Below are positions 1-64,000 of a stretch of 64,000 nucleotides of DNA, piece after piece; position 1 is the stretch's first letter; every line of letters starts with the position of its first letter. The DNA is from Lachnospiraceae bacterium (GTDB taxonomy: Bacteria > Bacillota > Clostridia > Lachnospirales > Lachnospiraceae). The stretch spans positions 1 to 64,000 of the forward strand of contig JAILCP010000058.1 in the NCBI GenBank assembly GCA_024680055.1, written 5' to 3'. The translations under genes were made by a program, and so were the position numbers. The notes beneath the pieces are model-generated. The model was given only the letters and a program-made list of their open reading frames with translations, searched no databases and was not told where the DNA came from.

Positions 1-132
1 GTCAGTCCTGTGTTTGGCAGTATTGAGCCGTCAAAGATTGTGGAATACTTAATAGAAGAAAAGCTGGTTTTTGTAACAATGCAATTACAGATGCATAAGT
101 TTATCTGGGATCCGGATCAACGAGGTGTATAG
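1..132 (+). CDS. queE: 7-carboxy-7-deazaguanine synthase QueE, C-terminal end (partial)
   Basis: Frame 1 is open from the window edge to a TAG at 130-132. The 43 visible residues end in LQLHKFIWDP-like sequence ([16 protein letters not shown]), which I recognise as the C-terminus of the radical-SAM enzyme QueE. QueE converts 6-carboxy-tetrahydropterin to 7-carboxy-7-deazaguanine in preQ1 synthesis. The catalytic CxxxCxxC part lies outside the window. The genes directly downstream (folE, queC, queF) belong to the same pathway, which supports the call. The ORF track misses it because it has no start here. A queD gene would be expected further upstream. Confidence 0.85.
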
Positions 133-145
133 TGAGGATGAGAAA

Positions 146-760
146 ATGGCAATAGATAAGAAAGCAATTGAGGAACATATAAAAGGAATTCTGGTGGCTC
201 TTGGGGAGGACCCGGAGAGGGAAGGATTAAAGGATACCCCAAAGCGTGTGGCAAAAATGTACGAAGAGGTGTTTGAAGGAATCTCATATACCAATGAGGA
301 AATAGCGGCCATGTTTGACAAAACCTTTGAAGACGACCTGGACTTTGAAAGTGACAGCCATGATATGGTGGTGGTAAAAGATATTGATATTTTCAGTTAT
401 TGCGAACATCACATGGCTCTGATGTATGACATGAAGGTGGCAGTGGCCTACATTCCAAATAAAAAAGTCATCGGCCTTAGTAAAATTGCCCGTATTGCGG
501 ACATGGTGGGAAAAAGATTACAGCTTCAAGAACGTATCGGAAGCGATATTGCGGATATTATGGAAATTATCACCGATGCAAAGGATGTGGCGGTGGTCAT
601 TGAAGGCTGCCACAGTTGCATGAGCGCAAGGGGCATAAAAAAGAGCCGGGCAAAAACCGTAACCACCACATTTCGCGGTGCGTTTAAAGAGGATAGTGCA
701 TTGCAGATGAGACTGCAGATGTCTCTTATGAATTTTAATCAAAAAGGGGAAGTAGAATAA
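146..760 (+). CDS. folE: GTP cyclohydrolase I FolE
   Basis: Converts GTP to 7,8-dihydroneopterin triphosphate, the first step for preQ1/queuosine and for folate. The sequence carries the zinc-site signature SYCEHH (Cys86, His89) and the later [10 protein letters not shown] motif; at 204 residues it has the usual length. The track begins at a GTG (125) inside queE, but ATG 146 has a GAGGAT ribosome binding site about 6 nt upstream and yields the normal N-terminus, so I chose it. It sits 13 nt after queE and overlaps queC by one base (TAATG), so translation is probably coupled. The context points to a queuosine role, though supply to folate cannot be excluded. Confidence 0.95.
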
Positions 761-1440
761 TGAAAGCATTGGTTTTATCCAGCGGTGGAGTGGATTCCAC
801 CACCTGCCTTGGAATGGCGATTGAAAAATACAAAAAAGAAAACGTTTTATCCTTGTCCATGTATTATGGTCAGAAGCATGAAAAGGAGTTAAAAGCGGCA
901 AGAGAAGTGGCAAAGTATTATGGTATCGAACATATGGAACTGGATTTGGCAACTATTTTCAGCTATAGCAATTGCAGTTTGTTAAAGCAGTCGGATGAGG
1001 AAATTCCTCAGGAAGCCTACGATGAACAGCTGAAAAAAGCAGAGGGAAAACCGGTTTCCACCTATGTGCCATTTCGAAACGGATTATTTTTATCCACAGC
1101 AGCTTCCATTGCACTGTCAAGGGATTGCAGTGTGATTTATTACGGGGCACATAAAGATGACGCAGCGGGAAGCGCGTATCCGGATTGTTCCAAAGCCTTT
1201 AATGATGCAATGGGAACTGCGATTTACGAAGGCAGCGGTAAACAGCTCCATATTGAAGCTCCGTTAATTGATATGAACAAAGCTTCTGTGGTAAAAGAGG
1301 GCCTTCGGTTAAAGGTCCCGTATGAGTTGACCTGGAGCTGCTACGAAGGTGGAGAGCAGCCTTGCGGTATTTGCGGAACCTGCATTGACAGACAACGGGC
1401 ATTTGAAGCAAACGGGGTAAAAGACCCTGCATTGAACTAA
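760..1440 (+). CDS. queC: 7-cyano-7-deazaguanine synthase QueC
   Basis: ATP-dependent conversion of 7-carboxy-7-deazaguanine to preQ0 in the cytoplasm. The N-terminal PP-loop SGGVDST spans residues 8-14, and four zinc-binding cysteines lie near the C-terminus (about C194, C202, C205, C208, in PCGICGTC). At 226 residues it is full length. The start codon overlaps the folE stop by one base, which indicates translational coupling. The gene sits between folE and queF in a complete late preQ1 operon. Confidence 0.96.
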   Translation: MKALVLSSGGVDSTTCLGMAIEKYKKENVLSLSMYYGQKHEKELKAAREVAKYYGIEHMELDLATIFSYSNCSLLKQSDEEIPQEAYDEQLKKAEGKPVSTYVPFRNGLFLSTAASIALSRDCSVIYYGAHKDDAAGSAYPDCSKAFNDAMGTAIYEGSGKQLHIEAPLIDMNKASVVKEGLRLKVPYELTWSCYEGGEQPCGICGTCIDRQRAFEANGVKDPALN

Positions 1441-1452
1441 GGAGAGAAAATT

Positions 1453-1950
1453 ATGAGCGGAAGAACAGAGGAAGAGACAAAAGGAGTTACACTTCTTGGA
1501 AATCAGGGAACAAAATATCCGGACAATTATGCGCCGGAAGTATTGGAGACCTTTATAAATAAACATCCGGACAATGACTATTTTGTAAAATTCAATTGTC
1601 CTGAATTTACCAGCCTTTGTCCGATTACAGGGCAACCGGATTTTGCCAATGTGATTATTTCCTATGTGCCGGGAGAGCGCATGGTGGAAAGCAAGTCTTT
1701 AAAGCTGTATTTATACAGTTTCAGAAATCACGGAGATTTTCATGAGGACTGTGTCAATGTGATTATGAAAGATTTAATCAAGCTTATGGATCCGAAATAC
1801 ATTGAGGTCTGGGGTAAGTTCACTCCAAGAGGCGGTATCTCCATTGACCCATATTGTAATTACGGTAAGAAGGGAACCGCATGGGAAGAGGTGGCAAAAA
1901 CACGTCTTTTCCAGCATGATATGTACCCGGAACGGGTGGATAACCGCTAA
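1453..1950 (+). CDS. queF: NADPH-dependent preQ0 reductase QueF
   Basis: Reduces the nitrile of preQ0 to the amine preQ1, the last step before insertion into tRNA. This is the short, unimodular type (165 residues, as in Bacillus). The catalytic Cys56 sits in [12 protein letters not shown], with the acid Asp63 in the same motif, and the NADPH/substrate signature [16 protein letters not shown] follows. It has a good GGAGAG ribosome site and starts 12 nt after queC. No terminator is visible between it and the permease gene, so some read-through is possible. Confidence 0.96.
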
Positions 1951-1966
1951 AAAATCCAATTATAAT

Positions 1967-1995
1967 TTGACAAAAGAATGAGACTTCATTATAAT
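1967..1995 (+). promoter_or_regulatory. Sigma-A promoter for the NCS2 permease
   Basis: TTGACA (1967-1972), a 17-nt spacer, and TATAAT (1990-1995): a perfect consensus promoter, with start near 2002. The leader holds a small inverted repeat, TGTTC-N7-GAACA (about 2010-2026), whose GAACA halves resemble half of a purine-operon (PurR) box. That last point is only a suggestion. I see no purine or preQ1 riboswitch fold in the roughly 50-nt leader. Confidence 0.8.
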
Positions 1996-2054
1996 TTTTT
2001 GTCGTAACGTGTTCTTTTTGTGAACATAGATTATAATTATTTTTTGGAGGAACT

Positions 2055-3482
2055 ATGGAAAATATTTTTAAGCTGAAAGAAAATGGTACAAATGTACGTA
2101 CTGAGATTGTTGCCGGATTGACAACTTTCATGACAATGGCTTATATCATTGCTTTGAATCCAAACCTTTTAACAGGATTTGGCGCAAATGGCGGACCACA
2201 GTTATGGAACGGTATCTTCCTTGCAACTTGTATTGCTTCTGCAGTCGGTATGTTTGTGATGGCATTTCTTGCCAACAAACCATTCGCAATGGCACCGGGA
2301 ATGGGACTGAACAGTTTCTTTGCGGTTGTAGTCGGTAATATCGTGGGACTTACCGGACTTAGCTATGTGGAATCATTCCAGGCAGCACTTTGTATCATCT
2401 TTGTAGAAGGTATTGTATTCTTCGTTTTATCTATACTGAATGTTCGTGAGAAAATTATTGAAGCAATTCCACTTGGAATTCGTCTTGGAATTGCTCCGGC
2501 AATCGGACTTATGTTATTAAACATCGGCGTTGGTTCCAACGTGGGTGTATATTCTTCTGAAGGTGGTCCTTTCTATGTAATGAGAGACTTCTTCGGATCC
2601 CTCACTCCATCTGCTGCAAAGGCAATGATGGGCGATGGATATAACACAATGGTATTAACCGTTGTAACTATGAGTGTGGGACTTCTTGTGATTGGTGTTT
2701 TAAATCATCATCACGTAAAAGGATCCGTTCTTGCAGGTATGCTTGCTGCAAGCTGTGTATATTGGGCTGGAGAGGCAATGTTCCTTCATGTGAATCCGTT
2801 TGCTTCACTTAGCACTGCATCTTTTGCACCTGCTTTCGGAGACATGGCTGCAACCACATTGTTCAAATTTAACTTTGCCAACTTTGTAAAAATCGGATGG
2901 TTTACAATGATTACTTTAATCATTACCTTCTGTATTATTGATATGTTTGATACCATCGGAACATTGGTTGGTACTGCATCGAGAGCAGGAATGGTAGACA
3001 AAGAAGGCAATATGCCACAGATGAAAGAAGCTTTAATCGCTGATGCGGTAGGTACCATTACCGGTTCTTTAACAGGTACTTCCACAGTTACAACATTTGT
3101 TGAGTCTGCATCCGGTGTGGAAGCAGGTGGACGTACAGGACTTACATCTTTCACAACAGGATTGTTGTTCCTTGCATGTATGTTCCTTGCACCGATTGCC
3201 GCTATTATTCCGGCTGCTGCAACATCATCCGCTTTGATTTACGTTGGTATTATCATGATTTCAGGATTAAAGAATATTGACTTTACAGACGTTACTCAGT
3301 CTGTACCTGCAGCATTGATGTTAATTGCAATGCCGATTTCAGGTTCCATCGGACATGGTATCGGTCTTGGCTTAATTGCTTATACAGGAATTCAGCTCTT
3401 TACAGGAAATGCAAAGAAAGTATCTCTTTTGACCTACATTATTTCTTTGATTTTCGTTGTAAAATTCTTCCTTGTAGTCTAA
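2055..3482 (+). CDS. NCS2-family guanine/hypoxanthine permease (AzgA/PbuG type)
   Basis: A 475-residue polytopic membrane protein with about 12-14 hydrophobic segments. It begins with the AzgA-branch signature TEIVAGLTTFMTMAYII and carries the NPNLL and APGMGLN motifs typical of guanine/hypoxanthine/adenine proton symporters such as PbuG, PbuO and AzgA. It probably imports purine bases across the cytoplasmic membrane. The ribosome site is TTTGGAGG. It has its own consensus promoter and a strong terminator, so it is probably monocistronic. The exact base specificity cannot be read from sequence. Confidence 0.9.
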   Translation: MENIFKLKENGTNVRTEIVAGLTTFMTMAYIIALNPNLLTGFGANGGPQLWNGIFLATCIASAVGMFVMAFLANKPFAMAPGMGLNSFFAVVVGNIVGLTGLSYVESFQAALCIIFVEGIVFFVLSILNVREKIIEAIPLGIRLGIAPAIGLMLLNIGVGSNVGVYSSEGGPFYVMRDFFGSLTPSAAKAMMGDGYNTMVLTVVTMSVGLLVIGVLNHHHVKGSVLAGMLAASCVYWAGEAMFLHVNPFASLSTASFAPAFGDMAATTLFKFNFANFVKIGWFTMITLIITFCIIDMFDTIGTLVGTASRAGMVDKEGNMPQMKEALIADAVGTITGSLTGTSTVTTFVESASGVEAGGRTGLTSFTTGLLFLACMFLAPIAAIIPAAATSSALIYVGIIMISGLKNIDFTDVTQSVPAALMLIAMPISGSIGHGIGLGLIAYTGIQLFTGNAKKVSLLTYIISLIFVVKFFLVV

Positions 3483-3513
3483 TTCGTTTGTTCAGGTTTT
3501 ATAAGAAGTTTTT

Positions 3514-3547
3514 GGCTGTATGCAAGTTTTTGCATACAGCCTTTTTT
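3514..3547 (+). terminator. Rho-independent terminator after the purine permease
   Basis: A perfect 12-bp stem GGCTGTATGCAA / TTGCATACAGCC with a GTTT loop, followed by six T. Confidence 0.93.
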
Positions 3548-3578
3548 AAATCGTTGAAGTTTGAAAAGTGAAAAATAA

Positions 3579-3607
3579 TTGACACCAATACACAATAATG
3601 GTAATAT
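3579..3607 (+). promoter_or_regulatory. Promoter of the peptide-binding lipoprotein gene
   Basis: TTGACA (3579-3584), a 17-nt spacer, and TAATAT (3602-3607). Transcription would start near 3614, giving a leader of about 110 nt that contains the inverted repeat at 3644-3679. Confidence 0.75.
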
Positions 3608-3643
3608 AACAACGTATTTAGGAAAAATTCTGACTACTACTGA

Positions 3644-3679
3644 TAATTTTTAGTAAAAATTATATTTTACTAAAAATTA
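3644..3679 (+). repeat. Perfect 15-bp AT-rich inverted repeat in the oppA-like leader
   Basis: TAATTTTTAGTAAAA and its exact reverse complement are separated by ATTATA. It lies downstream of the promoter and about 45 nt upstream of the ribosome site. It may be a repressor operator or an RNA hairpin. Each arm resembles the CodY box AATTTTCWGAAAATT only loosely (about four mismatches), so CodY control is speculation based partly on the peptide-transport context. Confidence 0.7.
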
Positions 3680-3725
3680 CGCAATAAGTAAATACAATGT
3701 CAGGATATTAGAGGAGGATTATTTT

Positions 3726-5360
3726 ATGAAAAAGAAAGTTGTTGCCACGTTATTGTGTGCCACTATGGCCATTGGCCTTTTGGCAGGCTGCGGCGCTGCT
3801 AAGGAGGCTGACTCCGAAGGGGGCGAAGCATCAGAAAAGGTATTCCGATATGCAATCGGAACAGAGCCTACAACCTTAGATCCAACCAAGGGTAATTCCA
3901 TCGGTGATAATGAAATTCAGCATGCCATTACCGAAGGTTTGGTTCGTAACACAGCAGGAGATGTTCAGCCGGGTAGTGCTGAGAGCTGGGATATTTCCGA
4001 TGATGGATTGGAGTACACATTCCATTTGAGAGATGGTTTGAAATGGAGTGATGGAGAACCATTAACAGCGAAAGATTATGAGTATGGATGGAAGAGATTA
4101 ATGAACCCTGAAACAGGTTCCATCTATGCATTTATCGGTGAGTATATTAAGAACGGATTAGAAGTAGAGAAAGGTGAGAAGGAAGTAGACGAACTGGCTG
4201 TAAAGGCAGTGGATGATCAGACACTTGAAGTTACTCTGGAAAGACCTACACCATACTTCTTAAGCTTAATCGGAAGCAGTGCTCAGTTTGCACCACTTCG
4301 TGAAGATGTGGTTGAAGAGTACGGTACAGACTTTGCTGCAACTGCAGACAAGAATGTGTATTCAGGACCGTTTGTTCTTTCAAAATCAGAAGACAATGAG
4401 TATGTTTTCGAGAAGAACAAAAACTACTGGAACATTGATAAGATCAACCTTGACCGTGTTGAAATTACATTGGTTGAGAAACCTGATACACAGCTTTCCA
4501 TGTATGAAGCAGGAGACCTTGACTACGTATTGGTACCATCTGCATATGTTCCTGATTACAAAGATAAGGCAGAGACCTTTATGAATGGTAACACAGACTA
4601 CTGCTTAATTAACCATGACTGTGACAATAAAGCTCTTCAGAACAAGAACTTCAGACTTGCATTGAACTATGCATTAAGCAGAAAAGATTATAATCAGCTT
4701 GCTAACTCTGATGTTTATAATGCATATAACAGATTGGTATTCTGTGGTTTAACTGCAGGTGACTCCACATACGGAGAAGAATACGAAGTTGACTCCTATC
4801 CGATGGAAGGAGATCAGGACAAGGCCAAAGATTACCTTGACAAAGCGTTAAAAGAATTAGGATACAGCAAGGCATCTGATGTTTCTGTTGAAATTGTTAC
4901 CGCTGATGCTGAAACCAGCAAGAAGAGTGCAGAAGTTCTTCAGAACTTATGGACCGAAAGCCTTGGAATCGATGTTAAGATTCGTCAGGTATCCTATACA
5001 GAAATGAATGCAGAAGTATTCCCGAAACATGATTTTGAAATCGGTATGACCGGATGGGGCCCTGATTACGACGATCCATACACCTATCTTGAATTATTCA
5101 AGTCAAATGGATCTTATAACCACTGCTTATACTCCAACAAAGAGTTTGATAAGTTGTTAGAGGCTTCCCAGACAGAGACTGACCAGGAGAAACGTATGCA
5201 GGAGTTATGTGATGCAGAGCAGATTATTCTTGATGACGGAGCATTTGTTCCTCTTCAGACAAGAAATGCTTACTACATGACCAATGAAAAGGTAAAAGGA
5301 TTGAAATTCTACTTCTGTGCAATTAATATTGATTGGGTATACGCAGATATTGAAGAGTAA
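3726..5360 (+). CDS. Oligopeptide-binding lipoprotein (OppA/SBP_bac_5 family)
   Basis: Solute receptor of an oligopeptide ABC importer, anchored outside the membrane. It has a type II signal peptide with lipobox LLAGC (lipidated Cys22), then a 520-residue family 5 solute-binding fold with the typical N-terminal TEPTTLDP and later WGPDYDDPYTY sequence. At 544 residues it is full length. No permease or ATPase genes adjoin it: the gene has its own promoter and is followed by a hairpin, so it is an orphan receptor that must share a transporter encoded elsewhere. The ribosome site is AGAGGAGG. Confidence 0.93.
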   Translation: MKKKVVATLLCATMAIGLLAGCGAAKEADSEGGEASEKVFRYAIGTEPTTLDPTKGNSIGDNEIQHAITEGLVRNTAGDVQPGSAESWDISDDGLEYTFHLRDGLKWSDGEPLTAKDYEYGWKRLMNPETGSIYAFIGEYIKNGLEVEKGEKEVDELAVKAVDDQTLEVTLERPTPYFLSLIGSSAQFAPLREDVVEEYGTDFAATADKNVYSGPFVLSKSEDNEYVFEKNKNYWNIDKINLDRVEITLVEKPDTQLSMYEAGDLDYVLVPSAYVPDYKDKAETFMNGNTDYCLINHDCDNKALQNKNFRLALNYALSRKDYNQLANSDVYNAYNRLVFCGLTAGDSTYGEEYEVDSYPMEGDQDKAKDYLDKALKELGYSKASDVSVEIVTADAETSKKSAEVLQNLWTESLGIDVKIRQVSYTEMNAEVFPKHDFEIGMTGWGPDYDDPYTYLELFKSNGSYNHCLYSNKEFDKLLEASQTETDQEKRMQELCDAEQIILDDGAFVPLQTRNAYYMTNEKVKGLKFYFCAINIDWVYADIEE

Positions 5361-5381
5361 TTCAAAATAGCATTAAGAAAT

Positions 5382-5446
5382 AAAGAGCCTACAGAATAGC
5401 ATTTGCTGATTTTATGTCAAAAGAGGTTATTGCCGTAGGCTCTTTT
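5382..5446 (+). terminator. Probable terminator with a long loop after the peptide-binding protein
   Basis: An 11-bp stem AAAGAGCCTAC / GTAGGCTCTTT encloses a loop of about 42 nt and runs into a short T tract (CTCTTTTGATTG). The loop is unusually long for an intrinsic terminator, so efficiency is uncertain. Confidence 0.6.
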
Positions 5447-5546
5447 GATTGCTTTTTATAAGAAAAAGCAATTTGAAAATTATTCTTACAAAAATGTAAG
5501 GAATATAAAAATTTAATTAAGGATTTGATTTTTTCGTGGGAAGCAA

Positions 5547-5575
5547 TTGACGTTATAAGAAATGTATGTTAGAAT
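5547..5575 (+). promoter_or_regulatory. Strong orphan promoter (drives the candidate small RNA)
   Basis: TTGACG (5547-5552), a 17-nt spacer, and TAGAAT (5570-5575), with TG at the extended -10 position. No open reading frame of useful length follows before the terminator at 5712. Confidence 0.7.
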
Positions 5576-5581
5576 CAGAAA

Positions 5582-5740
5582 CACTTAAGTGAGAAATCAG
5601 AAAATAAAGTTACAATCTTGCTAAAGACGAAACTTTATAACATATAGCGTTATTGAAGTTACTATTTTCATGAATTCCATTTAAGAGAAATTTCTTCATA
5701 ATATCAAGGCGGGCCTGTGGTGAACACCACAGGCCTTTCT
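5582..5740 (+). ncRNA. Candidate small non-coding RNA, about 155 nt
   Basis: This part of the 466-nt gene-free gap between the peptide-binding gene and the SEC-C gene is bracketed by a good promoter (5547-5575) and a strong intrinsic terminator (5712-5738). It holds a 10-bp palindrome CACTTAAGTG at the 5' end, an 8-bp stem ATAAAGTT/AACTTTAT with a 19-nt loop (5604-5638), and the terminator hairpin. No ribosome site plus ORF is present; the longest ATG frame I see is four codons. It does not match a family I know (not 6S, tmRNA, RNase P or a standard riboswitch). Confidence 0.5.
5712..5740 (+). terminator. Strong rho-independent terminator not attached to any ORF
   Basis: A perfect 11-bp GC-rich stem GGCCTGTGGTG / CACCACAGGCC with an AA loop-centre, followed by TTTCTT. 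It is nearly 350 nt beyond the previous coding stop and upstream of the next promoter, so it most likely ends the small RNA. Confidence 0.9.
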
Positions 5741-5751
5741 TGTGTTTCCTA

Positions 5752-5780
5752 TTGTGTTTTAAACTGAAATAGGATATAAT
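5752..5780 (+). promoter_or_regulatory. Promoter of the SEC-C protein gene
   Basis: TTGTGT (5752-5757), a 17-nt spacer, and TATAAT (5775-5780), with start near 5787. Confidence 0.7.
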
Positions 5781-5826
5781 GACATTCGTGCCTCACAGAA
5801 GAAGGCATTAGAAAGGATGAAACGCT

Positions 5827-6333
5827 ATGGCATTATTAGAGCAGTGGAGAAAGATTGCCTATAACGAACAGGCAAATCCAAATGAATTAAAGCAGTTTTG
5901 GCAGAGATACTTTGATAAGGAAACAATGATTTATGAGCAGTTATTGGCAGACCCTGATACAGAAGTTAAGGGAACAGTGAAAGAACTCGCTGATAAATAT
6001 GAAATAGAAGTTATGGCTATGGTGGGATTTTTGGACGGAATTGACGAGAGTCTTGTTGAGCCTAATCCGATTGAAACCATGGAAGAGGATACTGTGGTTA
6101 GCCTTAAATTTGACAAGGCCAAGTTATATAAGAACATGGTGAAAGCAAAGGCAGATTGGTTATACAATTTACCTCAGTGGAAAGATATTTATTCTGAAGA
6201 AGAGTTAAAGGCATTATACAGAGAACAGAAAAACTCAACCACCATTCATGTGGGTAAGAAGATCGGAAGAAACGATCCTTGTCCATGTGGCAGTGGTAAG
6301 AAATATAAGAAATGCTGCGGTAAGAATGCATAA
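5827..6333 (+). CDS. SEC-C motif protein of unknown function
   Basis: A 168-residue acidic-to-neutral soluble protein. The last 15-20 residues form a SEC-C zinc-binding motif ([16 protein letters not shown]), the same module found at the SecA C-terminus, where it binds zinc and contacts SecB or ribosomes. The first 140 residues are a helical domain I do not recognise (tryptophan- and leucine-rich). It has its own promoter and an AAAGGA ribosome site. The function is unknown; a role as a ribosome- or translocation-associated accessory factor is inference from the motif alone. Confidence 0.85.
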
Positions 6334-6339
6334 TAGGGC

Positions 6340-6367
6340 TTGACTTTTAAGAGTTATGTGCTATCAT
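6340..6367 (+). promoter_or_regulatory. Promoter of the thrS T-box leader
   Basis: TTGACT (6340-6345), a 16-nt spacer, and TATCAT (6362-6367), immediately after the SEC-C stop codon. The RNA would start near 6373, just before the T-box stem I. Confidence 0.7.
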
Positions 6368-6371
6368 ACAG

Positions 6372-6614
6372 GTGAGTAAAACGTTGATGAGGACAGTAGA
6401 GTGCAGCTTGAAGTGACAGAGAGGGATATCACCGGTTGAGAGTATCCTGACGACAACGCATTTGAAGACCACCTCTGAGTGACCCCAATCAGGTCCGGTG
6501 ATTCCGTTATCATCATAAATGAGAGGCTTATTTTATCCATAGAATAAGCAACTTGGGTGGAACCGCGTAGAATTACGTCCCTTGTATCAGTATTGCTGAT
6601 ACAAGGGATTTTTT
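6372..6614 (+). promoter_or_regulatory. T-box riboswitch controlling thrS (threonine specifier ACC)
   Basis: The canonical T-box AACTTGGGTGGAACCGCG lies at 6550-6567, followed by the terminator. Stem I begins with the GATGAGGACAGTAG region. The lower helix GAGG/CCTC places the specifier loop TTTGAAG-ACC-A just before it, giving codon ACC (6468-6470) for threonine, in agreement with the downstream gene. Uncharged tRNA-Thr binding should favour the antiterminator and allow thrS expression. The specifier assignment is my reading of the helix register. Confidence 0.92.
6579..6614 (+). terminator. T-box attenuator terminator
   Basis: A perfect 12-bp stem CCCTTGTATCAG / CTGATACAAGGG with a TATTG loop and a T tract. 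Its 5' side is preceded by the T-box sequence that forms the competing antiterminator. Confidence 0.93.
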
Positions 6615-6661
6615 ATTTCCTTTGATCAGCACCAGATAGTGAATAAAGGAGGAAAACGATC

Positions 6662-8623
6662 ATGAAAATTACATTGAAAGATGGATCAGTAAAAGAATAC
6701 GCTGAAGCAAAAAGTGCATATGACATTGCACTTGACATTAGTGAAGGATTGGCAAGAGCAGCCTGTGCTTGTGAGATTGACGGTGAGGTAAAAGATCTTC
6801 GAACAGTCATTGATGGCGACTGCCACTTAAATATTTTAACAGCAAAGGATCCGGAAGGATTAAGAGTACTTCGTCACACAGCAGCCCATGTTATGGCAGA
6901 GGCTGTAAAACAGGTTCGTCCTGATGCTAAACTTGCCATTGGACCTGCAATCGATACAGGATTCTATTATGATTTTGACACAGAGCCATTCTCAAGAGAA
7001 GATCTTGATCAGATTGAAAAGGCAATGAAGAAAATCATCAAAAAGGGAGCTCGTCTTAACTATTACGAACTTCCGAGAGAAGAAGCATTAAAGAAAATGG
7101 AAGAGGCAGGAGAACCTTTTAAGGTAGAATTAATCCAGGATCTTCCGGAAGATGCGGTAATTTCATTCTATGAGCAGGGAGAATTTTTTGACCTTTGTGC
7201 AGGACCTCATCTTATGAACACAAAGGGAGTAAAAGCTTATAAATTAACATCTTCTTCCATGGCATATTGGAGAGGTGATGAAAACAAAGCAAGATTACAG
7301 AGAATCTACGGATCTGCATTTGGAACAAAAGAAGAACTGGAAGAGTACTTAGAGGCTCTTGAAGATGCAAAACGTCGTGATCACAACAAACTTGGTCGTG
7401 ATATGGGATTGTTTACAACCGTTGATGTAATCGGTCAGGGACTTCCTTTGTTTAAACCAAAGGGAACAAAGATGATTATGAAACTGCAGCGTTGGATTGA
7501 AGATCTTGAGGACAATGAATGGGGTTATGTTCGTACAAGAACACCATTGATGGCAAAATCCGATCTTTATAAGATTTCCGGACATTGGGATCACTATGTG
7601 GATGGTATGTTTGTTTTAAACAAAGATGTGGAAGACAAAGAAACCATGGCACTTCGCCCTATGACATGTCCGTTCCAGTATTATGTTTATATGAGCGAGC
7701 AGCATTCCTACAGAGATCTTCCGTACAGAATGAGTGAGACATCCACATTGTTCCGTAACGAAGATTCCGGAGAAATGCACGGACTTACCAGAGTACGTCA
7801 GTTTACTATTACAGAAGGACATCTTGTGGTTCGTCCGGACCAGATGGTAGAAGAATTCAAACAGTGTATGGCACTTGCAAAATATTGTCTTGAAGTACTT
7901 GGTGTAGAAAGTGATGTAACTTACCATTTATCCAAATGGGATCCTGAGAATAAGGAAAAATACATCGGTGACGCAGAGGTTTGGGAAGAGACAGAGGGAC
8001 ATATCCGTAACATTTTAACAGAGCTTGGCGTTAACTTTACAGAGGATGTGGGCGAAGCTGCATTCTACGGACCAAAGGTTGATATTAACGCAAAGAACGT
8101 ATACGGAAAAGAAGATACAATGATTACCATTCAGTGGGATGCGTTGATTGCAAAACAGTTTGGTATGTACTACATCGATCAGAACGGCGAAAAGAAGATG
8201 CCATACATTATCCATCGTACATCCATGGGATGTTATGAGAGAACACTTGCATGGCTGATTGAAAAATATGCAGGAAACTTCCCAACATGGTTGTGCCCTG
8301 AGCAGGTACGTGTACTTCCAATTTCCGACAAGTACATTGACTATGCAGATAAGGTTGCAAAACACTTAAAAGAACACGGTGTGGATGTAACAGTAGATAA
8401 ACGTTCTGAAAAGATTGGTTACAAGATTCGTGAGAGAAGACTTGACCGTGTTCCTTATCAGCTTGTTGTAGGTGAGAAGGAAGAAGCAGCAGGACTTGTA
8501 TCTGTTGGAAGCCGTTACGGTGATAACGGACAGATCTCACTGGAAGAGTTTACAAAGAATATCTGTGAAGAAATCCGTACAAAAGAGATTCGTGAAATCG
8601 TGACAACTCCATCTGACAAATAG
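6662..8623 (+). CDS. thrS: Threonyl-tRNA synthetase
   Basis: Charges tRNA-Thr. Domains in order: an N-terminal TGS domain (about residues 1-60), an editing/second additional domain with HTAAHVMAEA (the HxxxH zinc/editing motif), a class II catalytic core (motif 2 region around GEMHGLTRVRQFT), and a C-terminal anticodon-binding domain (ICEEIRT tail). At 653 residues it is full length. The ribosome site AAAGGAGG precedes ATG 6662. Expression is set by the T-box leader just upstream. lgt follows within 20 nt, so the two are cotranscribed and lgt may come partly under threonine control. Confidence 0.97.
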   Translation: MKITLKDGSVKEYAEAKSAYDIALDISEGLARAACACEIDGEVKDLRTVIDGDCHLNILTAKDPEGLRVLRHTAAHVMAEAVKQVRPDAKLAIGPAIDTGFYYDFDTEPFSREDLDQIEKAMKKIIKKGARLNYYELPREEALKKMEEAGEPFKVELIQDLPEDAVISFYEQGEFFDLCAGPHLMNTKGVKAYKLTSSSMAYWRGDENKARLQRIYGSAFGTKEELEEYLEALEDAKRRDHNKLGRDMGLFTTVDVIGQGLPLFKPKGTKMIMKLQRWIEDLEDNEWGYVRTRTPLMAKSDLYKISGHWDHYVDGMFVLNKDVEDKETMALRPMTCPFQYYVYMSEQHSYRDLPYRMSETSTLFRNEDSGEMHGLTRVRQFTITEGHLVVRPDQMVEEFKQCMALAKYCLEVLGVESDVTYHLSKWDPENKEKYIGDAEVWEETEGHIRNILTELGVNFTEDVGEAAFYGPKVDINAKNVYGKEDTMITIQWDALIAKQFGMYYIDQNGEKKMPYIIHRTSMGCYERTLAWLIEKYAGNFPTWLCPEQVRVLPISDKYIDYADKVAKHLKEHGVDVTVDKRSEKIGYKIRERRLDRVPYQLVVGEKEEAAGLVSVGSRYGDNGQISLEEFTKNICEEIRTKEIREIVTTPSDK

Positions 8624-8640
8624 GATTGGAGGCTGATTAT

Positions 8641-9492
8641 TTGGACTATAATATTAACTTTCCCCACCTTGGAATCTATTTGGACCATGTAGGGAAAAGT
8701 ATCCATATAGGTGGCATTGAAATTGCTTTTTACGGCATTGTGATTGCCTTTGGTATGATGCTTGCCATTCTTTTGGCAATGCATGAGGCAAAACGCACCG
8801 GACAAAAGGAAGAAGATTACATGGATCTGGCAATCTTTGGAATTGTGTTTGGTGTTATTGGCGCAAGACTTTATTACGTGGCGTTTCGATGGGACCTGTA
8901 TAAAGACCATCCTCTCAGTATTTTAAATACCAGAGAGGGAGGCCTTGCGATTTATGGTGGAATTATAGCGGCTGTAATCACCGTAGTGGTTTTTTCTAAG
9001 GTGAAGAAGAAAAACATGGGCCAAATCTTTGATACGGCAGCCATGTCCCTGGTTCTTGGCCAGATTATCGGCCGATGGGGAAACTTTTTTAACCGTGAAG
9101 CCTTTGGAGATTACACGGACAACCTGTTTGCCATGCAGCTACCGGTTTCTGCGGTTCGAACGGATGAAATTACCACGAAAATGTGGGAGAACATTGTGAC
9201 CAATCATGGAATTTCCTATATTCAGGTGCATCCGACCTTTTTGTATGAAGGGTTGTGGAATCTGTGCGTACTGGCTGTTTTATTCTGGTACAGGGATAAA
9301 AAGAAATTCCAGGGAGAACTGTTTTTGCTCTATATTGGAGGCTATGGCCTTGGAAGGTTTTGGATCGAAGGCCTTAGAACAGATCAGTTGCTTATTGGAA
9401 ATACGGGAATTGCAGTATCAAGGCTTTTGTCACTGGTAATTGTCATTGGCGTTGTTGTGCTTGATCTTTATAAACGAAAAAAAACAAAATAA
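8641..9492 (+). CDS. lgt: Prolipoprotein diacylglyceryl transferase Lgt
   Basis: Integral membrane enzyme that transfers diacylglyceryl from phosphatidylglycerol to the lipobox cysteine of prolipoproteins; several lipoproteins occur in this window. Seven hydrophobic segments, with the Lgt signature GRWGNFFNREAFG in the middle. The track starts at TTG 8626, but TTG 8641 has GGAGG (8628-8632) 8 nt upstream and gives the family N-terminus, so I place the start there (283 residues). A TTG start implies modest translation. Cotranscribed with thrS. Confidence 0.93.
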   Translation: MDYNINFPHLGIYLDHVGKSIHIGGIEIAFYGIVIAFGMMLAILLAMHEAKRTGQKEEDYMDLAIFGIVFGVIGARLYYVAFRWDLYKDHPLSILNTREGGLAIYGGIIAAVITVVVFSKVKKKNMGQIFDTAAMSLVLGQIIGRWGNFFNREAFGDYTDNLFAMQLPVSAVRTDEITTKMWENIVTNHGISYIQVHPTFLYEGLWNLCVLAVLFWYRDKKKFQGELFLLYIGGYGLGRFWIEGLRTDQLLIGNTGIAVSRLLSLVIVIGVVVLDLYKRKKTK

Positions 9493-9504
9493 ATATCAAA
9501 TCAG

Positions 9505-9537
9505 GCATCCTTTGCAAATGCAAGGGGTGCTTTTTTT
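9505..9537 (+). terminator. Terminator of the thrS-lgt operon
   Basis: Stem GCATCCTTTGC / GCAAGGGGTGC (two G-U pairs), AAAT loop, seven T. Confidence 0.88.
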
Positions 9538-9638
9538 GATGCAAAATTTTCCTCCACATCTCACCACAAAAAGGAAAAAAACCTCAAAAAATCCCTGAAA
9601 AAACTTTGTGAAAACATGTATTAAATCCCCTGAAAACC

Positions 9639-9667
9639 TTGATTTTTCAAGGGATGTGGTGTATTAT
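9639..9667 (+). promoter_or_regulatory. mraZ operon promoter
   Basis: TTGATT (9639-9644), a 17-nt spacer, and TATTAT (9662-9667). The -35 overlaps a perfect hairpin CCTTGA-TTTT-TCAAGG, and an A-rich stretch with the direct repeat AAATCCC(C)TGAAAA lies upstream (about 9587-9636). Nothing else is evident in the 292-nt gap apart from the terminator and operator. Confidence 0.7.
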
Positions 9668-9675
9668 ATAAACAT

Positions 9676-9711
9676 AAGTGGAGGAAAGTGGTTGGAAATG
9701 CCACAAAGTGG
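9676..9711 (+). promoter_or_regulatory. Putative MraZ operator: four AAGTGG-type repeats at 10-bp spacing
   Basis: AAGTGG begins at 9676, 9686 and 9706, and a variant AAATGC begins at 9696, so the four repeats are phased exactly one helical turn apart, starting right after the predicted transcription start (about 9674). MraZ is known to bind arrays of short G-rich repeats at 10-bp period ahead of its own operon (TGGG in E. coli, AAAGTG-type in Mycoplasma). Autoregulation here is therefore a well-grounded inference. Confidence 0.72.
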
Positions 9712-9784
9712 TGGATAAGTTGACAACTTTGTGGATAACAGCCGTAAGAGATACGAAACATGTGGAAAGGCAGGTGAGGGCGAA

Positions 9785-10213
9785 ATGTTCATGGGTGAAT
9801 ACAATCATTCCATTGATGGGAAAGGACGAGTTATTATTCCTTCCAAATTCAGAGAGGAACTGAAAGATGAATTCGTCATCACCAAAGGCTTTGATGGATG
9901 CTTGTATGGATACACCATGGAAGAATGGAAAAATATCGAAGAGAAACTCAAAGGCGTGAACCTCACCTCAAAAGATGCCCGTAAGTTCCTTCGTTTCTTC
10001 TTCTCGGGAGCAGCCACATGTGAAGTTGATAAACAGGGAAGAATCCTGATTCCTCCTACACTGAGAGAATATGCAGGATTGGAAAAAGAAATTGTTACTG
10101 CAGGAGTGTTCTCCAAGATTGAAATTTGGGCCAAGGATCGTTGGCAGGAGAACAATTACGATGATATGGATGAAATTGCCGAGCATCTTTCAGAACTTGG
10201 CCTTAGCATTTAA
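9785..10213 (+). CDS. mraZ: Transcriptional regulator MraZ
   Basis: First gene of the division/cell wall cluster; an AbrB-fold DNA-binding protein that forms rings and regulates its own operon. Two SpoVT-AbrB domains are visible (about residues 5-47 with GEYNHSIDGKGRVIIPSKFR, and 75-120 with CEVDKQGRILIPPTLR). The track begins at GTG 9731, but ATG 9785 with a GTGAGGG ribosome site gives the standard MFMGEYNH N-terminus and 142 residues. The phased repeats upstream are its likely target. rsmH follows after 13 nt. Confidence 0.95.
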   Translation: MFMGEYNHSIDGKGRVIIPSKFREELKDEFVITKGFDGCLYGYTMEEWKNIEEKLKGVNLTSKDARKFLRFFFSGAATCEVDKQGRILIPPTLREYAGLEKEIVTAGVFSKIEIWAKDRWQENNYDDMDEIAEHLSELGLSI

Positions 10214-10226
10214 GTGGAGATAAGAT

Positions 10227-11165
10227 ATGGAGTTTAAACATGTATCCGTTTTGCTGGAAGAAACGGTAGGCGGTTTGAATGTGAAACCGGATGGAATATA
10301 TGTGGATGGCACCTTAGGAGGTGCAGGACACTCATATGAAATATGCAAACAGTTGAATGGGAATGGCCGATTGATTGGAATTGATCAGGATGAGGATGCA
10401 ATTAAAGCAGCTTCAGAGAGATTGAAAGATTTTAAAGATAAGGTCACCATTGTTCGAAGCAACTATTGCAACATGAAAGAAGAACTAAAGAAACTTGATA
10501 TTGAAAAAGTGGACGGCATTATGCTGGACCTTGGAGTTTCTTCTTATCAGCTGGATACGCCAATGAGAGGTTTTACCTACATGGAAGAGGATGCACCCCT
10601 TGACATGAGGATGGACAACCGTAAATCCCTTACAGCGGAATACATTGTTAACAACTATAGCGAGGAAGACCTTTTTCACATGATTCGGGATTACGGAGAA
10701 GATCGATTTGCTAAGAACATTGCAAAACACATTGTAATAGAACGAGAGAAACAACCGATTAAAACAACCGGGGAGCTCACAGCGATTATTAAAGGAGCCA
10801 TTCCCATGAAGGTTCAGGTAACCGGAGGCCATCCGGCAAAAAGAACCTTTCAGGCAATCAGAATTGAATGCAATAAGGAATTGGATGTTTTAAGAGATAC
10901 ACTGGATGATATGATCGAACTTTTAAATCCAAAAGGAAGGCTTTGTATTATCACATTCCATTCTTTGGAAGATCGTATCGTAAAGAACCATTTTAAGAAA
11001 GCGGAAGATCCGTGCATATGCCCGAAAGAATTTCCGGTTTGCGTATGCGGAAGAAAACCACTTGGAAAAGTAATTACAAGAAAACCAATTCTTCCATCAG
11101 AAGAGGAATTGGAAGTGAATTCAAGATCAAGAAGTGCGAAATTAAGAATTTTTGAAAAGAAATAA
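10227..11165 (+). CDS. rsmH: 16S rRNA (cytosine-1402-N4)-methyltransferase RsmH
   Basis: SAM-dependent methyltransferase acting on the decoding site of 16S rRNA (formerly MraW). The SAM-binding GTLGGAGHS motif is near residues 29-37, the [11 protein letters not shown] signature near residue 100, and the C-terminal [10 protein letters not shown] tail is intact; 312 residues. It lies in the fixed position after mraZ, and a GTGGAG ribosome site precedes it. Confidence 0.97.
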
Positions 11166-11178
11166 AGGAGCTGAGCAA

Positions 11179-11718
11179 ATGGCAAGAACAGCAAGAATGA
11201 ATGAAATGTATGTATATGGAAATACAGTACCGAAATATATACCGAACGAGGATGACGTATTTGATTATCAGAGAGAGGCTAAAGAAAGAGCGAGACGTGC
11301 CTACGAAGAAGAGAGACTGAGAGCAAGAAGACGTCAGAGACGTATTCTGGAAAGAGAAAAGAAAATCAGCCGCACCAACATGGTGGTTATGACCATGGCC
11401 AGCGTGGTGATTCTTTTGTTATGTGCGGTATACATTCATTTAAACGCTCAGCTTATGACCACTATGGCCAATGTAAGCAACTTAAAGACAGAGGTCATCA
11501 ATCTCACTGCGGAAAATGATTCCATGGAAAAGAACATTGAAACATCAGTAGACCTTGAAAAAATTCGTAAAACTGCAGAAAAAGAACTTGGTATGGTATA
11601 TCCAAAAGAAAGTCAGATTGAATACTATCATGTGGATAACGCAGACTATATGGAACAGTACAAAGAAATCCCGGGAAAGACTTCCGGAAATGTATTGGAT
11701 AAGATTTTTATTAAATAA
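11179..11718 (+). CDS. ftsL: FtsL-like cell division protein
   Basis: Small bitopic septal protein that joins DivIB/FtsQ and DivIC and activates FtsW-FtsI. A long charged cytoplasmic part (residues 1-65, many Arg/Glu), one membrane segment (about 67-88), then an external coiled coil (about 89-125) with the TAEKELGMVYP motif common to FtsL. The track starts inside rsmH at 11152, but ATG 11179 has AAAGGAG at good spacing, so I use it (179 residues). Sequence conservation in this family is low; position between rsmH and ftsI is the main support. Confidence 0.85.
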   Translation: MARTARMNEMYVYGNTVPKYIPNEDDVFDYQREAKERARRAYEEERLRARRRQRRILEREKKISRTNMVVMTMASVVILLLCAVYIHLNAQLMTTMANVSNLKTEVINLTAENDSMEKNIETSVDLEKIRKTAEKELGMVYPKESQIEYYHVDNADYMEQYKEIPGKTSGNVLDKIFIK

Positions 11719-11733
11719 ACGGTGGTAAGAAAC

Positions 11734-13629
11734 GTGGCAAAGGTAAGAGTAACCTATCGACTAACTAAATCAATGAGAAAAAAGATTATCGTAACCCTTG
11801 GTATGATAGCCTTTGCATTGTTGTTCCTGATAGGAAGAATTGTTTATATTCAGGTGGTGAAGGGAGATGCCTACAAGAAAATCGTCCTTGACCAAAATGA
11901 ATATGACAGTCAGACAATCCCATACAAAAGAGGAGATATTCTCGATCGCAATAAGACCATACTTGCAACCAGCACCGATGTGTATAATGTAATTTTGGAT
12001 TGTAAGGTATTAAATGCCAAAGAAGAGAGTATACAGCCCACCAGACAGGCACTGCTTGATTGTTTTAATGAGTTAAAAGAAGAGGACATTAACAAAGCCT
12101 TGAAGGATACACCAGACAGTCAGTACTGTGTACTTCTGAAAAAAGTGAGTTATAAAGAAACCAAGGCTTTTCGCGACTTGCAGGAAAAGGATAACAGTAA
12201 GATTGCAGGCATCTGGTTTGAGAAAGAATATGAAAGATATTATCCATATGAGGATCTGGCCGCGGCCACAATCGGTTTTACCACTTCGGGAAACCAGGGA
12301 ATCAACGGACTCGAGAATTATTACAACAGTACCTTAAACGGCACCAACGGACGTAAATACGGATATCTTGACTCCGATGATGATTATATGAAAACCACCA
12401 TCGAGGCAAAAGATGGCAAGAGCCTTGTTTCCACCATTGACATGACCATTCAGTCCATTGTGGAAAAGAAGGTAAAAGCATTTAACAAAAAGAATTCCCG
12501 CAAAGGAAAACTTGGCAGCAAGCACACCAGCGTGGTGGTTATGGATCCTAATTCCGGAGAAGTATTATCCATGGCCCAGTATCCAAGCTATGATTTGAAT
12601 AATCCAAGGGATTTGACCGGGCTTTATTCAGAAAGCGCCATTGAAAAAATGTCCGATAAAAAGAAACTGGCGGCATTAAATGAACTGTGGAACAATTACG
12701 CCATTACAGAGACATACGAGCCGGGATCCACAGCAAAACCTTTTACCGTGGCATGCGGGCTTGACAGTGGAAAGCTTAAGGGAGATGAAACCTATTACTG
12801 CAACGGTTATCAGAAAGTCGGCGGTTACAAGATTCATTGTGCAAACCACAATGGACACGGTCTTGAAACCATAGAAAAAGCATTGAACAATTCCTGTAAT
12901 GATGCCTTAATGCAAATGGGAGCACAAATCGGGAAGAGTACATTTATAAAATACCAATCCATTTTTGGATTCGGTAAGAAAACCGGAATTGATTTAACCG
13001 GTGAATCACGAACAGACAGTTTGATTTACACAAAGGAAACCATGGACGCCACAGCCCTTGCAACCAACGCCTTTGGTCAGAACTTCAATACCACAATGAT
13101 TCAGCTTGGCTCAGGATTTTGCTCTTTGATCAACGGCGGAAATTACTACCAGCCGCATATGGTAAAAGAAATTTTGAACCCGGACGGAAGCACCTATGAA
13201 ACGGTGGAACCTACGTTGGTAAAGCAGACCATTTCCAAAGAAACCAGTTCCTATATCCGTAAGTATTTATATACCACAGTGAACGAGGGTACTGCACAAA
13301 GTGCAAAGGTGGAAGGATATACCATGGGTGGTAAGACCGGTACCGCGGAAAAATTGCCGCGAGGCAACGGAAAATACCTGGTATCCTTTATCGGTTTTGC
13401 ACCGGCTGCCAATCCAAAGGTGATGATTTACGTGATTATAGATGAGCCAAATGTTGCCAACCAGGCACAAAGCTCACTGGCAACGGGTCTTGCAAAAGAA
13501 ATTATGACAGATGTATTGCCATATATGAATATTTACCCGGATGAAAAGAAAAAGGGCGCAACCCCTAAGATTATAACGGGTACAGAAGATTACACCGAAG
13601 GTGGAATCTTTGAAAAAGTAGATAATTAG
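11734..13629 (+). CDS. ftsI: Septal penicillin-binding protein 2 (FtsI/PBP2B type transpeptidase)
   Basis: Monofunctional class B penicillin-binding protein that cross-links septal peptidoglycan. One N-terminal membrane anchor (about residues 14-38), a dimerisation/pedestal domain, and a transpeptidase domain with catalytic STAK (Ser332), SCN (Ser387) and KTGT (Lys534). No C-terminal PASTA repeats, which argues against a SpoVD-like role. GTG 11734 is preferred over GTG 11722 because GGTGG precedes it by 8 nt; this choice is moderately certain. A terminator follows, so this ends the first dcw transcription unit. Confidence 0.94.
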   Translation: MAKVRVTYRLTKSMRKKIIVTLGMIAFALLFLIGRIVYIQVVKGDAYKKIVLDQNEYDSQTIPYKRGDILDRNKTILATSTDVYNVILDCKVLNAKEESIQPTRQALLDCFNELKEEDINKALKDTPDSQYCVLLKKVSYKETKAFRDLQEKDNSKIAGIWFEKEYERYYPYEDLAAATIGFTTSGNQGINGLENYYNSTLNGTNGRKYGYLDSDDDYMKTTIEAKDGKSLVSTIDMTIQSIVEKKVKAFNKKNSRKGKLGSKHTSVVVMDPNSGEVLSMAQYPSYDLNNPRDLTGLYSESAIEKMSDKKKLAALNELWNNYAITETYEPGSTAKPFTVACGLDSGKLKGDETYYCNGYQKVGGYKIHCANHNGHGLETIEKALNNSCNDALMQMGAQIGKSTFIKYQSIFGFGKKTGIDLTGESRTDSLIYTKETMDATALATNAFGQNFNTTMIQLGSGFCSLINGGNYYQPHMVKEILNPDGSTYETVEPTLVKQTISKETSSYIRKYLYTTVNEGTAQSAKVEGYTMGGKTGTAEKLPRGNGKYLVSFIGFAPAANPKVMIYVIIDEPNVANQAQSSLATGLAKEIMTDVLPYMNIYPDEKKKGATPKIITGTEDYTEGGIFEKVDN

Positions 13630-13632
13630 AAC

Positions 13633-13685
13633 AGCCCCATAGCCGACCTTCCTCGCTGTATGTCAATTCGGTTATGGGGCTTTTT
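13633..13685 (+). terminator. Terminator splitting the dcw cluster after ftsI
   Basis: A 14-bp stem AGCCCCATAGCCGA / TCGGTTATGGGGCT (one G-U), 21-nt loop, five T. It separates ftsI from mraY. Confidence 0.9.
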
Positions 13686-13692
13686 AAAAGAC

Positions 13693-13721
13693 TTGATAAA
13701 AGAGGAAAAAAGGAATATAAT
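13693..13721 (+). promoter_or_regulatory. Promoter of the mraY-murD-ftsW-ftsQ unit
   Basis: TTGATA (13693-13698), a 17-nt spacer, and a perfect TATAAT (13716-13721), only 8 nt after the ftsI terminator. Confidence 0.82.
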
Positions 13722-13757
13722 TTATCGGTTGAGACTATATAAAAAAAGAGGTATGAC

Positions 13758-14708
13758 ATGGTATACGATATAATTTTTCCGGTATTTATCAGTTTTATTA
13801 TTACTGCAATTTTAGGACCTATTGTAATTCCAATTCTTCGAAAAGCTAAGTTTGGACAGACAGAACGAGAGGAACTAAAGTCCCATCAGGTGAAAAACGG
13901 AACACCGACCATGGGCGGTATTATGATTCTTTTAAGTGTTCTTATCACTTGTCTGATTTACATGGGCAGATATCCAAAGATTGTTCCGGTGTTGCTTTTA
14001 ACCATCGGATTTGGCATCATTGGATTTATCGATGACTATTTAAAAGTTGTATTACGTCGTTCTGACGGACTTCTTGCATGGCAGAAAATGTTATGTCAGA
14101 TTGTGGTTACAACAATTTTCCTTGTATATATGATTAAGGTATCCGGAGTTTCATTGACAATTTTGATCCCGTTTACCGGATATTATTTAAATATTGGCTG
14201 GCTTGCAGTGGTGTTGCTTTATTTTGCCGTAATCGGAACGGTTAACGGAGTGAATTTTACCGATGGAGTGGACGGACTGGTATCCTGCGTAACCTTAATG
14301 GTTGCCGTATTTTTAACCATTGTATCCTTGGTTACAAAGGCAGGGGTATCCCCGATTTCCTGTGCTTTTATCGGAGCACTGCTGGGCTTTCTTTTGTACA
14401 ATGCACATCCGGCAAAAGTGTTTATGGGAGATACCGGTTCTCTGGCCCTTGGCGGATTCGTTGCGGGAATGGCTTACATGATGCAGATGCCGATTTTTAT
14501 TTTGATCATTGGATTAATTTATGTTGTGGAAGTTTTATCTGTAATTATACAGGTTACTTATTTTAAAAAAACAGGCGGAAAGAGAATTTTCAAAATGGCG
14601 CCGATTCATCATCACTTTGAATTAAGCGGATGGTCTGAAACACAGGTGGTTGCGGTTTTCACCATTGTGACAGCACTGCTGTGTATGGTAGCATATTTGG
14701 GAATTTAA
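13758..14708 (+). CDS. mraY: Phospho-N-acetylmuramoyl-pentapeptide transferase MraY
   Basis: Membrane enzyme that forms lipid I from UDP-MurNAc-pentapeptide and undecaprenyl phosphate. About ten hydrophobic helices in 316 residues. Recognisable motifs are GTPTMGGI, FIDDYLK (metal-binding Asp pair), NGVNFTDGVDGL, and KMAPIHHHFE near the C-terminus. The ribosome site is AAAGAGG. It opens the second dcw transcription unit directly after ftsI; murE and murF, often found between them, are not here. Confidence 0.97.
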   Translation: MVYDIIFPVFISFIITAILGPIVIPILRKAKFGQTEREELKSHQVKNGTPTMGGIMILLSVLITCLIYMGRYPKIVPVLLLTIGFGIIGFIDDYLKVVLRRSDGLLAWQKMLCQIVVTTIFLVYMIKVSGVSLTILIPFTGYYLNIGWLAVVLLYFAVIGTVNGVNFTDGVDGLVSCVTLMVAVFLTIVSLVTKAGVSPISCAFIGALLGFLLYNAHPAKVFMGDTGSLALGGFVAGMAYMMQMPIFILIIGLIYVVEVLSVIIQVTYFKKTGGKRIFKMAPIHHHFELSGWSETQVVAVFTIVTALLCMVAYLGI

Positions 14709-14723
14709 GAATGAGGAATAAAA

Positions 14724-16136
14724 ATGAACGTACAAGATAAATCATTTTTGGTTGTAGGCGTAGGAAAAAGCGGAATTGCAGCTGCAACCCTTTTAAAAGA
14801 AAAACATTGTAAAGTGTCTGTATATGACGGTAACAAGGACTTGAACGAAGCAGGCATTTTGAAAGAACACGAAGAGTTAAAGGGAGTTTCCATGTGTTTC
14901 GGAACCCTGACAGAGGAATTGAAAAAGGAAACGGATATTGTGGTTTTATCACCGGGTGTTCCTACCGATCTTCCTTTTGTACAGGAACTTGCAAATGCAG
15001 GAAAACTGATCTGGGGAGAAATTGAGCTGGCTTATACCTTTTCAAAAGGGGACGTGGTAGCCATTACAGGAACCAACGGAAAGACCACCACAACCACTTT
15101 GGTGGGAGAAATTATGCAGGAAGCCTACGGCAATACCGATGTGGTTGGTAACATTGGAAATCCTTACACCTTAGAGGTAACGCATCAAACAGATGCCTCT
15201 GTTACCGTGGCGGAAATCAGCAGTTTTCAGCTGGAAACAACACAGGAATTCCATCCTTTGGTGTCTGCAATTTTGAATATTACACCGGATCATTTAAATC
15301 GCCATCATACCATGGAGAATTATATTAAGGCGAAGGAAGATATTACCAAGAAGCAGACAAAAGAAGATGTTTGCGTATTGAACTACGACAACGAATACAC
15401 CGGGGAGTTTGCAAAACGCTGCCCTGCCAACGTGGTTCTTTTTTCTTCAAGAGAAAAGCTTGAGGACGGCTTTTATTATGAAGATGGCACAATTTATCGT
15501 GCCGGCGTCAGAAAAGAAGGAACAGGAAAGAAGGGGGCGACCTTTGTTTCCTATAATCAGGATAAAGACAGTGTAAAAGAGATCATGAAGACCAATGAGA
15601 TGAATCTGGTGGGTCTTTGTAACATAGAAAACGTAATGGCTGCCCTTGCCATTGCAGAGTCTATGAATGTGCCTTTGGATACCACATTAAAAGTAATCAA
15701 ATCCTTCAAGGCTGTGGAACACCGAATTGAGTTTGTTGCAACCAAACACGGCGTTGACTATTACAACGATTCAAAGGGAACCAATCCGGATGCGGCAATT
15801 CAAGGAATCAAAGCCATGACGAAGCCAACTATTTTAATCGGCGGCGGTTATGACAAAGGCAGTGAGTACGATGAGTGGATCGAAAGCTTTGACAACAAGG
15901 TGAAATTACTTGTTTTAATCGGTGCAACCAAAGAGAAAATTGCCAAGTGTGCAAAAGAGCATGGAATCAATCAGGTGGTTTTAACCGATACCTTTGAAGA
16001 TGCCATGGACATTTGTATAAAAGAGGCAAAAGAGGGAGATGCGGTTTTATTGTCTCCGGCATGTGCAAGCTGGGGCATGTTTACCAGTTATGAAGAGCGA
16101 GGTAAATTATTTAAGAAAATCGTTAATGCAATTTAG
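14724..16136 (+). CDS. murD: UDP-N-acetylmuramoylalanine--D-glutamate ligase MurD
   Basis: Cytoplasmic Mur ligase that adds D-Glu to UDP-MurNAc-L-Ala. An N-terminal Rossmann-like domain (VVGVGKSGIAAA), a central ATPase with P-loop GTNGKTTTT near residue 115, the NHxDxH-type region NITPDHLNRH, and a C-terminal ligand domain with DSKGTNPDA. At 470 residues it is slightly longer than many MurD proteins but complete. It follows mraY by 15 nt and ftsW follows by 9 nt. Confidence 0.96.
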   Translation: MNVQDKSFLVVGVGKSGIAAATLLKEKHCKVSVYDGNKDLNEAGILKEHEELKGVSMCFGTLTEELKKETDIVVLSPGVPTDLPFVQELANAGKLIWGEIELAYTFSKGDVVAITGTNGKTTTTTLVGEIMQEAYGNTDVVGNIGNPYTLEVTHQTDASVTVAEISSFQLETTQEFHPLVSAILNITPDHLNRHHTMENYIKAKEDITKKQTKEDVCVLNYDNEYTGEFAKRCPANVVLFSSREKLEDGFYYEDGTIYRAGVRKEGTGKKGATFVSYNQDKDSVKEIMKTNEMNLVGLCNIENVMAALAIAESMNVPLDTTLKVIKSFKAVEHRIEFVATKHGVDYYNDSKGTNPDAAIQGIKAMTKPTILIGGGYDKGSEYDEWIESFDNKVKLLVLIGATKEKIAKCAKEHGINQVVLTDTFEDAMDICIKEAKEGDAVLLSPACASWGMFTSYEERGKLFKKIVNAI

Positions 16137-16145
16137 GAGTAGTAA

Positions 16146-17315
16146 ATGGACCAGGCACAGAGAGCAGAAGTAAGCAGTACAAGAAAACTGAAAAAGAAAA
16201 AAAGAGGTGCAGACAGGCCTGTAGTATTTTTTGACTTCAGCCTTTTGTTTGTGATTCTGTTTTTGCTGGTGTTTGGCCTGATTATGATATACAGTACCAG
16301 CTTTTATCTTGCTGATTTAAAACTGGGAAAGCCGGACTACTATTTCAAAAAGCAGGCCATTAGTTGTGCCATTGGACTGGTTGGAATGTTTGTCACCGCA
16401 AATTTTGACTATCACAGATACGATAAATTGTCCGGGTACATTTATTGGATTGCCTTTGCAATGTGTGTTCTGGTATGCATTCCGGGAATCGGTATTGAAT
16501 TTAACGGTTCCAGGCGTTGGCTGGGATATGGACCATTGACCTTTCAGCCATCGGAAATTGCCAAAATTGCCTGTCTGATTTTTGTGGCTTCCGTGGTTTG
16601 CAAAATGCCAAAGAAAATCAACAATTTCAGTAAGGTGGTCAGAACCATTGGCATGGTATTTCCTATTTTCGGAATGGTTGCCTATACAAATTTAAGTAAT
16701 GCATTGATTATTATGATTATCAGTGTATTTATCATTTTTACCGCCAGCAAAAAGTATATACAGTTTTTTGCTGCCGCCGGCGTTATAGGAGTTGCCGGTG
16801 CGATTCTTATTATGGTGGAGAGCTATAGAGCCGAGCGAATTGACGCATGGTTACATCCGGAAACCGCAACAAAGGGATTTCAGGTGTTACAGTCCTTGTA
16901 TGCCGTTGGATCGGGAGGTCTTTTTGGAAAGGGCCTTGGACAAAGTGTGCAAAAGTTAGGTTACGTTCCGGAAGCGCAAAACGATATGATTTTTTCCATT
17001 ATCTGCGAGGAACTGGGACTTTTTGGAGCCATCGCCGTAATTCTTTTATTTGTGTTAATGATTTGGAGATTTGTGGTAATCGCCAACAATGCACAGGATT
17101 TATTTGGGTCTCTTTTGGTGGTTGGAGTTATGGGTCACATTGCAACCCAGGTGATTTTAAATATTGCCGTAGTCACCAACACCATTCCAAATACAGGTGT
17201 ATCCTTACCTTTTATCAGCTACGGAGGAACGTCGGTGATTTTTCTTTTGGCGGAAATGGGTATTGTATTAAATGTATCAAAAGGAATTCAGTTAGAGGAT
17301 AAAGATGAAGCGTAG
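16146..17315 (+). CDS. ftsW: Septal peptidoglycan polymerase FtsW/SpoVE (SEDS family)
   Basis: Lipid II glycosyltransferase of the SEDS family with about ten membrane helices in 389 residues. A basic cytoplasmic tail of about 25 residues (KKKKRGADRP) precedes the first helix. Motifs include GSRRWLGYGPLTFQPSEIAK and, near the end, PNTGVSLPFISYGGTS. Placement between murD and ftsQ supports a division role. FtsW and the sporulation paralogue SpoVE cannot be told apart by inspection. The gene overlaps ftsQ by 11 nt. Confidence 0.93.
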   Translation: MDQAQRAEVSSTRKLKKKKRGADRPVVFFDFSLLFVILFLLVFGLIMIYSTSFYLADLKLGKPDYYFKKQAISCAIGLVGMFVTANFDYHRYDKLSGYIYWIAFAMCVLVCIPGIGIEFNGSRRWLGYGPLTFQPSEIAKIACLIFVASVVCKMPKKINNFSKVVRTIGMVFPIFGMVAYTNLSNALIIMIISVFIIFTASKKYIQFFAAAGVIGVAGAILIMVESYRAERIDAWLHPETATKGFQVLQSLYAVGSGGLFGKGLGQSVQKLGYVPEAQNDMIFSIICEELGLFGAIAVILLFVLMIWRFVVIANNAQDLFGSLLVVGVMGHIATQVILNIAVVTNTIPNTGVSLPFISYGGTSVIFLLAEMGIVLNVSKGIQLEDKDEA

Positions 17316-18066
17316 AGAAGAGCAGGACAGTAGCAACGAAGGCGGTTTTTTGAAGGTGATCACCGTTCTTTTGGCCGTTGTAATCATACTTGCAATGGGA
17401 TTTTTAGGAGTCTATTTTGGCTGTAACATTAAAAAGGTTACAATAAAAGGAAATAAACTGCATGATGATGAGGAAATCAAACAGGTGGTTCTCAATGACA
17501 ATTATTCCTGGAACAGTGTTTATGTTTTTTTGAAATACAAATTCAAAAAGCCGGAGACCATAGCCTTTGTAGATACGGTGGAAGTTTCGCTGAAAAGTCC
17601 TACAGCCATAGAAATCAGGGTCTACGAAAAGAATATGATTGGATACGTGTACGTACATTCCACCGCCCAGTATGCATACATTGACAAGGACGGAATTGTG
17701 GAGGAGTTGTCCACGGAAAAAATAGATAATGTGGTGCAGATTAAGGGCCTTGAGGTAAAAGATGTAAAACCTTACGAAACCTTGAATGCTGAGAGCAAAA
17801 GTCTTTTTAAAGATTTGTTGACTCTAACGAACACGTTGCAAAAATATGAACTTTCCCCAAAGAGAATACGGGTTTTGGAAGATAAAACCTTTTCCCTAAG
17901 CTATGATGACGGTATTAAGGTCAAAATGGGTAAGGCCACCAATCTGAATGAAAAAGCGGTGCGCTTAAAGAAAATCTTTCCAAGATTGAAGGGTCTAAAA
18001 GGAACACTTCACCTGGAAGATTGGGAAAACGAAAGTTCGGATATCACGTTCGAAAAAGAAAAATAG
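17305..18066 (+). CDS. ftsQ: Cell division protein FtsQ/DivIB
   Basis: Bitopic division protein of 253 residues: a short charged cytoplasmic tail, one membrane helix (about residues 16-38), then a POTRA domain (beginning KVTIKGNKLHDDEEI) and a DivIB/FtsQ beta domain (LYVYEK-type AIEIRVYEKNMIGYVY). It partners FtsL and DivIC at the septum. The start lies inside the ftsW end (11-nt overlap), indicating coupling. Sequence similarity in this family is weak, but topology and position agree. Confidence 0.88.
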   Translation: MKRREEQDSSNEGGFLKVITVLLAVVIILAMGFLGVYFGCNIKKVTIKGNKLHDDEEIKQVVLNDNYSWNSVYVFLKYKFKKPETIAFVDTVEVSLKSPTAIEIRVYEKNMIGYVYVHSTAQYAYIDKDGIVEELSTEKIDNVVQIKGLEVKDVKPYETLNAESKSLFKDLLTLTNTLQKYELSPKRIRVLEDKTFSLSYDDGIKVKMGKATNLNEKAVRLKKIFPRLKGLKGTLHLEDWENESSDITFEKEK

Positions 18067-18087
18067 CAAATTCGTCTCTTAAAAGTG

Positions 18088-18116
18088 TTGATTAATTGTT
18101 TGAAAGAGGGTATTAT
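18088..18116 (+). promoter_or_regulatory. ftsZ promoter
   Basis: TTGATT (18088-18093), a 17-nt spacer, and TATTAT (18111-18116). A further TATAAT-like element at about 18160-18165 may mark a second start. The leader is about 85 nt. Confidence 0.7.
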
Positions 18117-18204
18117 TTTATTAGTGCTATTTTGAGAATTGGTTAATTATAATTAAGAATATAATAAATACTTGAGAAACTGCGAGAATGAAGGAGGAAG
18201 GACC

Positions 18205-19428
18205 TTGCTAGAATTAAAGGAAACTGGGGTTGATGCCAGTGCACATATTATAGTAATAGGTGTTGGAGGAGCTGGTAATAACGCTGTAAACAGAATGATA
18301 GATGAGAACATCGGAGGCGTGGAGTTTGTAGGAATCAATACAGATAAACAGGCTCTGAAGTTATGTAAAGCACCTAGATTAATCCAGATCGGTGAGAAAC
18401 TTACGAAAGGATTAGGAGCAGGAGCCCAACCGGAAATTGGTCAGAAAGCAGCGGAAGAAAGTGAAGAAGAAATTCGTAAAGCTGTAGAAGGGGCAGATAT
18501 GGTATTTGTCACCTGTGGAATGGGTGGAGGAACCGGAACCGGTGCAGCACCTGTTGTTGCCAGAATTTCAAAGGAACTTGGAATTCTTACCGTTGGTGTT
18601 GTAACCAAGCCGTTTAAATTTGAGGCCAGAGTGCGTATGACCAACGCCATTGGGGGAATTGAGAATTTGAAAGACAGCGTGGATACATTAATTGTTATCC
18701 CGAATGATAAATTATTAGAGATTGTAGACCGTAGAACCACAATGCCGGAAGCATTGAAGAAGGCAGATGAGGTTTTACAGCAGGCGGTTTCAGGAATCAC
18801 AGATTTGATTAACCTTCCTGCATTGATTAATCTTGACTTTGCTGACGTTCAGACCGTTATGAAGGAAAAGGGTATTGCGCATATCGGTATCGGTGCATCC
18901 CGTGGTGAAGAGAAGGCCATTGAAGCTGTGAAAGCCGCTGTTGCCAGTCCTCTTCTTGAGACAACCATCAATGGAGCATCTCATGTTATTATTAACATTT
19001 CCGGAGATATCTCCCTTATGGATGCCAACGATGCAGTTAGCTATGTACAGGATTTGGCAGGTGATGAGGCCAACATTATCTTTGGTGTAATGTATGACGA
19101 TTCTACACCGGATGAAGCTGCAATTACAGTAATTGCCACAGGTCTTGATGAGAACAAAGGAAAACCACAGCCTGCTGCAACCGCTACAGGTGCCACATCC
19201 ATTTTAGGCAATATGAGATATGCCAATAATAACGTTGCATCCGTTACACCACAGCAGCCGGTGAATCATAATGTTAATTCTAGTGCCGTTCACCAGAATA
19301 TGGCTCACACAGAACAACGTGTGGCTCAGCCGGTACAGGATAACTTTACAATTAAGACTCCTGGTGTGGTTGAACCTAAAGTTCCACAGAAGGATATTAA
19401 GATTCCGGACTTCTTACAGAAACATTAA
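18205..19428 (+). CDS. ftsZ: Cell division protein FtsZ
   Basis: Tubulin-like GTPase that forms the Z ring. The tubulin signature GGGTGTG lies about 100 residues in, with [14 protein letters not shown] near the N-terminus and the T7 loop NLDFADV. After a Gln/Asn-rich linker the conserved C-terminal peptide [11 protein letters not shown] is intact; it binds FtsA, SepF or ZipA-type anchors. The track opens at TTG 18172, but TTG 18205 has AAGGAGG 7 nt upstream, giving 407 residues. Transcribed alone, with its own promoter and terminator; ftsA is not next to it. Confidence 0.96.
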
Positions 19429-19480
19429 TGAGAAGCAGCTTGAAGTTTAAGAAGTATTTTTAGAATGAATTTAAATATAA

Positions 19481-19510
19481 AAGACTGTCGCATTATGCGG
19501 CAGTCTTTTT
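19481..19510 (+). terminator. ftsZ terminator
   Basis: Stem AAGACTGTCGCA / TGCGGCAGTCTT (one G-U), TTA loop, T tract. Confidence 0.92.
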
Positions 19511-19647
19511 GATTACAAAAAATAAGATTCTACAAACCATACAAACTTCTTTGCAATGGGTGAAAGCTTGGTTTCGTCCAAATATCCGATTCCCAAATCA
19601 CGCTCAAATCAATGCAGACTGCCATCGTAAAAGAATCTTTGGAGTGG

Positions 19648-19676
19648 TTTACCGAGGACTTTATTCATGGTATACT
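19648..19676 (+). promoter_or_regulatory. Promoter of the secreted protein gene
   Basis: TTTACC (19648-19653), a 17-nt spacer, and TATACT (19671-19676), 22 nt ahead of the chosen start codon. It therefore excludes the upstream extension of the ORF in the track. Confidence 0.65.
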
Positions 19677-19697
19677 GAAAAGGAAAGTGAGGGGCTT

Positions 19698-20402
19698 ATG
19701 AAGAAAAGATTATGTAGTTTATTGTTAATGCTGGTGCTGGTACTTTCATGTACCTATGAGATGCCGGTTGCTCTTTCTACGGATGAAGTTCATGCATCTA
19801 CGCAGAAGCTTCAGTTTAATACAAAGAAATTAACACTTAGAGCCGGCTGCAGAGCACAGATTTATGCCTATGGTTGGTATACCGGAAGAATTAAATATTA
19901 TTCCACCAACAGTGAAGTGGTAACCATTTCAAAGAATTGTGTTGTGAAGGCCAAGAACAAGGGAACTGCCACATTGATAGTGGAAGATACCGGAAACGGC
20001 CATAAGTCAAAGTGCAAGGTTACTGTGAAAAAGAAATTGACTTCAAGTCAGGTTCGCAGTAAATTGTACGAATTAAAGGAAAGCTATCCGGAAGGGAAGC
20101 ATTGGACCAACAACAATAAGGATAAGTATGGAAACGGAGGTTGCTATGCCTTTATGACCATTGCCCAGGAATACGTTTTTGGTAAAGAAGTAATGAGAAA
20201 GCAGCATACCTCTTTTAAGAAAATTAAAGTGGGTGATCATATTCGAATCGGAAATTATCACTCCGTAGTGGTTTTAAAGAAAAAAGAGAATTCCGTAATT
20301 GTTGTGGAAGGAAATTACAATTCCTCCATTCACTGGGGAAGAGAAATCACCAAAGCAGAATTAAATAAGACAGGATTCTACGTGGATACCTGTGTATGGT
20401 AA
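19698..20402 (+). CDS. Secreted protein with bacterial Ig-like domain and possible cysteine amidase/peptidase domain
   Basis: 234 residues from ATG 19698 (GAGGGG ribosome site; the track's upstream extension overlaps terminator and promoter). A signal peptide of about 35 residues, then a BIG2-like Ig fold (TKKLTLRAGC... VVKAKNKGTATLIV). The C-terminal domain has GGCYAFMTI (Cys149), GDHIRIG, YHSVVVL (His188) and VVEGNYN. The Cys-His-Asn order resembles NlpC/P60 or CHAP cysteine hydrolases that cut cell wall peptides, but this is inferred from short motifs only. VLSC at residue about 18 is a poor lipobox. Surface or cell wall location is likely. Confidence 0.7.
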   Translation: MKKRLCSLLLMLVLVLSCTYEMPVALSTDEVHASTQKLQFNTKKLTLRAGCRAQIYAYGWYTGRIKYYSTNSEVVTISKNCVVKAKNKGTATLIVEDTGNGHKSKCKVTVKKKLTSSQVRSKLYELKESYPEGKHWTNNNKDKYGNGGCYAFMTIAQEYVFGKEVMRKQHTSFKKIKVGDHIRIGNYHSVVVLKKKENSVIVVEGNYNSSIHWGREITKAELNKTGFYVDTCVW

Positions 20403-20426
20403 AGTGAATAAATATACGAAGGAAAG

Positions 20427-20449
20427 GGCTGCCGGAAGGTGGCCTTTTT
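20427..20449 (+). terminator. Terminator after the secreted protein gene
   Basis: Stem GGCTGCC / GGTGGCC (two wobble pairs), GGAA loop, five T. Confidence 0.75.
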
Positions 20450-20484
20450 ACATTTGAAAGTTTAGTTAAAAAGCGGTATCTTGT

Positions 20485-20513
20485 TTGACTTTTATTCTGC
20501 ATAAAAGTATAAT
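20485..20513 (+). promoter_or_regulatory. Promoter of the operon with the DapF-like gene and argS
   Basis: TTGACT (20485-20490), a 17-nt spacer, and TATAAT (20508-20513). Confidence 0.82.
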
Positions 20514-20588
20514 TAAAACGATATTTAAATCGTTATATCTGGTGGTTTTTGTGGATATAACAGATGCCTGGATGAAGGGGGTACGTGT

Positions 20589-21035
20589 TTGAAGTCAAGA
20601 GCACCAATAACAGATTATATTGATGTGAGAAATTTCAAAGACGATTTGAAGAATAGCGTCGTAAAGCGCAGCAGAATACGTTTTGTTCCCAATGAAGAGC
20701 AGCAAAAGGAAATAGAAGCAGCCAACCAGGAAGCGATGGAACCGGATGTTTCCAATATGGATCCGGATGTATTGGCTACCGCAGACGAGATTTTTCAAAG
20801 ACTGCAGCGAGAAGCAGAGGAAGACAATCTGGCCAAACAAGAAGAGTGGACAGAGAAGATTGCCGCCGAGAATGCGAAGCAGGATGATAGCGCCTATAAT
20901 GCGACTACCGGATCTTATTCCGGCAATTACGGTAAAGGCGCTGTTTCTGATGAAACAAAAGATATTGCATCAAGTATCCTTAACAGAAAGAGTAACGATT
21001 TGGAAGAACTAATTCGCAACAATTCACAACAGTAA
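20589..21035 (+). CDS. Uncharacterised acidic soluble protein
   Basis: 148 residues starting at TTG 20589 with GGGGG about 8 nt upstream. There is no signal peptide or membrane segment. The middle (residues about 40-100) is rich in Glu, Gln and Ala and likely helical, possibly coiled coil; the end is Ser/Asn-rich and low in complexity. I do not recognise a family. It is the first gene of an operon with the DapF-like gene (24 nt gap) and argS. Base composition is like its neighbours. Confidence 0.75.
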   Translation: MKSRAPITDYIDVRNFKDDLKNSVVKRSRIRFVPNEEQQKEIEAANQEAMEPDVSNMDPDVLATADEIFQRLQREAEEDNLAKQEEWTEKIAAENAKQDDSAYNATTGSYSGNYGKGAVSDETKDIASSILNRKSNDLEELIRNNSQQ

Positions 21036-21059
21036 TGAAGAAAGTAGGGAGGAACTATC

Positions 21060-21905
21060 GTGGGTTCTTTTATGATAAAAAAGTACCATGGATTGGGAAA
21101 CGATTATTTGGTGATTGATCCAAGTAAAGTGGATGTGGAACTTCAAGAAACACACATCCGAAAACTCTGTAAGAGAAATTACGGTGTGGGTGCAGACGGC
21201 ATTCTTTATGGACCGATTATGAAGGGGAATGAAATCCATGTAAGGTGTTTTAACCCGGATGCCAGTGAGGCCACCAATACCGGAACCGGAATTCGAATTT
21301 TTGCAAAATATTTGAAAGACGAAGGCTATACCAATGACAAGTGCGTTTGCTTTTATACCGCCAGTGGAAAGACCGAAGTGGAGTTTTTAAATGAAGACGG
21401 CACCCAGGTGAGAGCGAAGATTGGCAAGCCGAATTTTTGTTCTAAATACATTCCTGTAATCGGACAGGAAAGAGAAGTAATCAACGAGGTCATGTATTTC
21501 GCAGGTCAGCCCTACGAAGTTACCTGTCTGAGTGTAGGTAATCCCCATTGTGTATTGTTAAGTGACGAAGTAAGCTATAAACAGGTAATGGAAATCGGTC
21601 CGGCTGTGGAAAGCGCAGAGTATTTCCCGGAACGAATCAATTTTATGGCGTTACATGTTGTGGACAGAACGCATGTGGAAATTGAAGTCTATGAGAGGGG
21701 AGCCGGCTATACCCTGGCGTCCGGAACCAGTGCCTGCGCTGCTGCAGCCACCACGGTGAGACTGGGCTTGACGGAACGTCATGTGGAAGTGAAACAGCCG
21801 GGAGGAACCCTGGATATCGAATTAAATGAAAATGATGAGATTATTATGACAGGAAGCGCAGAAGAAGTTGGCCTTATGATGGTGAACGACGCGTTTTTTG
21901 CATAA
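21060..21905 (+). CDS. DapF-superfamily protein lacking both catalytic cysteines
   Basis: 281 residues with the overall plan of diaminopimelate epimerase: KYHGLGNDYLVID at the start, RCFNPDASEA, GNPHCVL, and VYERGAG in the second half. In true DapF two cysteines act as the acid/base pair. Here the first (in MCGNG) is Thr74 in TNTGTGIR, and the second (in LACGTG) is Ser221 in LASGTSA, and I confirmed both codons (ACC, TCC). Substrate-contact motifs GND, NPD, NPH and ER remain. An epimerase with this chemistry is unlikely, so the usual diaminopimelate epimerase label may be wrong; a different lyase, isomerase or binding role is possible. GTG start with GGGAGG upstream; located between an unknown gene and argS. 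Confidence 0.85.
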   Translation: MGSFMIKKYHGLGNDYLVIDPSKVDVELQETHIRKLCKRNYGVGADGILYGPIMKGNEIHVRCFNPDASEATNTGTGIRIFAKYLKDEGYTNDKCVCFYTASGKTEVEFLNEDGTQVRAKIGKPNFCSKYIPVIGQEREVINEVMYFAGQPYEVTCLSVGNPHCVLLSDEVSYKQVMEIGPAVESAEYFPERINFMALHVVDRTHVEIEVYERGAGYTLASGTSACAAAATTVRLGLTERHVEVKQPGGTLDIELNENDEIIMTGSAEEVGLMMVNDAFFA

Positions 21906-21929
21906 AAATAAAAGGAATGAGGAAAAGTA

Positions 21930-23696
21930 ATGAAGAAGATATTGGATGACATTTCAGAAGTAGTTTCATCCGCCTTTGAAAAGTGTGGTTATGATAAAGA
22001 ATATGGAAAAGTAACAATTTCCAATCGACCGGATTTGTGTGAATTTCAGTGTAACGGTGCAATGGCCTGCGCGAAGAAGGCTCATAAGGCACCATTTATG
22101 ATTGCAGACGAGATTAAGGAAGTACTTGATCAGTCAGAGATGTTTGAAAAAGTGGATTCGGTAAAACCGGGATTTTTAAATATGATCATTGCCCCGGAAT
22201 ACCTGGCTAATTATATGGTAACCATGAGCAGTGAAGACAAACTTGGTGTGGAAAACACAGCCAATCCAAGAACCATTGTTATGGATTACGGCGGAGCCAA
22301 TGTGGCAAAACCATTGCATGTAGGTCATTTAAGACCGGCCATCATTGGTGAAAGTATTAAGAGAGTATTGAAATATGTGGGAAATACAGTATACGGAGAT
22401 GTACATCTTGGAGACTGGGGTCTTCAGATTGGCTTGATTATTAATGAGTTAAGACATCGTAAACCGGATCTTCCGTATTTTGATCAGAATTTTACAGGTG
22501 AATATCCAAAAGAAGCACCTTTTACCCTGTCTGATTTGGAAGAAATTTATCCATATGCCAGCGGTAAATCCAAAGAAGATGAGGCTTACAAGAAGGATGC
22601 CTTGGAAATCACCAATGAATTGCAAAACGGACATCCGGGATATACCGCCATTTTGAAACATATTCTTACCCTGTCTCATGCGGACTTAAAGAAGAATTAC
22701 GGTTCATTGAACGTTACCTTTGATTTGTGGAAGGGTGAGTCTGATGCACAGCCTTATATTCCTGACATGATTGAGGATATGAAGAAAAAAGGCATTGCAG
22801 AGGAAAGCGATGGAGCATTGATTGTACGTGTTGCAAAAGATGACGATAAGAGGGAAATTCCTCCTTGTATTATCCAGAAGTCTGACGGAGCAAGTCTTTA
22901 TGCCACCACAGACCTTGGAACCATTATTATGAGAAAGAAGGAGCAGAATCCGGACGCTATTATTTATGTGGTAGATAAACGTCAGGAACTTCATTTTGTT
23001 CAGGTATTCCGTACTGCCAGAATGGCAGGCCTTATTGGGGATGATGTGGAATTGACCCATATTGGTTTTGGAACCATGAACGGAAAAGACGGAAAACCGT
23101 TTAAAACCCGTGATGGCGGAGTTATGAGATTGGAGCATATGATCAAAGATATCTCCGATGAAATGTATAAAAAGATTACCGAGAATCATACCGTTGATCC
23201 TGAGGAAGCAAAGGAAACAGCCAAGATTGTAGGTCTTGCAGCATTAAAATACGGTGATTTATCAAACCAGGCTTCCAAAGATTATGTGTTTGATATGGAA
23301 CGATTCACTTCTTTTGAGGGAAATACCGGTCCATATTTACTGTATTCCATTGTAAGAATCAAATCTATTCTTGCAAAATACAAAGAACTTGGAAAGAATG
23401 CAAAGGATTACAAAATCCTGGCACCAACAACCAAGAGTGAGAAAGATTTAATGCTTGCATTGGCCAACTTCCAGGCCACCATTGATGTGGTTGCAAAGGA
23501 ATATGCACCTCATAAGTTGTGTGCTTATATTTATGAATTGGCGAATACCTTTAATCATTTTTACCATGAAACCAAAATCATGGCAGAAGAGGATGAGCAG
23601 CGTCAGGGAAGTTACATTTTGTTATTAATGCTTACCAAAGAAGTGTTGGAAACAAGTGTTGACTTACTTGGTTTTGAAGCTCCGGAAAGAATGTAA
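21930..23696 (+). CDS. argS: Arginyl-tRNA synthetase
   Basis: Class I synthetase of 588 residues. An N-terminal Add-1 (tRNA D-loop binding) domain occupies about residues 1-110; the HIGH-type signature HVGHLRPAIIGE follows; the region that would hold KMSKS reads NGKDGKPFKTRDGG, as is common in ArgRS; a C-terminal DALR anticodon domain with YDLANTFNHFYHE-like sequence ends the protein. AATGAGGA ribosome site. It is the last gene of a three-gene operon with its own terminator. Confidence 0.96.
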   Translation: MKKILDDISEVVSSAFEKCGYDKEYGKVTISNRPDLCEFQCNGAMACAKKAHKAPFMIADEIKEVLDQSEMFEKVDSVKPGFLNMIIAPEYLANYMVTMSSEDKLGVENTANPRTIVMDYGGANVAKPLHVGHLRPAIIGESIKRVLKYVGNTVYGDVHLGDWGLQIGLIINELRHRKPDLPYFDQNFTGEYPKEAPFTLSDLEEIYPYASGKSKEDEAYKKDALEITNELQNGHPGYTAILKHILTLSHADLKKNYGSLNVTFDLWKGESDAQPYIPDMIEDMKKKGIAEESDGALIVRVAKDDDKREIPPCIIQKSDGASLYATTDLGTIIMRKKEQNPDAIIYVVDKRQELHFVQVFRTARMAGLIGDDVELTHIGFGTMNGKDGKPFKTRDGGVMRLEHMIKDISDEMYKKITENHTVDPEEAKETAKIVGLAALKYGDLSNQASKDYVFDMERFTSFEGNTGPYLLYSIVRIKSILAKYKELGKNAKDYKILAPTTKSEKDLMLALANFQATIDVVAKEYAPHKLCAYIYELANTFNHFYHETKIMAEEDEQRQGSYILLLMLTKEVLETSVDLLGFEAPERM

Positions 23697-23704
23697 AAAG
23701 AAGG

Positions 23705-23738
23705 GAAGTCGGGAGGTTTTCTTCCGACTTCTTATTTT
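23705..23738 (+). terminator. argS operon terminator
   Basis: Stem GAAGTCGGGAG / CTTCCGACTTC (one G-U) with a GTTTT loop and a mixed T-rich tail TTATTTTG. Confidence 0.75.
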
Positions 23739-23776
23739 GAAATCAGGTTGAAGCTAGGAAAAGGCGGAAAAATTGT

Positions 23777-24445
23777 ATGAATATATTTGATATTATTGGT
23801 CCGGTGATGATCGGACCATCCAGTTCCCATACGGCAGGGGCGGTAAGAATCGGAAGAATTGCACATCTTTTAATGGATGAAAAAGTAACAAAGGCAGAAA
23901 TTACTCTGTTCGGGTCCTTTGCAAAAACCTACAAAGGGCATGGTACCGATAAGGCGCTTGTGGCAGGAATTATGGGAATGCAGCCCGATGATGAAAGAAT
24001 CAGAGAAAGCATTCATTTGGCAGAAGAAGAAGGAGTGGAATTGTCCTTTGTGGAGTCTGACGGAAGTTGTCCTCATCCAAATACAGCCACCATTACCCTT
24101 ACCGGTGAAAAAGGAAAAAAGGTTACCATTACAGGAGCCTCAGTCGGTGGAGGAAATATTTTGGTCAGCGAAATCGACGGGATGGAAGTGGCAATTAACG
24201 GACAAAGCGATACACTGATTGTGGTACATCAGGACGTGCCGGGAATTGTTGGAAAAGTGGCAGAGTTTCTTGGAAACTGTGGAATTAACGTGTGTAACAT
24301 GGCACTTTCCAGAGAGAAAAAAGGTGGTAGAGCAATTCTTTGTATCTCCATTGACGGTCATTCGGATTTGGATTTAACCACTTACATTAATCATTTTGTA
24401 GGGGTGACCAACTGCATCATGCTTTTGGCCAATAATGGGAGGTAA
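23777..24445 (+). CDS. sdaAB: L-serine dehydratase, iron-sulfur dependent, beta subunit
   Basis: Regulatory/structural half of the two-subunit 4Fe-4S serine dehydratase that converts L-serine to pyruvate and ammonia. Residues 1-140 carry the SDH beta fold (GPVMIGPSSSHTAGA). A C-terminal ACT domain (about residues 148-222; VHQDVPGIVGKVAEFLG) may sense serine. 222 residues. sdaAA follows after 2 nt, so the enzyme is made from a coupled pair. Confidence 0.96.
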   Translation: MNIFDIIGPVMIGPSSSHTAGAVRIGRIAHLLMDEKVTKAEITLFGSFAKTYKGHGTDKALVAGIMGMQPDDERIRESIHLAEEEGVELSFVESDGSCPHPNTATITLTGEKGKKVTITGASVGGGNILVSEIDGMEVAINGQSDTLIVVHQDVPGIVGKVAEFLGNCGINVCNMALSREKKGGRAILCISIDGHSDLDLTTYINHFVGVTNCIMLLANNGR

Positions 24446-24447
24446 TT

Positions 24448-25341
24448 ATGGAATTAAAATATAATTCATTGGCAGAATTGGCCAATCTTGCGAAAAAGAA
24501 CGGATGTAACATTTCACAGATCGTGTTGCAGGAACAGGCAACAGCTATGGAATGTACTGAAAAGCAAGTGTTTGAAAGAATGAAAGAAACCTATCATGTT
24601 ATGAAGAAGGCGGAATTGAAAGGTCAGAAAAAAGACACGGTTTCCACCAGCGGATTAACCGGAGGGGATGCGTATAAAATTAAAAAACACATTACAGAGG
24701 GAAAGAGTCTGAGCGGGGATTTCTTAACGGGAGCCCTGATGAGAGCCACTGCAATTTCAGAATTAAATGCTGCCATGGGTAAAATTGTGGCGGCCCCAAC
24801 GGCAGGTTCTTGCGGAATTCTTCCGGCGGCGGTGATTACCATGCAGGAGGAAAAGGGTTGCAGTGAAAAGGATTGTGTCATGGCACTTTTAACTGCGTCC
24901 GGCGTGGGTATGGTCATTGCCAACAACGCTTCGGTGTCCGGAGCGGAGGGTGGTTGCCAGGCAGAGTGCGGCAGTGCATCCGCCATGGCTGCAGCAGCCA
25001 TTGTGGAACTTGCAGGAGGAACACCGGAACAATGTCTTCATGCCGTTGCCATAGCATTGAAAAATATTCTCGGTCTTGTCTGCGACCCGGTGGCAGGACT
25101 GGTGGAAATTCCTTGTATTAAAAGAAATGCATCCGGTGTGGCCAATGCCATCACCGCAGCTGAGTTAGCCCTTTGCGGTATAAAAAGTGCGTTGCCGGCA
25201 GATGAAGTGATTCTGGCAATGAAACAGGTGGGAGATAAAATCGATGTTTCACTGAGAGAGACTGCAGAGGGCGGCCTTGCCAGCTGTCCAACGGCAAAAT
25301 GTCTCTGCGATAAAGTATATGGTTGCAAAGAAAGTAAATAA
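24448..25341 (+). CDS. sdaAA: L-serine dehydratase, iron-sulfur dependent, alpha subunit
   Basis: Catalytic subunit (297 residues) with the oxygen-sensitive cluster. Likely cluster cysteines are in TAGSCGILPA, EGGCQAECGS and the C-terminal CDPVAGLVEIPCIKRN motif, all typical of the family. It supports amino acid fermentation in an anaerobe. GGGAGG ribosome site and a 2-nt gap after sdaAB. The end of this gene also holds a promoter for the ABC transporter downstream. Confidence 0.96.
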   Translation: MELKYNSLAELANLAKKNGCNISQIVLQEQATAMECTEKQVFERMKETYHVMKKAELKGQKKDTVSTSGLTGGDAYKIKKHITEGKSLSGDFLTGALMRATAISELNAAMGKIVAAPTAGSCGILPAAVITMQEEKGCSEKDCVMALLTASGVGMVIANNASVSGAEGGCQAECGSASAMAAAAIVELAGGTPEQCLHAVAIALKNILGLVCDPVAGLVEIPCIKRNASGVANAITAAELALCGIKSALPADEVILAMKQVGDKIDVSLRETAEGGLASCPTAKCLCDKVYGCKESK

Positions 25342-25350
25342 TGTTATAAT
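25323..25350 (+). promoter_or_regulatory. Promoter of the ABC half-transporter gene
   Basis: TTGCAA (25323-25328), a 16-nt spacer, and TATAAT (25345-25350). The -35 lies inside the last codons of sdaAA. Confidence 0.65.
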
Positions 25351-25383
25351 TGGAACGGAAAGTTTTGATAGTGGAGACTAACC

Positions 25384-27117
25384 ATGCTAAAAAGCTTAAA
25401 AAAACTAACAAACTATTATAAACCTTACAAAGGGGTATTTTTTGCCGACATGTTTTTTGCAATGCTTGGAGCAGGAATTGCACTTGCATTGCCTCTTATT
25501 GTGAGGTATATTACATATCATGTAATTCATCGTCCTATGGATGTGGCACTGCCTATGGTAATGAAACTGGGCGCCTTGATGATTGTACTTGTGCTCATTG
25601 AGTTTTATTGTAACTATTTTATTACTTATTACGGCCACGTTATGGGAGCGAAGATTGAATACGATATGCGTCGTGCGATTTTTGAGCACTACCAGAAGCT
25701 GTCTTTTAATTTTTTTGACAATCAAAAAGTGGGACAGCTTATGAGTCGTATTACCAATGATCTTTTTGACATTACAGAGCTTTTGCATCATGGGCCGGAG
25801 GATATTGTTATATCCGTAATCAAGATTATAGGATCCTTCTTTATCCTGTCCCATATTAATATGAAACTGGCGCTGTTTGCGTTTGCTTTGGTGCCGGTGA
25901 TGCTGATTTACGCGTTTTTCTTTAAAGATCGCATGAAGAAGGCGTATAAGAAAAACCGTGTAAAAATCGCTGCCATTAACAGTCAGATTGAAGACAATCT
26001 TTCCGGAATTCGTGTGGTCAAATCCTTTGCCAACGAAGAGGTGGAACTGGATAAGTTCAAGGAAGGAAATGACGGTTTTTTGGAGGCAAAACGAAACAGT
26101 TACCGCTATATGGCCGGTTTTAACTCCGGTATGAATGCCTTTGTCACCCTGGTTCAGGTGGTGGTGGTTATGAGTGGAGCCGTTTTTATCACCAAGGGCG
26201 AGGTTGAAATTGCAGATTTGATTACCTTTTTACTGTATATTTCCACCTATACAGAACCGGTGCGAAAGCTGATTAACTTTGTGGAAGTATTTTTAAACGG
26301 TTATTCCGGATATGAAAGATTCCTGGAAATCATGGCGGTTCAGCCGGATATTGTTGACAAAAAGAATGCCAAAGAGCTTGAGCATGTAGAGGGAGCCATT
26401 GGGTTTGAACATGTCTCTTTCCAATATGAAGATTATGGTCAAAAGGTTTTGGATGACATTAATCTTACGGTTAAACCCGGTGAGTATGTGGCCCTGGTGG
26501 GGGCTTCCGGTGCAGGAAAAAGCACCTTGTGTTCTTTGATACCAAGATTTTATGATGTGTCAGAGGGTAAGGTCACCATTGACGGCAAGGACATCAGAGA
26601 TTATTCCATTCAAAGTTTGCGTAATCAAATTGGAATTGTGGCTCAGGATGTTTACCTTTTTGTGGGAACGGTGCGCGACAATATCGGATACGGAAAAACC
26701 GGTGCCACTGATCAGGAAATTGTGGCGGCAGCAAAGGCAGCCAATGCCCACGATTTTATTATGGAACTTCCGGATGGATACGATACGGATATCGGACAAC
26801 GGGGAATTAAGCTGTCCGGTGGTCAGAAACAGCGTTTATCCATTGCCAGGGTATTTTTGAAAAACCCGCCAATTCTTATTTTTGACGAGGCCACCAGTGC
26901 GCTGGACAATGAAAGCGAAAAAGTGGTACAGGAATCACTGGAAGTTTTGGCAAAGGATCGAACCACATTTGTAATCGCCCATCGATTGACTACCATCAAA
27001 AACGCACAGCGTATATTGGTGTTGTCGGAAGAGGGGCACATTATTGAAGAAGGCACACACACAGAGCTTATGGAAAAAGCCGGAGTGTATGAAAGTTTAT
27101 ATAACATTAATAAGTAA
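25384..27117 (+). CDS. ABC half-transporter (permease-ATPase fusion, MsbA/LmrA type exporter)
   Basis: 577 residues: an N-terminal transmembrane domain of six helices (about 1-310), then an ATPase with Walker A GASGAGKST (near residue 375), signature LSGGQKQR and Walker B ILIFDEATSALD with a D-loop. As a homodimer it would export lipids, drugs or peptides. Neighbours do not reveal a substrate: serine dehydratase is upstream and the CobW genes are 14 nt downstream. Close spacing suggests cotranscription with the CobW genes, which raises but does not show a link to metal handling. Confidence 0.92.
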   Translation: MLKSLKKLTNYYKPYKGVFFADMFFAMLGAGIALALPLIVRYITYHVIHRPMDVALPMVMKLGALMIVLVLIEFYCNYFITYYGHVMGAKIEYDMRRAIFEHYQKLSFNFFDNQKVGQLMSRITNDLFDITELLHHGPEDIVISVIKIIGSFFILSHINMKLALFAFALVPVMLIYAFFFKDRMKKAYKKNRVKIAAINSQIEDNLSGIRVVKSFANEEVELDKFKEGNDGFLEAKRNSYRYMAGFNSGMNAFVTLVQVVVVMSGAVFITKGEVEIADLITFLLYISTYTEPVRKLINFVEVFLNGYSGYERFLEIMAVQPDIVDKKNAKELEHVEGAIGFEHVSFQYEDYGQKVLDDINLTVKPGEYVALVGASGAGKSTLCSLIPRFYDVSEGKVTIDGKDIRDYSIQSLRNQIGIVAQDVYLFVGTVRDNIGYGKTGATDQEIVAAAKAANAHDFIMELPDGYDTDIGQRGIKLSGGQKQRLSIARVFLKNPPILIFDEATSALDNESEKVVQESLEVLAKDRTTFVIAHRLTTIKNAQRILVLSEEGHIIEEGTHTELMEKAGVYESLYNINK

Positions 27118-27131
27118 GGAGAGATGATAAA

Positions 27132-28190
27132 ATGACAAAAATTGATATTATTTCAGGATTTTTGGGAGCAGGAAAAACAACCTTAATCAAAAAACTCCTT
27201 GGAGAAGTATTTAAGGGCGAAAAAGTTGTATTGATTGAAAATGAATATGGTGAAGTAGGTATCGATGGCGGATTTTTAAAGGATTCCGGTATTATTGTAA
27301 ATGAAATGAATTCAGGATGTATCTGTTGTTCTTTGGTAGGTGATTTTACCAAGAGCATGGGAGAAGTGGTAGACACTTATCATCCGGATCGTATTATTGT
27401 AGAGCCATCCGGCGTAGGTAAGCTTTCTGACGTTATGGCCTCTGTTGTCAATGTGGCAAAGACCATTGATGTGGAATTAAACGCACTTGTAACCGTTGTG
27501 AACGGTAAAAAAGCGTTAAAACAGATGAAGGCTTTTGGCGAATTCTTCAACAATCAGATTGAACATGCCACCACCATTGTACTTAGTCGTACACAGGACA
27601 TGGATGAGGCAAAATTAGAGGAATGTGTAAAAGTGATTCAGGAAAAGAATGACAAAGCAACCATTATTACCACTCCGTGGGATGAACTTGGCGGAGAGGT
27701 TATCTTAAAGGCAGTTGAGAAAAAGGCTTCTTTAAAAGAAGAAATCATGGAAGAGGTGGAGCATGAACATCATCATGACCATGACCACGAGCATGAGCAT
27801 CATGACCATGACCATGACCATGAATGTCATCACGACCATGAACATGAACATCATCATGAGGACGGTCATTGCTGCTGCGGACATGATCATGATCATCACC
27901 ATCATCATGCAGATGATGTATTTACAAGTTGGGGAATTGAAACACCTCATAAATTTGACAGAGAAACTGTACGCAAAGCACTGGATACTTTGGTACATTC
28001 AGAAAAATACGAAACAACCATTTTACGTGCAAAGGGAATGGTACCATCCACAGACGGAACATGGATTTACTTCGATATGGTACCGGGCGATTATGAATTA
28101 AGAGACGGAGAGCCGGACGTAACAGGAAAACTGGTTGTTATCGGTACAAATGTAAATGAGGATGAAATGAAATCCTTGTTTGGAATGTAG
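27132..28190 (+). CDS. CobW/COG0523 GTPase with a histidine-rich metal-binding stretch
   Basis: G3E-family metallochaperone GTPase of 352 residues. Walker A GFLGAGKTT near residues 11-19, and the COG0523 metal motif CICC (GCICCSL). Between residues about 210 and 260 lies a linker with 27 histidines plus Asp/Glu and a CCC triplet, suited to storing or passing zinc, nickel or cobalt. A C-terminal CobW_C domain follows (residues about 265-352, FTSWGIETPHKFDRE). No cobalamin genes lie nearby, so zinc is the most natural guess. It is the first of two adjacent G3E GTPases. Confidence 0.93.
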   Translation: MTKIDIISGFLGAGKTTLIKKLLGEVFKGEKVVLIENEYGEVGIDGGFLKDSGIIVNEMNSGCICCSLVGDFTKSMGEVVDTYHPDRIIVEPSGVGKLSDVMASVVNVAKTIDVELNALVTVVNGKKALKQMKAFGEFFNNQIEHATTIVLSRTQDMDEAKLEECVKVIQEKNDKATIITTPWDELGGEVILKAVEKKASLKEEIMEEVEHEHHHDHDHEHEHHDHDHDHECHHDHEHEHHHEDGHCCCGHDHDHHHHHADDVFTSWGIETPHKFDRETVRKALDTLVHSEKYETTILRAKGMVPSTDGTWIYFDMVPGDYELRDGEPDVTGKLVVIGTNVNEDEMKSLFGM

Positions 28191-28205
28191 GGAGAGATTT
28201 AAAAC

Positions 28206-29147
28206 ATGGAAACCATTGCAGTATATTTGTTCACCGGTTTTATGGACAGCGGAAAAACATCCCTGATCAAAGAAACTTTGGTGGAAAATGGTTTTGGAAT
28301 CGGAAATAAGAACCTGATCATTGTATGTGAAGATGGAGAGGAAGAATACGATGAAGAGGCACTTTCCAAAATGAATACCGATCTGGTATTTGTAGAGGAG
28401 GAAGAGGATTTCAATACCGAATTTATAGAAACATGTGTAAAAGATCATAAGCCGGACAATATTTTTATCGAGTATAACGGAACATGGGAAGTTGCTTCCG
28501 TTATTGAAGATGTGTTGCCAAAGAGCTGCGAATTGGTGCAGGTATTAACCACTGTGGATTCCACCACATTTAATACTTATCTTACCAATATGCGTGCGAT
28601 TATGATGGAGCAGATGTTTTTATCCGATGTGGTAATTTTCAATCGTAGCGATGAAAATACCCCGAAAATGAAATTTAGAACTGCTGTTAAAACCAACAAT
28701 CGAAAAGCGCAGATTGTTTATGAAAAGAAAGACGGTACCATTGATGAAGAACCGGAACCGTTACCTTATGATTTAAGTCAGGACGTTATTGAAATCAGCG
28801 ATATGAACTACGGCATTTGGTTTATGGATTGTCAGGATAATCCAAAAAACTACGTGGGTAAAACCGTATCGTTTTTAGCTCTGGTATACAACCCGGACAA
28901 AATGAAAAGTGGAGTGTTTGTTCCGGGACGTTTTGCCATGACCTGTTGTGTGGATGATATTCAGTTCATTGGATTTAAAGCAAAGTATAACGACTCAAAG
29001 AAGATTCCGCATAAATCCTGGGTTTACGTTACTGCGGAAATCAAGCATGAGTTTGCTATAGAGTATAAAGGCAAAGGTCCTGTACTTTATGTAAAAGACC
29101 TGAAGCCGGCTGAAAAACCGGAGGATGAACTGGTTTATTTCAACTAA
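28206..29147 (+). CDS. CobW-like GTPase fused to a YcgQ/DUF1980-like domain
   Basis: 313 residues. The N-terminal half is a G3E GTPase (Walker A FMDSGKTSL near residue 12-20; NRSD guanine motif), but it lacks the CxCC metal motif of its neighbour. The C-terminal ~100 residues (VGKTVSFLALVYNP..., GRFAMTCCVDDIQFIGF, then PVLYVKDLKPAEKPED-type end) resemble the conserved domain of the YcgQ/TIGR03943 membrane-associated proteins. That resemblance is from memory of the family motif RFxxxCCxxDAxPxG and needs a profile search. No membrane helix here. Cotranscribed with the His-rich CobW (15 nt gap). Confidence 0.8.
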   Translation: METIAVYLFTGFMDSGKTSLIKETLVENGFGIGNKNLIIVCEDGEEEYDEEALSKMNTDLVFVEEEEDFNTEFIETCVKDHKPDNIFIEYNGTWEVASVIEDVLPKSCELVQVLTTVDSTTFNTYLTNMRAIMMEQMFLSDVVIFNRSDENTPKMKFRTAVKTNNRKAQIVYEKKDGTIDEEPEPLPYDLSQDVIEISDMNYGIWFMDCQDNPKNYVGKTVSFLALVYNPDKMKSGVFVPGRFAMTCCVDDIQFIGFKAKYNDSKKIPHKSWVYVTAEIKHEFAIEYKGKGPVLYVKDLKPAEKPEDELVYFN

Positions 29148-29169
29148 CAACATATGGGAGGTTTGTAAC

Positions 29170-29289
29170 ATGTATCAAATTTTGAATGCCCTACCTTTAG
29201 GCAATGACATTCAAAGAAACAGGGTGGTTGTAAGACTTACTGAAATGAGATTTACCTACCATGAAACAAGCAATGGAGGTAGAAAGTAA
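29170..29289 (+). CDS. 39-residue ORF translationally coupled to the GltA-like gene
   Basis: Too short for the ORF track. ATG 29170 has a strong GGGAGG site (spacing 8-9), and the TAA (29287-29289) overlaps the next ATG by one base. The product (MYQILNALPL...) is basic, without membrane segment or cysteines. The opening MYxIL resembles the N-terminus of NfnA/SudB ferredoxin-NADP reductase alpha subunits, which often precede this type of flavoprotein, so it might be a relic. It may equally be a leader peptide whose translation sets that of the next gene. Function unknown. Confidence 0.6.
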   Translation: MYQILNALPLGNDIQRNRVVVRLTEMRFTYHETSNGGRK

Positions 29290-30683
29290 TGGATATGATG
29301 AAAAGAGTTCCTGTTAGGGAACTGGATCCAAAAGAGAGATCTAAGAATTTTGAAGAGGTATGTCTTGGATACACAGAAGAAGAGGCGCAGCTTGAGGCAT
29401 CCAGATGTTTAAACTGCAAAAATCCTCGTTGTGTTATGGGATGCCCGGTATCCATTAATATTCCCGGCTTCATCAGTGAAGTAAAAGAGGGAAATTATGA
29501 GAAGGCATATAAGATTATCACTTCAACATCATCCCTGCCCGCAGTTTGCGGACGTGTATGCCCACAGGAGAAGCAATGTGAAGGTCATTGCGTGAGAGGA
29601 ATAAAAGGAGAATCTATTTCAATCGGAAATTTGGAGAGATTTGTTGCTGATTGGGCAAGAGAGCATCAAATTAAATCTCAGCCGTCTCCTGAACGTAAGG
29701 GTAAAAAAGTAGCAATTGTAGGTTCCGGCCCGGCAGGACTTGCCTGCGCAGGTGATTTGGCAAAATGGGGCTATGATGTAACCATTTTTGAATCTACAGA
29801 CGTAATCGGAGGTGTGTTAACCTTTGGAATTCCGGAATTTCGACTTCCAAAAGAAAAAGTTGTGGTACCGGAAGTAGAGAATGTAAAAGCTCTTGGAGTG
29901 GACATTCGCACAGGGGTTACCATCGGACGTGACATAACCATAGACGACCTTATGGAGAAAGAGGGCTATGGTGCAGTGTTTGTAGGTTGCGGAGCCAATG
30001 TTCCTAAAATGATGGGAATTCAAGGCGAAGATGCAAAGGGCGTATTTGCAGCCGGAACATTTTTGAAAAAATACAACTTAGGCGATAAGTCCACCAAAAC
30101 AACACCACCGGATTTAACCGGAAAGGTGGTTGTCATTGTGGGAGGAGGTAATGTGGCCATGGATGCTGCAAGAACTTCCGTAAGATTTGGTGCAGATGTA
30201 CGTGTGGTATATCGAAGAGGAGAAGAGGAACTTCCGGCATTTAAGGGAGAAATCCAGGAAGCCAAGGAAGAGGGAATTTCCTTCCATTTACTTACCAATC
30301 CTACAGAAATTATGGTAGATGAGGACAACAACGTAAAAGGTGTGAAACTCATTGATATGGAACTTGGAGAACCGGACGACTCCGGAAGAAGAAGACCGAT
30401 TCCGGTGGAGGGCTCTGAGCATGTTATGGATGCAGATCTGGTGATAATGGCACTTGGTACTGTGGCCAATCCATTGATTCCACACACCACAGAAGGACTT
30501 GATTCCAACAAGTACGAATGTATTGTAACGGATGTGGAAACCGGAGCAACCACAAAACCGGGCGTGTTTGCAGGTGGAGACGACGTTACCGGACCGGCAA
30601 CGGTAATTCTTGCCATGGGTGCAGGAAGACGAGCAGCCAAAAGTATTGATGAATACTTAAATGACCAGTTGTCATTGAAATAA
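29289..30683 (+). CDS. gltA: GltA-like NADPH flavoprotein (glutamate synthase small subunit family / NfnB-like)
   Basis: 464 residues. The N-terminus has Fe-S cysteine clusters (CLNCKNPRCVMGCPV and CGRVCPQEKQCEGHC), followed by an FAD Rossmann motif GSGPAGLACAGDL (near residue 142) and an NADPH site GGGNVAMDAARTS. This matches homotetrameric GltA or the NfnB/SudA large subunit. No glutamate synthase large subunit and no intact NfnA are adjacent, so its electron partner is unclear. GGAGG (29276-29280) sits 8 nt from ATG 29289, inside the small ORF. Confidence 0.9.
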   Translation: MDMMKRVPVRELDPKERSKNFEEVCLGYTEEEAQLEASRCLNCKNPRCVMGCPVSINIPGFISEVKEGNYEKAYKIITSTSSLPAVCGRVCPQEKQCEGHCVRGIKGESISIGNLERFVADWAREHQIKSQPSPERKGKKVAIVGSGPAGLACAGDLAKWGYDVTIFESTDVIGGVLTFGIPEFRLPKEKVVVPEVENVKALGVDIRTGVTIGRDITIDDLMEKEGYGAVFVGCGANVPKMMGIQGEDAKGVFAAGTFLKKYNLGDKSTKTTPPDLTGKVVVIVGGGNVAMDAARTSVRFGADVRVVYRRGEEELPAFKGEIQEAKEEGISFHLLTNPTEIMVDEDNNVKGVKLIDMELGEPDDSGRRRPIPVEGSEHVMDADLVIMALGTVANPLIPHTTEGLDSNKYECIVTDVETGATTKPGVFAGGDDVTGPATVILAMGAGRRAAKSIDEYLNDQLSLK

Positions 30684-30690
30684 AAGAAAG

Positions 30691-30724
30691 GGGCAGTGAG
30701 AAGCAACAGGTGCTTACACTGCCC
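30691..30724 (+). terminator. Possible terminator hairpin after gltA
   Basis: GGGCAGTG / CACTGCCC with a continuing AAGCA/TGCTT inner stem and an ACAGG loop. Strong hairpin but no T tract (followed by TAAATTCG), so it may protect the 3' end rather than terminate. Confidence 0.5.
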
Positions 30725-30764
30725 TAAATTCGTATATAAGTATGAAAAAGCTGTATTTTCGCTT

Positions 30765-30792
30765 TTAACAAAGGTGTGTAATATGGTATAAT
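30765..30792 (+). promoter_or_regulatory. rnhA promoter
   Basis: TTAACA (30765-30770), a 16-nt spacer, and TATAAT (30787-30792), with an extended TGG before the -10. Confidence 0.78.
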
Positions 30793-30824
30793 ATCTTGTG
30801 AATTTGAACAATTAGGAGGAAGTA

Positions 30825-31310
30825 TTGAAAGTAGAAATCTATTCCGATGGTTCAGCAAGGGGAAACCCGGGCCCCGGTGGTTACGGAACGGTGCTTCGTT
30901 ACGTGGATACCACAGGGAAAGAACACCTTAGAGAATACAGCGGCGGATATGAAAATACCACCAACAACCGAATGGAGCTTTTAGGTGCCATTGTTGGGTT
31001 TGAGGCGTTGAATCGTCCCTGTGAAGTGGTATTTACTTCAGATTCCAAATATGTTATAGATGCATTTAAGCAAAAATGGATTGATTCCTGGTTGAAAAAC
31101 AATTGGCGTAAGTCGGATAAGAAACCGGTAAAGAATGTGGATCTGTGGAAGCGGCTTTTGGCAGCGGTAGAACCTCATCAGGTTACCTTTTTATGGGTAA
31201 AGGGTCATGCAGGTCATAAGTACAATGAGCGATGTGATGAGCTGGCCACCACAGCTGCGGATTCTGATGATTTACAAGTTGATGACCAATTTGAATCACA
31301 GGGTGAATAG
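30825..31310 (+). CDS. rnhA: Ribonuclease HI
   Basis: Degrades RNA in RNA-DNA hybrids. 161 residues, starting at TTG 30825 after a near-perfect AGGAGG. Catalytic carboxylates are visible in [14 protein letters not shown] (Asp8), NRMELLGA (Glu) and FTSDSKYV (Asp), with [14 protein letters not shown] carrying the last Asp. The C-terminal ~12 residues are an extra acidic tail. A small membrane-protein gene follows 43 nt later. Confidence 0.95.
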
Positions 31311-31353
31311 GATATAAGCAATTTAATTTTATTTCGGATTGGAGGATAAGTTT

Positions 31354-31506
31354 ATGGTTGCATTTTTTAATTCTTTTTTCAATTATGTAGTATTAATGCT
31401 GGCTTTTGTTGCAGTTGGTGCAGTGGGAGGCGTTTTAGGAGCCGTAATGAGTAAGAAGAAGGCTGCAGCAAAGGAAGCTGCTGCGAAAGAACAGCAAAAT
31501 CAATAA
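31354..31506 (+). CDS. 50-residue single-pass membrane protein
   Basis: Not in the ORF track because of its size. ATG 31354 is preceded by GGAGG with 8-nt spacing. The product has an N-terminal hydrophobic helix of about 28 residues (VVLMLAFVAVGAVGGVLGAVM) with glycine spacing, then a Lys/Ala-rich cytoplasmic tail (SKKKAAAKEAAAKEQQNQ). The positive charges put the tail inside. It lies between rnhA and alaS with 31 nt to alaS. I do not know the family; function unknown. Confidence 0.8.
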   Translation: MVAFFNSFFNYVVLMLAFVAVGAVGGVLGAVMSKKKAAAKEAAAKEQQNQ

Positions 31507-31537
31507 AAGTCCCAGAGAAAGTTGGAGGAAACAGAAC

Positions 31538-34207
31538 GTGAGTAAGATTAAAGGAGTAAATGAACTAAGAAGCTCTTTTTTGAAATTTTTTGAGACAAAG
31601 GATCACTTGGCACACAAGAGTTATTCCCTTGTTCCACATAATGATAAGAGTTTATTGTTGATCAATGCGGGAATGGCACCGTTGAAACCATATTTTACAG
31701 GTATCGAAGTGCCGCCAAAGACACGTATGTGCACCTGCCAAAAGTGTGTACGTACCGGAGATATTGACAATGTCGGTAAGACAGCAAGACATCTTACATT
31801 TTTTGAGATGCTTGGTAATTTCTCATTTGGAGATTACTTTAAAGAAGAATCTTTAAAATGGTCATGGGAATTCTTGACCGAAGTGGTTGGATTGGAAGCA
31901 GACCGCTTGTATCCATCCATTTATTTTGAAGATGACGAGGCTTATGATATCTGGACACAAAAGATTGGTGTTCCGGGTGAGAAGATTACCAGATTTTATC
32001 GTGATGAAGACGGTAAGTGTGATAACTTCTGGGAGCATGGCGCAGGCCCTTGCGGTCCTTGTTCGGAAATTTATTACGACCGTGGTGAAAAGTATGGCTG
32101 CGGTAAGCCGGACTGTAAAGTGGGATGTGAATGCGATCGTTACATGGAAGTATGGAACAACGTATTTACCCAGTATGACGGTGACGGAAATGGAAACTAC
32201 AGCCTACTGGAACAGAAAAACATCGATACGGGAATGGGCCTTGAGAGACTTGCGGTAGTGGCTCAGAATGTGGATTCTGTATTTGATATTGATACCATGA
32301 AAGCCATTCGTGATGAGGTATGTGCGGTCAGTGGAAAGAAATATCAGGTCAATGAAAAGGACGACGTTTCCATTCGTGTAATTACAGATCATATCAGATC
32401 CTCAACATTTTTGATTTCCGATGGTGTTATGCCATCCAACGAAGGACGTGGTTATGTTCTTCGTAGATTGATTCGCCGTGCAGCACGTCACGGAAAACTC
32501 CTTGGTATTGAAGGAGAATTTTTATCCGAACTTTGCAAAGTTGTCATCGGGCAAAGCAAAGACGGATATCCGGAACTGGAAGAAAAGAAAGATTTTATCA
32601 TCAATGTTTTTGAACAGGAAGAAAAGAAATTTGCAAAGACCATTAACCAGGGGCTTTCCATTCTTTCCGGAATGATGGAAGATTTAAAGAAAGAAAATAA
32701 AACAGTCCTTAGCGGTGAAGATGCATTTAAGCTTCATGATACTTACGGATTCCCACTGGATTTAACTGTGGAAATTGCCAATGAGCAAGGCTACAGTGTG
32801 GATGTAGAGGGATTTAATAAGGCAATGAAAGAGCAAAAGGACATGGCAAGAGCATCCAGAAAGACAACCAACTATATGGGCGCAGATGCCACTGTTTATG
32901 AAGAATTGGACGAGAGCCTTACCACAGAATTTGTGGGATACGACAGATTAAAGGAAGAATCTTCCATTGGCGCACTTGTAAAAGTGGAAGATGACGAGGC
33001 TGTTTTATCAGAAGCTTTGACAGACGGAGAAGAAGGCTCCATTGTTACGGCCAAGACACCATTTTATGCTACCATGGGTGGTCAGGTCGGAGACAAAGGT
33101 AGAATTGTGGGAGAAGACGGTGTTTTCGTTGTAGAGGAGACCATTAAGGTAACCGGAAACCGTTATGCCCACGTTGGACATATGGAATCCGGCATGCTGA
33201 AAAAGGGAGAAAAGGTTTCCCTTGAAGTTTGCGAGAAGAACCGTAACAGAACCTGCAGAAACCACTCTGCAACACATCTTTTACAGAGCGCGTTAAGAGA
33301 AGTGCTTGGCAGTCATGTGGAACAGGCCGGATCTTATCAGGACAGCGAAAGAACCAGATTTGACTTTGCTCATTTTAAGGCAATGTCAGGAGATGAAATC
33401 CATAAAGTAGAAGAACTTGTAAACAACAAGATTATGGAGGGCATCGGTGTAGATACTGCGGTAATGAGCGTGGAGGACGCAAAGAAAACAGGCGCTATGG
33501 CCTTGTTCGGTGAAAAGTACGGCGACAAGGTGCGTGTGGTTTCCATGGGAGATTTCTCCAAGGAATTCTGCGGTGGTACTCATGTGAAAAATACATCCGA
33601 TATCGGAAGCTTTAAGATTGTATCCGAAGCAGGTGTAGCTGCCGGTACAAGAAGAATTGAAGCGTTAACCGGTGACAACGTATTAAAATATTACGCACAT
33701 CTGGAAGAAGAAATGAACAAAGTGGCTGCTGCTTTGAAAACCACACCGGCCAATGTTTTGGAACGTGTGGAAGGTCTTATGAAGGAGACCAAAGAGCTTC
33801 ACAGTGAAAACGAAGCATTAAAGAGCAAAGCGGCAAAAGAGGCCATGGGTGACGTTACCGATAATGTGGAAGAGGTAAAGGGCGTGAAGTTCCTTGCAGT
33901 CAATGTACCGAATGTTGACATGAACAACCTCCGAGAACTGGGAGATAACTTAAAAGAAAAACTTGGTGACGGAGTGATTTTGCTTGCCTCTGACTTTGAA
34001 GGAAAAGTGAACCTGGTGGCAATGGCAACGGACGGAGCCATGAAGAAAGGTGCCCATGCCGGCATGTTGATTAAAAACGTAGCAGCTCTTGTAGGCGGTG
34101 GTGGCGGCGGTCGTCCAAATATGGCACAGGCCGGTGGAAAGAATCCTGCCGGAATTAAGGACGCTTTAACCAAGGCAAAAGAGGTCTTAGAAGGACAGAT
34201 AAAATAA
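31538..34207 (+). CDS. alaS: Alanyl-tRNA synthetase
   Basis: 889 residues, GTG start with GGAGG 10 nt upstream. Class II catalytic domain (N-terminal RSSFLKFF, motif 2 region TARHLTFFEMLGNFSFGDYF), a tRNA-recognition domain, an editing domain with zinc ligands HSATHLL and FCGGTH, and the C-terminal DHHA1-type domain with GGGGGGRPNMAQAGG. An inserted Cys-rich segment (CGKPDCKVGCECDR) in the catalytic part looks like a zinc knuckle seen in many clostridial AlaRS. No T-box leader is visible upstream. Confidence 0.97.
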   Translation: MSKIKGVNELRSSFLKFFETKDHLAHKSYSLVPHNDKSLLLINAGMAPLKPYFTGIEVPPKTRMCTCQKCVRTGDIDNVGKTARHLTFFEMLGNFSFGDYFKEESLKWSWEFLTEVVGLEADRLYPSIYFEDDEAYDIWTQKIGVPGEKITRFYRDEDGKCDNFWEHGAGPCGPCSEIYYDRGEKYGCGKPDCKVGCECDRYMEVWNNVFTQYDGDGNGNYSLLEQKNIDTGMGLERLAVVAQNVDSVFDIDTMKAIRDEVCAVSGKKYQVNEKDDVSIRVITDHIRSSTFLISDGVMPSNEGRGYVLRRLIRRAARHGKLLGIEGEFLSELCKVVIGQSKDGYPELEEKKDFIINVFEQEEKKFAKTINQGLSILSGMMEDLKKENKTVLSGEDAFKLHDTYGFPLDLTVEIANEQGYSVDVEGFNKAMKEQKDMARASRKTTNYMGADATVYEELDESLTTEFVGYDRLKEESSIGALVKVEDDEAVLSEALTDGEEGSIVTAKTPFYATMGGQVGDKGRIVGEDGVFVVEETIKVTGNRYAHVGHMESGMLKKGEKVSLEVCEKNRNRTCRNHSATHLLQSALREVLGSHVEQAGSYQDSERTRFDFAHFKAMSGDEIHKVEELVNNKIMEGIGVDTAVMSVEDAKKTGAMALFGEKYGDKVRVVSMGDFSKEFCGGTHVKNTSDIGSFKIVSEAGVAAGTRRIEALTGDNVLKYYAHLEEEMNKVAAALKTTPANVLERVEGLMKETKELHSENEALKSKAAKEAMGDVTDNVEEVKGVKFLAVNVPNVDMNNLRELGDNLKEKLGDGVILLASDFEGKVNLVAMATDGAMKKGAHAGMLIKNVAALVGGGGGGRPNMAQAGGKNPAGIKDALTKAKEVLEGQIK

Positions 34208-34231
34208 TTTATGTTTTTTCATAGAAACATA

Positions 34232-34259
34232 TTGACGAAACGGTACTTTCTGTTGTACA
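34232..34259 (+). promoter_or_regulatory. rpsU promoter
   Basis: TTGACG (34232-34237), a 16-nt spacer, and TGTACA (34254-34259). In the leader, CAGTTG (34288-34293) and CAACTG (34308-34313) could form a hairpin just upstream of the ribosome site and may matter for autoregulation. Confidence 0.6.
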
Positions 34260-34335
34260 CTTATTTAGTGCAAAAAGTATACCCAAACAGTTGAATGCAC
34301 AATTACGCAACTGGAGGGAGGTTAGGTGTGAGACT

Positions 34336-34512
34336 ATGTCAAATGTAATCGTAAAAGAGAATGAGACTTTAGATAGCGCTTTACGTAGATTTAAGAGAAA
34401 TTGTGCTAAGGCAGGTATCCAGCAGGAAATCCGCAAAAGAGAGCATTACGAGAAGCCAAGCGTAAGACGTAAGAAGAAATCTGAAGCAGCAAGAAAACGT
34501 AAATATAACTAA
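34336..34512 (+). CDS. rpsU: 30S ribosomal protein S21
   Basis: 58 residues, very basic, beginning [21 protein letters not shown] and ending in an Arg/Lys tail, as usual for S21 of Firmicutes. The track extends upstream to 34291, but ATG 34336 with AGGTG about 8 nt before gives the conserved N-terminus. Transcribed alone, with promoter and strong terminator. Confidence 0.97.
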
Positions 34513-34519
34513 AAGAGAT

Positions 34520-34554
34520 GAAGCAGTATGAATATTCATGCTGCTTCTTTTTTT
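34520..34554 (+). terminator. rpsU terminator
   Basis: A 12-bp stem GAAGCAGTATGA / TCATGCTGCTTC (one G-U), ATAT loop, seven T. Confidence 0.93.
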
Positions 34555-34572
34555 GAGTAAAGGGAAGGTTTC

Positions 34573-34601
34573 TTGACAAGTGTAATGAGGTATTATAAAA
34601 T
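34573..34601 (+). promoter_or_regulatory. prfC promoter
   Basis: TTGACA (34573-34578), a 17-nt spacer, and TAAAAT (34596-34601). Confidence 0.78.
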
Positions 34602-34651
34602 AAACTGGTTTGTGAATTATAGAGATATTTAGATAAATGGAGGGCGTAAAA

Positions 34652-36241
34652 GTGGCTGATATAAAGAAAGAAATAGAAAAGAGAAGGACGTTTGCGATTA
34701 TTTCTCACCCGGATGCGGGAAAAACCACTCTTACAGAAAAGTTCCTTTTATATGGAGGTGCCATTAACCAGGCAGGTTCCGTAAAAGGAAAGGCAACAGC
34801 AAAACATGCAGTATCCGACTGGATGGCAATCGAAAAAGAAAGAGGAATTTCTGTAACATCCTCCGTACTTCAGTTTAATTATGATGGCTTTTGTATTAAC
34901 ATTCTGGATACACCGGGACATCAGGATTTCTCTGAGGATACATATCGAACCCTTATGGCGGCAGACTCTGCAGTTATGGTCATTGACGGATCCAAGGGAG
35001 TCGAGGCGCAGACAAGAAAGCTTTTTAAAGTATGTGTAATGCGTCACATTCCTATTTTTACCTTTATCAATAAAATGGACCGCGATGCCAATGACACCTT
35101 TTCGTTATTGGATGAAATTGAAAACGAGCTTGGAATTGCCACCTGTCCAATTAACTGGCCGATTGGTTCCGGTAAGGAATTTAAGGGTGTTTACGATAGA
35201 AATACAAGAAAGATTATGACCTTTTCGGATACCATGAAGGGTACCAAAGAGGGAGATGAAAGAGAGTTTTCCATTGATGATCCGGGCGCGAAAGAGGAAA
35301 TCGGCGAAAGTGCTTATGAGACATTGATGGAGGAAATAGAGCTTCTTGACGGAGCAGGTGCGGAATTTGATCAGGAACTGGTTACAAAAGGTGAACTTTC
35401 ACCGGTATTTTTCGGTTCTGCACTTACCAATTTTGGCGTGGAGACCTTTTTACAGCATTTCTTGAAAATGACTTATGCACCTCTTCCAAGAGTTTCCGAT
35501 CAGGGAGAAATCAGTCCTTTTCAGGATGATTTTTCTGCCTTTGTATTTAAAATACAGGCAAATATGAATAAGGCACATCGTGACAGAATTGCTTTTATGC
35601 GTATTGTCTCCGGAGAGTTTCATGCAGGTATGGAAGTATTCCATGTGCAGGGTGAAAAGAATGTAAAACTTTCACAGCCAACCCAGATGATGGCCCAGGA
35701 GAGAAAAATTGTGGAAGAGGCTTGCGCGGGAGATATTATCGGTATTTTTGATCCGGGTATTTATTCCATTGGAGATACCCTGACAACAGATACAAGAAAA
35801 TTTGCTTTTGAAGGTATTCCAACCTTTGCACCGGAGCATTTTGCCAGGGTAAAACAGGTGGATACCATGAAGCGTAAGCAGTTTGTTAAGGGTATTAATC
35901 AGATTGCCCAGGAAGGTGCCATTCAGATTTTCCAGGAGTATAATACCGGCCTTGAAGAAATTATTGTTGGTGTGGTAGGTGTACTTCAGTTTGATGTACT
36001 GAAATACCGTCTTGAGAATGAATACAACGTGGACATTCGTATGGAGAATCTGCCATATGAGCATATACGATGGATTAAAGATAAGGGAATGGACCTGGAT
36101 CACATTGTGGGAACTTCCGATATGAAGAAAATCAAAGACCTGAAAGGAAATCCTTTGTTGTTGTTTGTCCATGAGTGGAGTGTAAGAATGACACTGGAAA
36201 GAAACGAAGGATTGGAACTTTTGGAATTCAGCAGGGACTAG
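34652..36241 (+). CDS. prfC: Peptide chain release factor 3
   Basis: Translational GTPase that removes RF1/RF2 from the ribosome. G1 motif HPDAGKTT near residue 19, switch II DTPGH, NKMD guanine motif, then OB-type domain 2 and the RF3 C-terminal domain; 529 residues. The track starts at ATG 34637, but GTG 34652 has GGAGGG at the right distance and gives the family N-terminus (VADIKKEIEKRRTFAIISHP), so I prefer it. Confidence 0.96.
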   Translation: MADIKKEIEKRRTFAIISHPDAGKTTLTEKFLLYGGAINQAGSVKGKATAKHAVSDWMAIEKERGISVTSSVLQFNYDGFCINILDTPGHQDFSEDTYRTLMAADSAVMVIDGSKGVEAQTRKLFKVCVMRHIPIFTFINKMDRDANDTFSLLDEIENELGIATCPINWPIGSGKEFKGVYDRNTRKIMTFSDTMKGTKEGDEREFSIDDPGAKEEIGESAYETLMEEIELLDGAGAEFDQELVTKGELSPVFFGSALTNFGVETFLQHFLKMTYAPLPRVSDQGEISPFQDDFSAFVFKIQANMNKAHRDRIAFMRIVSGEFHAGMEVFHVQGEKNVKLSQPTQMMAQERKIVEEACAGDIIGIFDPGIYSIGDTLTTDTRKFAFEGIPTFAPEHFARVKQVDTMKRKQFVKGINQIAQEGAIQIFQEYNTGLEEIIVGVVGVLQFDVLKYRLENEYNVDIRMENLPYEHIRWIKDKGMDLDHIVGTSDMKKIKDLKGNPLLLFVHEWSVRMTLERNEGLELLEFSRD

Positions 36242-36326
36242 TTTTAAAAATAAGTAGATAAAAAGTAATAAGTGTGTTATGCTGAGATTTACAAGAGATA
36301 CTTTTAATAAAAAAGGAGGAATGGAA

Positions 36327-36638
36327 ATGTCAGTGATAACAATTACATCAGATAATTTTGATGCCGAAGTTTTAAAAAGCGATAAACCGATTTTAGTAGA
36401 CTTTTGGGCAGAATGGTGTGGACCTTGCAAGATGCTTTCACCGGTTGTGGATGAAGTGGCAGAGCAGTCCGATGGAAGTTTCAAAGTGGGAAAGATCAAC
36501 GTGGATGAAAACGGAGATCTGGCCAGACAATATCGTGTTATGAGTATTCCAACACTTCTTTTGTTTAAGAATGGGGAGTTGGCAGAAAGAAGTGTGGGCG
36601 TTATTACCAAGGAAGAGATTCTTGACTTGGTGAAGTAA
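36327..36638 (+). CDS. trxA: Thioredoxin
   Basis: 103-residue thiol-disulfide reductant with active site WCGPC (DFWAEWCGPCKM) and the cis-Pro loop MSIPTLLLF. Track start 36279 is rejected; ATG 36321 lies almost on top of the AAAGGAGG site, whereas ATG 36327 (MSVITIT) has a 7-nt spacing. It follows prfC by 85 nt; I see only a weak TATGCT-like -10 in that gap. It could reduce the Bcp peroxiredoxin encoded at 40 kb. Confidence 0.96.
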   Translation: MSVITITSDNFDAEVLKSDKPILVDFWAEWCGPCKMLSPVVDEVAEQSDGSFKVGKINVDENGDLARQYRVMSIPTLLLFKNGELAERSVGVITKEEILDLVK

Positions 36639-36652
36639 TTGTAGCATACTAA

Positions 36653-36682
36653 AGGCAGTCACTTTTGTGGCTGTCTTTTTTT
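36653..36682 (+). terminator. trxA terminator
   Basis: Stem AGGCAGTCAC / GTGGCTGTCT (two G-U pairs), TTTT loop, seven T. Confidence 0.88.
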
Positions 36683-36694
36683 GAGTTTTATCTG

Positions 36695-36723
36695 TTGACA
36701 ATTCCCCGTAAGTATATTAGTAT
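36695..36723 (+). promoter_or_regulatory. recA promoter
   Basis: TTGACA (36695-36700), a 17-nt spacer, and TAGTAT (36718-36723). The LexA box lies just downstream of the start point. Confidence 0.8.
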
Positions 36724-36735
36724 AAAAACATGAGG

Positions 36736-36764
36736 CGAACATAGGTTCGCGAAACATTCGTTCG
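36736..36764 (+). promoter_or_regulatory. LexA (SOS) operator, with a second weaker box
   Basis: CGAACATAGGTTCG (36736-36749) matches the Gram-positive SOS consensus CGAACATATGTTCG at 13 of 14 positions. GAAACATTCGTTCG (36751-36764) matches at 10 of 14, with centres 15 bp apart. The position downstream of the -10 fits repression of recA-recX by LexA until DNA damage. Confidence 0.9.
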
Positions 36765-36778
36765 AAAAGGAGAATAAC

Positions 36779-37828
36779 ATGGCGAAGGATGATAAGCTGA
36801 AAGCATTGGACGCAGCAATTGCGCAGATAGAGAAACAATATGGTAAGGGATCTGTTATGAAATTGGGAGATCCTTCAGTGAAGATGAATGTGGAGACCAT
36901 ACCAACAGGTTCCATTAGTCTTGATATTGCATTGGGACTTGGAGGTGTTCCGAGAGGACGTGTAATCGAAGTCTACGGACCGGAATCCAGTGGTAAGACA
37001 ACGGTGGCTCTTCATATGGTGGCAGAGGTTCAGAAGCGTGGAGGTATTGCAGGTTTTATTGATGCAGAACATGCCCTTGATCCTATTTATGCCAAGAATA
37101 TTGGAGTGGATATTGACAACCTTTATATTTCCCAGCCGGATAACGGTGAGCAGGCATTGGAAATTACTGAGACTATGGTACGTTCCGGAGCAGTGGATAT
37201 TGTAATTGTGGACTCCGTTGCAGCCCTTGTACCGAAGGCGGAAATTGACGGTGATATGGGAGATTCTCATGTGGGACTTCAGGCAAGATTAATGTCTCAG
37301 GCCCTTCGTAAATTAACCGGTATTATCAGTAAGTCCAACTGTATTGTTATTTTCATTAACCAGTTACGTGAGAAGGTTGGAATTATGTTCGGTAATCCGG
37401 AAACCACAACCGGTGGTAGAGCTTTGAAGTTCTATTCCTCCATTCGTATGGACGTTCGAAGAATCGAATCTTTGAAACAGGGTGGAGAGGTCATCGGTAA
37501 CCGAACCAGAATCAAGGTTGTAAAGAACAAGGTGGCACCGCCGTTTAAGGAAGCAGAATTTGATATTATGTTCGGTAAGGGAATTTCCAAAGAGGGTGAT
37601 TTGCTTGACCTTGCAGCCAACATTGATGTGGTGAATAAATCCGGTGCATGGTATGCATATAAGGGAGATAAGATTGGCCAGGGACGTGAGAATGCCAAGC
37701 AGTTCCTTGCTTCCAATCCTGAAATTTGTGCAGAAATTGAGGCACAGGTGCGAGCTCATTATCATCTGGACGGTGAAGAGGAAGCAGAAAGTGAAGAGGA
37801 TTCCAAGAAAGAGAGCACACAGGAATAA
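36779..37828 (+). CDS. recA: Recombinase RecA
   Basis: Strand-exchange ATPase and coprotease for LexA. 349 residues with Walker [10 protein letters not shown] (near residue 66), the Walker B region [12 protein letters not shown], and loop L2 sequence [26 protein letters not shown]. The acidic C-terminus ([14 protein letters not shown]) is typical. AAAGGAG ribosome site. Controlled by the LexA operator upstream, and coupled to recX (2 nt gap). Confidence 0.98.
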
Positions 37829-37830
37829 TC

Positions 37831-38304
37831 ATGCGTGAGTTTGACAGTGTGGAAGATATGGTGAAGCATGCCAGGAAGAAGGCAATGTCTTTACTGGAGG
37901 TACAGGATCGAACAAGAAAGCAGCTTTATGATAAGTTAAAGACTTTGGGGTACCCGGAGTCGGTGGTGGATAATGCCATATCTTATGTAGAGTCCTTTCA
38001 TTACCTTGATGATTACCGATATGCCGAGAATTATATAAGATATCGACAAAGTTCTAAGAGCAGGCAACAACTGAAGATAGAACTTTTAAAGAAAGGTGTT
38101 TGCAGCGATCTCATTGAAAGAGCTATGGAAGAGACCTATGAAGCAGATGAAAGTGCTATGATTATGGAACTTCTTAAGAAGAAACATTATAATCCACAAG
38201 ATGGGGATATGAAACAGCGTAACAGAATTATGGGTTATTTGATGCGTAGAGGATATTCTTTGGACGATATTAAGCGATGTATGAAGGCAGAGGATGGCGA
38301 TTAG
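37831..38304 (+). CDS. recX: RecA regulator RecX
   Basis: 157 residues of three-helix RecX repeats (RTRKQLYDKLKTLGYPE, FHYLDDYRYAENYIRYR, NRIMGYLMRRGYSLDDI). RecX caps or modulates RecA filaments. The gene begins 2 nt after the recA stop, and its ribosome site would be inside the recA end (GAGAGCACACAGGA), which suggests low, coupled translation. A terminator follows. Confidence 0.92.
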   Translation: MREFDSVEDMVKHARKKAMSLLEVQDRTRKQLYDKLKTLGYPESVVDNAISYVESFHYLDDYRYAENYIRYRQSSKSRQQLKIELLKKGVCSDLIERAMEETYEADESAMIMELLKKKHYNPQDGDMKQRNRIMGYLMRRGYSLDDIKRCMKAEDGD

Positions 38305-38372
38305 AGTACAATCTTAAGAACTTGAGAGAGGATATTTTACCTTTACACAAAGTTATTTCAAAAAATCATGAT

Positions 38373-38408
38373 AAGATGGAAGTTAGGGAATCAACTTCCA
38401 TCTTTTTT
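38373..38408 (+). terminator. recA-recX terminator
   Basis: A perfect 12-bp stem AAGATGGAAGTT / AACTTCCATCTT, 8-nt loop, six T. Only 39 nt separate it from the next start codon, leaving little room for a separate promoter; I see none that is convincing. Confidence 0.9.
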
Positions 38409-38446
38409 AAAACGGAAAGAAGTAGCAAGGATAAAGGAGATACATC

Positions 38447-40153
38447 ATGGAAACAAATAATACTCTTATGCAACATTTAAAGGAGCTTTTTCGTGCGGCA
38501 GCCCTTGAAAATACCCTTGAAAATATTTATGAACCTATTTGTAAAAGCTTGCATATTGTGAAAATGTATTACGATATGAATCTTGGAGATGAAAATCGAT
38601 ACAGAGATCACAGAACCGGAAAACTGGTTTTGGATGTGGATGAAGAAAATCATATGATTGTTCTTTATGATGGCAAAGAACCGGGGGGAATAAGAAGACA
38701 GTTCAATTATTACTACAATGGTTTTGAATATGTTCATGCCTATATTGAATTTGAACAATGGGTACAGGAAAAGGATCTTGACAATGAGTTGTACGAGTTT
38801 TTGGCAGATGTGGTGTATATTATTGCAAGCCGGAAAAACATGCGGGAAATGCTGGACCATGCGGAGAATTCGGATTTCCTTACCGGTATACCAAACATTG
38901 CCCTTGTAACAAAAAGATACTATAAAATGCTTCAAACATATTCCCCGGAGGAACTGGTGGTTTTGAGAATGAACCTTAGAAATTTCAGGTACATCAATGA
39001 GGTTGCCGGAGCCAAGGCAGGAGATGAGGCTATTATTAAGTATGCCCATAAATTGGTGCAACTGGTAGAAGATGATGAATGTGTGGGCCGTATGGGTGGA
39101 GATAATTTTCTGGTATACCTCCATCAAGAACATTTGAAAGGGTTTTTGAAAAAGGTAAAGAAAGTGAAGATTTCCAAACTGGAAAGCGCTCCTAAAAATA
39201 GATTTGAGGTGGAGGCTTGGATTGGAGTCTCCAAGCTATCACAAAAGGAGAACAAAACTTTTATCGAGCGTATGAACGATGCCAACATTGCCTGTGGCAT
39301 TGGAAAAACCAGGTTGAAAAAAGGTGTAGTTTGTTTTGACGAAGAATTAAAAGGCTTAATTATGCAGGGAAGAGATGTAATTGATGCCTTTCCTAGGGCC
39401 ATTGAAAAACACGAATTTGTGCCGTTTTTCCAGCCAAAGGTGGATATGTCCACAGGAGAATTGGTGGGATTTGAAGCCCTTTGCAGATGGTTTCATGATG
39501 GACATTATATTTTCCCGGATCAGTTTATTCCAACCCTGGATAAGGAAGGGGTGATTTCGGAGCTGGATTTGGCTATTTTTCGGGAGACCTGTGCTGCCAT
39601 CTTTCGATGGAAAGAAATGGGGTTGACACCGCCAAGAATTTCCTGTAATTTTTCCAAAAAGAACCTTTATATTCCGGGTATCGAAGCCAGAATTATGAAG
39701 GTGGTGGAAGAACATCATATTCTTCCAAGTGATGTGGAAATCGAAATTACAGAAAGTATGAAGGATGTGGAGTACCATCGATTAATAGAATTTGTAAAGA
39801 GCTTAAAAGAACAGGGCTTTCATATATCCATTGACGATTTTGGAACAGGGTATTCTTCCCTTTCTCTTCTTCATAATATTGAAGCGGATGTAATTAAAAT
39901 TGACAAGTCTTTTACCGATAAGCTTACAACGGATCAAAAATCCGTAATACTGGTGGAGAGCATTGTTTCCATCGGTCATAAACTCCATATGGAAATTGTT
40001 GCGGAAGGCGTGGAAACCAGAGAACAAGGAAAGATATTAATGGAAATTGGCTGTAATATTGCCCAGGGATATTATTACAGCAAACCGGTGGACTATGAAA
40101 CCACCACAGGAATAATAAAAGATTGCAACTATCAGCCAATAGCTGGTGAATAA
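38447..40153 (+). CDS. Degenerate GGDEF plus EAL domain protein (likely c-di-GMP phosphodiesterase)
   Basis: 568 residues, no membrane segment. Residues 1-130 form an N-terminal sensory region I cannot assign (GAF-like size). The GGDEF domain (about 145-290) has GGDNF in place of GGDEF, so cyclase activity is doubtful. The EAL domain (about 310-560) keeps FEALCRW, the metal ligands in ISCNFSKKN and EIEITES, IDDFGTGYSS, KIDKSF, AEGVET and QGYYYSKP, so it should hydrolyse c-di-GMP. AAAGGAG ribosome site, 39 nt after the recX terminator. Confidence 0.92.
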   Translation: METNNTLMQHLKELFRAAALENTLENIYEPICKSLHIVKMYYDMNLGDENRYRDHRTGKLVLDVDEENHMIVLYDGKEPGGIRRQFNYYYNGFEYVHAYIEFEQWVQEKDLDNELYEFLADVVYIIASRKNMREMLDHAENSDFLTGIPNIALVTKRYYKMLQTYSPEELVVLRMNLRNFRYINEVAGAKAGDEAIIKYAHKLVQLVEDDECVGRMGGDNFLVYLHQEHLKGFLKKVKKVKISKLESAPKNRFEVEAWIGVSKLSQKENKTFIERMNDANIACGIGKTRLKKGVVCFDEELKGLIMQGRDVIDAFPRAIEKHEFVPFFQPKVDMSTGELVGFEALCRWFHDGHYIFPDQFIPTLDKEGVISELDLAIFRETCAAIFRWKEMGLTPPRISCNFSKKNLYIPGIEARIMKVVEEHHILPSDVEIEITESMKDVEYHRLIEFVKSLKEQGFHISIDDFGTGYSSLSLLHNIEADVIKIDKSFTDKLTTDQKSVILVESIVSIGHKLHMEIVAEGVETREQGKILMEIGCNIAQGYYYSKPVDYETTTGIIKDCNYQPIAGE

Positions 40154-40171
40154 AGAAAAGGAGGTAGCACC

Positions 40172-40624
40172 ATGTTGGAAATTGGCGTAAAGGCACCGGA
40201 TTTCACATTGCCGGATCAAAACGGAGATATGAGAAGTCTCTCTGACTATAAAGGAAAAAAGGTAGTACTATATTTTTATCCCAAGGATATGACTTCAGGG
40301 TGTACCAAACAGGCCTGTGCCTTTGGAGAGCTTTTTCCCCAGTTTGAGGAAAAAGGGGCAGTGATTCTCGGAGTAAGTAAAGACAGTGTTTCCTCTCATA
40401 AGAAATTTGAAGAAACGTACGGCTTGCCTTTTACCCTGCTTTCGGATACGGAAAAAGAGGTAATTCAGGCTTATGATGTGTGGAAAGAAAAGAAGAATTA
40501 CGGAAAAGTCAGCATGGGAGTGGTTCGAACCACCTATCTGATCAACGAAGAGGGTGTGATTGAAAAAGCTTTTGGCAACGTGAAAGCAGCTGAAAATCCG
40601 CAGAAAATGCTGAGTGAATTGTAA
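40172..40624 (+). CDS. bcp: Thiol peroxidase, Bcp/AhpC-TSA family peroxiredoxin
   Basis: 150-residue thioredoxin-fold peroxidase. The peroxidatic Cys is in MTSGCTKQACAFGE, with a second Cys five residues on, as in the BCP/PrxQ class that forms an intramolecular disulfide. It reduces hydrogen peroxide or organic peroxides with thioredoxin as donor. AAGGAGG ribosome site, 18 nt after the EAL gene and 23 nt before a flavodoxin gene; the latter pair suggests an oxidative stress module. Confidence 0.94.
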   Translation: MLEIGVKAPDFTLPDQNGDMRSLSDYKGKKVVLYFYPKDMTSGCTKQACAFGELFPQFEEKGAVILGVSKDSVSSHKKFEETYGLPFTLLSDTEKEVIQAYDVWKEKKNYGKVSMGVVRTTYLINEEGVIEKAFGNVKAAENPQKMLSEL

Positions 40625-40647
40625 ATATAAGAAATGAGGAAAGTTTT

Positions 40648-41154
40648 ATGAAGTTAGCAGTAATCTATGATTCTAAGACAGGAAACACAAAAAAAGCGGC
40701 CAACTGGATTGTGGAAGGTATGAGTGAGGTAGAAGGCATTATGGCAAAAGCCTTTTCCATTGATGAGGTGGATGTGGAATATGTTAAAGAGGCAAAAGGT
40801 GTTGTAATCGGTTCACCTTCCTATGCGGCGGCCATGACACCTGATTTACATCGTTGGCTTCTTGGAAACTCCGGTAAAATCGGCTTTGGAGGAAAACTTG
40901 GAGGAGCTTTTGCCACACAGCAGTATACCCATGGTGGAGGAGATCTTATTATTCAAAGTATTTTGACCTTTGAAATGGTAAGTGGAATGTTATGCTACTC
41001 AAGCGGTGGGGCATGTGGCGCACCGTTTATCCATTTGGGTCCGGTGGGTGTGAATAACAATATGGAAAAACACAACGGTTTGGACCATTATAAAGGAGAT
41101 TTTTTGATTTTTGGTACACGATTTGCACAGAAGGCAACAGAGATTTTTGATTAA
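40648..41154 (+). CDS. Flavodoxin-family protein
   Basis: 168 residues. The N-terminal phosphate-binding loop YDSKTGNTKKAANW and the flavin-loop segments GSPSYAAAMTPDLHRWL and the CGAPFIHLGPVG region fit an FMN-binding flavodoxin or WrbA-like NAD(P)H:quinone reductase fold. Probably an electron carrier linked with the upstream peroxiredoxin. The two uses (carrier or reductase) cannot be separated by eye. Confidence 0.88.
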   Translation: MKLAVIYDSKTGNTKKAANWIVEGMSEVEGIMAKAFSIDEVDVEYVKEAKGVVIGSPSYAAAMTPDLHRWLLGNSGKIGFGGKLGGAFATQQYTHGGGDLIIQSILTFEMVSGMLCYSSGGACGAPFIHLGPVGVNNNMEKHNGLDHYKGDFLIFGTRFAQKATEIFD

Positions 41155-41196
41155 AACACAAAATGTGCAAATAATATGGATACAAGGTACAATTGC

Positions 41197-41225
41197 TTGA
41201 CATGATTCTGAGAAAAGGATAAAAT
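41197..41225 (+). promoter_or_regulatory. rny promoter
   Basis: TTGACA (41197-41202), a 17-nt spacer, and TAAAAT (41220-41225). The leader is about 98 nt, AT-rich, with no evident fold. Confidence 0.8.
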
Positions 41226-41329
41226 GTAAGTGTTGAAACTATGCCATAATATAGTAAACCAGATTGCTATAGAATGATATACACGTGACAACATTGTATT
41301 ATTGAAAATTTAATAAAGGAGGTGCTCCT

Positions 41330-42889
41330 GTGCATTTTGACATTGTGTCCGCTATAATCGGTCTGATTATTGCCTGCATCGTTGCAATTCCGGTAACAAG
41401 CCAATACGTCACTGCCAAACGTAAACGACAGTACGAAGAGAAGGTAGGAAGTGCAGAAGACAGAGCAAGACAGATTATCGACGATGCTGTGAAAACGGCT
41501 GAGGCTAAGAAAAGGGAATCAATGCTTGAAATCAAAGAAGAATCCATTCGTACAAAGAATGAATTGGAGAAAGAGACCAAAGAGCGCAGAGCTGAAGTTC
41601 AGCGATTAGAACGTCGCGTTGTTCAGCGTGAAGAGAGTCTTGATAAGAAGATTTCAGCAGTTGAGAAGAGAGAAGCCGATGCCCAGGCCAAAGAGAAAGA
41701 GCTTGACATTCAGCGTGAGAAGATAGCGAAACTCAATGAGGAACGCGTACAGGAACTCGAACGAATCTCTGGATTAACCTCCGAACAAGCAAAAGATTAT
41801 CTTTTAAAAACTGTTGAAGAAGATGTTAAACTTGATACTGCAAAATTAATCAAGGAATTGGAAAACAAAGCAAAGGAAGAAGCTTCAAAGAAGGCAAAGG
41901 AATACGTTGTAAATGCGATTCAGAAGTGTGCAGCAGATCATGTGTCTGAGGCAACCATCTCAGTGGTACAGTTACCGAATGATGAGATGAAGGGACGTAT
42001 TATCGGACGTGAAGGAAGAAATATCCGTACATTGGAGACAATGACAGGTGTAGATTTGATTATTGATGATACACCGGATGCAGTAGTTCTTTCCAGCTTT
42101 GACCCGGTAAGAAGAGAAGTTGCAAGAATTGCTTTGGAGAAACTGATTGTGGATGGTCGAATCCATCCTGCAAGAATTGAGGAGATGGTTGAAAAAGCGC
42201 AACGTGAAGTAGACAACATGATGCGCGAAGAAGGTGAGGAAGCAACTCTTGAAGTTGGCGTTCATGGAATTCACCCTGAATTGGTAAGACTGTTAGGTCG
42301 TATGAAATTTAGAACCAGTTATGGTCAGAATGCATTAAAGCATTCCATTGAAGTTGCACAGTTATCCGGTTTGATTGCCGCAGAAGTTGGCGTGGATGTT
42401 AAGACCGCCAAACGTGCAGGTTTATTACATGATATTGGTAAGGCTGTGGATCATGAGATGGAAGGATCTCATATTCAGTTAGGTGTGGAATTGTGTAGAA
42501 AGTACAAGGAAAATGGACTTATTATTAACGCAGTGGAAGCACACCATGGTGATGTGGAACCGGAATCTTTGATTGCTTGTATTGTACAGGCCGCAGATGC
42601 AATTTCTGCAGCAAGACCTGGTGCGCGTAGGGAAACATTGGAAACCTATGCAAACCGTTTGAAACAATTAGAAGACATTGCAGACAGTTTTAAAGGCGTT
42701 GAAAAATCTTATGCTATTCAGGCAGGAAGAGAAATTCGTATTATGGTTGTTCCTGAGCAGATTTCTGACGCTGATATGGTTCTGTTGGGACGAGATATGG
42801 CGAAACGAGTAGAAAGCGAGTTGGCTTATCCGGGACAGATTAAGATCAGTGTAATACGCGAGTCTAGAGTGACCGATTACGCAAAATAA
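41330..42889 (+). CDS. rny: Ribonuclease Y
   Basis: Membrane-tethered endoribonuclease that starts mRNA decay. 519 residues: an N-terminal membrane helix (about 5-25), a long charged coiled coil (about 35-190), a KH domain with [15 protein letters not shown], and an HD domain with [10 protein letters not shown] and [12 protein letters not shown] supplying the metal ligands. GTG start at 41330 with AAAGGAGG. Transcribed alone. Confidence 0.97.
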
Positions 42890-42905
42890 TTTGACGTGAA
42901 AATAG

Positions 42906-42951
42906 GGATGTTGTAACAATTACGAAAATGATTGTTTCAACATCCTTTTTT
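42906..42951 (+). terminator. rny terminator
   Basis: GGATGTTG / CAACATCC, one mismatch, then AACAAT/ATTGTT, followed by six T. Confidence 0.9.
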
Positions 42952-42964
42952 ATGTGGTAAGATG

Positions 42965-42993
42965 TTGAATTCCTGCTAAATATAGTGTAAAAT
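42965..42993 (+). promoter_or_regulatory. tRNA-Arg promoter
   Basis: TTGAAT (42965-42970), a 17-nt spacer, and TAAAAT (42988-42993). The start would fall close to the mature 5' end of the tRNA (43003). Confidence 0.65.
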
Positions 42994-43002
42994 ACTAATG
43001 TT

Positions 43003-43074
43003 GCACCTGTAGCTCAGGGGATAGAGCAATGGATTCCGGTTCCATGAGCGGGGGTTCGAATCCCTCCAGGTGCG
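43003..43074 (+). tRNA. tRNA-Arg (anticodon CCG)
   Basis: A full cloverleaf can be folded: acceptor GCACCTG/CAGGTGC, D-arm GCTC/GAGC, anticodon stem ATGGA/TCCAT with loop TTCCGGT (anticodon CCG, reads CGG), and T-arm GGGGG-TTCGAAT-CCCTC. CCA is not encoded. An SH3-protein gene follows 62 nt later. Confidence 0.95.
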
Positions 43075-43135
43075 TAAATGAAAAAATAAGTTTGAAAATT
43101 CAAATTCGTTGTATATATGAAAGGAAAGTGGAAAG

Positions 43136-44401
43136 ATGAAAGAGTGTAAAGAATTTTTAACAAAATATAAAAAGTATGTGATTGGCGTGGCGGCATTGAT
43201 ATTGGTTGTTATCATTGCTGTGGCCGCTTTTGGAAATGGCGGTTCTAAGAATTCCAAGGAGTTTGCAGAGAACGAAAACAAAGATTTGGAAAAGCTGATT
43301 ACCAACTACTATGATGCTTATGCCAAAGGAGATACAAAGAAAATCACAGCATATGCGGCTCCGGTTTCCGATAATGAAAAGAGTTACATTAAACTTTTTG
43401 CCAAATATGTTGAAAAATACAACATCAAGAAAATCTATACCAAGCAGGGTGTAGATGAAAATGAAATGCTTGTTTCAGTAGAAATGGATGTAAAGTTTAA
43501 GGACGTTAAGACAGAGGCTCCTGGACTTGATTTCTTTTATGTAACCGGCGTGAATAACGGAGAGATGTACATTGTGAACCTTTACAGTCAGTTCAACTCA
43601 CAGACCAAAGAGTATAAGACCGAGGATAACATCGAAGAGTGTATCCGTGAATTTGAATCCTTGGACGAAGTGGAGAAACTTCAGAGCAAGGTTCAGGACA
43701 GCTATGATGAAGCAGTGAAGAGTGATGAAAATCTGGACAAGATGATCAATACCACTATTGAAAAGGCTGTAACCGATTGGATGAGTAGCATCAAGTTAGA
43801 ACAGAACCAGACACCGCCTGAGGCAGCTCTTACCGAGGAAGATTCCAAGGATGAGGAAAAGACCAAAGATACAGATGAGAAGGATGAATCCAAGGAAGAC
43901 AGCGAGAAAGAGGATACAGAAGATACCAAAGAAGAGGACAGCAAGGAAGTAGAAGTCAAGAAGGTATCTGTAAAAGAATATGTGGTTACCAAAGAGGCTG
44001 AAGTAAATCTTCGTAAAGGACCAAGTATTAATAAAGAAAGTATGGCTCGTCTTGAGAAAGGTGCTAAGATGCAGGTAATCTGTATGAACACCTGGGGTGA
44101 ATGGACCTACGTTAAGACAAGAAGCGGCAAGAAGGGATATATCAAGAATAACTTCTTAAAGACCTTGGATAACGATTACACCATGACCGGAGAAGACGGA
44201 TATCCTGAGAAACAGAAGAAATACAAACTGTCATCAGAAACCAATCTTATGACCAGTATGAAGTCAAAAGCAAGAGTAATTTCCGCACTTACCAAAGGAA
44301 CCAAGGTGAAGGTAATTACCTGCTACATCAACGGATATTCAAAGGTATCTTCCAACGGAAGAGTGGGTTACATTTTAACCGAGAACTTAAAACTTGACTA
44401 A
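43136..44401 (+). CDS. Membrane-anchored protein with two SH3-like domains
   Basis: 421 residues. One N-terminal membrane helix (about 14-34, VIGVAALILVVIIAVAAF), an extracytoplasmic helical domain (about 50-220), a highly charged Lys/Glu/Asp/Ser linker of about 60 residues, then two bacterial SH3 domains (one starting EVNLRKGPSINKESM, the other ETNLMTSMKSKARVI). SH3b domains usually bind peptidoglycan, so it is likely a wall-associated protein. No enzyme motif is visible. Specific function unknown. Confidence 0.85.
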   Translation: MKECKEFLTKYKKYVIGVAALILVVIIAVAAFGNGGSKNSKEFAENENKDLEKLITNYYDAYAKGDTKKITAYAAPVSDNEKSYIKLFAKYVEKYNIKKIYTKQGVDENEMLVSVEMDVKFKDVKTEAPGLDFFYVTGVNNGEMYIVNLYSQFNSQTKEYKTEDNIEECIREFESLDEVEKLQSKVQDSYDEAVKSDENLDKMINTTIEKAVTDWMSSIKLEQNQTPPEAALTEEDSKDEEKTKDTDEKDESKEDSEKEDTEDTKEEDSKEVEVKKVSVKEYVVTKEAEVNLRKGPSINKESMARLEKGAKMQVICMNTWGEWTYVKTRSGKKGYIKNNFLKTLDNDYTMTGEDGYPEKQKKYKLSSETNLMTSMKSKARVISALTKGTKVKVITCYINGYSKVSSNGRVGYILTENLKLD

Positions 44402-44429
44402 TACAGAAAGTAAAATAAAAAGATTTATG

Positions 44430-44453
44430 GCACCTCAGTGAAAGCTGGGGTGC
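44430..44453 (+). terminator. Hairpin between SH3-protein and pseudouridine synthase genes
   Basis: GCACCTCAG / CTGGGGTGC with a short loop but no T run. It may be a weak terminator or a processing/stability element. Confidence 0.4.
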
Positions 44454-44473
44454 TTGCAATATGAGGAAATACT

Positions 44474-45217
44474 ATGTCAGAGATTCGAATTAATAAGTAC
44501 TTAAGCGAAGCAGGCTTTTGTTCCCGACGGGAAGCGGATAAAAGAGTGGACAGAGGCGAGGTGTTTATTGACGGTGTCATGGCGGAAAACGGTTCGAAAG
44601 TCCGGGAAGGCCAGGTGGTTACCGTGGGTGGAAAGGAAATTTTAATGGGTGAACAGGAACCTGTTTTAATTGCCTTTCATAAACCGAAAGGAATTGTATG
44701 TACTGCTGAAAAAAGAGAAAAGGACAACATTATTGATTTTATAAACTATCCAACCAGAATTTATCCTGTGGGACGCCTTGACAAAGATTCCACCGGATTG
44801 ATTTTACTTACAAATCAAGGGGACATTGTCAATAAAATGATGCGTTCCGGAAATGCCCATGAAAAGGAATATATTGTAACCTTGAATAAGGATGTGACAG
44901 CGGATTTTATGGAAGGAATGTCATCCGGGGTGCCTATTTTGGATACGGTAACAAGAAAATGTAAGGTGGAAAAAGTAGGAAAGAGAAAAATACGAATTAT
45001 TTTGACCCAGGGCTTGAATCGACAGATTCGACGCATGTGCGAATATTTTGATTATCGTGTGGTGGCTTTAAAGAGAGTTCGCATTATGAACATTTCTCTT
45101 GGAGATTTAAAAGAGGGAACCTATCGGGATGTAACACCAAAGGAGTATGAGGAGTTGCTGAGACGAATCAAAGACTCTTCCAATGCACCCATTCGATATA
45201 AGGGAGAGGGTAAGTAG
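44474..45217 (+). CDS. RsuA/RluB/RluF-family pseudouridine synthase
   Basis: 247 residues. An N-terminal S4 RNA-binding domain (INKYLSEAGFCSRREADKRVDRG) is followed by the synthase domain with the catalytic-Asp signature GRLDKDSTGLILLT and the later GLNRQIRRMCEYF motif. It isomerises uridine in 23S rRNA; RluF (U2604) is the closest by general look, but RluB cannot be excluded. ligA follows after 9 nt, suggesting one transcript. Confidence 0.92.
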   Translation: MSEIRINKYLSEAGFCSRREADKRVDRGEVFIDGVMAENGSKVREGQVVTVGGKEILMGEQEPVLIAFHKPKGIVCTAEKREKDNIIDFINYPTRIYPVGRLDKDSTGLILLTNQGDIVNKMMRSGNAHEKEYIVTLNKDVTADFMEGMSSGVPILDTVTRKCKVEKVGKRKIRIILTQGLNRQIRRMCEYFDYRVVALKRVRIMNISLGDLKEGTYRDVTPKEYEELLRRIKDSSNAPIRYKGEGK

Positions 45218-45226
45218 GAGAAGGTT

Positions 45227-47233
45227 ATGACAAAAAAAGAGTACGAAAAACTAAAAGAAACCATAGACTACCACATGGATCGTTACTATAATCTGGACCA
45301 ACCGGAAATTAGCGATTATGAGTACGACCAGCTGATGATTCAATTAAAAGAGGCAGAAAAGCAGCACCCTGACTGGGTGAGCCAGGATTCCCCGTCTCAG
45401 AAAATCGGAGGAATTGCCAAGAGGGAAGCGGGGGTAAAAATCACCCATGATGTGCCAATGCTTTCCATTGAGGACGTATTTGATAAAAAGGATGTGGAAG
45501 CTTTTGTTGTAAAAGTAAAGGAAAAACATCCGGATGCTTCTTTTTCGGTGGAGGCCAAAATTGACGGTCTTTCTGCCACCCTTCGCTATACCAAAAAAGA
45601 AGATGGAAAGATGCATCTTGACCTGTGTGAAACAAGAGGAGACGGTTTTGTTGGGGAGGATGTTACCGCCAATGCATTGGTGATTCCCGATGTACAAAAA
45701 ACCCTGGATTTACCTTATGAGGAACTTCAAATTCGAGGGGAAGTGTATATGAGTCATGAGGATTTTCAAAGATTCAACGATGTACAAAGGGAAAACGGAA
45801 AAAAACTTGCGGCCAATCCGAGAAATCTTGCGGCCGGAACCCTTCGCCAGTTGGATCCTGCAATTACAAAGCAGCGTGGGTTAAAAATGTTTGTTTTTAA
45901 TGTGCAAAAGGGCCCAAAACAATTGATGGAAAGCCATGTAGCGGGACTTTCCATGCTGAAAGAAAACGGAGTACCGGTTGTATATCATGAAAAATGCAAT
46001 ACAGCGGAGGAAGTGCTTTTTGTTATTGATAAAATAGCACAGTTGCGTGGCAGCTGGAACTATGACATTGATGGCGTGGTAATTAAAATCGATCAGGTGG
46101 ACTATCGAAAGGATTTTGAGGCCGGAAGCAAATACAGCAGCGGTCACATTGCATACAAATACCCGCCGGAAGAATGTGTTGTGGTAATGGATGATATTTT
46201 GGTCAACGTGGGAAGAACAGGAAAGCTGACCTTTACCGGTGTTTTCCATGACGAAAAAACCGGGGAACCGGCCAGACTTTGCGGAACCAGCGTATCCAGA
46301 GCGACCCTTCATAACATGGACTATATCAAAGAGATGAAAATCGGAATGGGGGGTGCTTACAAGCTCTATAAAAGCGGTGAAATCATTCCCAAGTTAAACG
46401 GATGTGTAAAGGAGCCGGCAAGAATTTTTGAGGCTCCGACAAAGTGCCCTGTTTGTGGGGATGACTTGGTGTCAGAGGAAGACTCCTGTGATATCCGTTG
46501 TATTAATCTTTCCTGTCCTGCACAGCTCACCAGGGCCATTGCCTATTTTGCATCCTTGGATTGCATGAATATTGTGGGACTTGGGGAAACCCTGATTGAC
46601 GATCTGGTAAAAGAGGGTTATCTGAAGGATTATGCGGATATTTACTATTTAAAAAATCATCGGGAAGAATTGATTGAAAATGGTATTCTCGGTAAGGAAA
46701 AGAATACAGATAAGATTTTGGCTGCCATTGAAGCATCCAAAGACCGGGAGGTATCTAAAGTATTGTGTGCCTTATCCATTCGAAATGTGGGCAAAACCAC
46801 GGCAAAGGATGTAATGAAGCATTTTAACAGTCTGGATGAGTTGATGAATGCATCCATGGAACAGCTGGTGGAAATTGACGATGTGGGAGAAACCACAGCC
46901 ACCTGTATCAGTGAATTTTTCAGCGATGAGAATAATCGAAAAATCTTGGAAAAATTAAAGAATGCCGGCGTTCAAACCAAAAAAGAAGCAGGCGAAGATG
47001 TGGAAAAGAAACTGGAGGGCCTTACCATTGTGGTAACCGGTACATTGCCAACACTTTCCAGAAAAGAGGCTGCAGAGTTGATTGAAACCTATGGAGGAAA
47101 AAACACCTCGTCGGTAAGCAAAAAGACGTCCTATGTTTTGGCAGGAGAAGCGGCCGGGTCGAAACTCACCAAGGCAAATGAACTGGGAATACCGGTAATT
47201 ACCGAGGAGGAATTTTTGAAAATGATACAGTAA
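45227..47233 (+). CDS. ligA: NAD-dependent DNA ligase
   Basis: Joins Okazaki fragments and repairs nicks. 668 residues in the standard order: Ia domain, adenylation domain with the nucleophile lysine in EAKIDGLSATLRY, OB fold, a four-Cys zinc finger (CPVCGDDLVSEEDSCDIRC and CPAQ), tandem helix-hairpin-helix repeats, and a C-terminal BRCT domain (LEGLTIVVTGTLPTLSRKEA). AAGG ribosome site. It shares a transcript with the pseudouridine synthase gene. Confidence 0.97.
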   Translation: MTKKEYEKLKETIDYHMDRYYNLDQPEISDYEYDQLMIQLKEAEKQHPDWVSQDSPSQKIGGIAKREAGVKITHDVPMLSIEDVFDKKDVEAFVVKVKEKHPDASFSVEAKIDGLSATLRYTKKEDGKMHLDLCETRGDGFVGEDVTANALVIPDVQKTLDLPYEELQIRGEVYMSHEDFQRFNDVQRENGKKLAANPRNLAAGTLRQLDPAITKQRGLKMFVFNVQKGPKQLMESHVAGLSMLKENGVPVVYHEKCNTAEEVLFVIDKIAQLRGSWNYDIDGVVIKIDQVDYRKDFEAGSKYSSGHIAYKYPPEECVVVMDDILVNVGRTGKLTFTGVFHDEKTGEPARLCGTSVSRATLHNMDYIKEMKIGMGGAYKLYKSGEIIPKLNGCVKEPARIFEAPTKCPVCGDDLVSEEDSCDIRCINLSCPAQLTRAIAYFASLDCMNIVGLGETLIDDLVKEGYLKDYADIYYLKNHREELIENGILGKEKNTDKILAAIEASKDREVSKVLCALSIRNVGKTTAKDVMKHFNSLDELMNASMEQLVEIDDVGETTATCISEFFSDENNRKILEKLKNAGVQTKKEAGEDVEKKLEGLTIVVTGTLPTLSRKEAAELIETYGGKNTSSVSKKTSYVLAGEAAGSKLTKANELGIPVITEEEFLKMIQ

Positions 47234-47236
47234 GTG

Positions 47237-47265
47237 TTTTCAAAATTCGATACTTTTGGTATAAT
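47237..47265 (+). promoter_or_regulatory. Promoter of the Asp23-family gene
   Basis: TTTTCA (47237-47242), a 17-nt spacer, and TATAAT (47260-47265), with TGG at the extended -10 position to compensate for the weak -35. Confidence 0.65.
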
Positions 47266-47306
47266 GATTCTATCTATGATGAACATGTTTGTAGGAGGCA
47301 GAATAT

Positions 47307-47681
47307 ATGGCTGAAGACAGAAAAGCGTTTGTAATAAAGGAAGATGACATGGGAGAAATTACCGTGGCAGAAGAGGTTGTTGCAATTATTGCAGGAATTG
47401 CTTCCACCGAGGTAGAAGGAGTAAGCTCCATGTCCGGTAATATTACCAATGAGATTGTTGCGAAACTTGGAATGAAGAATTTATCCAAAGGTGTTCGCGT
47501 GGAGATGTGTGAGAACACCGTAAGCGTTCTGGTATCCGTGATTGTGGATTATCAGGCTAACGTTCCTGAAGTATCAAGAAAGGTTCAGGAAAGAATCAAG
47601 ACGTCCATTGAAAACATGACAGGTCTCAACGTTGCTGAAGTAAATGTAAAGATTGCAGGTATTAACGTGAAAGACAACTAA
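47307..47681 (+). CDS. Asp23/Gls24 family envelope stress response protein
   Basis: 124-residue cytoplasmic protein of the Asp23 (DUF322) family, with the typical EITVAEEVVAIIAGIASTEVEGV start and VIVDYQANVPEVSRKVQERIK core. Relatives attach to the membrane via AmaP and affect cell wall stress. It is commonly placed just before nusB in Firmicutes, as here. GGAGG ribosome site. Confidence 0.93.
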   Translation: MAEDRKAFVIKEDDMGEITVAEEVVAIIAGIASTEVEGVSSMSGNITNEIVAKLGMKNLSKGVRVEMCENTVSVLVSVIVDYQANVPEVSRKVQERIKTSIENMTGLNVAEVNVKIAGINVKDN

Positions 47682-47689
47682 GAAAAGGT

Positions 47690-47714
47690 GAGGGTGTCTA
47701 GTGACACCCTCTTT
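47690..47714 (+). terminator. Probable weak terminator after the Asp23 gene
   Basis: A perfect 9-bp stem GAGGGTGTC / GACACCCTC with a TAGT loop, but only three T, so nusB may be reached by read-through. Confidence 0.6.
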
Positions 47715-47744
47715 CGTTTATGAAGAGAATTATGAGGAAGAAGT

Positions 47745-48140
47745 ATGAAAAGAAGAGAATTAAGAGATCGTATTTTTAAAATGTTATTTCGTGTAGAATT
47801 TCACGAGGCAGACAGTTTAGGAGAACAGTTGCAGGAATTTATTGCTGAGAATGAACCTATGGAAGAAGAGGATGAAGCTTACATTGAGCACAAATATCTT
47901 GCAATTAAAGAAAAGATTGAAGAAATTGACGCCAAGATTAATGAAAATGCAAAGGGTTGGAAGACCAGCCGTATGGGTAAGGTGGACTTGACCATTATTC
48001 GCCTTGGAGTATATGAAATGCTCTATGATGAAGAGATTCCAACTTCAGTAGCAATTAACGAGGCAGTGGAACTGGCAAAGAAATACGGCACAGATGATTC
48101 CCCTGCGTTTGTAAACGGTATTTTAGCAAAGATGGCATGA
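47745..48140 (+). CDS. nusB: Transcription antitermination factor NusB
   Basis: 131-residue helical RNA-binding factor that with S10 supports rRNA antitermination. The N-terminal RELRDRIFKMLFRVEFH and the C-terminal SVAINEAVELAKKYGTDDSPAFVNGIL signatures are clear. It opens a tight operon; its stop overlaps the xseA start (ATGA, 4 nt). Confidence 0.95.
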   Translation: MKRRELRDRIFKMLFRVEFHEADSLGEQLQEFIAENEPMEEEDEAYIEHKYLAIKEKIEEIDAKINENAKGWKTSRMGKVDLTIIRLGVYEMLYDEEIPTSVAINEAVELAKKYGTDDSPAFVNGILAKMA

Positions 48141-49351
48141 TAAAGAATGTATACAGTGTTTCACAGGTAAATAAATACGTAAAGAACATGTTTGCCCAGG
48201 ATTTTCTTTTAAATCGTATTTACGTAAAAGGAGAACTTTCCAATTGCAAATATCACACTTCAGGACATGTGTATTTTACCCTGAAAGATCAAGGGGGAAC
48301 CATAAACGGGGTGATGTTTGCATCCAATGTTCGCAGCTTAAAATTCCGTATGGAAAGCGGACAAAGTGTCATTGTTCTGGGATCGGTTCAGGTATTTGAG
48401 AAAACCGGTGCCTATCAGCTTTATGCACGGGAAGTGGTGCTTGATGGCGAGGGCGTTCTTTATCAGAAGTTCGCGGCCTTAAAGCAGGAATTGGAAGAGA
48501 TGGGAATGTTTGATTCCATGTATAAGAAACCTATTCCAAAGTATGTGCATACGGTGGGTGTGGTGACTGCCAAGACCGGAGCGGCTATTCAGGATATAAT
48601 TAATATCACCCATCGAAGAAATCCTTATGTGCAGCTTGTTTTATGTCCTGTTTTGGTGCAGGGAGAAGATGCACCCCGCAGTATTGTGGAAGGCATTTAC
48701 CAAATGGAACAGGTGAAGCCGGATGTTATGATTGTGGGCCGCGGAGGCGGATCTTTGGAGGACTTGTGGGCATTTAACGAAAAGGAAGTGGCCAAGGCTA
48801 TTTTTGATTGCTCCATTCCGATTATCAGTGCTGTGGGACATGAAACAGATACCACCATTGCAGACATGGTGGCAGATTTAAGGGCACCCACACCATCTGC
48901 AGCAGCAGAGCTGGCAGTTTTTGATGTGGAACAGTTTTTTGCCAAAGTGGACCGCATGGAATTTGCATTGAACCAAAGAATGCAAATGGTATTGGAACAA
49001 AAAAAGCATGCTTTGCTGGATAAGAAAATGCGTCTGGAAAAGGAAAGTCCTGTAAACAGGTTAAATGATCATCGCATGCGTTGCGTGGACTACGAAGAAA
49101 CTCTGGATCGCTTAATGAAAGACAAGGTAACAAGTTATCGTCATAAATTGGAACTTTTGGCAGGTACGTTGGATGGACTTTCACCGCTGAAGAAATTAAG
49201 TCAGGGACTCAGTTACGTGGAAGACGTGAAGGGTACAGCCATTCACAGTGTCGCCCAGGTCAAAGAGGGAGATTCACTGAACGTGCATGTGATGGATGGC
49301 GATATTATGGTAAAAGTAACGGATGTAAAGGAGAAATCAGATGGCAGATAA
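48137..49351 (+). CDS. xseA: Exodeoxyribonuclease VII large subunit
   Basis: Single-strand exonuclease subunit of 404 residues. An N-terminal OB fold (about 1-100, VKGELSNCKYHTSGHVYFTLKD), then the catalytic domain with VGVVTAKTGAAIQDI, GRGGGSLEDLWAFN and GHETDTTIADMVADLRAPTPSAAAEL, and a coiled-coil tail. It overlaps nusB by 4 nt and xseB by 11 nt, fitting coordinated synthesis of the complex. Confidence 0.97.
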   Translation: MIKNVYSVSQVNKYVKNMFAQDFLLNRIYVKGELSNCKYHTSGHVYFTLKDQGGTINGVMFASNVRSLKFRMESGQSVIVLGSVQVFEKTGAYQLYAREVVLDGEGVLYQKFAALKQELEEMGMFDSMYKKPIPKYVHTVGVVTAKTGAAIQDIINITHRRNPYVQLVLCPVLVQGEDAPRSIVEGIYQMEQVKPDVMIVGRGGGSLEDLWAFNEKEVAKAIFDCSIPIISAVGHETDTTIADMVADLRAPTPSAAAELAVFDVEQFFAKVDRMEFALNQRMQMVLEQKKHALLDKKMRLEKESPVNRLNDHRMRCVDYEETLDRLMKDKVTSYRHKLELLAGTLDGLSPLKKLSQGLSYVEDVKGTAIHSVAQVKEGDSLNVHVMDGDIMVKVTDVKEKSDGR

Positions 49352-49556
49352 AACCATAGAAGATGCGTTTGATTCCATCGAAAAAATAATAGAGAAAATG
49401 CAAAACAAAGACACCTCTTTGGCAGAATCCTTTGCGTTATACGAAGAGGGAATGAAGGAGGTTTCTTTTTGCAATAAGGAAATAGATGGAGTAGAAAAGA
49501 AAATCCGGATTCTAACAAAGGAGCAGGAAAGTGACGGGGATGCAGAAGGAGTTTAA
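49341..49556 (+). CDS. xseB: Exodeoxyribonuclease VII small subunit
   Basis: 71-residue helical subunit that wraps the XseA tail. It has the family pattern (FDSIEKIIEKMQNKDTSLAESFALYEEGM). It begins inside xseA (GGAGAAATCAG upstream provides the ribosome site) and its end overlaps the ispA start by 26 nt. Confidence 0.95.
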   Translation: MADKTIEDAFDSIEKIIEKMQNKDTSLAESFALYEEGMKEVSFCNKEIDGVEKKIRILTKEQESDGDAEGV

Positions 49557-50430
49557 AGAAAAACAACAGTTGGCCCAGGAGATTGTATATTCCTTTTTGC
49601 CACAGGAAGAGGGCTTGCAAAAAAGTTGCCTTATGGCAATGAATTACAGTGTAAAGGCACCCGGAAAACGGCTTCGCCCTTTATTGATGATGGAAACCTA
49701 CAGGATGTTTCACGGAGAATTTCCAAATAAGGTGTTGGAACATTTTATGGCGGCATTGGAATTTATACATACCTATTCGCTGGTGCATGATGACTTGCCG
49801 GCCATGGATAATGATGAATACAGAAGGGGCAGAAAAACAACTCATATTGTTTACGGACATGCCATGGGAATTCTGGCAGGAGATGCCCTTTTGAACTATG
49901 CCTATGAAACCGCCATAGGAAGCCTTTTTGAACCTTTGGCAGACGCAGAAAGAATTGGCATGGCAATGAAGGTACTGAGTGAAAAGGCCGGAATTTTTGG
50001 TATGGTAGGCGGCCAGGTTGTGGATGTGGAGAACGAAGGAAACCCGTTGTCCATGGAACAGTTGGATTTTATTTACCGATTGAAAACATCGGCGCTTTTG
50101 GAATGTGCCATGATGATTGGCGCTATTTTAGCAGGGGCAACAAAAAAACAGGTGGATGAAATTGAAGCCATTGCAAGAAATATTGGAATTGCCTTTCAGA
50201 TTCAGGATGACATCCTGGATATTACAAGTACCACAGAGGTGCTTGGTAAGCCGGTGGGCAGCGATGAGAAGAATCAGAAAATGACTTATGCAGTTTTAAA
50301 AGGAGTGGAACAATCCGCAAAAGATGTGGAAAAATTAAGCCGTCAGGCGGTTGAAAAACTCCATGAAATGAAATTAGAAGATGAATTTGTGTCAGAGTTG
50401 CTTCTTTCACTGATTCATAGAAAAAAATAG
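49531..50430 (+). CDS. ispA: Farnesyl/geranyl diphosphate synthase
   Basis: 299-residue all-helical prenyltransferase making geranyl or farnesyl diphosphate for undecaprenyl phosphate synthesis. The first Asp-rich motif is DDLPAMDND (chain-length region LVHDDLPAMD), and the second is DDILD. GTG 49531 has AAAGGAG 7 nt upstream and lies inside xseB (26-nt overlap); ATG 49540 is an alternative start three codons in. It sits beside dxs, so two isoprenoid genes are adjacent. Confidence 0.94.
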   Translation: MTGMQKEFKEKQQLAQEIVYSFLPQEEGLQKSCLMAMNYSVKAPGKRLRPLLMMETYRMFHGEFPNKVLEHFMAALEFIHTYSLVHDDLPAMDNDEYRRGRKTTHIVYGHAMGILAGDALLNYAYETAIGSLFEPLADAERIGMAMKVLSEKAGIFGMVGGQVVDVENEGNPLSMEQLDFIYRLKTSALLECAMMIGAILAGATKKQVDEIEAIARNIGIAFQIQDDILDITSTTEVLGKPVGSDEKNQKMTYAVLKGVEQSAKDVEKLSRQAVEKLHEMKLEDEFVSELLLSLIHRKK

Positions 50431-50440
50431 GGATGATAAA

Positions 50441-52303
50441 ATGGTACTGGATAATATAAAACAGTCAAATGATATAAAAAATATTGCAAAGGAAGATTTG
50501 CCGCAGCTTGCAGATGAAATCCGAGAATTCATTTTGGAGCATGTCTCCAAAACAGGAGGACATTTGGCCTCCAATCTTGGAGTTGTGGAATTGACCATGG
50601 CAATTCATCTTAGTTTTGACGTGGAAAAGGATCATATTGTATGGGATGTGGGACACCAATGCTATACACATAAGATTTTAACCGGAAGAAAAGAACAGTT
50701 TGATACTTTGAGACAATATAAGGGACTCAGTGGTTTTCCAAAACGAATGGAAAGTAAGGCGGATGCCTTTGATACCGGACACAGTTCCAATTCCATTTCT
50801 GCGGGAATGGGATATGCAGCAGCCAGAAATCTAAAGCATACAGATGAAAAGGTTGTGGTAGTCATCGGCGACGGAGCCATGACCGGAGGAATCGCTTACG
50901 AAGCTTTAAATAATGCATCCACCGTGGATGGTAATTTTATTATTATTTTAAACGATAATAATATGTCCATTTCCGAAAATGTGGGTGGCATGAATGCCCA
51001 GTTAACAAAATTGAGAACAGGCAACGTATATCGTGACTTGAAGAAGGCGGTGACCGATTCCCTGGAAAAAATTCCGGCGGTCGGTGACGGTATGGTACGA
51101 ACCATACGAAAAACAAAAAACGGAATCAAACAGTTTATTGTACCGGGAATGTTTTTTGAAGAAATGGGAATCACCTATCTTGGCCCATGCGACGGACATA
51201 ACATTCCGCAGCTAACCAAGATGTTCCGAGATGCCAAACGGGTGGACGGCCCGGTATTAATTCATGTAATGACAGAAAAAGGCAAGGGATATGAACATGC
51301 AGAGCGTCATCCTGCAAGATTCCATTCCACCGGAGCCTTTGATATAGAGACAGGACTTGGAAAGAAGGGAAAACCTTCTTATACAGATATTTTCTCCACC
51401 GTTATGAGAAAACTGGGGGAGAGAAATGACAAGGTGGTTGCCATTACTGCAGCCATGGCAGACGGAACAGGACTTCGACGTTTTCGAAATCTGTATCCGG
51501 AGCGATTTTTTGATGTGGGTATTGCAGAACAGCATGGCGTAACTTTTAGCGCAGGACTTTCTTTATCCGGATTTGTGCCTGTTTTTGCAGTATATTCCTC
51601 ATTTTTACAGCGAGGATTTGATGAAATTGCCCAGGATGTCTGCATGCAGAACCTTCATGTGGTGTTTGCCATTGACCGTGCAGGACTTGTGGGAAATGAC
51701 GGTCCCACCCATCATGGAGTATTTGACATTGCTTACTTAAGTATGCTTCCAAACATGGTGTTAATGGCACCAAAGAACAAATGGGAACTTTCCGATATGG
51801 TAAAATATGCCATTTCCCATAACGGTCCCATCGCTCTTCGTTACCCAAGGGGCGAGGCATACGATGAATTAAAAGAACACAGAGAACCGATTCGACTTGG
51901 AAAATCCGAGGTGATTCAAGAAGGAGAAGAGGTGGCTCTGATTGCATATGGAGCCATGGTAAAACAGGCCTATCAGGCGGCAACTTGTTTAGAACAGCAA
52001 GGGAAAAAGGTTACCGTAATCAACTTAAGATTTGCCAAACCACTGGATACCGCCATGCTTGATGAGGTGGCAAAAAATCATAAGGCAGTGATCACCTTGG
52101 AAGACCATTCTCTAAAAGGAGGCATCGGATCCATGATAGCTGATTACTATGCCACAAAGGGTGATGATAATGTGGTGCTGAAACATGTGGGTGTACCGGA
52201 TGAGTACATTGAGCAGGGAAGTGTTTCTCAGCTATATGAAGAATGCAACATGGATGTTTCAAGTATTGTGGATTTGGTTCATTCATTGGATAATAGAGAA
52301 TAA
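50441..52303 (+). CDS. dxs: 1-deoxy-D-xylulose-5-phosphate synthase
   Basis: First enzyme of the MEP isoprenoid pathway, condensing pyruvate and glyceraldehyde 3-phosphate. 620 residues with the thiamine-diphosphate site GDGAMTGGIAYEALNNA, conserved DVGHQCYTHKILTGR and GIAEQHGVTFSAGL (the catalytic Glu). Works with IspA encoded 10 nt upstream. The gap to tlyA is 14 nt. Confidence 0.97.
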   Translation: MVLDNIKQSNDIKNIAKEDLPQLADEIREFILEHVSKTGGHLASNLGVVELTMAIHLSFDVEKDHIVWDVGHQCYTHKILTGRKEQFDTLRQYKGLSGFPKRMESKADAFDTGHSSNSISAGMGYAAARNLKHTDEKVVVVIGDGAMTGGIAYEALNNASTVDGNFIIILNDNNMSISENVGGMNAQLTKLRTGNVYRDLKKAVTDSLEKIPAVGDGMVRTIRKTKNGIKQFIVPGMFFEEMGITYLGPCDGHNIPQLTKMFRDAKRVDGPVLIHVMTEKGKGYEHAERHPARFHSTGAFDIETGLGKKGKPSYTDIFSTVMRKLGERNDKVVAITAAMADGTGLRRFRNLYPERFFDVGIAEQHGVTFSAGLSLSGFVPVFAVYSSFLQRGFDEIAQDVCMQNLHVVFAIDRAGLVGNDGPTHHGVFDIAYLSMLPNMVLMAPKNKWELSDMVKYAISHNGPIALRYPRGEAYDELKEHREPIRLGKSEVIQEGEEVALIAYGAMVKQAYQAATCLEQQGKKVTVINLRFAKPLDTAMLDEVAKNHKAVITLEDHSLKGGIGSMIADYYATKGDDNVVLKHVGVPDEYIEQGSVSQLYEECNMDVSSIVDLVHSLDNRE

Positions 52304-52317
52304 TTACTGGAGAAAAC

Positions 52318-53124
52318 ATGAAAGAAAGATTAGACGTTTTATTGGTAAAAAGAAATTTGGCGCCCTCAAGAGAGAAGGCAAAGGCCCTGATTATGGCAGG
52401 AGATGTTTTTGTGGACGACCAAAAGGAAGATAAGGCAGGCACCATGTTTGCCGACACCGTAAAAATCGAGGTACATGGAAATACCCTCCGCTATGTAAGC
52501 AGAGGGGGTCTGAAACTGGAGAAGGCCATGAAGGAATTTCCCATTGATTTACAGGACAAGGTATGTATGGACATTGGGGCATCCACCGGAGGTTTTACCG
52601 ATTGCATGTTGCAAAACGGTGCAAAAAAAGTATATTCTGTAGATGTGGGTTACGGACAGTTTGCATGGAAACTTCGCCAGGATGAACGAGTGGTGTGTAT
52701 GGAAAAAACCAACATTCGTTACGTTACAAGGGAACATATTGACGAAGCCCTGGATTTTGCTTCTTGCGATGTATCTTTTATCTCTTTAACCAAGGTTTTG
52801 GGACCGGCCTATGAGCTGTTGAAAGATGGCGGCGAAATGGTATGTCTGATAAAACCCCAGTTTGAAGCGGGAAAAGAAAAAGTCGGTAAGAAAGGGGTTG
52901 TAAGAGACCCGAAAACCCACTTGGAAGTGATAGAAACCATTGTTGACTTTTGTGTGGAAACGAAATTTTCGGTGATGGGATTGTCTTATTCACCGATAAA
53001 AGGACCGGAAGGAAACATTGAATATTTGATTTACATAAAGAAGACAGGTAATGGAAGTATTGAAGGAGATGTAAATCCGGAGAACGTTGTGAAATGTGCC
53101 CACGGACAATTGGATCAGGTATGA
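52318..53124 (+). CDS. tlyA: TlyA-family rRNA 2'-O-methyltransferase (S4 plus FtsJ domains)
   Basis: 268 residues. An S4 domain (RLDVLLVKRNLAPSREKAKALIMAG) at the N-terminus and an FtsJ-like methyltransferase with the SAM motif DIGASTGGFTDCML near residue 85. Homologues methylate ribose of 16S/23S rRNA and some are annotated as hemolysins. The stop overlaps the nadK start (ATGA). The tlyA-nadK-(argR)-recN order is conserved in Firmicutes, but argR is missing here. Confidence 0.93.
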   Translation: MKERLDVLLVKRNLAPSREKAKALIMAGDVFVDDQKEDKAGTMFADTVKIEVHGNTLRYVSRGGLKLEKAMKEFPIDLQDKVCMDIGASTGGFTDCMLQNGAKKVYSVDVGYGQFAWKLRQDERVVCMEKTNIRYVTREHIDEALDFASCDVSFISLTKVLGPAYELLKDGGEMVCLIKPQFEAGKEKVGKKGVVRDPKTHLEVIETIVDFCVETKFSVMGLSYSPIKGPEGNIEYLIYIKKTGNGSIEGDVNPENVVKCAHGQLDQV

Positions 53125-53951
53125 ACAAATTTATCATTATTGCAAACGCAATCAAAACAAACAGTAAACATTATGTAGAGATTCTTCAGGATGCAATCAA
53201 GTCCAATCATGCAACACAAGAGACGGTGTGGATTTATGATGATACGGATTTGAAGGAATCCATAAAGGACATGGACTTTAGCGGAATGGATGCAGCCATT
53301 GTGGTAGGTGGAGACGGAACCATGATACGTGCAGCCAGAGCTTTAAGGCAGTACGATTTTCCTTTTGTTGGGGTCAATCTTGGAACCGTTGGTTTCTTGT
53401 GCGAAATTGACAAGGAACACATTCCGGAAAGTGTAAAACGTCTTGTGGAGAATGATTTTGAAATCGAGCAGCGTATGATGCTGTGTGGCGTGGCAGAAAC
53501 CACCGGAAGAGATTATGCGTTAAATGAAATTGCATTTGGTAGGGGACGCCAGATGAATGTGGTTTCTTTGGCGCTTTATGTGGACGGGAAACATTTGATT
53601 ACTTATCGTGGAGATGGTCTTGTAATTGCAACGCCAACGGGATCCACTGCATACAGTCTTGCCTGTGGAGGCCCGATTTTAGATCCAAGGTCCAGAATGA
53701 TTATTGTAACACCAATTGCGCCCCATTCCATTTCTTCTGCAAGAAGTATTGTGCTGGAAGTGGGAGTGGAAATCGAAATACGACCGGTATTTCGTAATGA
53801 CCGTAATCAAAATGATATTGTGGTATGTTTTGACGGAACCGATACCTATTCCATGACGGGGCCGGTGGGAATTTGCAAAGCCAATAATGATTTGAAAATG
53901 ATTAAAATGAGTGAAACCGGATTTTTGGATGTGCTGAAACACAAATTGTAA
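53121..53951 (+). CDS. nadK: NAD kinase
   Basis: Phosphorylates NAD to NADP. 276 residues with the GGDGTMIRAAR motif (near residue 60), ALNEIAFGRG, and the TPTGSTAYSLACGGPI Gly-rich motif. The track starts at 53094 in the tlyA end; ATG 53121, overlapping the tlyA TGA by 4 nt, gives the expected MNKFIIIANA start. Confidence 0.96.
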   Translation: MNKFIIIANAIKTNSKHYVEILQDAIKSNHATQETVWIYDDTDLKESIKDMDFSGMDAAIVVGGDGTMIRAARALRQYDFPFVGVNLGTVGFLCEIDKEHIPESVKRLVENDFEIEQRMMLCGVAETTGRDYALNEIAFGRGRQMNVVSLALYVDGKHLITYRGDGLVIATPTGSTAYSLACGGPILDPRSRMIIVTPIAPHSISSARSIVLEVGVEIEIRPVFRNDRNQNDIVVCFDGTDTYSMTGPVGICKANNDLKMIKMSETGFLDVLKHKL

Positions 53952-53972
53952 AAGCAAAAAGAGGATAAGGAA

Positions 53973-55649
53973 ATGTTACAGAGTTTACATGTTAAAAACC
54001 TGGCTTTAATTGATGAAGTAGAGGTTGAATTTCATAAAGGTCTTAATATTCTTACCGGCGAAACAGGAGCCGGTAAGTCTATTATTGTGGGATCCATTAA
54101 TTTGGCTCTGGGGGAGAAAGTATCCAAAGATATGGTTCGAGATGAATCTGTTCCGGCGTTTGTGGAATTGATTTTTCACGTGGACACCAGGGAACAGGAA
54201 GAAGCGTTAAAAGCGTTGGATATTTTTCCGGAAGATGAGTGCATTATTTTAAGCAGGAAAATCACCTCCGGAAGAAGTGTTGCCAGAGTGAATTCAGAGA
54301 CGGTGACAGTTTCTGCATTAAAAGCAGTGGCATCCATTTTTATTGATATCTACGGTCAGCATGAGCATCAGACCCTTTTACACAAGAAAAAGCACTTAGA
54401 GCTTTTGGACTCTTATGCACATGCTTCCTTGGATGACCTGAAAAAAGAGGTTAAAGAATTATATGGAACGTATCGGAAGCTGAAATCCAAAATGGAAGAC
54501 ATGGGGATGGATGAAAGTGAGCGGATAAAAGAGCTGGATCTTTTGGAATTTGAGATTTCAGAGATTTCTTCCGCCTATTTAAAATCCGGAGAAGACGAGG
54601 AATTGGAACAGCGCTATCGTAAAATGACCGGATCGAAGAAAGTGGCAGAGGCCTTTTACAGTGCATATCGCATGTTAAGTGAAGAGGATGAAAGTGCCTC
54701 CTCAGTGATTTCAAGGGCAACAAGGGAATTAAGCTCTGTCAGTGATTTTGATGAAACTTCACAGGAAATTTATAATACCGTTGCTCAGGTGGAAGATATG
54801 CTGAATCAGCTTGGACGAGATCTGTCCGGTTATTTGGAACAGCTGAATTTTTCTCAAGAAGAGTTTTATGAAGTGGAGCAGCGCTTGAATGAAATTAACC
54901 GCTTAAAGGATAAGTATGGGTATACCATTGAGGACATCCTTTTAGCCCTTGAGGAAAAACAGCAGCGTGTAGATGAATTAAATCATTACGAAGAATATAA
55001 AAAGTCCGTGGAAGAGGAGTTTAGCAGGGTAAAAAAAGAACTTCTTAAAAAATCCGAAGAACTTACCGGGATTCGAAAGAAAATGGCAAGTGAATTGACC
55101 TTTAAAGTGACTCAGGCCCTGATTGATTTAAATTTTTTGGACGTGGCCTTTGATATGCACTTTGAAGAGTTAAAAGAGCCAACGGAAAATGGTATGGATG
55201 CGCCGGAATTCAAAATCAGTGTCAATCCGGGAGAAGCTTTAAAACCATTAGACAAGGTGGCTTCCGGTGGAGAGCTGTCCAGAATTATGTTGGCCATGAA
55301 GTCGGTTCTTGCAACCAATGATAAAATACCTACGTTGATTTTTGACGAAATTGATACGGGAATCAGCGGACGAACAGCCCAGATGGTGGCTGAAAAAATG
55401 AATGATATCGGACGCAGCACCCAGATTATCAGTATTACCCATTTGCCGCAGATTGCGGCCATGGCGGATGCCCATTTCCTCATTGAAAAACAGGTGGTGA
55501 AGGAAAATACGGTTTCCAATATCCACTGTTTAACTGAGGAAGAAAGTTATGAGGAACTGGCAAGAATGCTAGGTGGTGCGGTGATTACCGATGCGGTTCT
55601 TTCCAATGCTAAGGAGATGAAAGAACTGGCGAAAAACCAAAAGAAATAG
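53973..55649 (+). CDS. recN: DNA repair protein RecN
   Basis: SMC-like ATPase that gathers at double-strand breaks. 558 residues: Walker A GETGAGKS near residues 29-36, a long coiled-coil middle (about 150-360), signature region SGGELSRIMLAMKSV and Walker B TLIFDEIDTGISGRTA. AGAGGAT ribosome site. Directly after nadK; argR, which usually lies between, is absent, as is spoIVB downstream. Confidence 0.96.
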   Translation: MLQSLHVKNLALIDEVEVEFHKGLNILTGETGAGKSIIVGSINLALGEKVSKDMVRDESVPAFVELIFHVDTREQEEALKALDIFPEDECIILSRKITSGRSVARVNSETVTVSALKAVASIFIDIYGQHEHQTLLHKKKHLELLDSYAHASLDDLKKEVKELYGTYRKLKSKMEDMGMDESERIKELDLLEFEISEISSAYLKSGEDEELEQRYRKMTGSKKVAEAFYSAYRMLSEEDESASSVISRATRELSSVSDFDETSQEIYNTVAQVEDMLNQLGRDLSGYLEQLNFSQEEFYEVEQRLNEINRLKDKYGYTIEDILLALEEKQQRVDELNHYEEYKKSVEEEFSRVKKELLKKSEELTGIRKKMASELTFKVTQALIDLNFLDVAFDMHFEELKEPTENGMDAPEFKISVNPGEALKPLDKVASGGELSRIMLAMKSVLATNDKIPTLIFDEIDTGISGRTAQMVAEKMNDIGRSTQIISITHLPQIAAMADAHFLIEKQVVKENTVSNIHCLTEEESYEELARMLGGAVITDAVLSNAKEMKELAKNQKK

Positions 55650-55658
55650 GAGAAACAC

Positions 55659-56351
55659 ATGGATACACAGTTTACACGAACACAAATGCTTCTTGGAGTA
55701 GATGCAGTGGAGAAATTAAAGCAAAGCAAGGTTGCGGTTTTTGGCGTCGGAGGCGTGGGAGGCTACGTGGTGGAAGCATTGGCGCGAAGTGGTGTAGGTT
55801 CCATTGTTTTAGTGGATAAGGACGCAGTGAGTGTTTCCAATATTAACAGACAAATCATTGCAACCACCTCCACCGTTGGAAGAGACAAGGTGGATGTTAT
55901 GAAGGAGCGTATTCTTGATATATGTCCCAAGGTGCAGGTGGAAGCCAGAAAATGTTTTTTCCTTCCGGAGAATGCAGGAGAGTTTCCTTTTGAAGAATAT
56001 GATTATGTGGTAGATGCGGTGGATACGGTCACTGCCAAAATTGCCCTTGTGATGAGAGCAAAAGAATACAACGTACCGATTATTAGCTGTATGGGTGCGG
56101 GAAACAAGCTGGATCCTACCGGTTTTATGGTAAGCGATATTTATAAAACAGAGGTATGTCCCCTGGCAAAGGTGATGCGACATGAATTGAAAAAAAGGGG
56201 AATTAAAAAACTAAAAGTGGTATATTCCAAAGAGCAGCCCATTAAGCATGAGGGCGAAAATGTGCCGGGAAGTGTGGCCTTTGTACCTTCTGTGGCGGGG
56301 CTGATCATTGCCGGTGAAGTGATTAAAGATTTAAGTAAAAAGGTAGAGTGA
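55659..56351 (+). CDS. tcdA: tRNA threonylcarbamoyladenosine dehydratase (TcdA/CsdL, ThiF family)
   Basis: 230-residue E1-like enzyme. The nucleotide site is VFGVGGVGGYVVEALARSG, followed by DKDAVSVSNINRQ, and the later SCMGAGNKLDPT motif is typical of TcdA, which cyclises t6A37 to ct6A in tRNA. A MoeB/ThiF role is less likely, as no partner sulfur-carrier gene is here. One base separates it from ttcA, another tRNA modification gene. Confidence 0.9.
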   Translation: MDTQFTRTQMLLGVDAVEKLKQSKVAVFGVGGVGGYVVEALARSGVGSIVLVDKDAVSVSNINRQIIATTSTVGRDKVDVMKERILDICPKVQVEARKCFFLPENAGEFPFEEYDYVVDAVDTVTAKIALVMRAKEYNVPIISCMGAGNKLDPTGFMVSDIYKTEVCPLAKVMRHELKKRGIKKLKVVYSKEQPIKHEGENVPGSVAFVPSVAGLIIAGEVIKDLSKKVE

Positions 56352-56352
56352 T

Positions 56353-57231
56353 ATGGAAAGTAATACCACCAAAAAGAAAAAGACATTGACTTATGCTGAG
56401 GAAGTGGAGCTAAGTCTTCGAAAAAAATTCAAAAAAAATATATGGTCCAGATTTGCAAGGGCCATTAATAATTATGATATGCTTCAGCCGGGAGATAAGG
56501 TGTGTGTATGTATCTCCGGCGGAAAAGATTCCATGTTAATGGCAAAATGTTTTCAGGAATTAAAGCGTCACAATAAATTTTCCTTCGACGTTAAGTTTTT
56601 GGTTATGGATCCGGGTTACAGTGAGACAAACCGAAAATTAATCGAAGAAAATGCCAAAAAACTACAGGTTCCCATTGAAATCCATGAATCGGATATTTTT
56701 GATGCGGTGGTGGACATTGAAAAATCCCCGTGCTATTTATGTGCCCGCATGAGAAGAGGCCATTTATATGCCTTTGCAAAAGAAATGGGTTGCAACAAAA
56801 TAGCTCTGGGACACCACTATGATGATGTAATCGAAACCATTTTAATGGGAATGTTGTATGGTTCTCAGATTCAGACCATGATGCCGAAACTTCACAGTAC
56901 CAATTTTGAGGGAATGGAGCTGATACGTCCGTTGTATCTGGTAAGGGAAGAGGATATTATTGCCTGGAAAGAGTATAATCATCTGCAGTTTTTGCAGTGT
57001 GCCTGTAAATTTACAAAGGAGAACCAAAGAAACAGTGACAAAGAGTCTGCATCAAAGAGACTGGAGATTAAGGCCTTGATTGCAGAGTTAAAGAAAACCA
57101 ATCCTTTTGTTGAAAGCAACATCTTTAAAAGCGTGGAAAATGTTAATGTGGATACGGTAATTCAGTATAAAAAGCATGGCGTGAAACACCATTTTCTGGA
57201 TTCATATGATGATGTAACAACGAATGAATAA
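56353..57231 (+). CDS. TtcA-family tRNA thiolation enzyme
   Basis: 292-residue PP-loop enzyme with CISGGKDSMLMAK near residue 55, and the TtcA cysteine pattern CYLCARMRRG plus a further pair in QCACKF that can hold a 4Fe-4S cluster. TtcA thiolates C32 of tRNA. Members of this branch in clostridia may act on other positions, so I give no firm symbol. Starts 1 nt after tcdA, and the sensor kinase gene follows closely. Confidence 0.88.
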   Translation: MESNTTKKKKTLTYAEEVELSLRKKFKKNIWSRFARAINNYDMLQPGDKVCVCISGGKDSMLMAKCFQELKRHNKFSFDVKFLVMDPGYSETNRKLIEENAKKLQVPIEIHESDIFDAVVDIEKSPCYLCARMRRGHLYAFAKEMGCNKIALGHHYDDVIETILMGMLYGSQIQTMMPKLHSTNFEGMELIRPLYLVREEDIIAWKEYNHLQFLQCACKFTKENQRNSDKESASKRLEIKALIAELKKTNPFVESNIFKSVENVNVDTVIQYKKHGVKHHFLDSYDDVTTNE

Positions 57232-57250
57232 GGAGGAAAGGAATAGATCC

Positions 57251-58738
57251 ATGGGAATAACTTGGAAAGATAAATTAAACGGTTCCATACGAAATAAAAT
57301 GTTTTTGCAGGCCATTATTACGGTTTTGCCATTTTTATTGGTTGTCATTTATCTTATGTATTCCATGATGCATTACAACAATACATACAAATCCATGATT
57401 AATTCCATGACGGTGGCCAATAATTACAACCTGAATTTTAAAGATTCCATGGATGAAAGTCTGTATAAACTGGTGGTGGGCTATACCACTTTTCATGATA
57501 TTGAAAAAGAACCGGATTTGCAGGACCCTTATGATTTAATTGCAGATATGCGTAGAGAATTCGGAGAACTTGAAAGAAATGCAACGGAGCCGGATTGTAA
57601 GATTTGGCTTGGAAGCTTGCTTCGAAACATAGACACTCTGGAAAAACGTGTGGATGTTATTCGTGATAATCTGAAAAAGGGCGGAAAGTACAACGAAAAT
57701 ATTGAGATGCTGGATTCTGACATATATATTTTAACGGAACTGATTCAGGATGATATTCAGCATTATATTTCCTATCAGACAAAAAGCATGGATAATGTGT
57801 CCCTTTCCCTGCAGCAGCAGATTCATGATTTTATGTTGCTGACCGGGGTTTTGGTTGCGGCGTTGATTATGGTGGTAAGTATGTATACTTACACGACGGT
57901 ATCCGGTATGCTCAGTCCGCTAAACGAACTTCATCATGCCATGGACCGGGTTTCACAGGGAGATTTTAAGGCCCGGGCCAAGGTTACAAGTAAGGACGAG
58001 CTGGCAACGTTGGCCACCGGTTTTAACAGCATGGCCGCCAATATGCAGGGACTGATTGACGAAATCAAGGAGGATGAGCAAAAACTGCACCGTATGGATT
58101 TGCGCCTTTTGCAGGAACAGATCAATCCCCATTTCCTATACAACACTCTGGATACCATTGTATGGTTAATTGAGGGAAATGAGCCGGAACAGGCGGTGGA
58201 AATGGTGGTTCATCTTTCGGGATTTTTCCGCCTTGTTTTAAGCAAGGGCAAGGAATTTATATCCATTGCAGAGGAAAAACGGCATATCAGTACCTATCTT
58301 GAGATTCAAAAAATGCGTTACGGGGATATTATGGAATATGAAATCTCCTTTGATAAGGTGATTTATGACTATGAGATTTTAAAACTGTCCCTGCAACCCA
58401 TTGTGGAGAACGCTTTGTATCATGGGATAAAATATAAAAGGTCAAAGGGCTACGTACATATTACCGGTGAAAAAGAAGGAGATGTGATTCATCTTGCAGT
58501 AAGGGACAATGGCGTGGGTCTGTCGGAAGAGGAGTTAAAAGAGCTGCAAAGTGCCATTTTGAAACCTTGCAACGAAACGGAGAAAGGCTTTGGTCTTGCC
58601 AATGTAAATGAACGAATTCGAATGTATTACGGTTCGCAATACGGTATGCGAATCGAGTCGGAAAAAGATAAAGGAACCCTGGTGGAGATTACCATTCCGG
58701 CCATTCGCCATGAGAAGGAGGAGCATAATGAAAATTAG
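57251..58738 (+). CDS. YesM-type sensor histidine kinase (HAMP, His_kinase, HATPase_c)
   Basis: Membrane kinase of the LytS/YesM class, about 495 residues. First helix near residues 17-37, an extracytoplasmic domain of about 150 residues, second helix near 190-212, HAMP, then the phosphoacceptor box LLQEQINPHFLYNTLDTI, and ATP-lid motifs (NALYHG, DNGVGLSEEE, GFGLANV). The track begins at ATG 57224, overlapping ttcA, but ATG 57251 has AAAGGA 7 nt upstream; either is possible. The stop overlaps the sugar-binding lipoprotein start by 11 nt, and the response regulator follows, so the three are one operon. Confidence 0.93.
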   Translation: MGITWKDKLNGSIRNKMFLQAIITVLPFLLVVIYLMYSMMHYNNTYKSMINSMTVANNYNLNFKDSMDESLYKLVVGYTTFHDIEKEPDLQDPYDLIADMRREFGELERNATEPDCKIWLGSLLRNIDTLEKRVDVIRDNLKKGGKYNENIEMLDSDIYILTELIQDDIQHYISYQTKSMDNVSLSLQQQIHDFMLLTGVLVAALIMVVSMYTYTTVSGMLSPLNELHHAMDRVSQGDFKARAKVTSKDELATLATGFNSMAANMQGLIDEIKEDEQKLHRMDLRLLQEQINPHFLYNTLDTIVWLIEGNEPEQAVEMVVHLSGFFRLVLSKGKEFISIAEEKRHISTYLEIQKMRYGDIMEYEISFDKVIYDYEILKLSLQPIVENALYHGIKYKRSKGYVHITGEKEGDVIHLAVRDNGVGLSEEELKELQSAILKPCNETEKGFGLANVNERIRMYYGSQYGMRIESEKDKGTLVEITIPAIRHEKEEHNEN

Positions 58739-59738
58739 AAGAAGAAACATCATAGGACTTCTTTTATCCCTTATGCTTTTGCTGTGTGGCTGCGGAGAGG
58801 AGCAGGGAACCACAGGTGCCATTGATCACAAAACACCGGTGAATGATGGAGGGACCATTGTGGTTGGCGTTTCCCAGGTGGGAAGCGAATCGGTATGGAG
58901 AAGTGCCAATTCCAAATCGGTACAGGAAGTTTTTACAAAGGAAAACGGATATTATCTGATTTTTGATAATGCAAGACAAAAACAGGAAAATCAGGTGAAA
59001 GCCATTCGTAATTTTATCTCCCTTCAGGTGGATTATATTGTGTTTTCACCCATTACGGAAGACGGATGGGAAACCGTGTTAAAAGAGGCAAAAGATGCAG
59101 GAATTCCCGTTATTTTAATGGACAGGAAGTTGGAAAATAAATACGACGGCCTATATACCACATGGGTGGGCTCCGATTTTTACGGCGAAGGTGTAAAAGC
59201 GGGGCGCTGGCTGGAAGATTATCTTGGAGATAAAACGGAACAGGTGAATATGGTGGTGCTAAAAGGAACCAAAGGAGCCAGTTCCATGATCGGAAGAACC
59301 AAGGGCTTTCAAGATGTGGCAAAGGAACATTCCAATTGGAAGATTTTAGAGGAAGCGGATGCGGATTACACCACCGCCAAAGGGGAAGAAGAGATGGAGC
59401 GGCTTTTAAAAACCTATCCGGACATTGATGTTTTGGTTTCCCAAAACGATGACATGACCTTTGGAGCCCTAAAAGCCATTTCCGCTGCAGGAAAGAGCAC
59501 CGGTGTGGGCGGAGAAATTACCGTGATTTCCTTTGATGCGGTAAAACGTGCGTTGGAACTGGTGGAAAAAGGTGTGATTAATCTGGACGTGGAATGCAAT
59601 CCAAATCAGGGTGAAAAACTCGCAGAGGTGATTACCCGTCTGGAAAAAAAGCAAAATATAGAGAAAGCTTATTATGTTGATGAGATGATTTTTACACCTG
59701 AAAAGGTGGGATTATACATAAAAGACAGAACATATTAA
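58728..59738 (+). CDS. Sugar-binding lipoprotein (YtfQ-like), probable sensor partner of the kinase
   Basis: 336 residues; start ATG 58728 (GGAGG upstream) inside the kinase end, not 58608 as in the track. Signal peptide with lipobox LLLCGC. The periplasmic-binding type I fold closely follows the galactofuranose-binding YtfQ (VGVSQVGSESVWRSAN, RQKQENQVKAIRNF, ILMDRKL). It lies between kinase and regulator genes with no transporter genes, so it probably presents a bound sugar to the kinase, like XylFII or ChvE in other systems. The ligand is unknown (a hexofuranose or pentose is a guess). Paralogous to the protein at 62807. Confidence 0.9.
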   Translation: MKIRRRNIIGLLLSLMLLLCGCGEEQGTTGAIDHKTPVNDGGTIVVGVSQVGSESVWRSANSKSVQEVFTKENGYYLIFDNARQKQENQVKAIRNFISLQVDYIVFSPITEDGWETVLKEAKDAGIPVILMDRKLENKYDGLYTTWVGSDFYGEGVKAGRWLEDYLGDKTEQVNMVVLKGTKGASSMIGRTKGFQDVAKEHSNWKILEEADADYTTAKGEEEMERLLKTYPDIDVLVSQNDDMTFGALKAISAAGKSTGVGGEITVISFDAVKRALELVEKGVINLDVECNPNQGEKLAEVITRLEKKQNIEKAYYVDEMIFTPEKVGLYIKDRTY

Positions 59739-59760
59739 TGAGAGGTATATAGAGGTATAT

Positions 59761-61398
59761 ATGATTAAGGCGTTTTTAGTAGAAGATGAAACCGTGATTA
59801 GAGAGGGACTTCGGGATAATATTCCGTGGAATGAATTTGGTTATGAGTTGGTGGGAGAAGCAACCGATGGAGAAATGGCGCTTCCTTTGATTCGTAAACA
59901 TCATCCGGACGTGTTGATCACCGATATTAAAATGCCATTTATGGATGGTTTATCCCTTAGCAGAATTGTCAGCGAAGAATTTCCTGACATGAAAATTATT
60001 GTAATCAGTGGATACGATGATTTTGATTATGCCAGACAGGCCATTGAAGTAGGGGTGGAGCAATATCTGCTAAAACCTATTACCAAAAACAAATTAACCA
60101 AGGTGTTAATAGAGTTAAAAGAAAAAATTGAACAGAGTCAGGAGCAACAGGATTATCAGGCAAAGTATTTAAGTGAAATACACGAGTACGAACAGTTCTC
60201 CCTGCGTCGATTCTTTGAACGATTGTTTGAAGGGGGATGGCAGGTCAAAGAGATATACGAAGAAGCTGCAAAACTGGAACTGGATATTGCAGCTCAAAGC
60301 TATAACCTGTTGCTGATCTACATTCGTGAGAACAACGAAGATAAATCCTTTGAGGAGAAGTTTACCGGAAAAGAAGAAGAGATTGTCCATTTCTTTTTAC
60401 GTAATCCGGAGTATTTAATGTGCCGTTTGAATCTTCATACCTACGGCGTGCTGGTAAAAGGAGACAGTGACAGTATCCGTCGCAAGACCAGAAAGGGAAT
60501 TGAACATGTAAAAGACATATGTGAGGGAAATGAAGATATGGTTTCCTGGTACGTGGCTGTGGGAGAATATGTGGAACGTTTAAGTATGCTTTCTGCCTGT
60601 TATCAGAAGGCCAATATGTGTTTTGCATGTCGTTTCATTATGCCAAAAACCCATATTCTGGAAGAAGGAACCATCGATTCCATTGAGATGCATCCGGAAC
60701 AGCAGGGCCTGGAAAACATAGATTCCGGAAAAATGAGCCCGGAGATTATCAAAGAATTTTTGCAAAAAGGTGAAGCAAGTGAAATCGACAGCTTTGTCCA
60801 AAGTTATCTAATGGGAATCCAGGATGCATTGGAAACCAAAATGATTAAGGACTACGTGATTTTAAATATACGTTTTGCCACAATTTCCTACATGGAATCC
60901 CTTGGTATTACCCAGGGGGAATTCTTACAAAAAATTGAGGAAAACGGCGGATTGTCCACCGATGATATTTCTCAGTACATTGTAACCATTTTAGGGGTGG
61001 CAATTGATATTCGCGATAGGAAAAGCGATGACCAGATCAGCCGCCTGATACGAATGGCCCTGGATTACATTGATGAAAACTTCACCAAAGAATCCTTGTC
61101 CTTAAACACCGTGGCCAATTACATTCATATCAGTCCAAATTATTTCAGTGCCGCTTTTAGCCAGAATATGCGTATGACCTTTGTGGAATACGTTACCAAA
61201 AAGCGTATGGATATGGCCAAAAAATTGCTTCGCACCAGTGATTTAATGGCAGGTGAAATCGCTTTTGCCGTTGGTTACAAGGATTCGCATTACTTTAGCT
61301 TTGTATTCAAAAAGACGGTGGGAATCAGCCCAAGGGAGTACCGCTCCGGTAAAAGAGTACAGGGCGCCGGAGAGAAAAAGCCGTCTGGCAAAGCTTAA
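59761..61398 (+). CDS. YesN-type response regulator with AraC DNA-binding domain
   Basis: 545 residues. Receiver domain (about 1-120) with phosphoacceptor Asp in LITDIKMPFMDG and the Lys in LLKPITK; a middle region of about 300 residues; a C-terminal AraC double helix-turn-helix (about 440-535; SLNTVANYIHISPNYFSAAF and EIAFAVGYKDSHYFSFVFKK). It should activate sugar-uptake genes when phosphorylated by the upstream kinase. An exact 10-bp tandem repeat AGAGGTATAT x2 (59741-59760) puts two ribosome-site-like GAGG motifs before the ATG. Confidence 0.94.
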   Translation: MIKAFLVEDETVIREGLRDNIPWNEFGYELVGEATDGEMALPLIRKHHPDVLITDIKMPFMDGLSLSRIVSEEFPDMKIIVISGYDDFDYARQAIEVGVEQYLLKPITKNKLTKVLIELKEKIEQSQEQQDYQAKYLSEIHEYEQFSLRRFFERLFEGGWQVKEIYEEAAKLELDIAAQSYNLLLIYIRENNEDKSFEEKFTGKEEEIVHFFLRNPEYLMCRLNLHTYGVLVKGDSDSIRRKTRKGIEHVKDICEGNEDMVSWYVAVGEYVERLSMLSACYQKANMCFACRFIMPKTHILEEGTIDSIEMHPEQQGLENIDSGKMSPEIIKEFLQKGEASEIDSFVQSYLMGIQDALETKMIKDYVILNIRFATISYMESLGITQGEFLQKIEENGGLSTDDISQYIVTILGVAIDIRDRKSDDQISRLIRMALDYIDENFTKESLSLNTVANYIHISPNYFSAAFSQNMRMTFVEYVTKKRMDMAKKLLRTSDLMAGEIAFAVGYKDSHYFSFVFKKTVGISPREYRSGKRVQGAGEKKPSGKA

Positions 61399-61409
61399 AT
61401 TTCATAATT

Positions 61410-62468
61410 TTAAGTTTTGATTGTCCATGGGACTTCCTTTGATCTGACAGGAAGTCCTTTTAATTTGTCTATCATACAAGAAGCGACCAGTTCCCCTACC
61501 TCGTGAGGCTTGTGGGAAAGGGTGATAAGGGACCCTCTGGTAATATTGGAAAGATAGGAGTTATGAAAACACCCGATGGAATAGTCTTTCAAATTCAGAG
61601 TAGGGTCTCCGGCAATCTGGTGAATCAGCCAATAGGCAATCTCATCGTTATAGGTCATAATGGCAGAACAGGTGGTGGACAACATGGGAATCATCTGTTT
61701 AATAAAGGTGGTATCCTGGTTGACCTGAAGATTTCGATATTCATTGGTTCGAAACCATAAAATCTGTTTGTCGTCAATGGTTAAACCATAATCTCTCATG
61801 GCCTCCATAAATCCCTGATAACGTTCCATACTGGTTTTCTCATCCCCGTGTAAGATGCAGCCGATTCTGGTATGTCCATGGAGGTAAAAATGTTTCACCA
61901 AAGCATAGGCGCCCCCGTAATTATCATCTTTTACCACAGTAACGTTGGAGAGATGATCATAAAAGTTATTAAGAAAAATAAGTTTTGTTCCAAGGGTAAT
62001 CAGAGAATGATAAAGGTCCAGGTTGGGATTTGGAAGGGCACTTTTACTTCCTTCAACAATGATTCCACGAAGGGGTTGCTTTAGAATCTCAGTAAGAATG
62101 CGACGTTCATTTTCCACCTGATTATCGGTAATAAAAATCTTTAAATCATAACCTTGAACAAACAGAGTTTTACGAATATCTTCAATTAGAGTGGGATAAA
62201 TGTAGAGAGTATCGCTGTATATCAAAAGTCCCACGGTATTATCCTTTTGTTCCGGCATAAGTCCGGTAAGATAGCAGCCGCTTCCCCTGCGGCGGGTAAT
62301 CAGATGTTCTTCCTCCAGGATGTGAAGGGCATTGCGCACCGTTTGACGGCTGACCTTGTAACGTTTTGACAATTCCTCCTCTGTTGGAAATGTAGCATTA
62401 CCAATTGCAAGGTCATGTATGATTTTTTCTCTCAATTTTTCCGCCAACCATTTGTATTTAATCGCCAT
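61410..62468 (-). CDS. GntR/LacI hybrid sugar regulator (AraR-like)
   Basis: 352 residues; the only minus-strand gene. The start is ATG at 62468, with GGAGGT 7-8 nt upstream; the track's extra 16 residues lack a ribosome site. An N-terminal GntR winged helix (about 1-70; TEEELSKRYKVSRQTVRNALHIL) is joined to a LacI-type periplasmic-binding-like effector domain, the arrangement of AraR, which responds to L-arabinose in Bacillus. It sits between the sensor operon and the transporter genes and faces the latter divergently, so it probably represses that transporter. The effector sugar is not certain. Confidence 0.92.
   Translation of the reverse strand: MAIKYKWLAEKLREKIIHDLAIGNATFPTEEELSKRYKVSRQTVRNALHILEEEHLITRRRGSGCYLTGLMPEQKDNTVGLLIYSDTLYIYPTLIEDIRKTLFVQGYDLKIFITDNQVENERRILTEILKQPLRGIIVEGSKSALPNPNLDLYHSLITLGTKLIFLNNFYDHLSNVTVVKDDNYGGAYALVKHFYLHGHTRIGCILHGDEKTSMERYQGFMEAMRDYGLTIDDKQILWFRTNEYRNLQVNQDTTFIKQMIPMLSTTCSAIMTYNDEIAYWLIHQIAGDPTLNLKDYSIGCFHNSYLSNITRGSLITLSHKPHEVGELVASCMIDKLKGLPVRSKEVPWTIKT
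61430..61461 (+). terminator. Operon terminator embedded in the convergent regulator gene
   Basis: Stem GGACTTCCT / AGGAAGTCC with a 10-nt loop, followed by TTTT. It reads as the terminator of the kinase-regulator operon on the + strand while its DNA also encodes the C-terminus of the minus-strand GntR-type gene. Confidence 0.75.
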
Positions 62469-62643
62469 GCTTTTTACCTCCACCGTATAAAAATGCAACA
62501 TTCCATAAAAAATCAAACTTCATGTGGGATAATTATGAATATGCACAAAACAAAATATGTTCATTTGACGTCTAAAAACTCCAAAAATGAACTGAAAATT
62601 GATAATTTTAAACTGAAAAATGAAAAAAATAAACAACAATTTC

Positions 62644-62685
62644 AATTTGTATTCTTTTTGAATTATAGCACCTTGAATTTGTATT
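62644..62685 (+). promoter_or_regulatory. Candidate AraR-like operator repeats in the divergent region
   Basis: AATTTGTATT occurs at 62644-62653 and again at 62676-62685, 32 bp (three helical turns) apart, upstream of the transporter promoter. Each copy resembles an AraR half-site (ATTTGTAC in Bacillus). The 338-nt region 62469-62806 otherwise holds AT-rich sequence, the transporter promoter and no ORF; I could not assign a convincing promoter for the minus-strand regulator. Confidence 0.5.
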
Positions 62686-62725
62686 GTAAATAACTTACGA
62701 ACCTTAGAAATATAAGGGAATTTCA

Positions 62726-62754
62726 TTGACGCAAAAATGTGAAAATGATATGTT
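62726..62754 (+). promoter_or_regulatory. Promoter of the sugar ABC transporter genes
   Basis: TTGACG (62726-62731), a 17-nt spacer, and TATGTT (62749-62754). Confidence 0.65.
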
Positions 62755-62806
62755 TGAATCGTAGGGAGAAGACATCCCATAATACATAGTTGAGGAGGAT
62801 TTATCT

Positions 62807-63808
62807 ATGAAGAAAAAATTGTTGGCAGTGTTATTAGCATCTGCTATGGTATTTGGTCTTGCAGCATGCGGATCAAGTACAGAGAAGAAGGAGAGCAGTG
62901 ACGATTCCAAGAAAACAGAAGAATCCAGTGACTTAATCAAAGTTGGTATTATTAACAACGACCCGAACGAGTCCGGATATCGTACCGCTAATGACAAAGA
63001 TTTGCAGGCAATGTTTACTAAGGAAAATGGCTATGATGCAACATTTGCATACAGCTTAAAGAACGATGAGCAGATTTCAGCAGCTCAGAAGATGATTACT
63101 GACGGTGTTGATTATTTACTTTTATCAGCAGCTGATACATCCGGTTGGGATTCTGTATTAAAAGATGCTCAGGATGCAGGAACAAGAGTCATCTTATTTG
63201 ACCGTACCATCGATGCAGATGAGAGCTTATATGAAGCTTCTATCGTTTCCGATATGGCTAAAGAAGGTGAAACAGCTTGTGACTGGTTAAAAGAACAGAA
63301 ACTTGATACTTACAACATTATCCACATTCAGGGTGTTATGGGATCTGCAGCTCAGAAGGGACGTTCTGAAGCACTTAACAAAACAGCTGAATCTGAAGGA
63401 TGGAACATTGTTACACAGCAGACAGCTGAGTGGAACGCAGAAAAGGCACAGCAGATTGTTCAGTCCGTTATCGATGCAGGAACAGAATTTAATGTAATCT
63501 ATGCAGAAAACGACGACATGGCAAAAGGTGCTGTAGCAGCTCTTGACAAAGCAAACATCTCCCACGGCGTAAAAGGTGACGTTTTAGTTATGGGATATGA
63601 CTGCAACAAGTGGGCATTACAGGAACTCTTAGATGGAAACTGGAACTATGACGGACAGTGTAACCCATTCCAGGCAAGCTACATTGATGAAATCATCAAG
63701 AAACTTGAAAATGGCGAAACATTAGAAGAAAAGACCATCGTTATGGATGAAAAAGGTTTCGATGCTAAGACAATCACAGAAGAGGATGTTGAAAAATACG
63801 GAATCTAA
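62807..63808 (+). CDS. Sugar ABC transporter substrate-binding lipoprotein
   Basis: 333 residues. Signal peptide with lipobox GLAACG (Cys about 21), a short Ser/Lys/Glu linker, then a type I periplasmic-binding fold like that of YtfQ or galactose-binding proteins (VGIINNDPNESGYRTAND, ILFDRTID). Sequence tracks the sensor lipoprotein at 58728 along its length, so the two are paralogues. TGAGGAGG ribosome site. A terminator separates it from the ATPase gene, a common way to make more receptor than pump. Confidence 0.93.
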   Translation: MKKKLLAVLLASAMVFGLAACGSSTEKKESSDDSKKTEESSDLIKVGIINNDPNESGYRTANDKDLQAMFTKENGYDATFAYSLKNDEQISAAQKMITDGVDYLLLSAADTSGWDSVLKDAQDAGTRVILFDRTIDADESLYEASIVSDMAKEGETACDWLKEQKLDTYNIIHIQGVMGSAAQKGRSEALNKTAESEGWNIVTQQTAEWNAEKAQQIVQSVIDAGTEFNVIYAENDDMAKGAVAALDKANISHGVKGDVLVMGYDCNKWALQELLDGNWNYDGQCNPFQASYIDEIIKKLENGETLEEKTIVMDEKGFDAKTITEEDVEKYGI

Positions 63809-63834
63809 TGTAATTTAAAAATTATTGAACTTAG

Positions 63835-63871
63835 GGGCGCGGTACAGCGTTACTTGTACCGTGCCCTTTTT
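63835..63871 (+). terminator. Intra-operon terminator between binding protein and ATPase genes
   Basis: A 12-bp stem GGGCGCGGTACA / TGTACCGTGCCC (one G-U), 8-nt loop, five T. No new promoter is visible in the 25 nt that follow, so downstream genes probably rely on read-through. Confidence 0.9.
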
Positions 63872-63896
63872 AGAAAAATAAAGGAGTGACACGCTG

Positions 63897-64000
63897 GTGA
63901 AGGAAAATACCATTTTGGAAATGAAAAATATTCATAAAAGATTCCCTGGCGTCAAGGCGTTACAAGGTGTGGATTTCTCTTTGAACAAAGGTGAAATTCA
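63897..64000 (+). CDS. Sugar ABC transporter ATP-binding protein, N-terminal part (cut by window end)
   Basis: GTG 63897 with AAGGAG about 10 nt upstream opens a frame that runs to the window edge (34 residues). MKNIHKRFPGVKALQGVDFSL is the usual start of MglA/RbsA/XylG-type tandem ATPases. The Walker A motif would fall just beyond the end. It belongs with the binding protein upstream. Confidence 0.88.
   Translation, partial: MKENTILEMKNIHKRFPGVKALQGVDFSLNKGEI

Follow-up and report, generated by a model that had tools for sequence, protein, structure and literature searches.

A cysteine-free branch of the DapF family and its Thr/Ser member from a Lachnospiraceae genome

Can a DapF enzyme work without cysteine, or has a widespread protein been misnamed? 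DapF, the diaminopimelate (DAP) epimerase of cell-wall and lysine synthesis, is a textbook two-cysteine racemase and an antibacterial target, with aziridine inhibitors attacking those cysteines; serine is a poor base. The question is raised by a cysteine-free (Ser-type) gene of the DapF family, annotated as dapF, in a 64,000-nt stretch of Lachnospiraceae DNA (contig JAILCP010000058.1; 'the window' hereafter means this whole stretch). A thiol-free clade at a point of the pathway where this reaction is needed would either overturn the belief in an obligatory thiol or mean that many genomes have a missing enzyme and a wrongly named family.

An intact DapF fold with both catalytic cysteines replaced

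The gene lies at 21060-21905 on the forward strand, an open frame with a plausible ribosome-binding site whose product has 281 aa when started at the GTG and 277 aa when started at the alternative ATG at 21072 (residues are counted from this ATG below). By profile and fold alike its product belongs to the DapF family: it scores 221 bits against TIGR00652 (cut-off 114.65) and 172 bits against Pfam DAP_epimerase (PF01678; cut-off 34.7), and its AlphaFold model (mean pLDDT 94.1, pTM 0.90) finds as its top PDB match in Foldseek the cyanobacterial (Anabaena) DapF bound to D,L-aziDAP (9mro, TM 0.91). The likeness to canonical DapF, represented by H. influenzae 1gqz and Anabaena 9mro, spans the full-length fold at about 35-38% identity, and the substrate-contact Asn, Glu and Arg are common to both. 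Membership of the proline-racemase superfamily was considered and rejected, as DapF structures rank first and the trans-3-hydroxyproline dehydratase (t3HypD) 6r76 reaches TM 0.74 at 13% identity.

Canonical DapF keeps both catalytic cysteines (Cys73 and Cys217 of H. influenzae), whereas the window protein has Thr70 and Ser217 in their place. Thr70 aligns with the first cysteine in a TNTGTGIR motif (21273-21296, forward strand; residues 68-75), where Thr72 also occupies the canonical Asn position, and Ser217 aligns with the second in LASGTSA (21714-21734, forward strand; residues 215-221), with the clade-specific Tyr213 just upstream. In a residue-by-residue alignment to solved DapF chains, TGTG pairs with CGNG and LASGTS with LACGTG, both without gaps, and neither site has a cysteine at a shifted position. 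The loss of both cysteines proposed by an earlier, sequence-only reading is thereby confirmed; its numbering (Thr74 and Ser221) is right when counted from the GTG. The DAP contacts established from DapF structures, N11, N64, N157, N190, E208 and R209 (H. influenzae numbering), occur without exception in the window protein and the six sequences of its genus, in line with the proposal that fold and substrate contacts are kept. Within the genus, pairs whose dS could be measured give a dN/dS of about 0.03-0.08, synonymous sites being saturated in most pairs, and the TGTG or SGTG motif was found again in five related species; the gene is therefore under selection and not decaying, as had also been proposed. 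The window protein is thus an intact DapF-fold protein with both catalytic cysteines replaced.

A cysteine-free branch of the DapF family

When 150 Lachnospiraceae genomes were searched they divided sharply: about 30 yielded a relative at 42-51% identity, and every one of these also had a DapF-like match of the canonical kind, at 30-39%; Cys/Cys DapF accompanies the gene in 30 of 30 Ser-type genomes of the family. Among the extracted sequences, close relatives read SGNG...GYTLASG and distant ones MCGNG...LACGTG, the fuller clade signature being SGNG...ERGAGYTLASG. In the same search 15 genomes had no DapF match, perhaps because their DapF may be too divergent for it, and 14 of these also lack Ddh. 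A wider survey, made up of a GTDB species-genome scan and whole-genome searches (one search pattern contained SGNG), found the Ser/Ser group in 11 phyla: Bacillota outside Lachnospiraceae, Spirochaetota, Planctomycetota, Thermodesulfobacteriota, Verrucomicrobiota, Chloroflexota, Nitrospirota, Armatimonadota, Myxococcota, Methylomirabilota and Pseudomonadota. Orthologues thus share the cysteine change, as the sequence-only reading had allowed. The Thr/Ser clade across Lachnospiraceae that it had envisaged did not emerge: the clade is Ser/Ser and reaches far beyond the family, and only three species, all of one genus, have Thr as the first residue of the pair.

The replacement is not a matter of chance, since 116 Ser/Thr/Gly-type sequences separate cleanly at both catalytic positions from 53 of the Cys/Cys type, in every one of which (53/53) both cysteines are kept. 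With both catalytic columns masked, a 100-row tree (quick search, midpoint root) puts canonical and Ser-type rows into separate clades (SH-aLRT 99), and in it the window genus forms a long branch inside the Clostridial Ser-type group. Monophyly, the SGNG/GYTLASG signature, Y5 and Y213 place the window protein in the clade even though Thr replaces both the first Ser and Asn72; it lies within a monophyletic cysteine-free DapF branch in which both cysteines became serine. Further marks of the clade, in addition to its serine pair, are Tyr5 (Met in canonical DapF), Ile76 (Cys), Gln192, Glu205 (Arg) and Tyr213 (Glu or aliphatic). Matching canonical DapF, N10, N61, N190 and R209 are invariant in Ser-type rows, E208 is found in 117 and N157 in 113 of 118, and the Asn of SGNG is kept in 111 of the 118 sequences, a set that includes one Cys/Cys row. 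Neither a published description of the clade nor a paper on PRK13577 was found among open-licence papers, although a description may exist elsewhere.

Clostridial pairs at the two positions vary (T/S, S/T, S/N, G/S, S/G), whereas genomes outside the family are Ser/Ser in 36 of 36 cases, a count partly built in by the search pattern; the contrast is weak (Fisher p 0.009), because SGNG was part of the pattern and one Cys/Cys row was miscounted among the 82 Clostridial rows. Six genomes of the window genus, the window's included, carry the gene, at 70-80% identity to the window copy: three species have TGTG and three sister species SGTG, so the first Thr arose recently, within this one genus, and at the Asn72 position all six have Thr. 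To judge from Thr70 and Thr72, the window-genus protein appears to have drifted further than the clade. In a Blautia-related subgroup (L123, L125, L128, L032, L085) Gly at the first position (GGNA) means that the first serine has been lost too, and the second motif is changed to LASATG in four of the five. At another locus (L117, 254-1980), a Ser/Gly variant of the Ser-type gene and a canonical Cys/Cys dapF form a tandem pair, the variant immediately upstream.

Routes to meso-DAP and operon context

The sequence-only reading had suggested looking for a second, canonical dapF in the same genome. No second DAP_epimerase gene was found in the window genome, and members of the genus have one Ser-type gene each, with canonical dapF absent. 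Ddh occurs in 7/7 genus genomes (window and six congeners), so the genus can make meso-DAP without an epimerase, and the Ser-type gene is not the only candidate route there. DapL of the TIGR03542 type gave no match above cut-off in the window genome. A LysA homologue (G000:C16:9280-10479) is present in that genome, but at E 1e-40 none was found in three near-complete congeners; it may have been acquired, or may be contamination introduced in binning.

Elsewhere the picture is different. Among 35 Ser-type genomes sampled outside Lachnospiraceae, 21 carry no other DapF-family gene, a result that the Pfam model, run at a loose threshold, bears out (two extra matches lie far below cut-off), and Ddh is missing from all 35. 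Judged by Ddh and DapF, the 21 Ser-only genomes have no other route to meso-DAP. LysA was found in 19 of them, seven of these matches being below the curated cut-off, and DapL above its cut-off in 14. DapL makes LL-DAP and LysA consumes meso-DAP (PMC4176475), so these genomes need an epimerase, for which the Ser-type gene is the only known candidate. Most of the 21 are draft metagenome-assembled genomes (MAGs). Genome incompleteness alone is nevertheless an unlikely cause, since it would have to drop canonical dapF in 60% of genomes yet leave LysA in 90%; the binomial P for losing canonical dapF in this way is about 6e-13 at 10% loss and 2e-4 at 30%.

Two genomes (G441 and G565) carry the operon lysA - Ser-type dapF - PRK06290-type LL-DAP aminotransferase, the aminotransferase copy of G565 being interrupted by a stop, and each also has a canonical Cys/Cys DapF elsewhere. 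In three further genomes (G428, G191 and G265; loci L196-L198) Cys/Cys dapF has this same aminotransferase, at about 60% identity, downstream of it, which indicates that the Ser-type gene occupies a slot that is normally that of dapF. Outside Clostridia no other conserved operon was found, apart from a nearby PhzF-family gene in three Planctomycetota, and searches of 25 loci and of the window gave no lysine riboswitch close to the gene. The PhzF-family gene, of the same fold superfamily, lies close upstream (L106, L110, L112), assigned by family match for L112, by 71% identity for L106 and by clustering for L110. Many Lachnospiraceae carry an AraC/cupin regulator oriented divergently from the Ser-type gene. 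Phage carriage was seen on one viral contig only, and a plasmid-borne Ser-type gene was rejected, the four plasmid regions read being ordinary Cys/Cys dapF. One of the plasmid records, the 96-kb Salmonella plasmid NZ_CP047533.1 (L176), has a chromosomal-looking block cyaA-cyaY-dapF-xerC-uvrD; several multi-megabase records of the plasmid collection look like chromosomes.

Possible roles and the surroundings of the gene in the window genus

The simplest reading is that Ser-type proteins originated as DAP epimerases without cysteine and have kept that function in many bacteria, with a serine two-base epimerase as the favoured origin of the clade. The varied Clostridial pairs would then reflect relaxation or a change of role; in Lachnospiraceae, where a Cys/Cys DapF or Ddh would already supply meso-DAP, the Ser-type copy would be an extra gene, and the window genus would have an accessory or altered enzyme. 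There the protein is probably dispensable for bulk meso-DAP, because the genus has Ddh but no canonical DapF, and because Ser70 has become Thr in three of its six species. We favour this reading tentatively, at close to an even chance, on the strength of the masked-column monophyly, the kept contacts, the 21 Ser-only genomes among 35, all 35 lacking Ddh, and the lysA/aminotransferase operon. The bolder statement that the Ser/Ser protein is the sole, cofactor-independent DAP epimerase across many phyla, with the window's Thr/Ser pair a further step towards a new role, seems plausible but somewhat doubtful. A precedent for serine chemistry may be drawn from the proline-racemase superfamily, which includes a Ser/Cys 4-hydroxyproline epimerase (4HypE) and a Ser/Thr t3HypD, both with a DapF-like fold and with Ser for a catalytic Cys, positioned by Asn (PMC4113996); these belong to another family with another substrate, the epimerase keeps one Cys, and the window's Thr/Ser order is the reverse of the dehydratase's. 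By analogy, the deliberate use of Cys-to-Ser changes to hinder catalysis in DapF and in HisR (PMC12039745, PMC11602996) would speak against an active serine enzyme. The Ser-only genomes could also hold an unrelated epimerase such as DapF2, a PLP-dependent DAP epimerase proposed from co-occurrence and co-localisation for genomes likewise lacking canonical DapF, but homologous to alanine/lysine racemases and unrelated to DapF (PMC9026213). Further points against the favoured reading are that the Ser-only set is mostly draft MAGs with seven LysA matches below the curated cut-off, that both operon genomes have a Cys/Cys DapF, and that the lysine riboswitch is absent near the gene; the variable Clostridial pairs argue against two obligatory bases in those bacteria.

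A new activity or a binding role in place of epimerisation, as the sequence-only reading had proposed, is not established for the clade, for which the Ser-only genomes, mostly with LysA, often with DapL and never with Ddh, point to epimerisation; in the window genus, with Ddh present and canonical DapF absent, such a role is possible. That the whole clade catalyses another reaction on a DAP-like or other amino acid, either a one-Ser elimination or dehydration or a racemisation, while Ser-only genomes obtain meso-DAP through an unrecognised enzyme, is unlikely: the retained DAP contacts and the operon with lysA and the LL-DAP aminotransferase count against it, and 21 genomes would be left without any known DAP epimerase. 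In its favour are the clade-specific Y5, Q192, E205 and Y213, the divergent AraC/cupin regulator, the presence of the gene in addition to Cys/Cys DapF in all 30 family genomes, the Ser/Thr pair of t3HypD in a related superfamily (PMC4113996), and the existence of DapF relatives acting on His, O-ureidoserine and Dab. The cofactor-independent histidine racemases HisR and CntK are DapF-like with a changed substrate, HisR being annotated as DapF (PMC11602996), but unlike the Ser-type proteins they retain both catalytic cysteines. Rather improbable is a non-catalytic DAP- or protein-binding factor confined to Lachnospiraceae, the window genus included, with Ser-type proteins elsewhere perhaps being enzymes; it would accommodate the drift of the two positions in Clostridia, the Asn72-to-Thr change and the Ddh of the window genus, and solved E. 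coli RppH-DapF complexes show DapF in a protein-binding role too, but the substrate contacts are fully retained at a dN/dS of about 0.03-0.08, the 36/36 contrast outside the family is partly a product of the pattern, and no partner is conserved except a 148-aa protein and argS. The notion of a decaying gene, or of an annotation, assembly or alignment artefact, which has nothing but the absence of the cysteines to recommend it, is scarcely credible beside the same motif in five congeners, the synteny, the dN/dS, the pLDDT 94 model and the clean alignment.

Those two neighbours flank the gene on the forward strand, the 148-aa protein (20589-21035) 24 bp upstream, with no match in Pfam and NCBIfam profile searches, and argS (21930-23696; TIGR00456, 426 bits) 24 bp downstream. 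The grouping of the three genes suggested by the sequence-only reading holds as a neighbourhood conserved across the genus, five relatives having the 148-aa protein upstream and argS downstream; their cotranscription is inferred from the 24-bp gaps. Beyond the genus, argS adjoins Ser-type dapF in loci L066, L067, L071, L073 and L085, and in L067, L071 and similar relatives the gene sits in an ftsZ - sigma factor - argS region; upstream of it in L067 and L071 there is also an N-terminal motif (IDxRN...VKR) like that of the 148-aa protein. Between ftsZ and the dapF-like gene of the window lies the gene of a 297-aa protein (19509-20402) that matches the Big_2 domain weakly.
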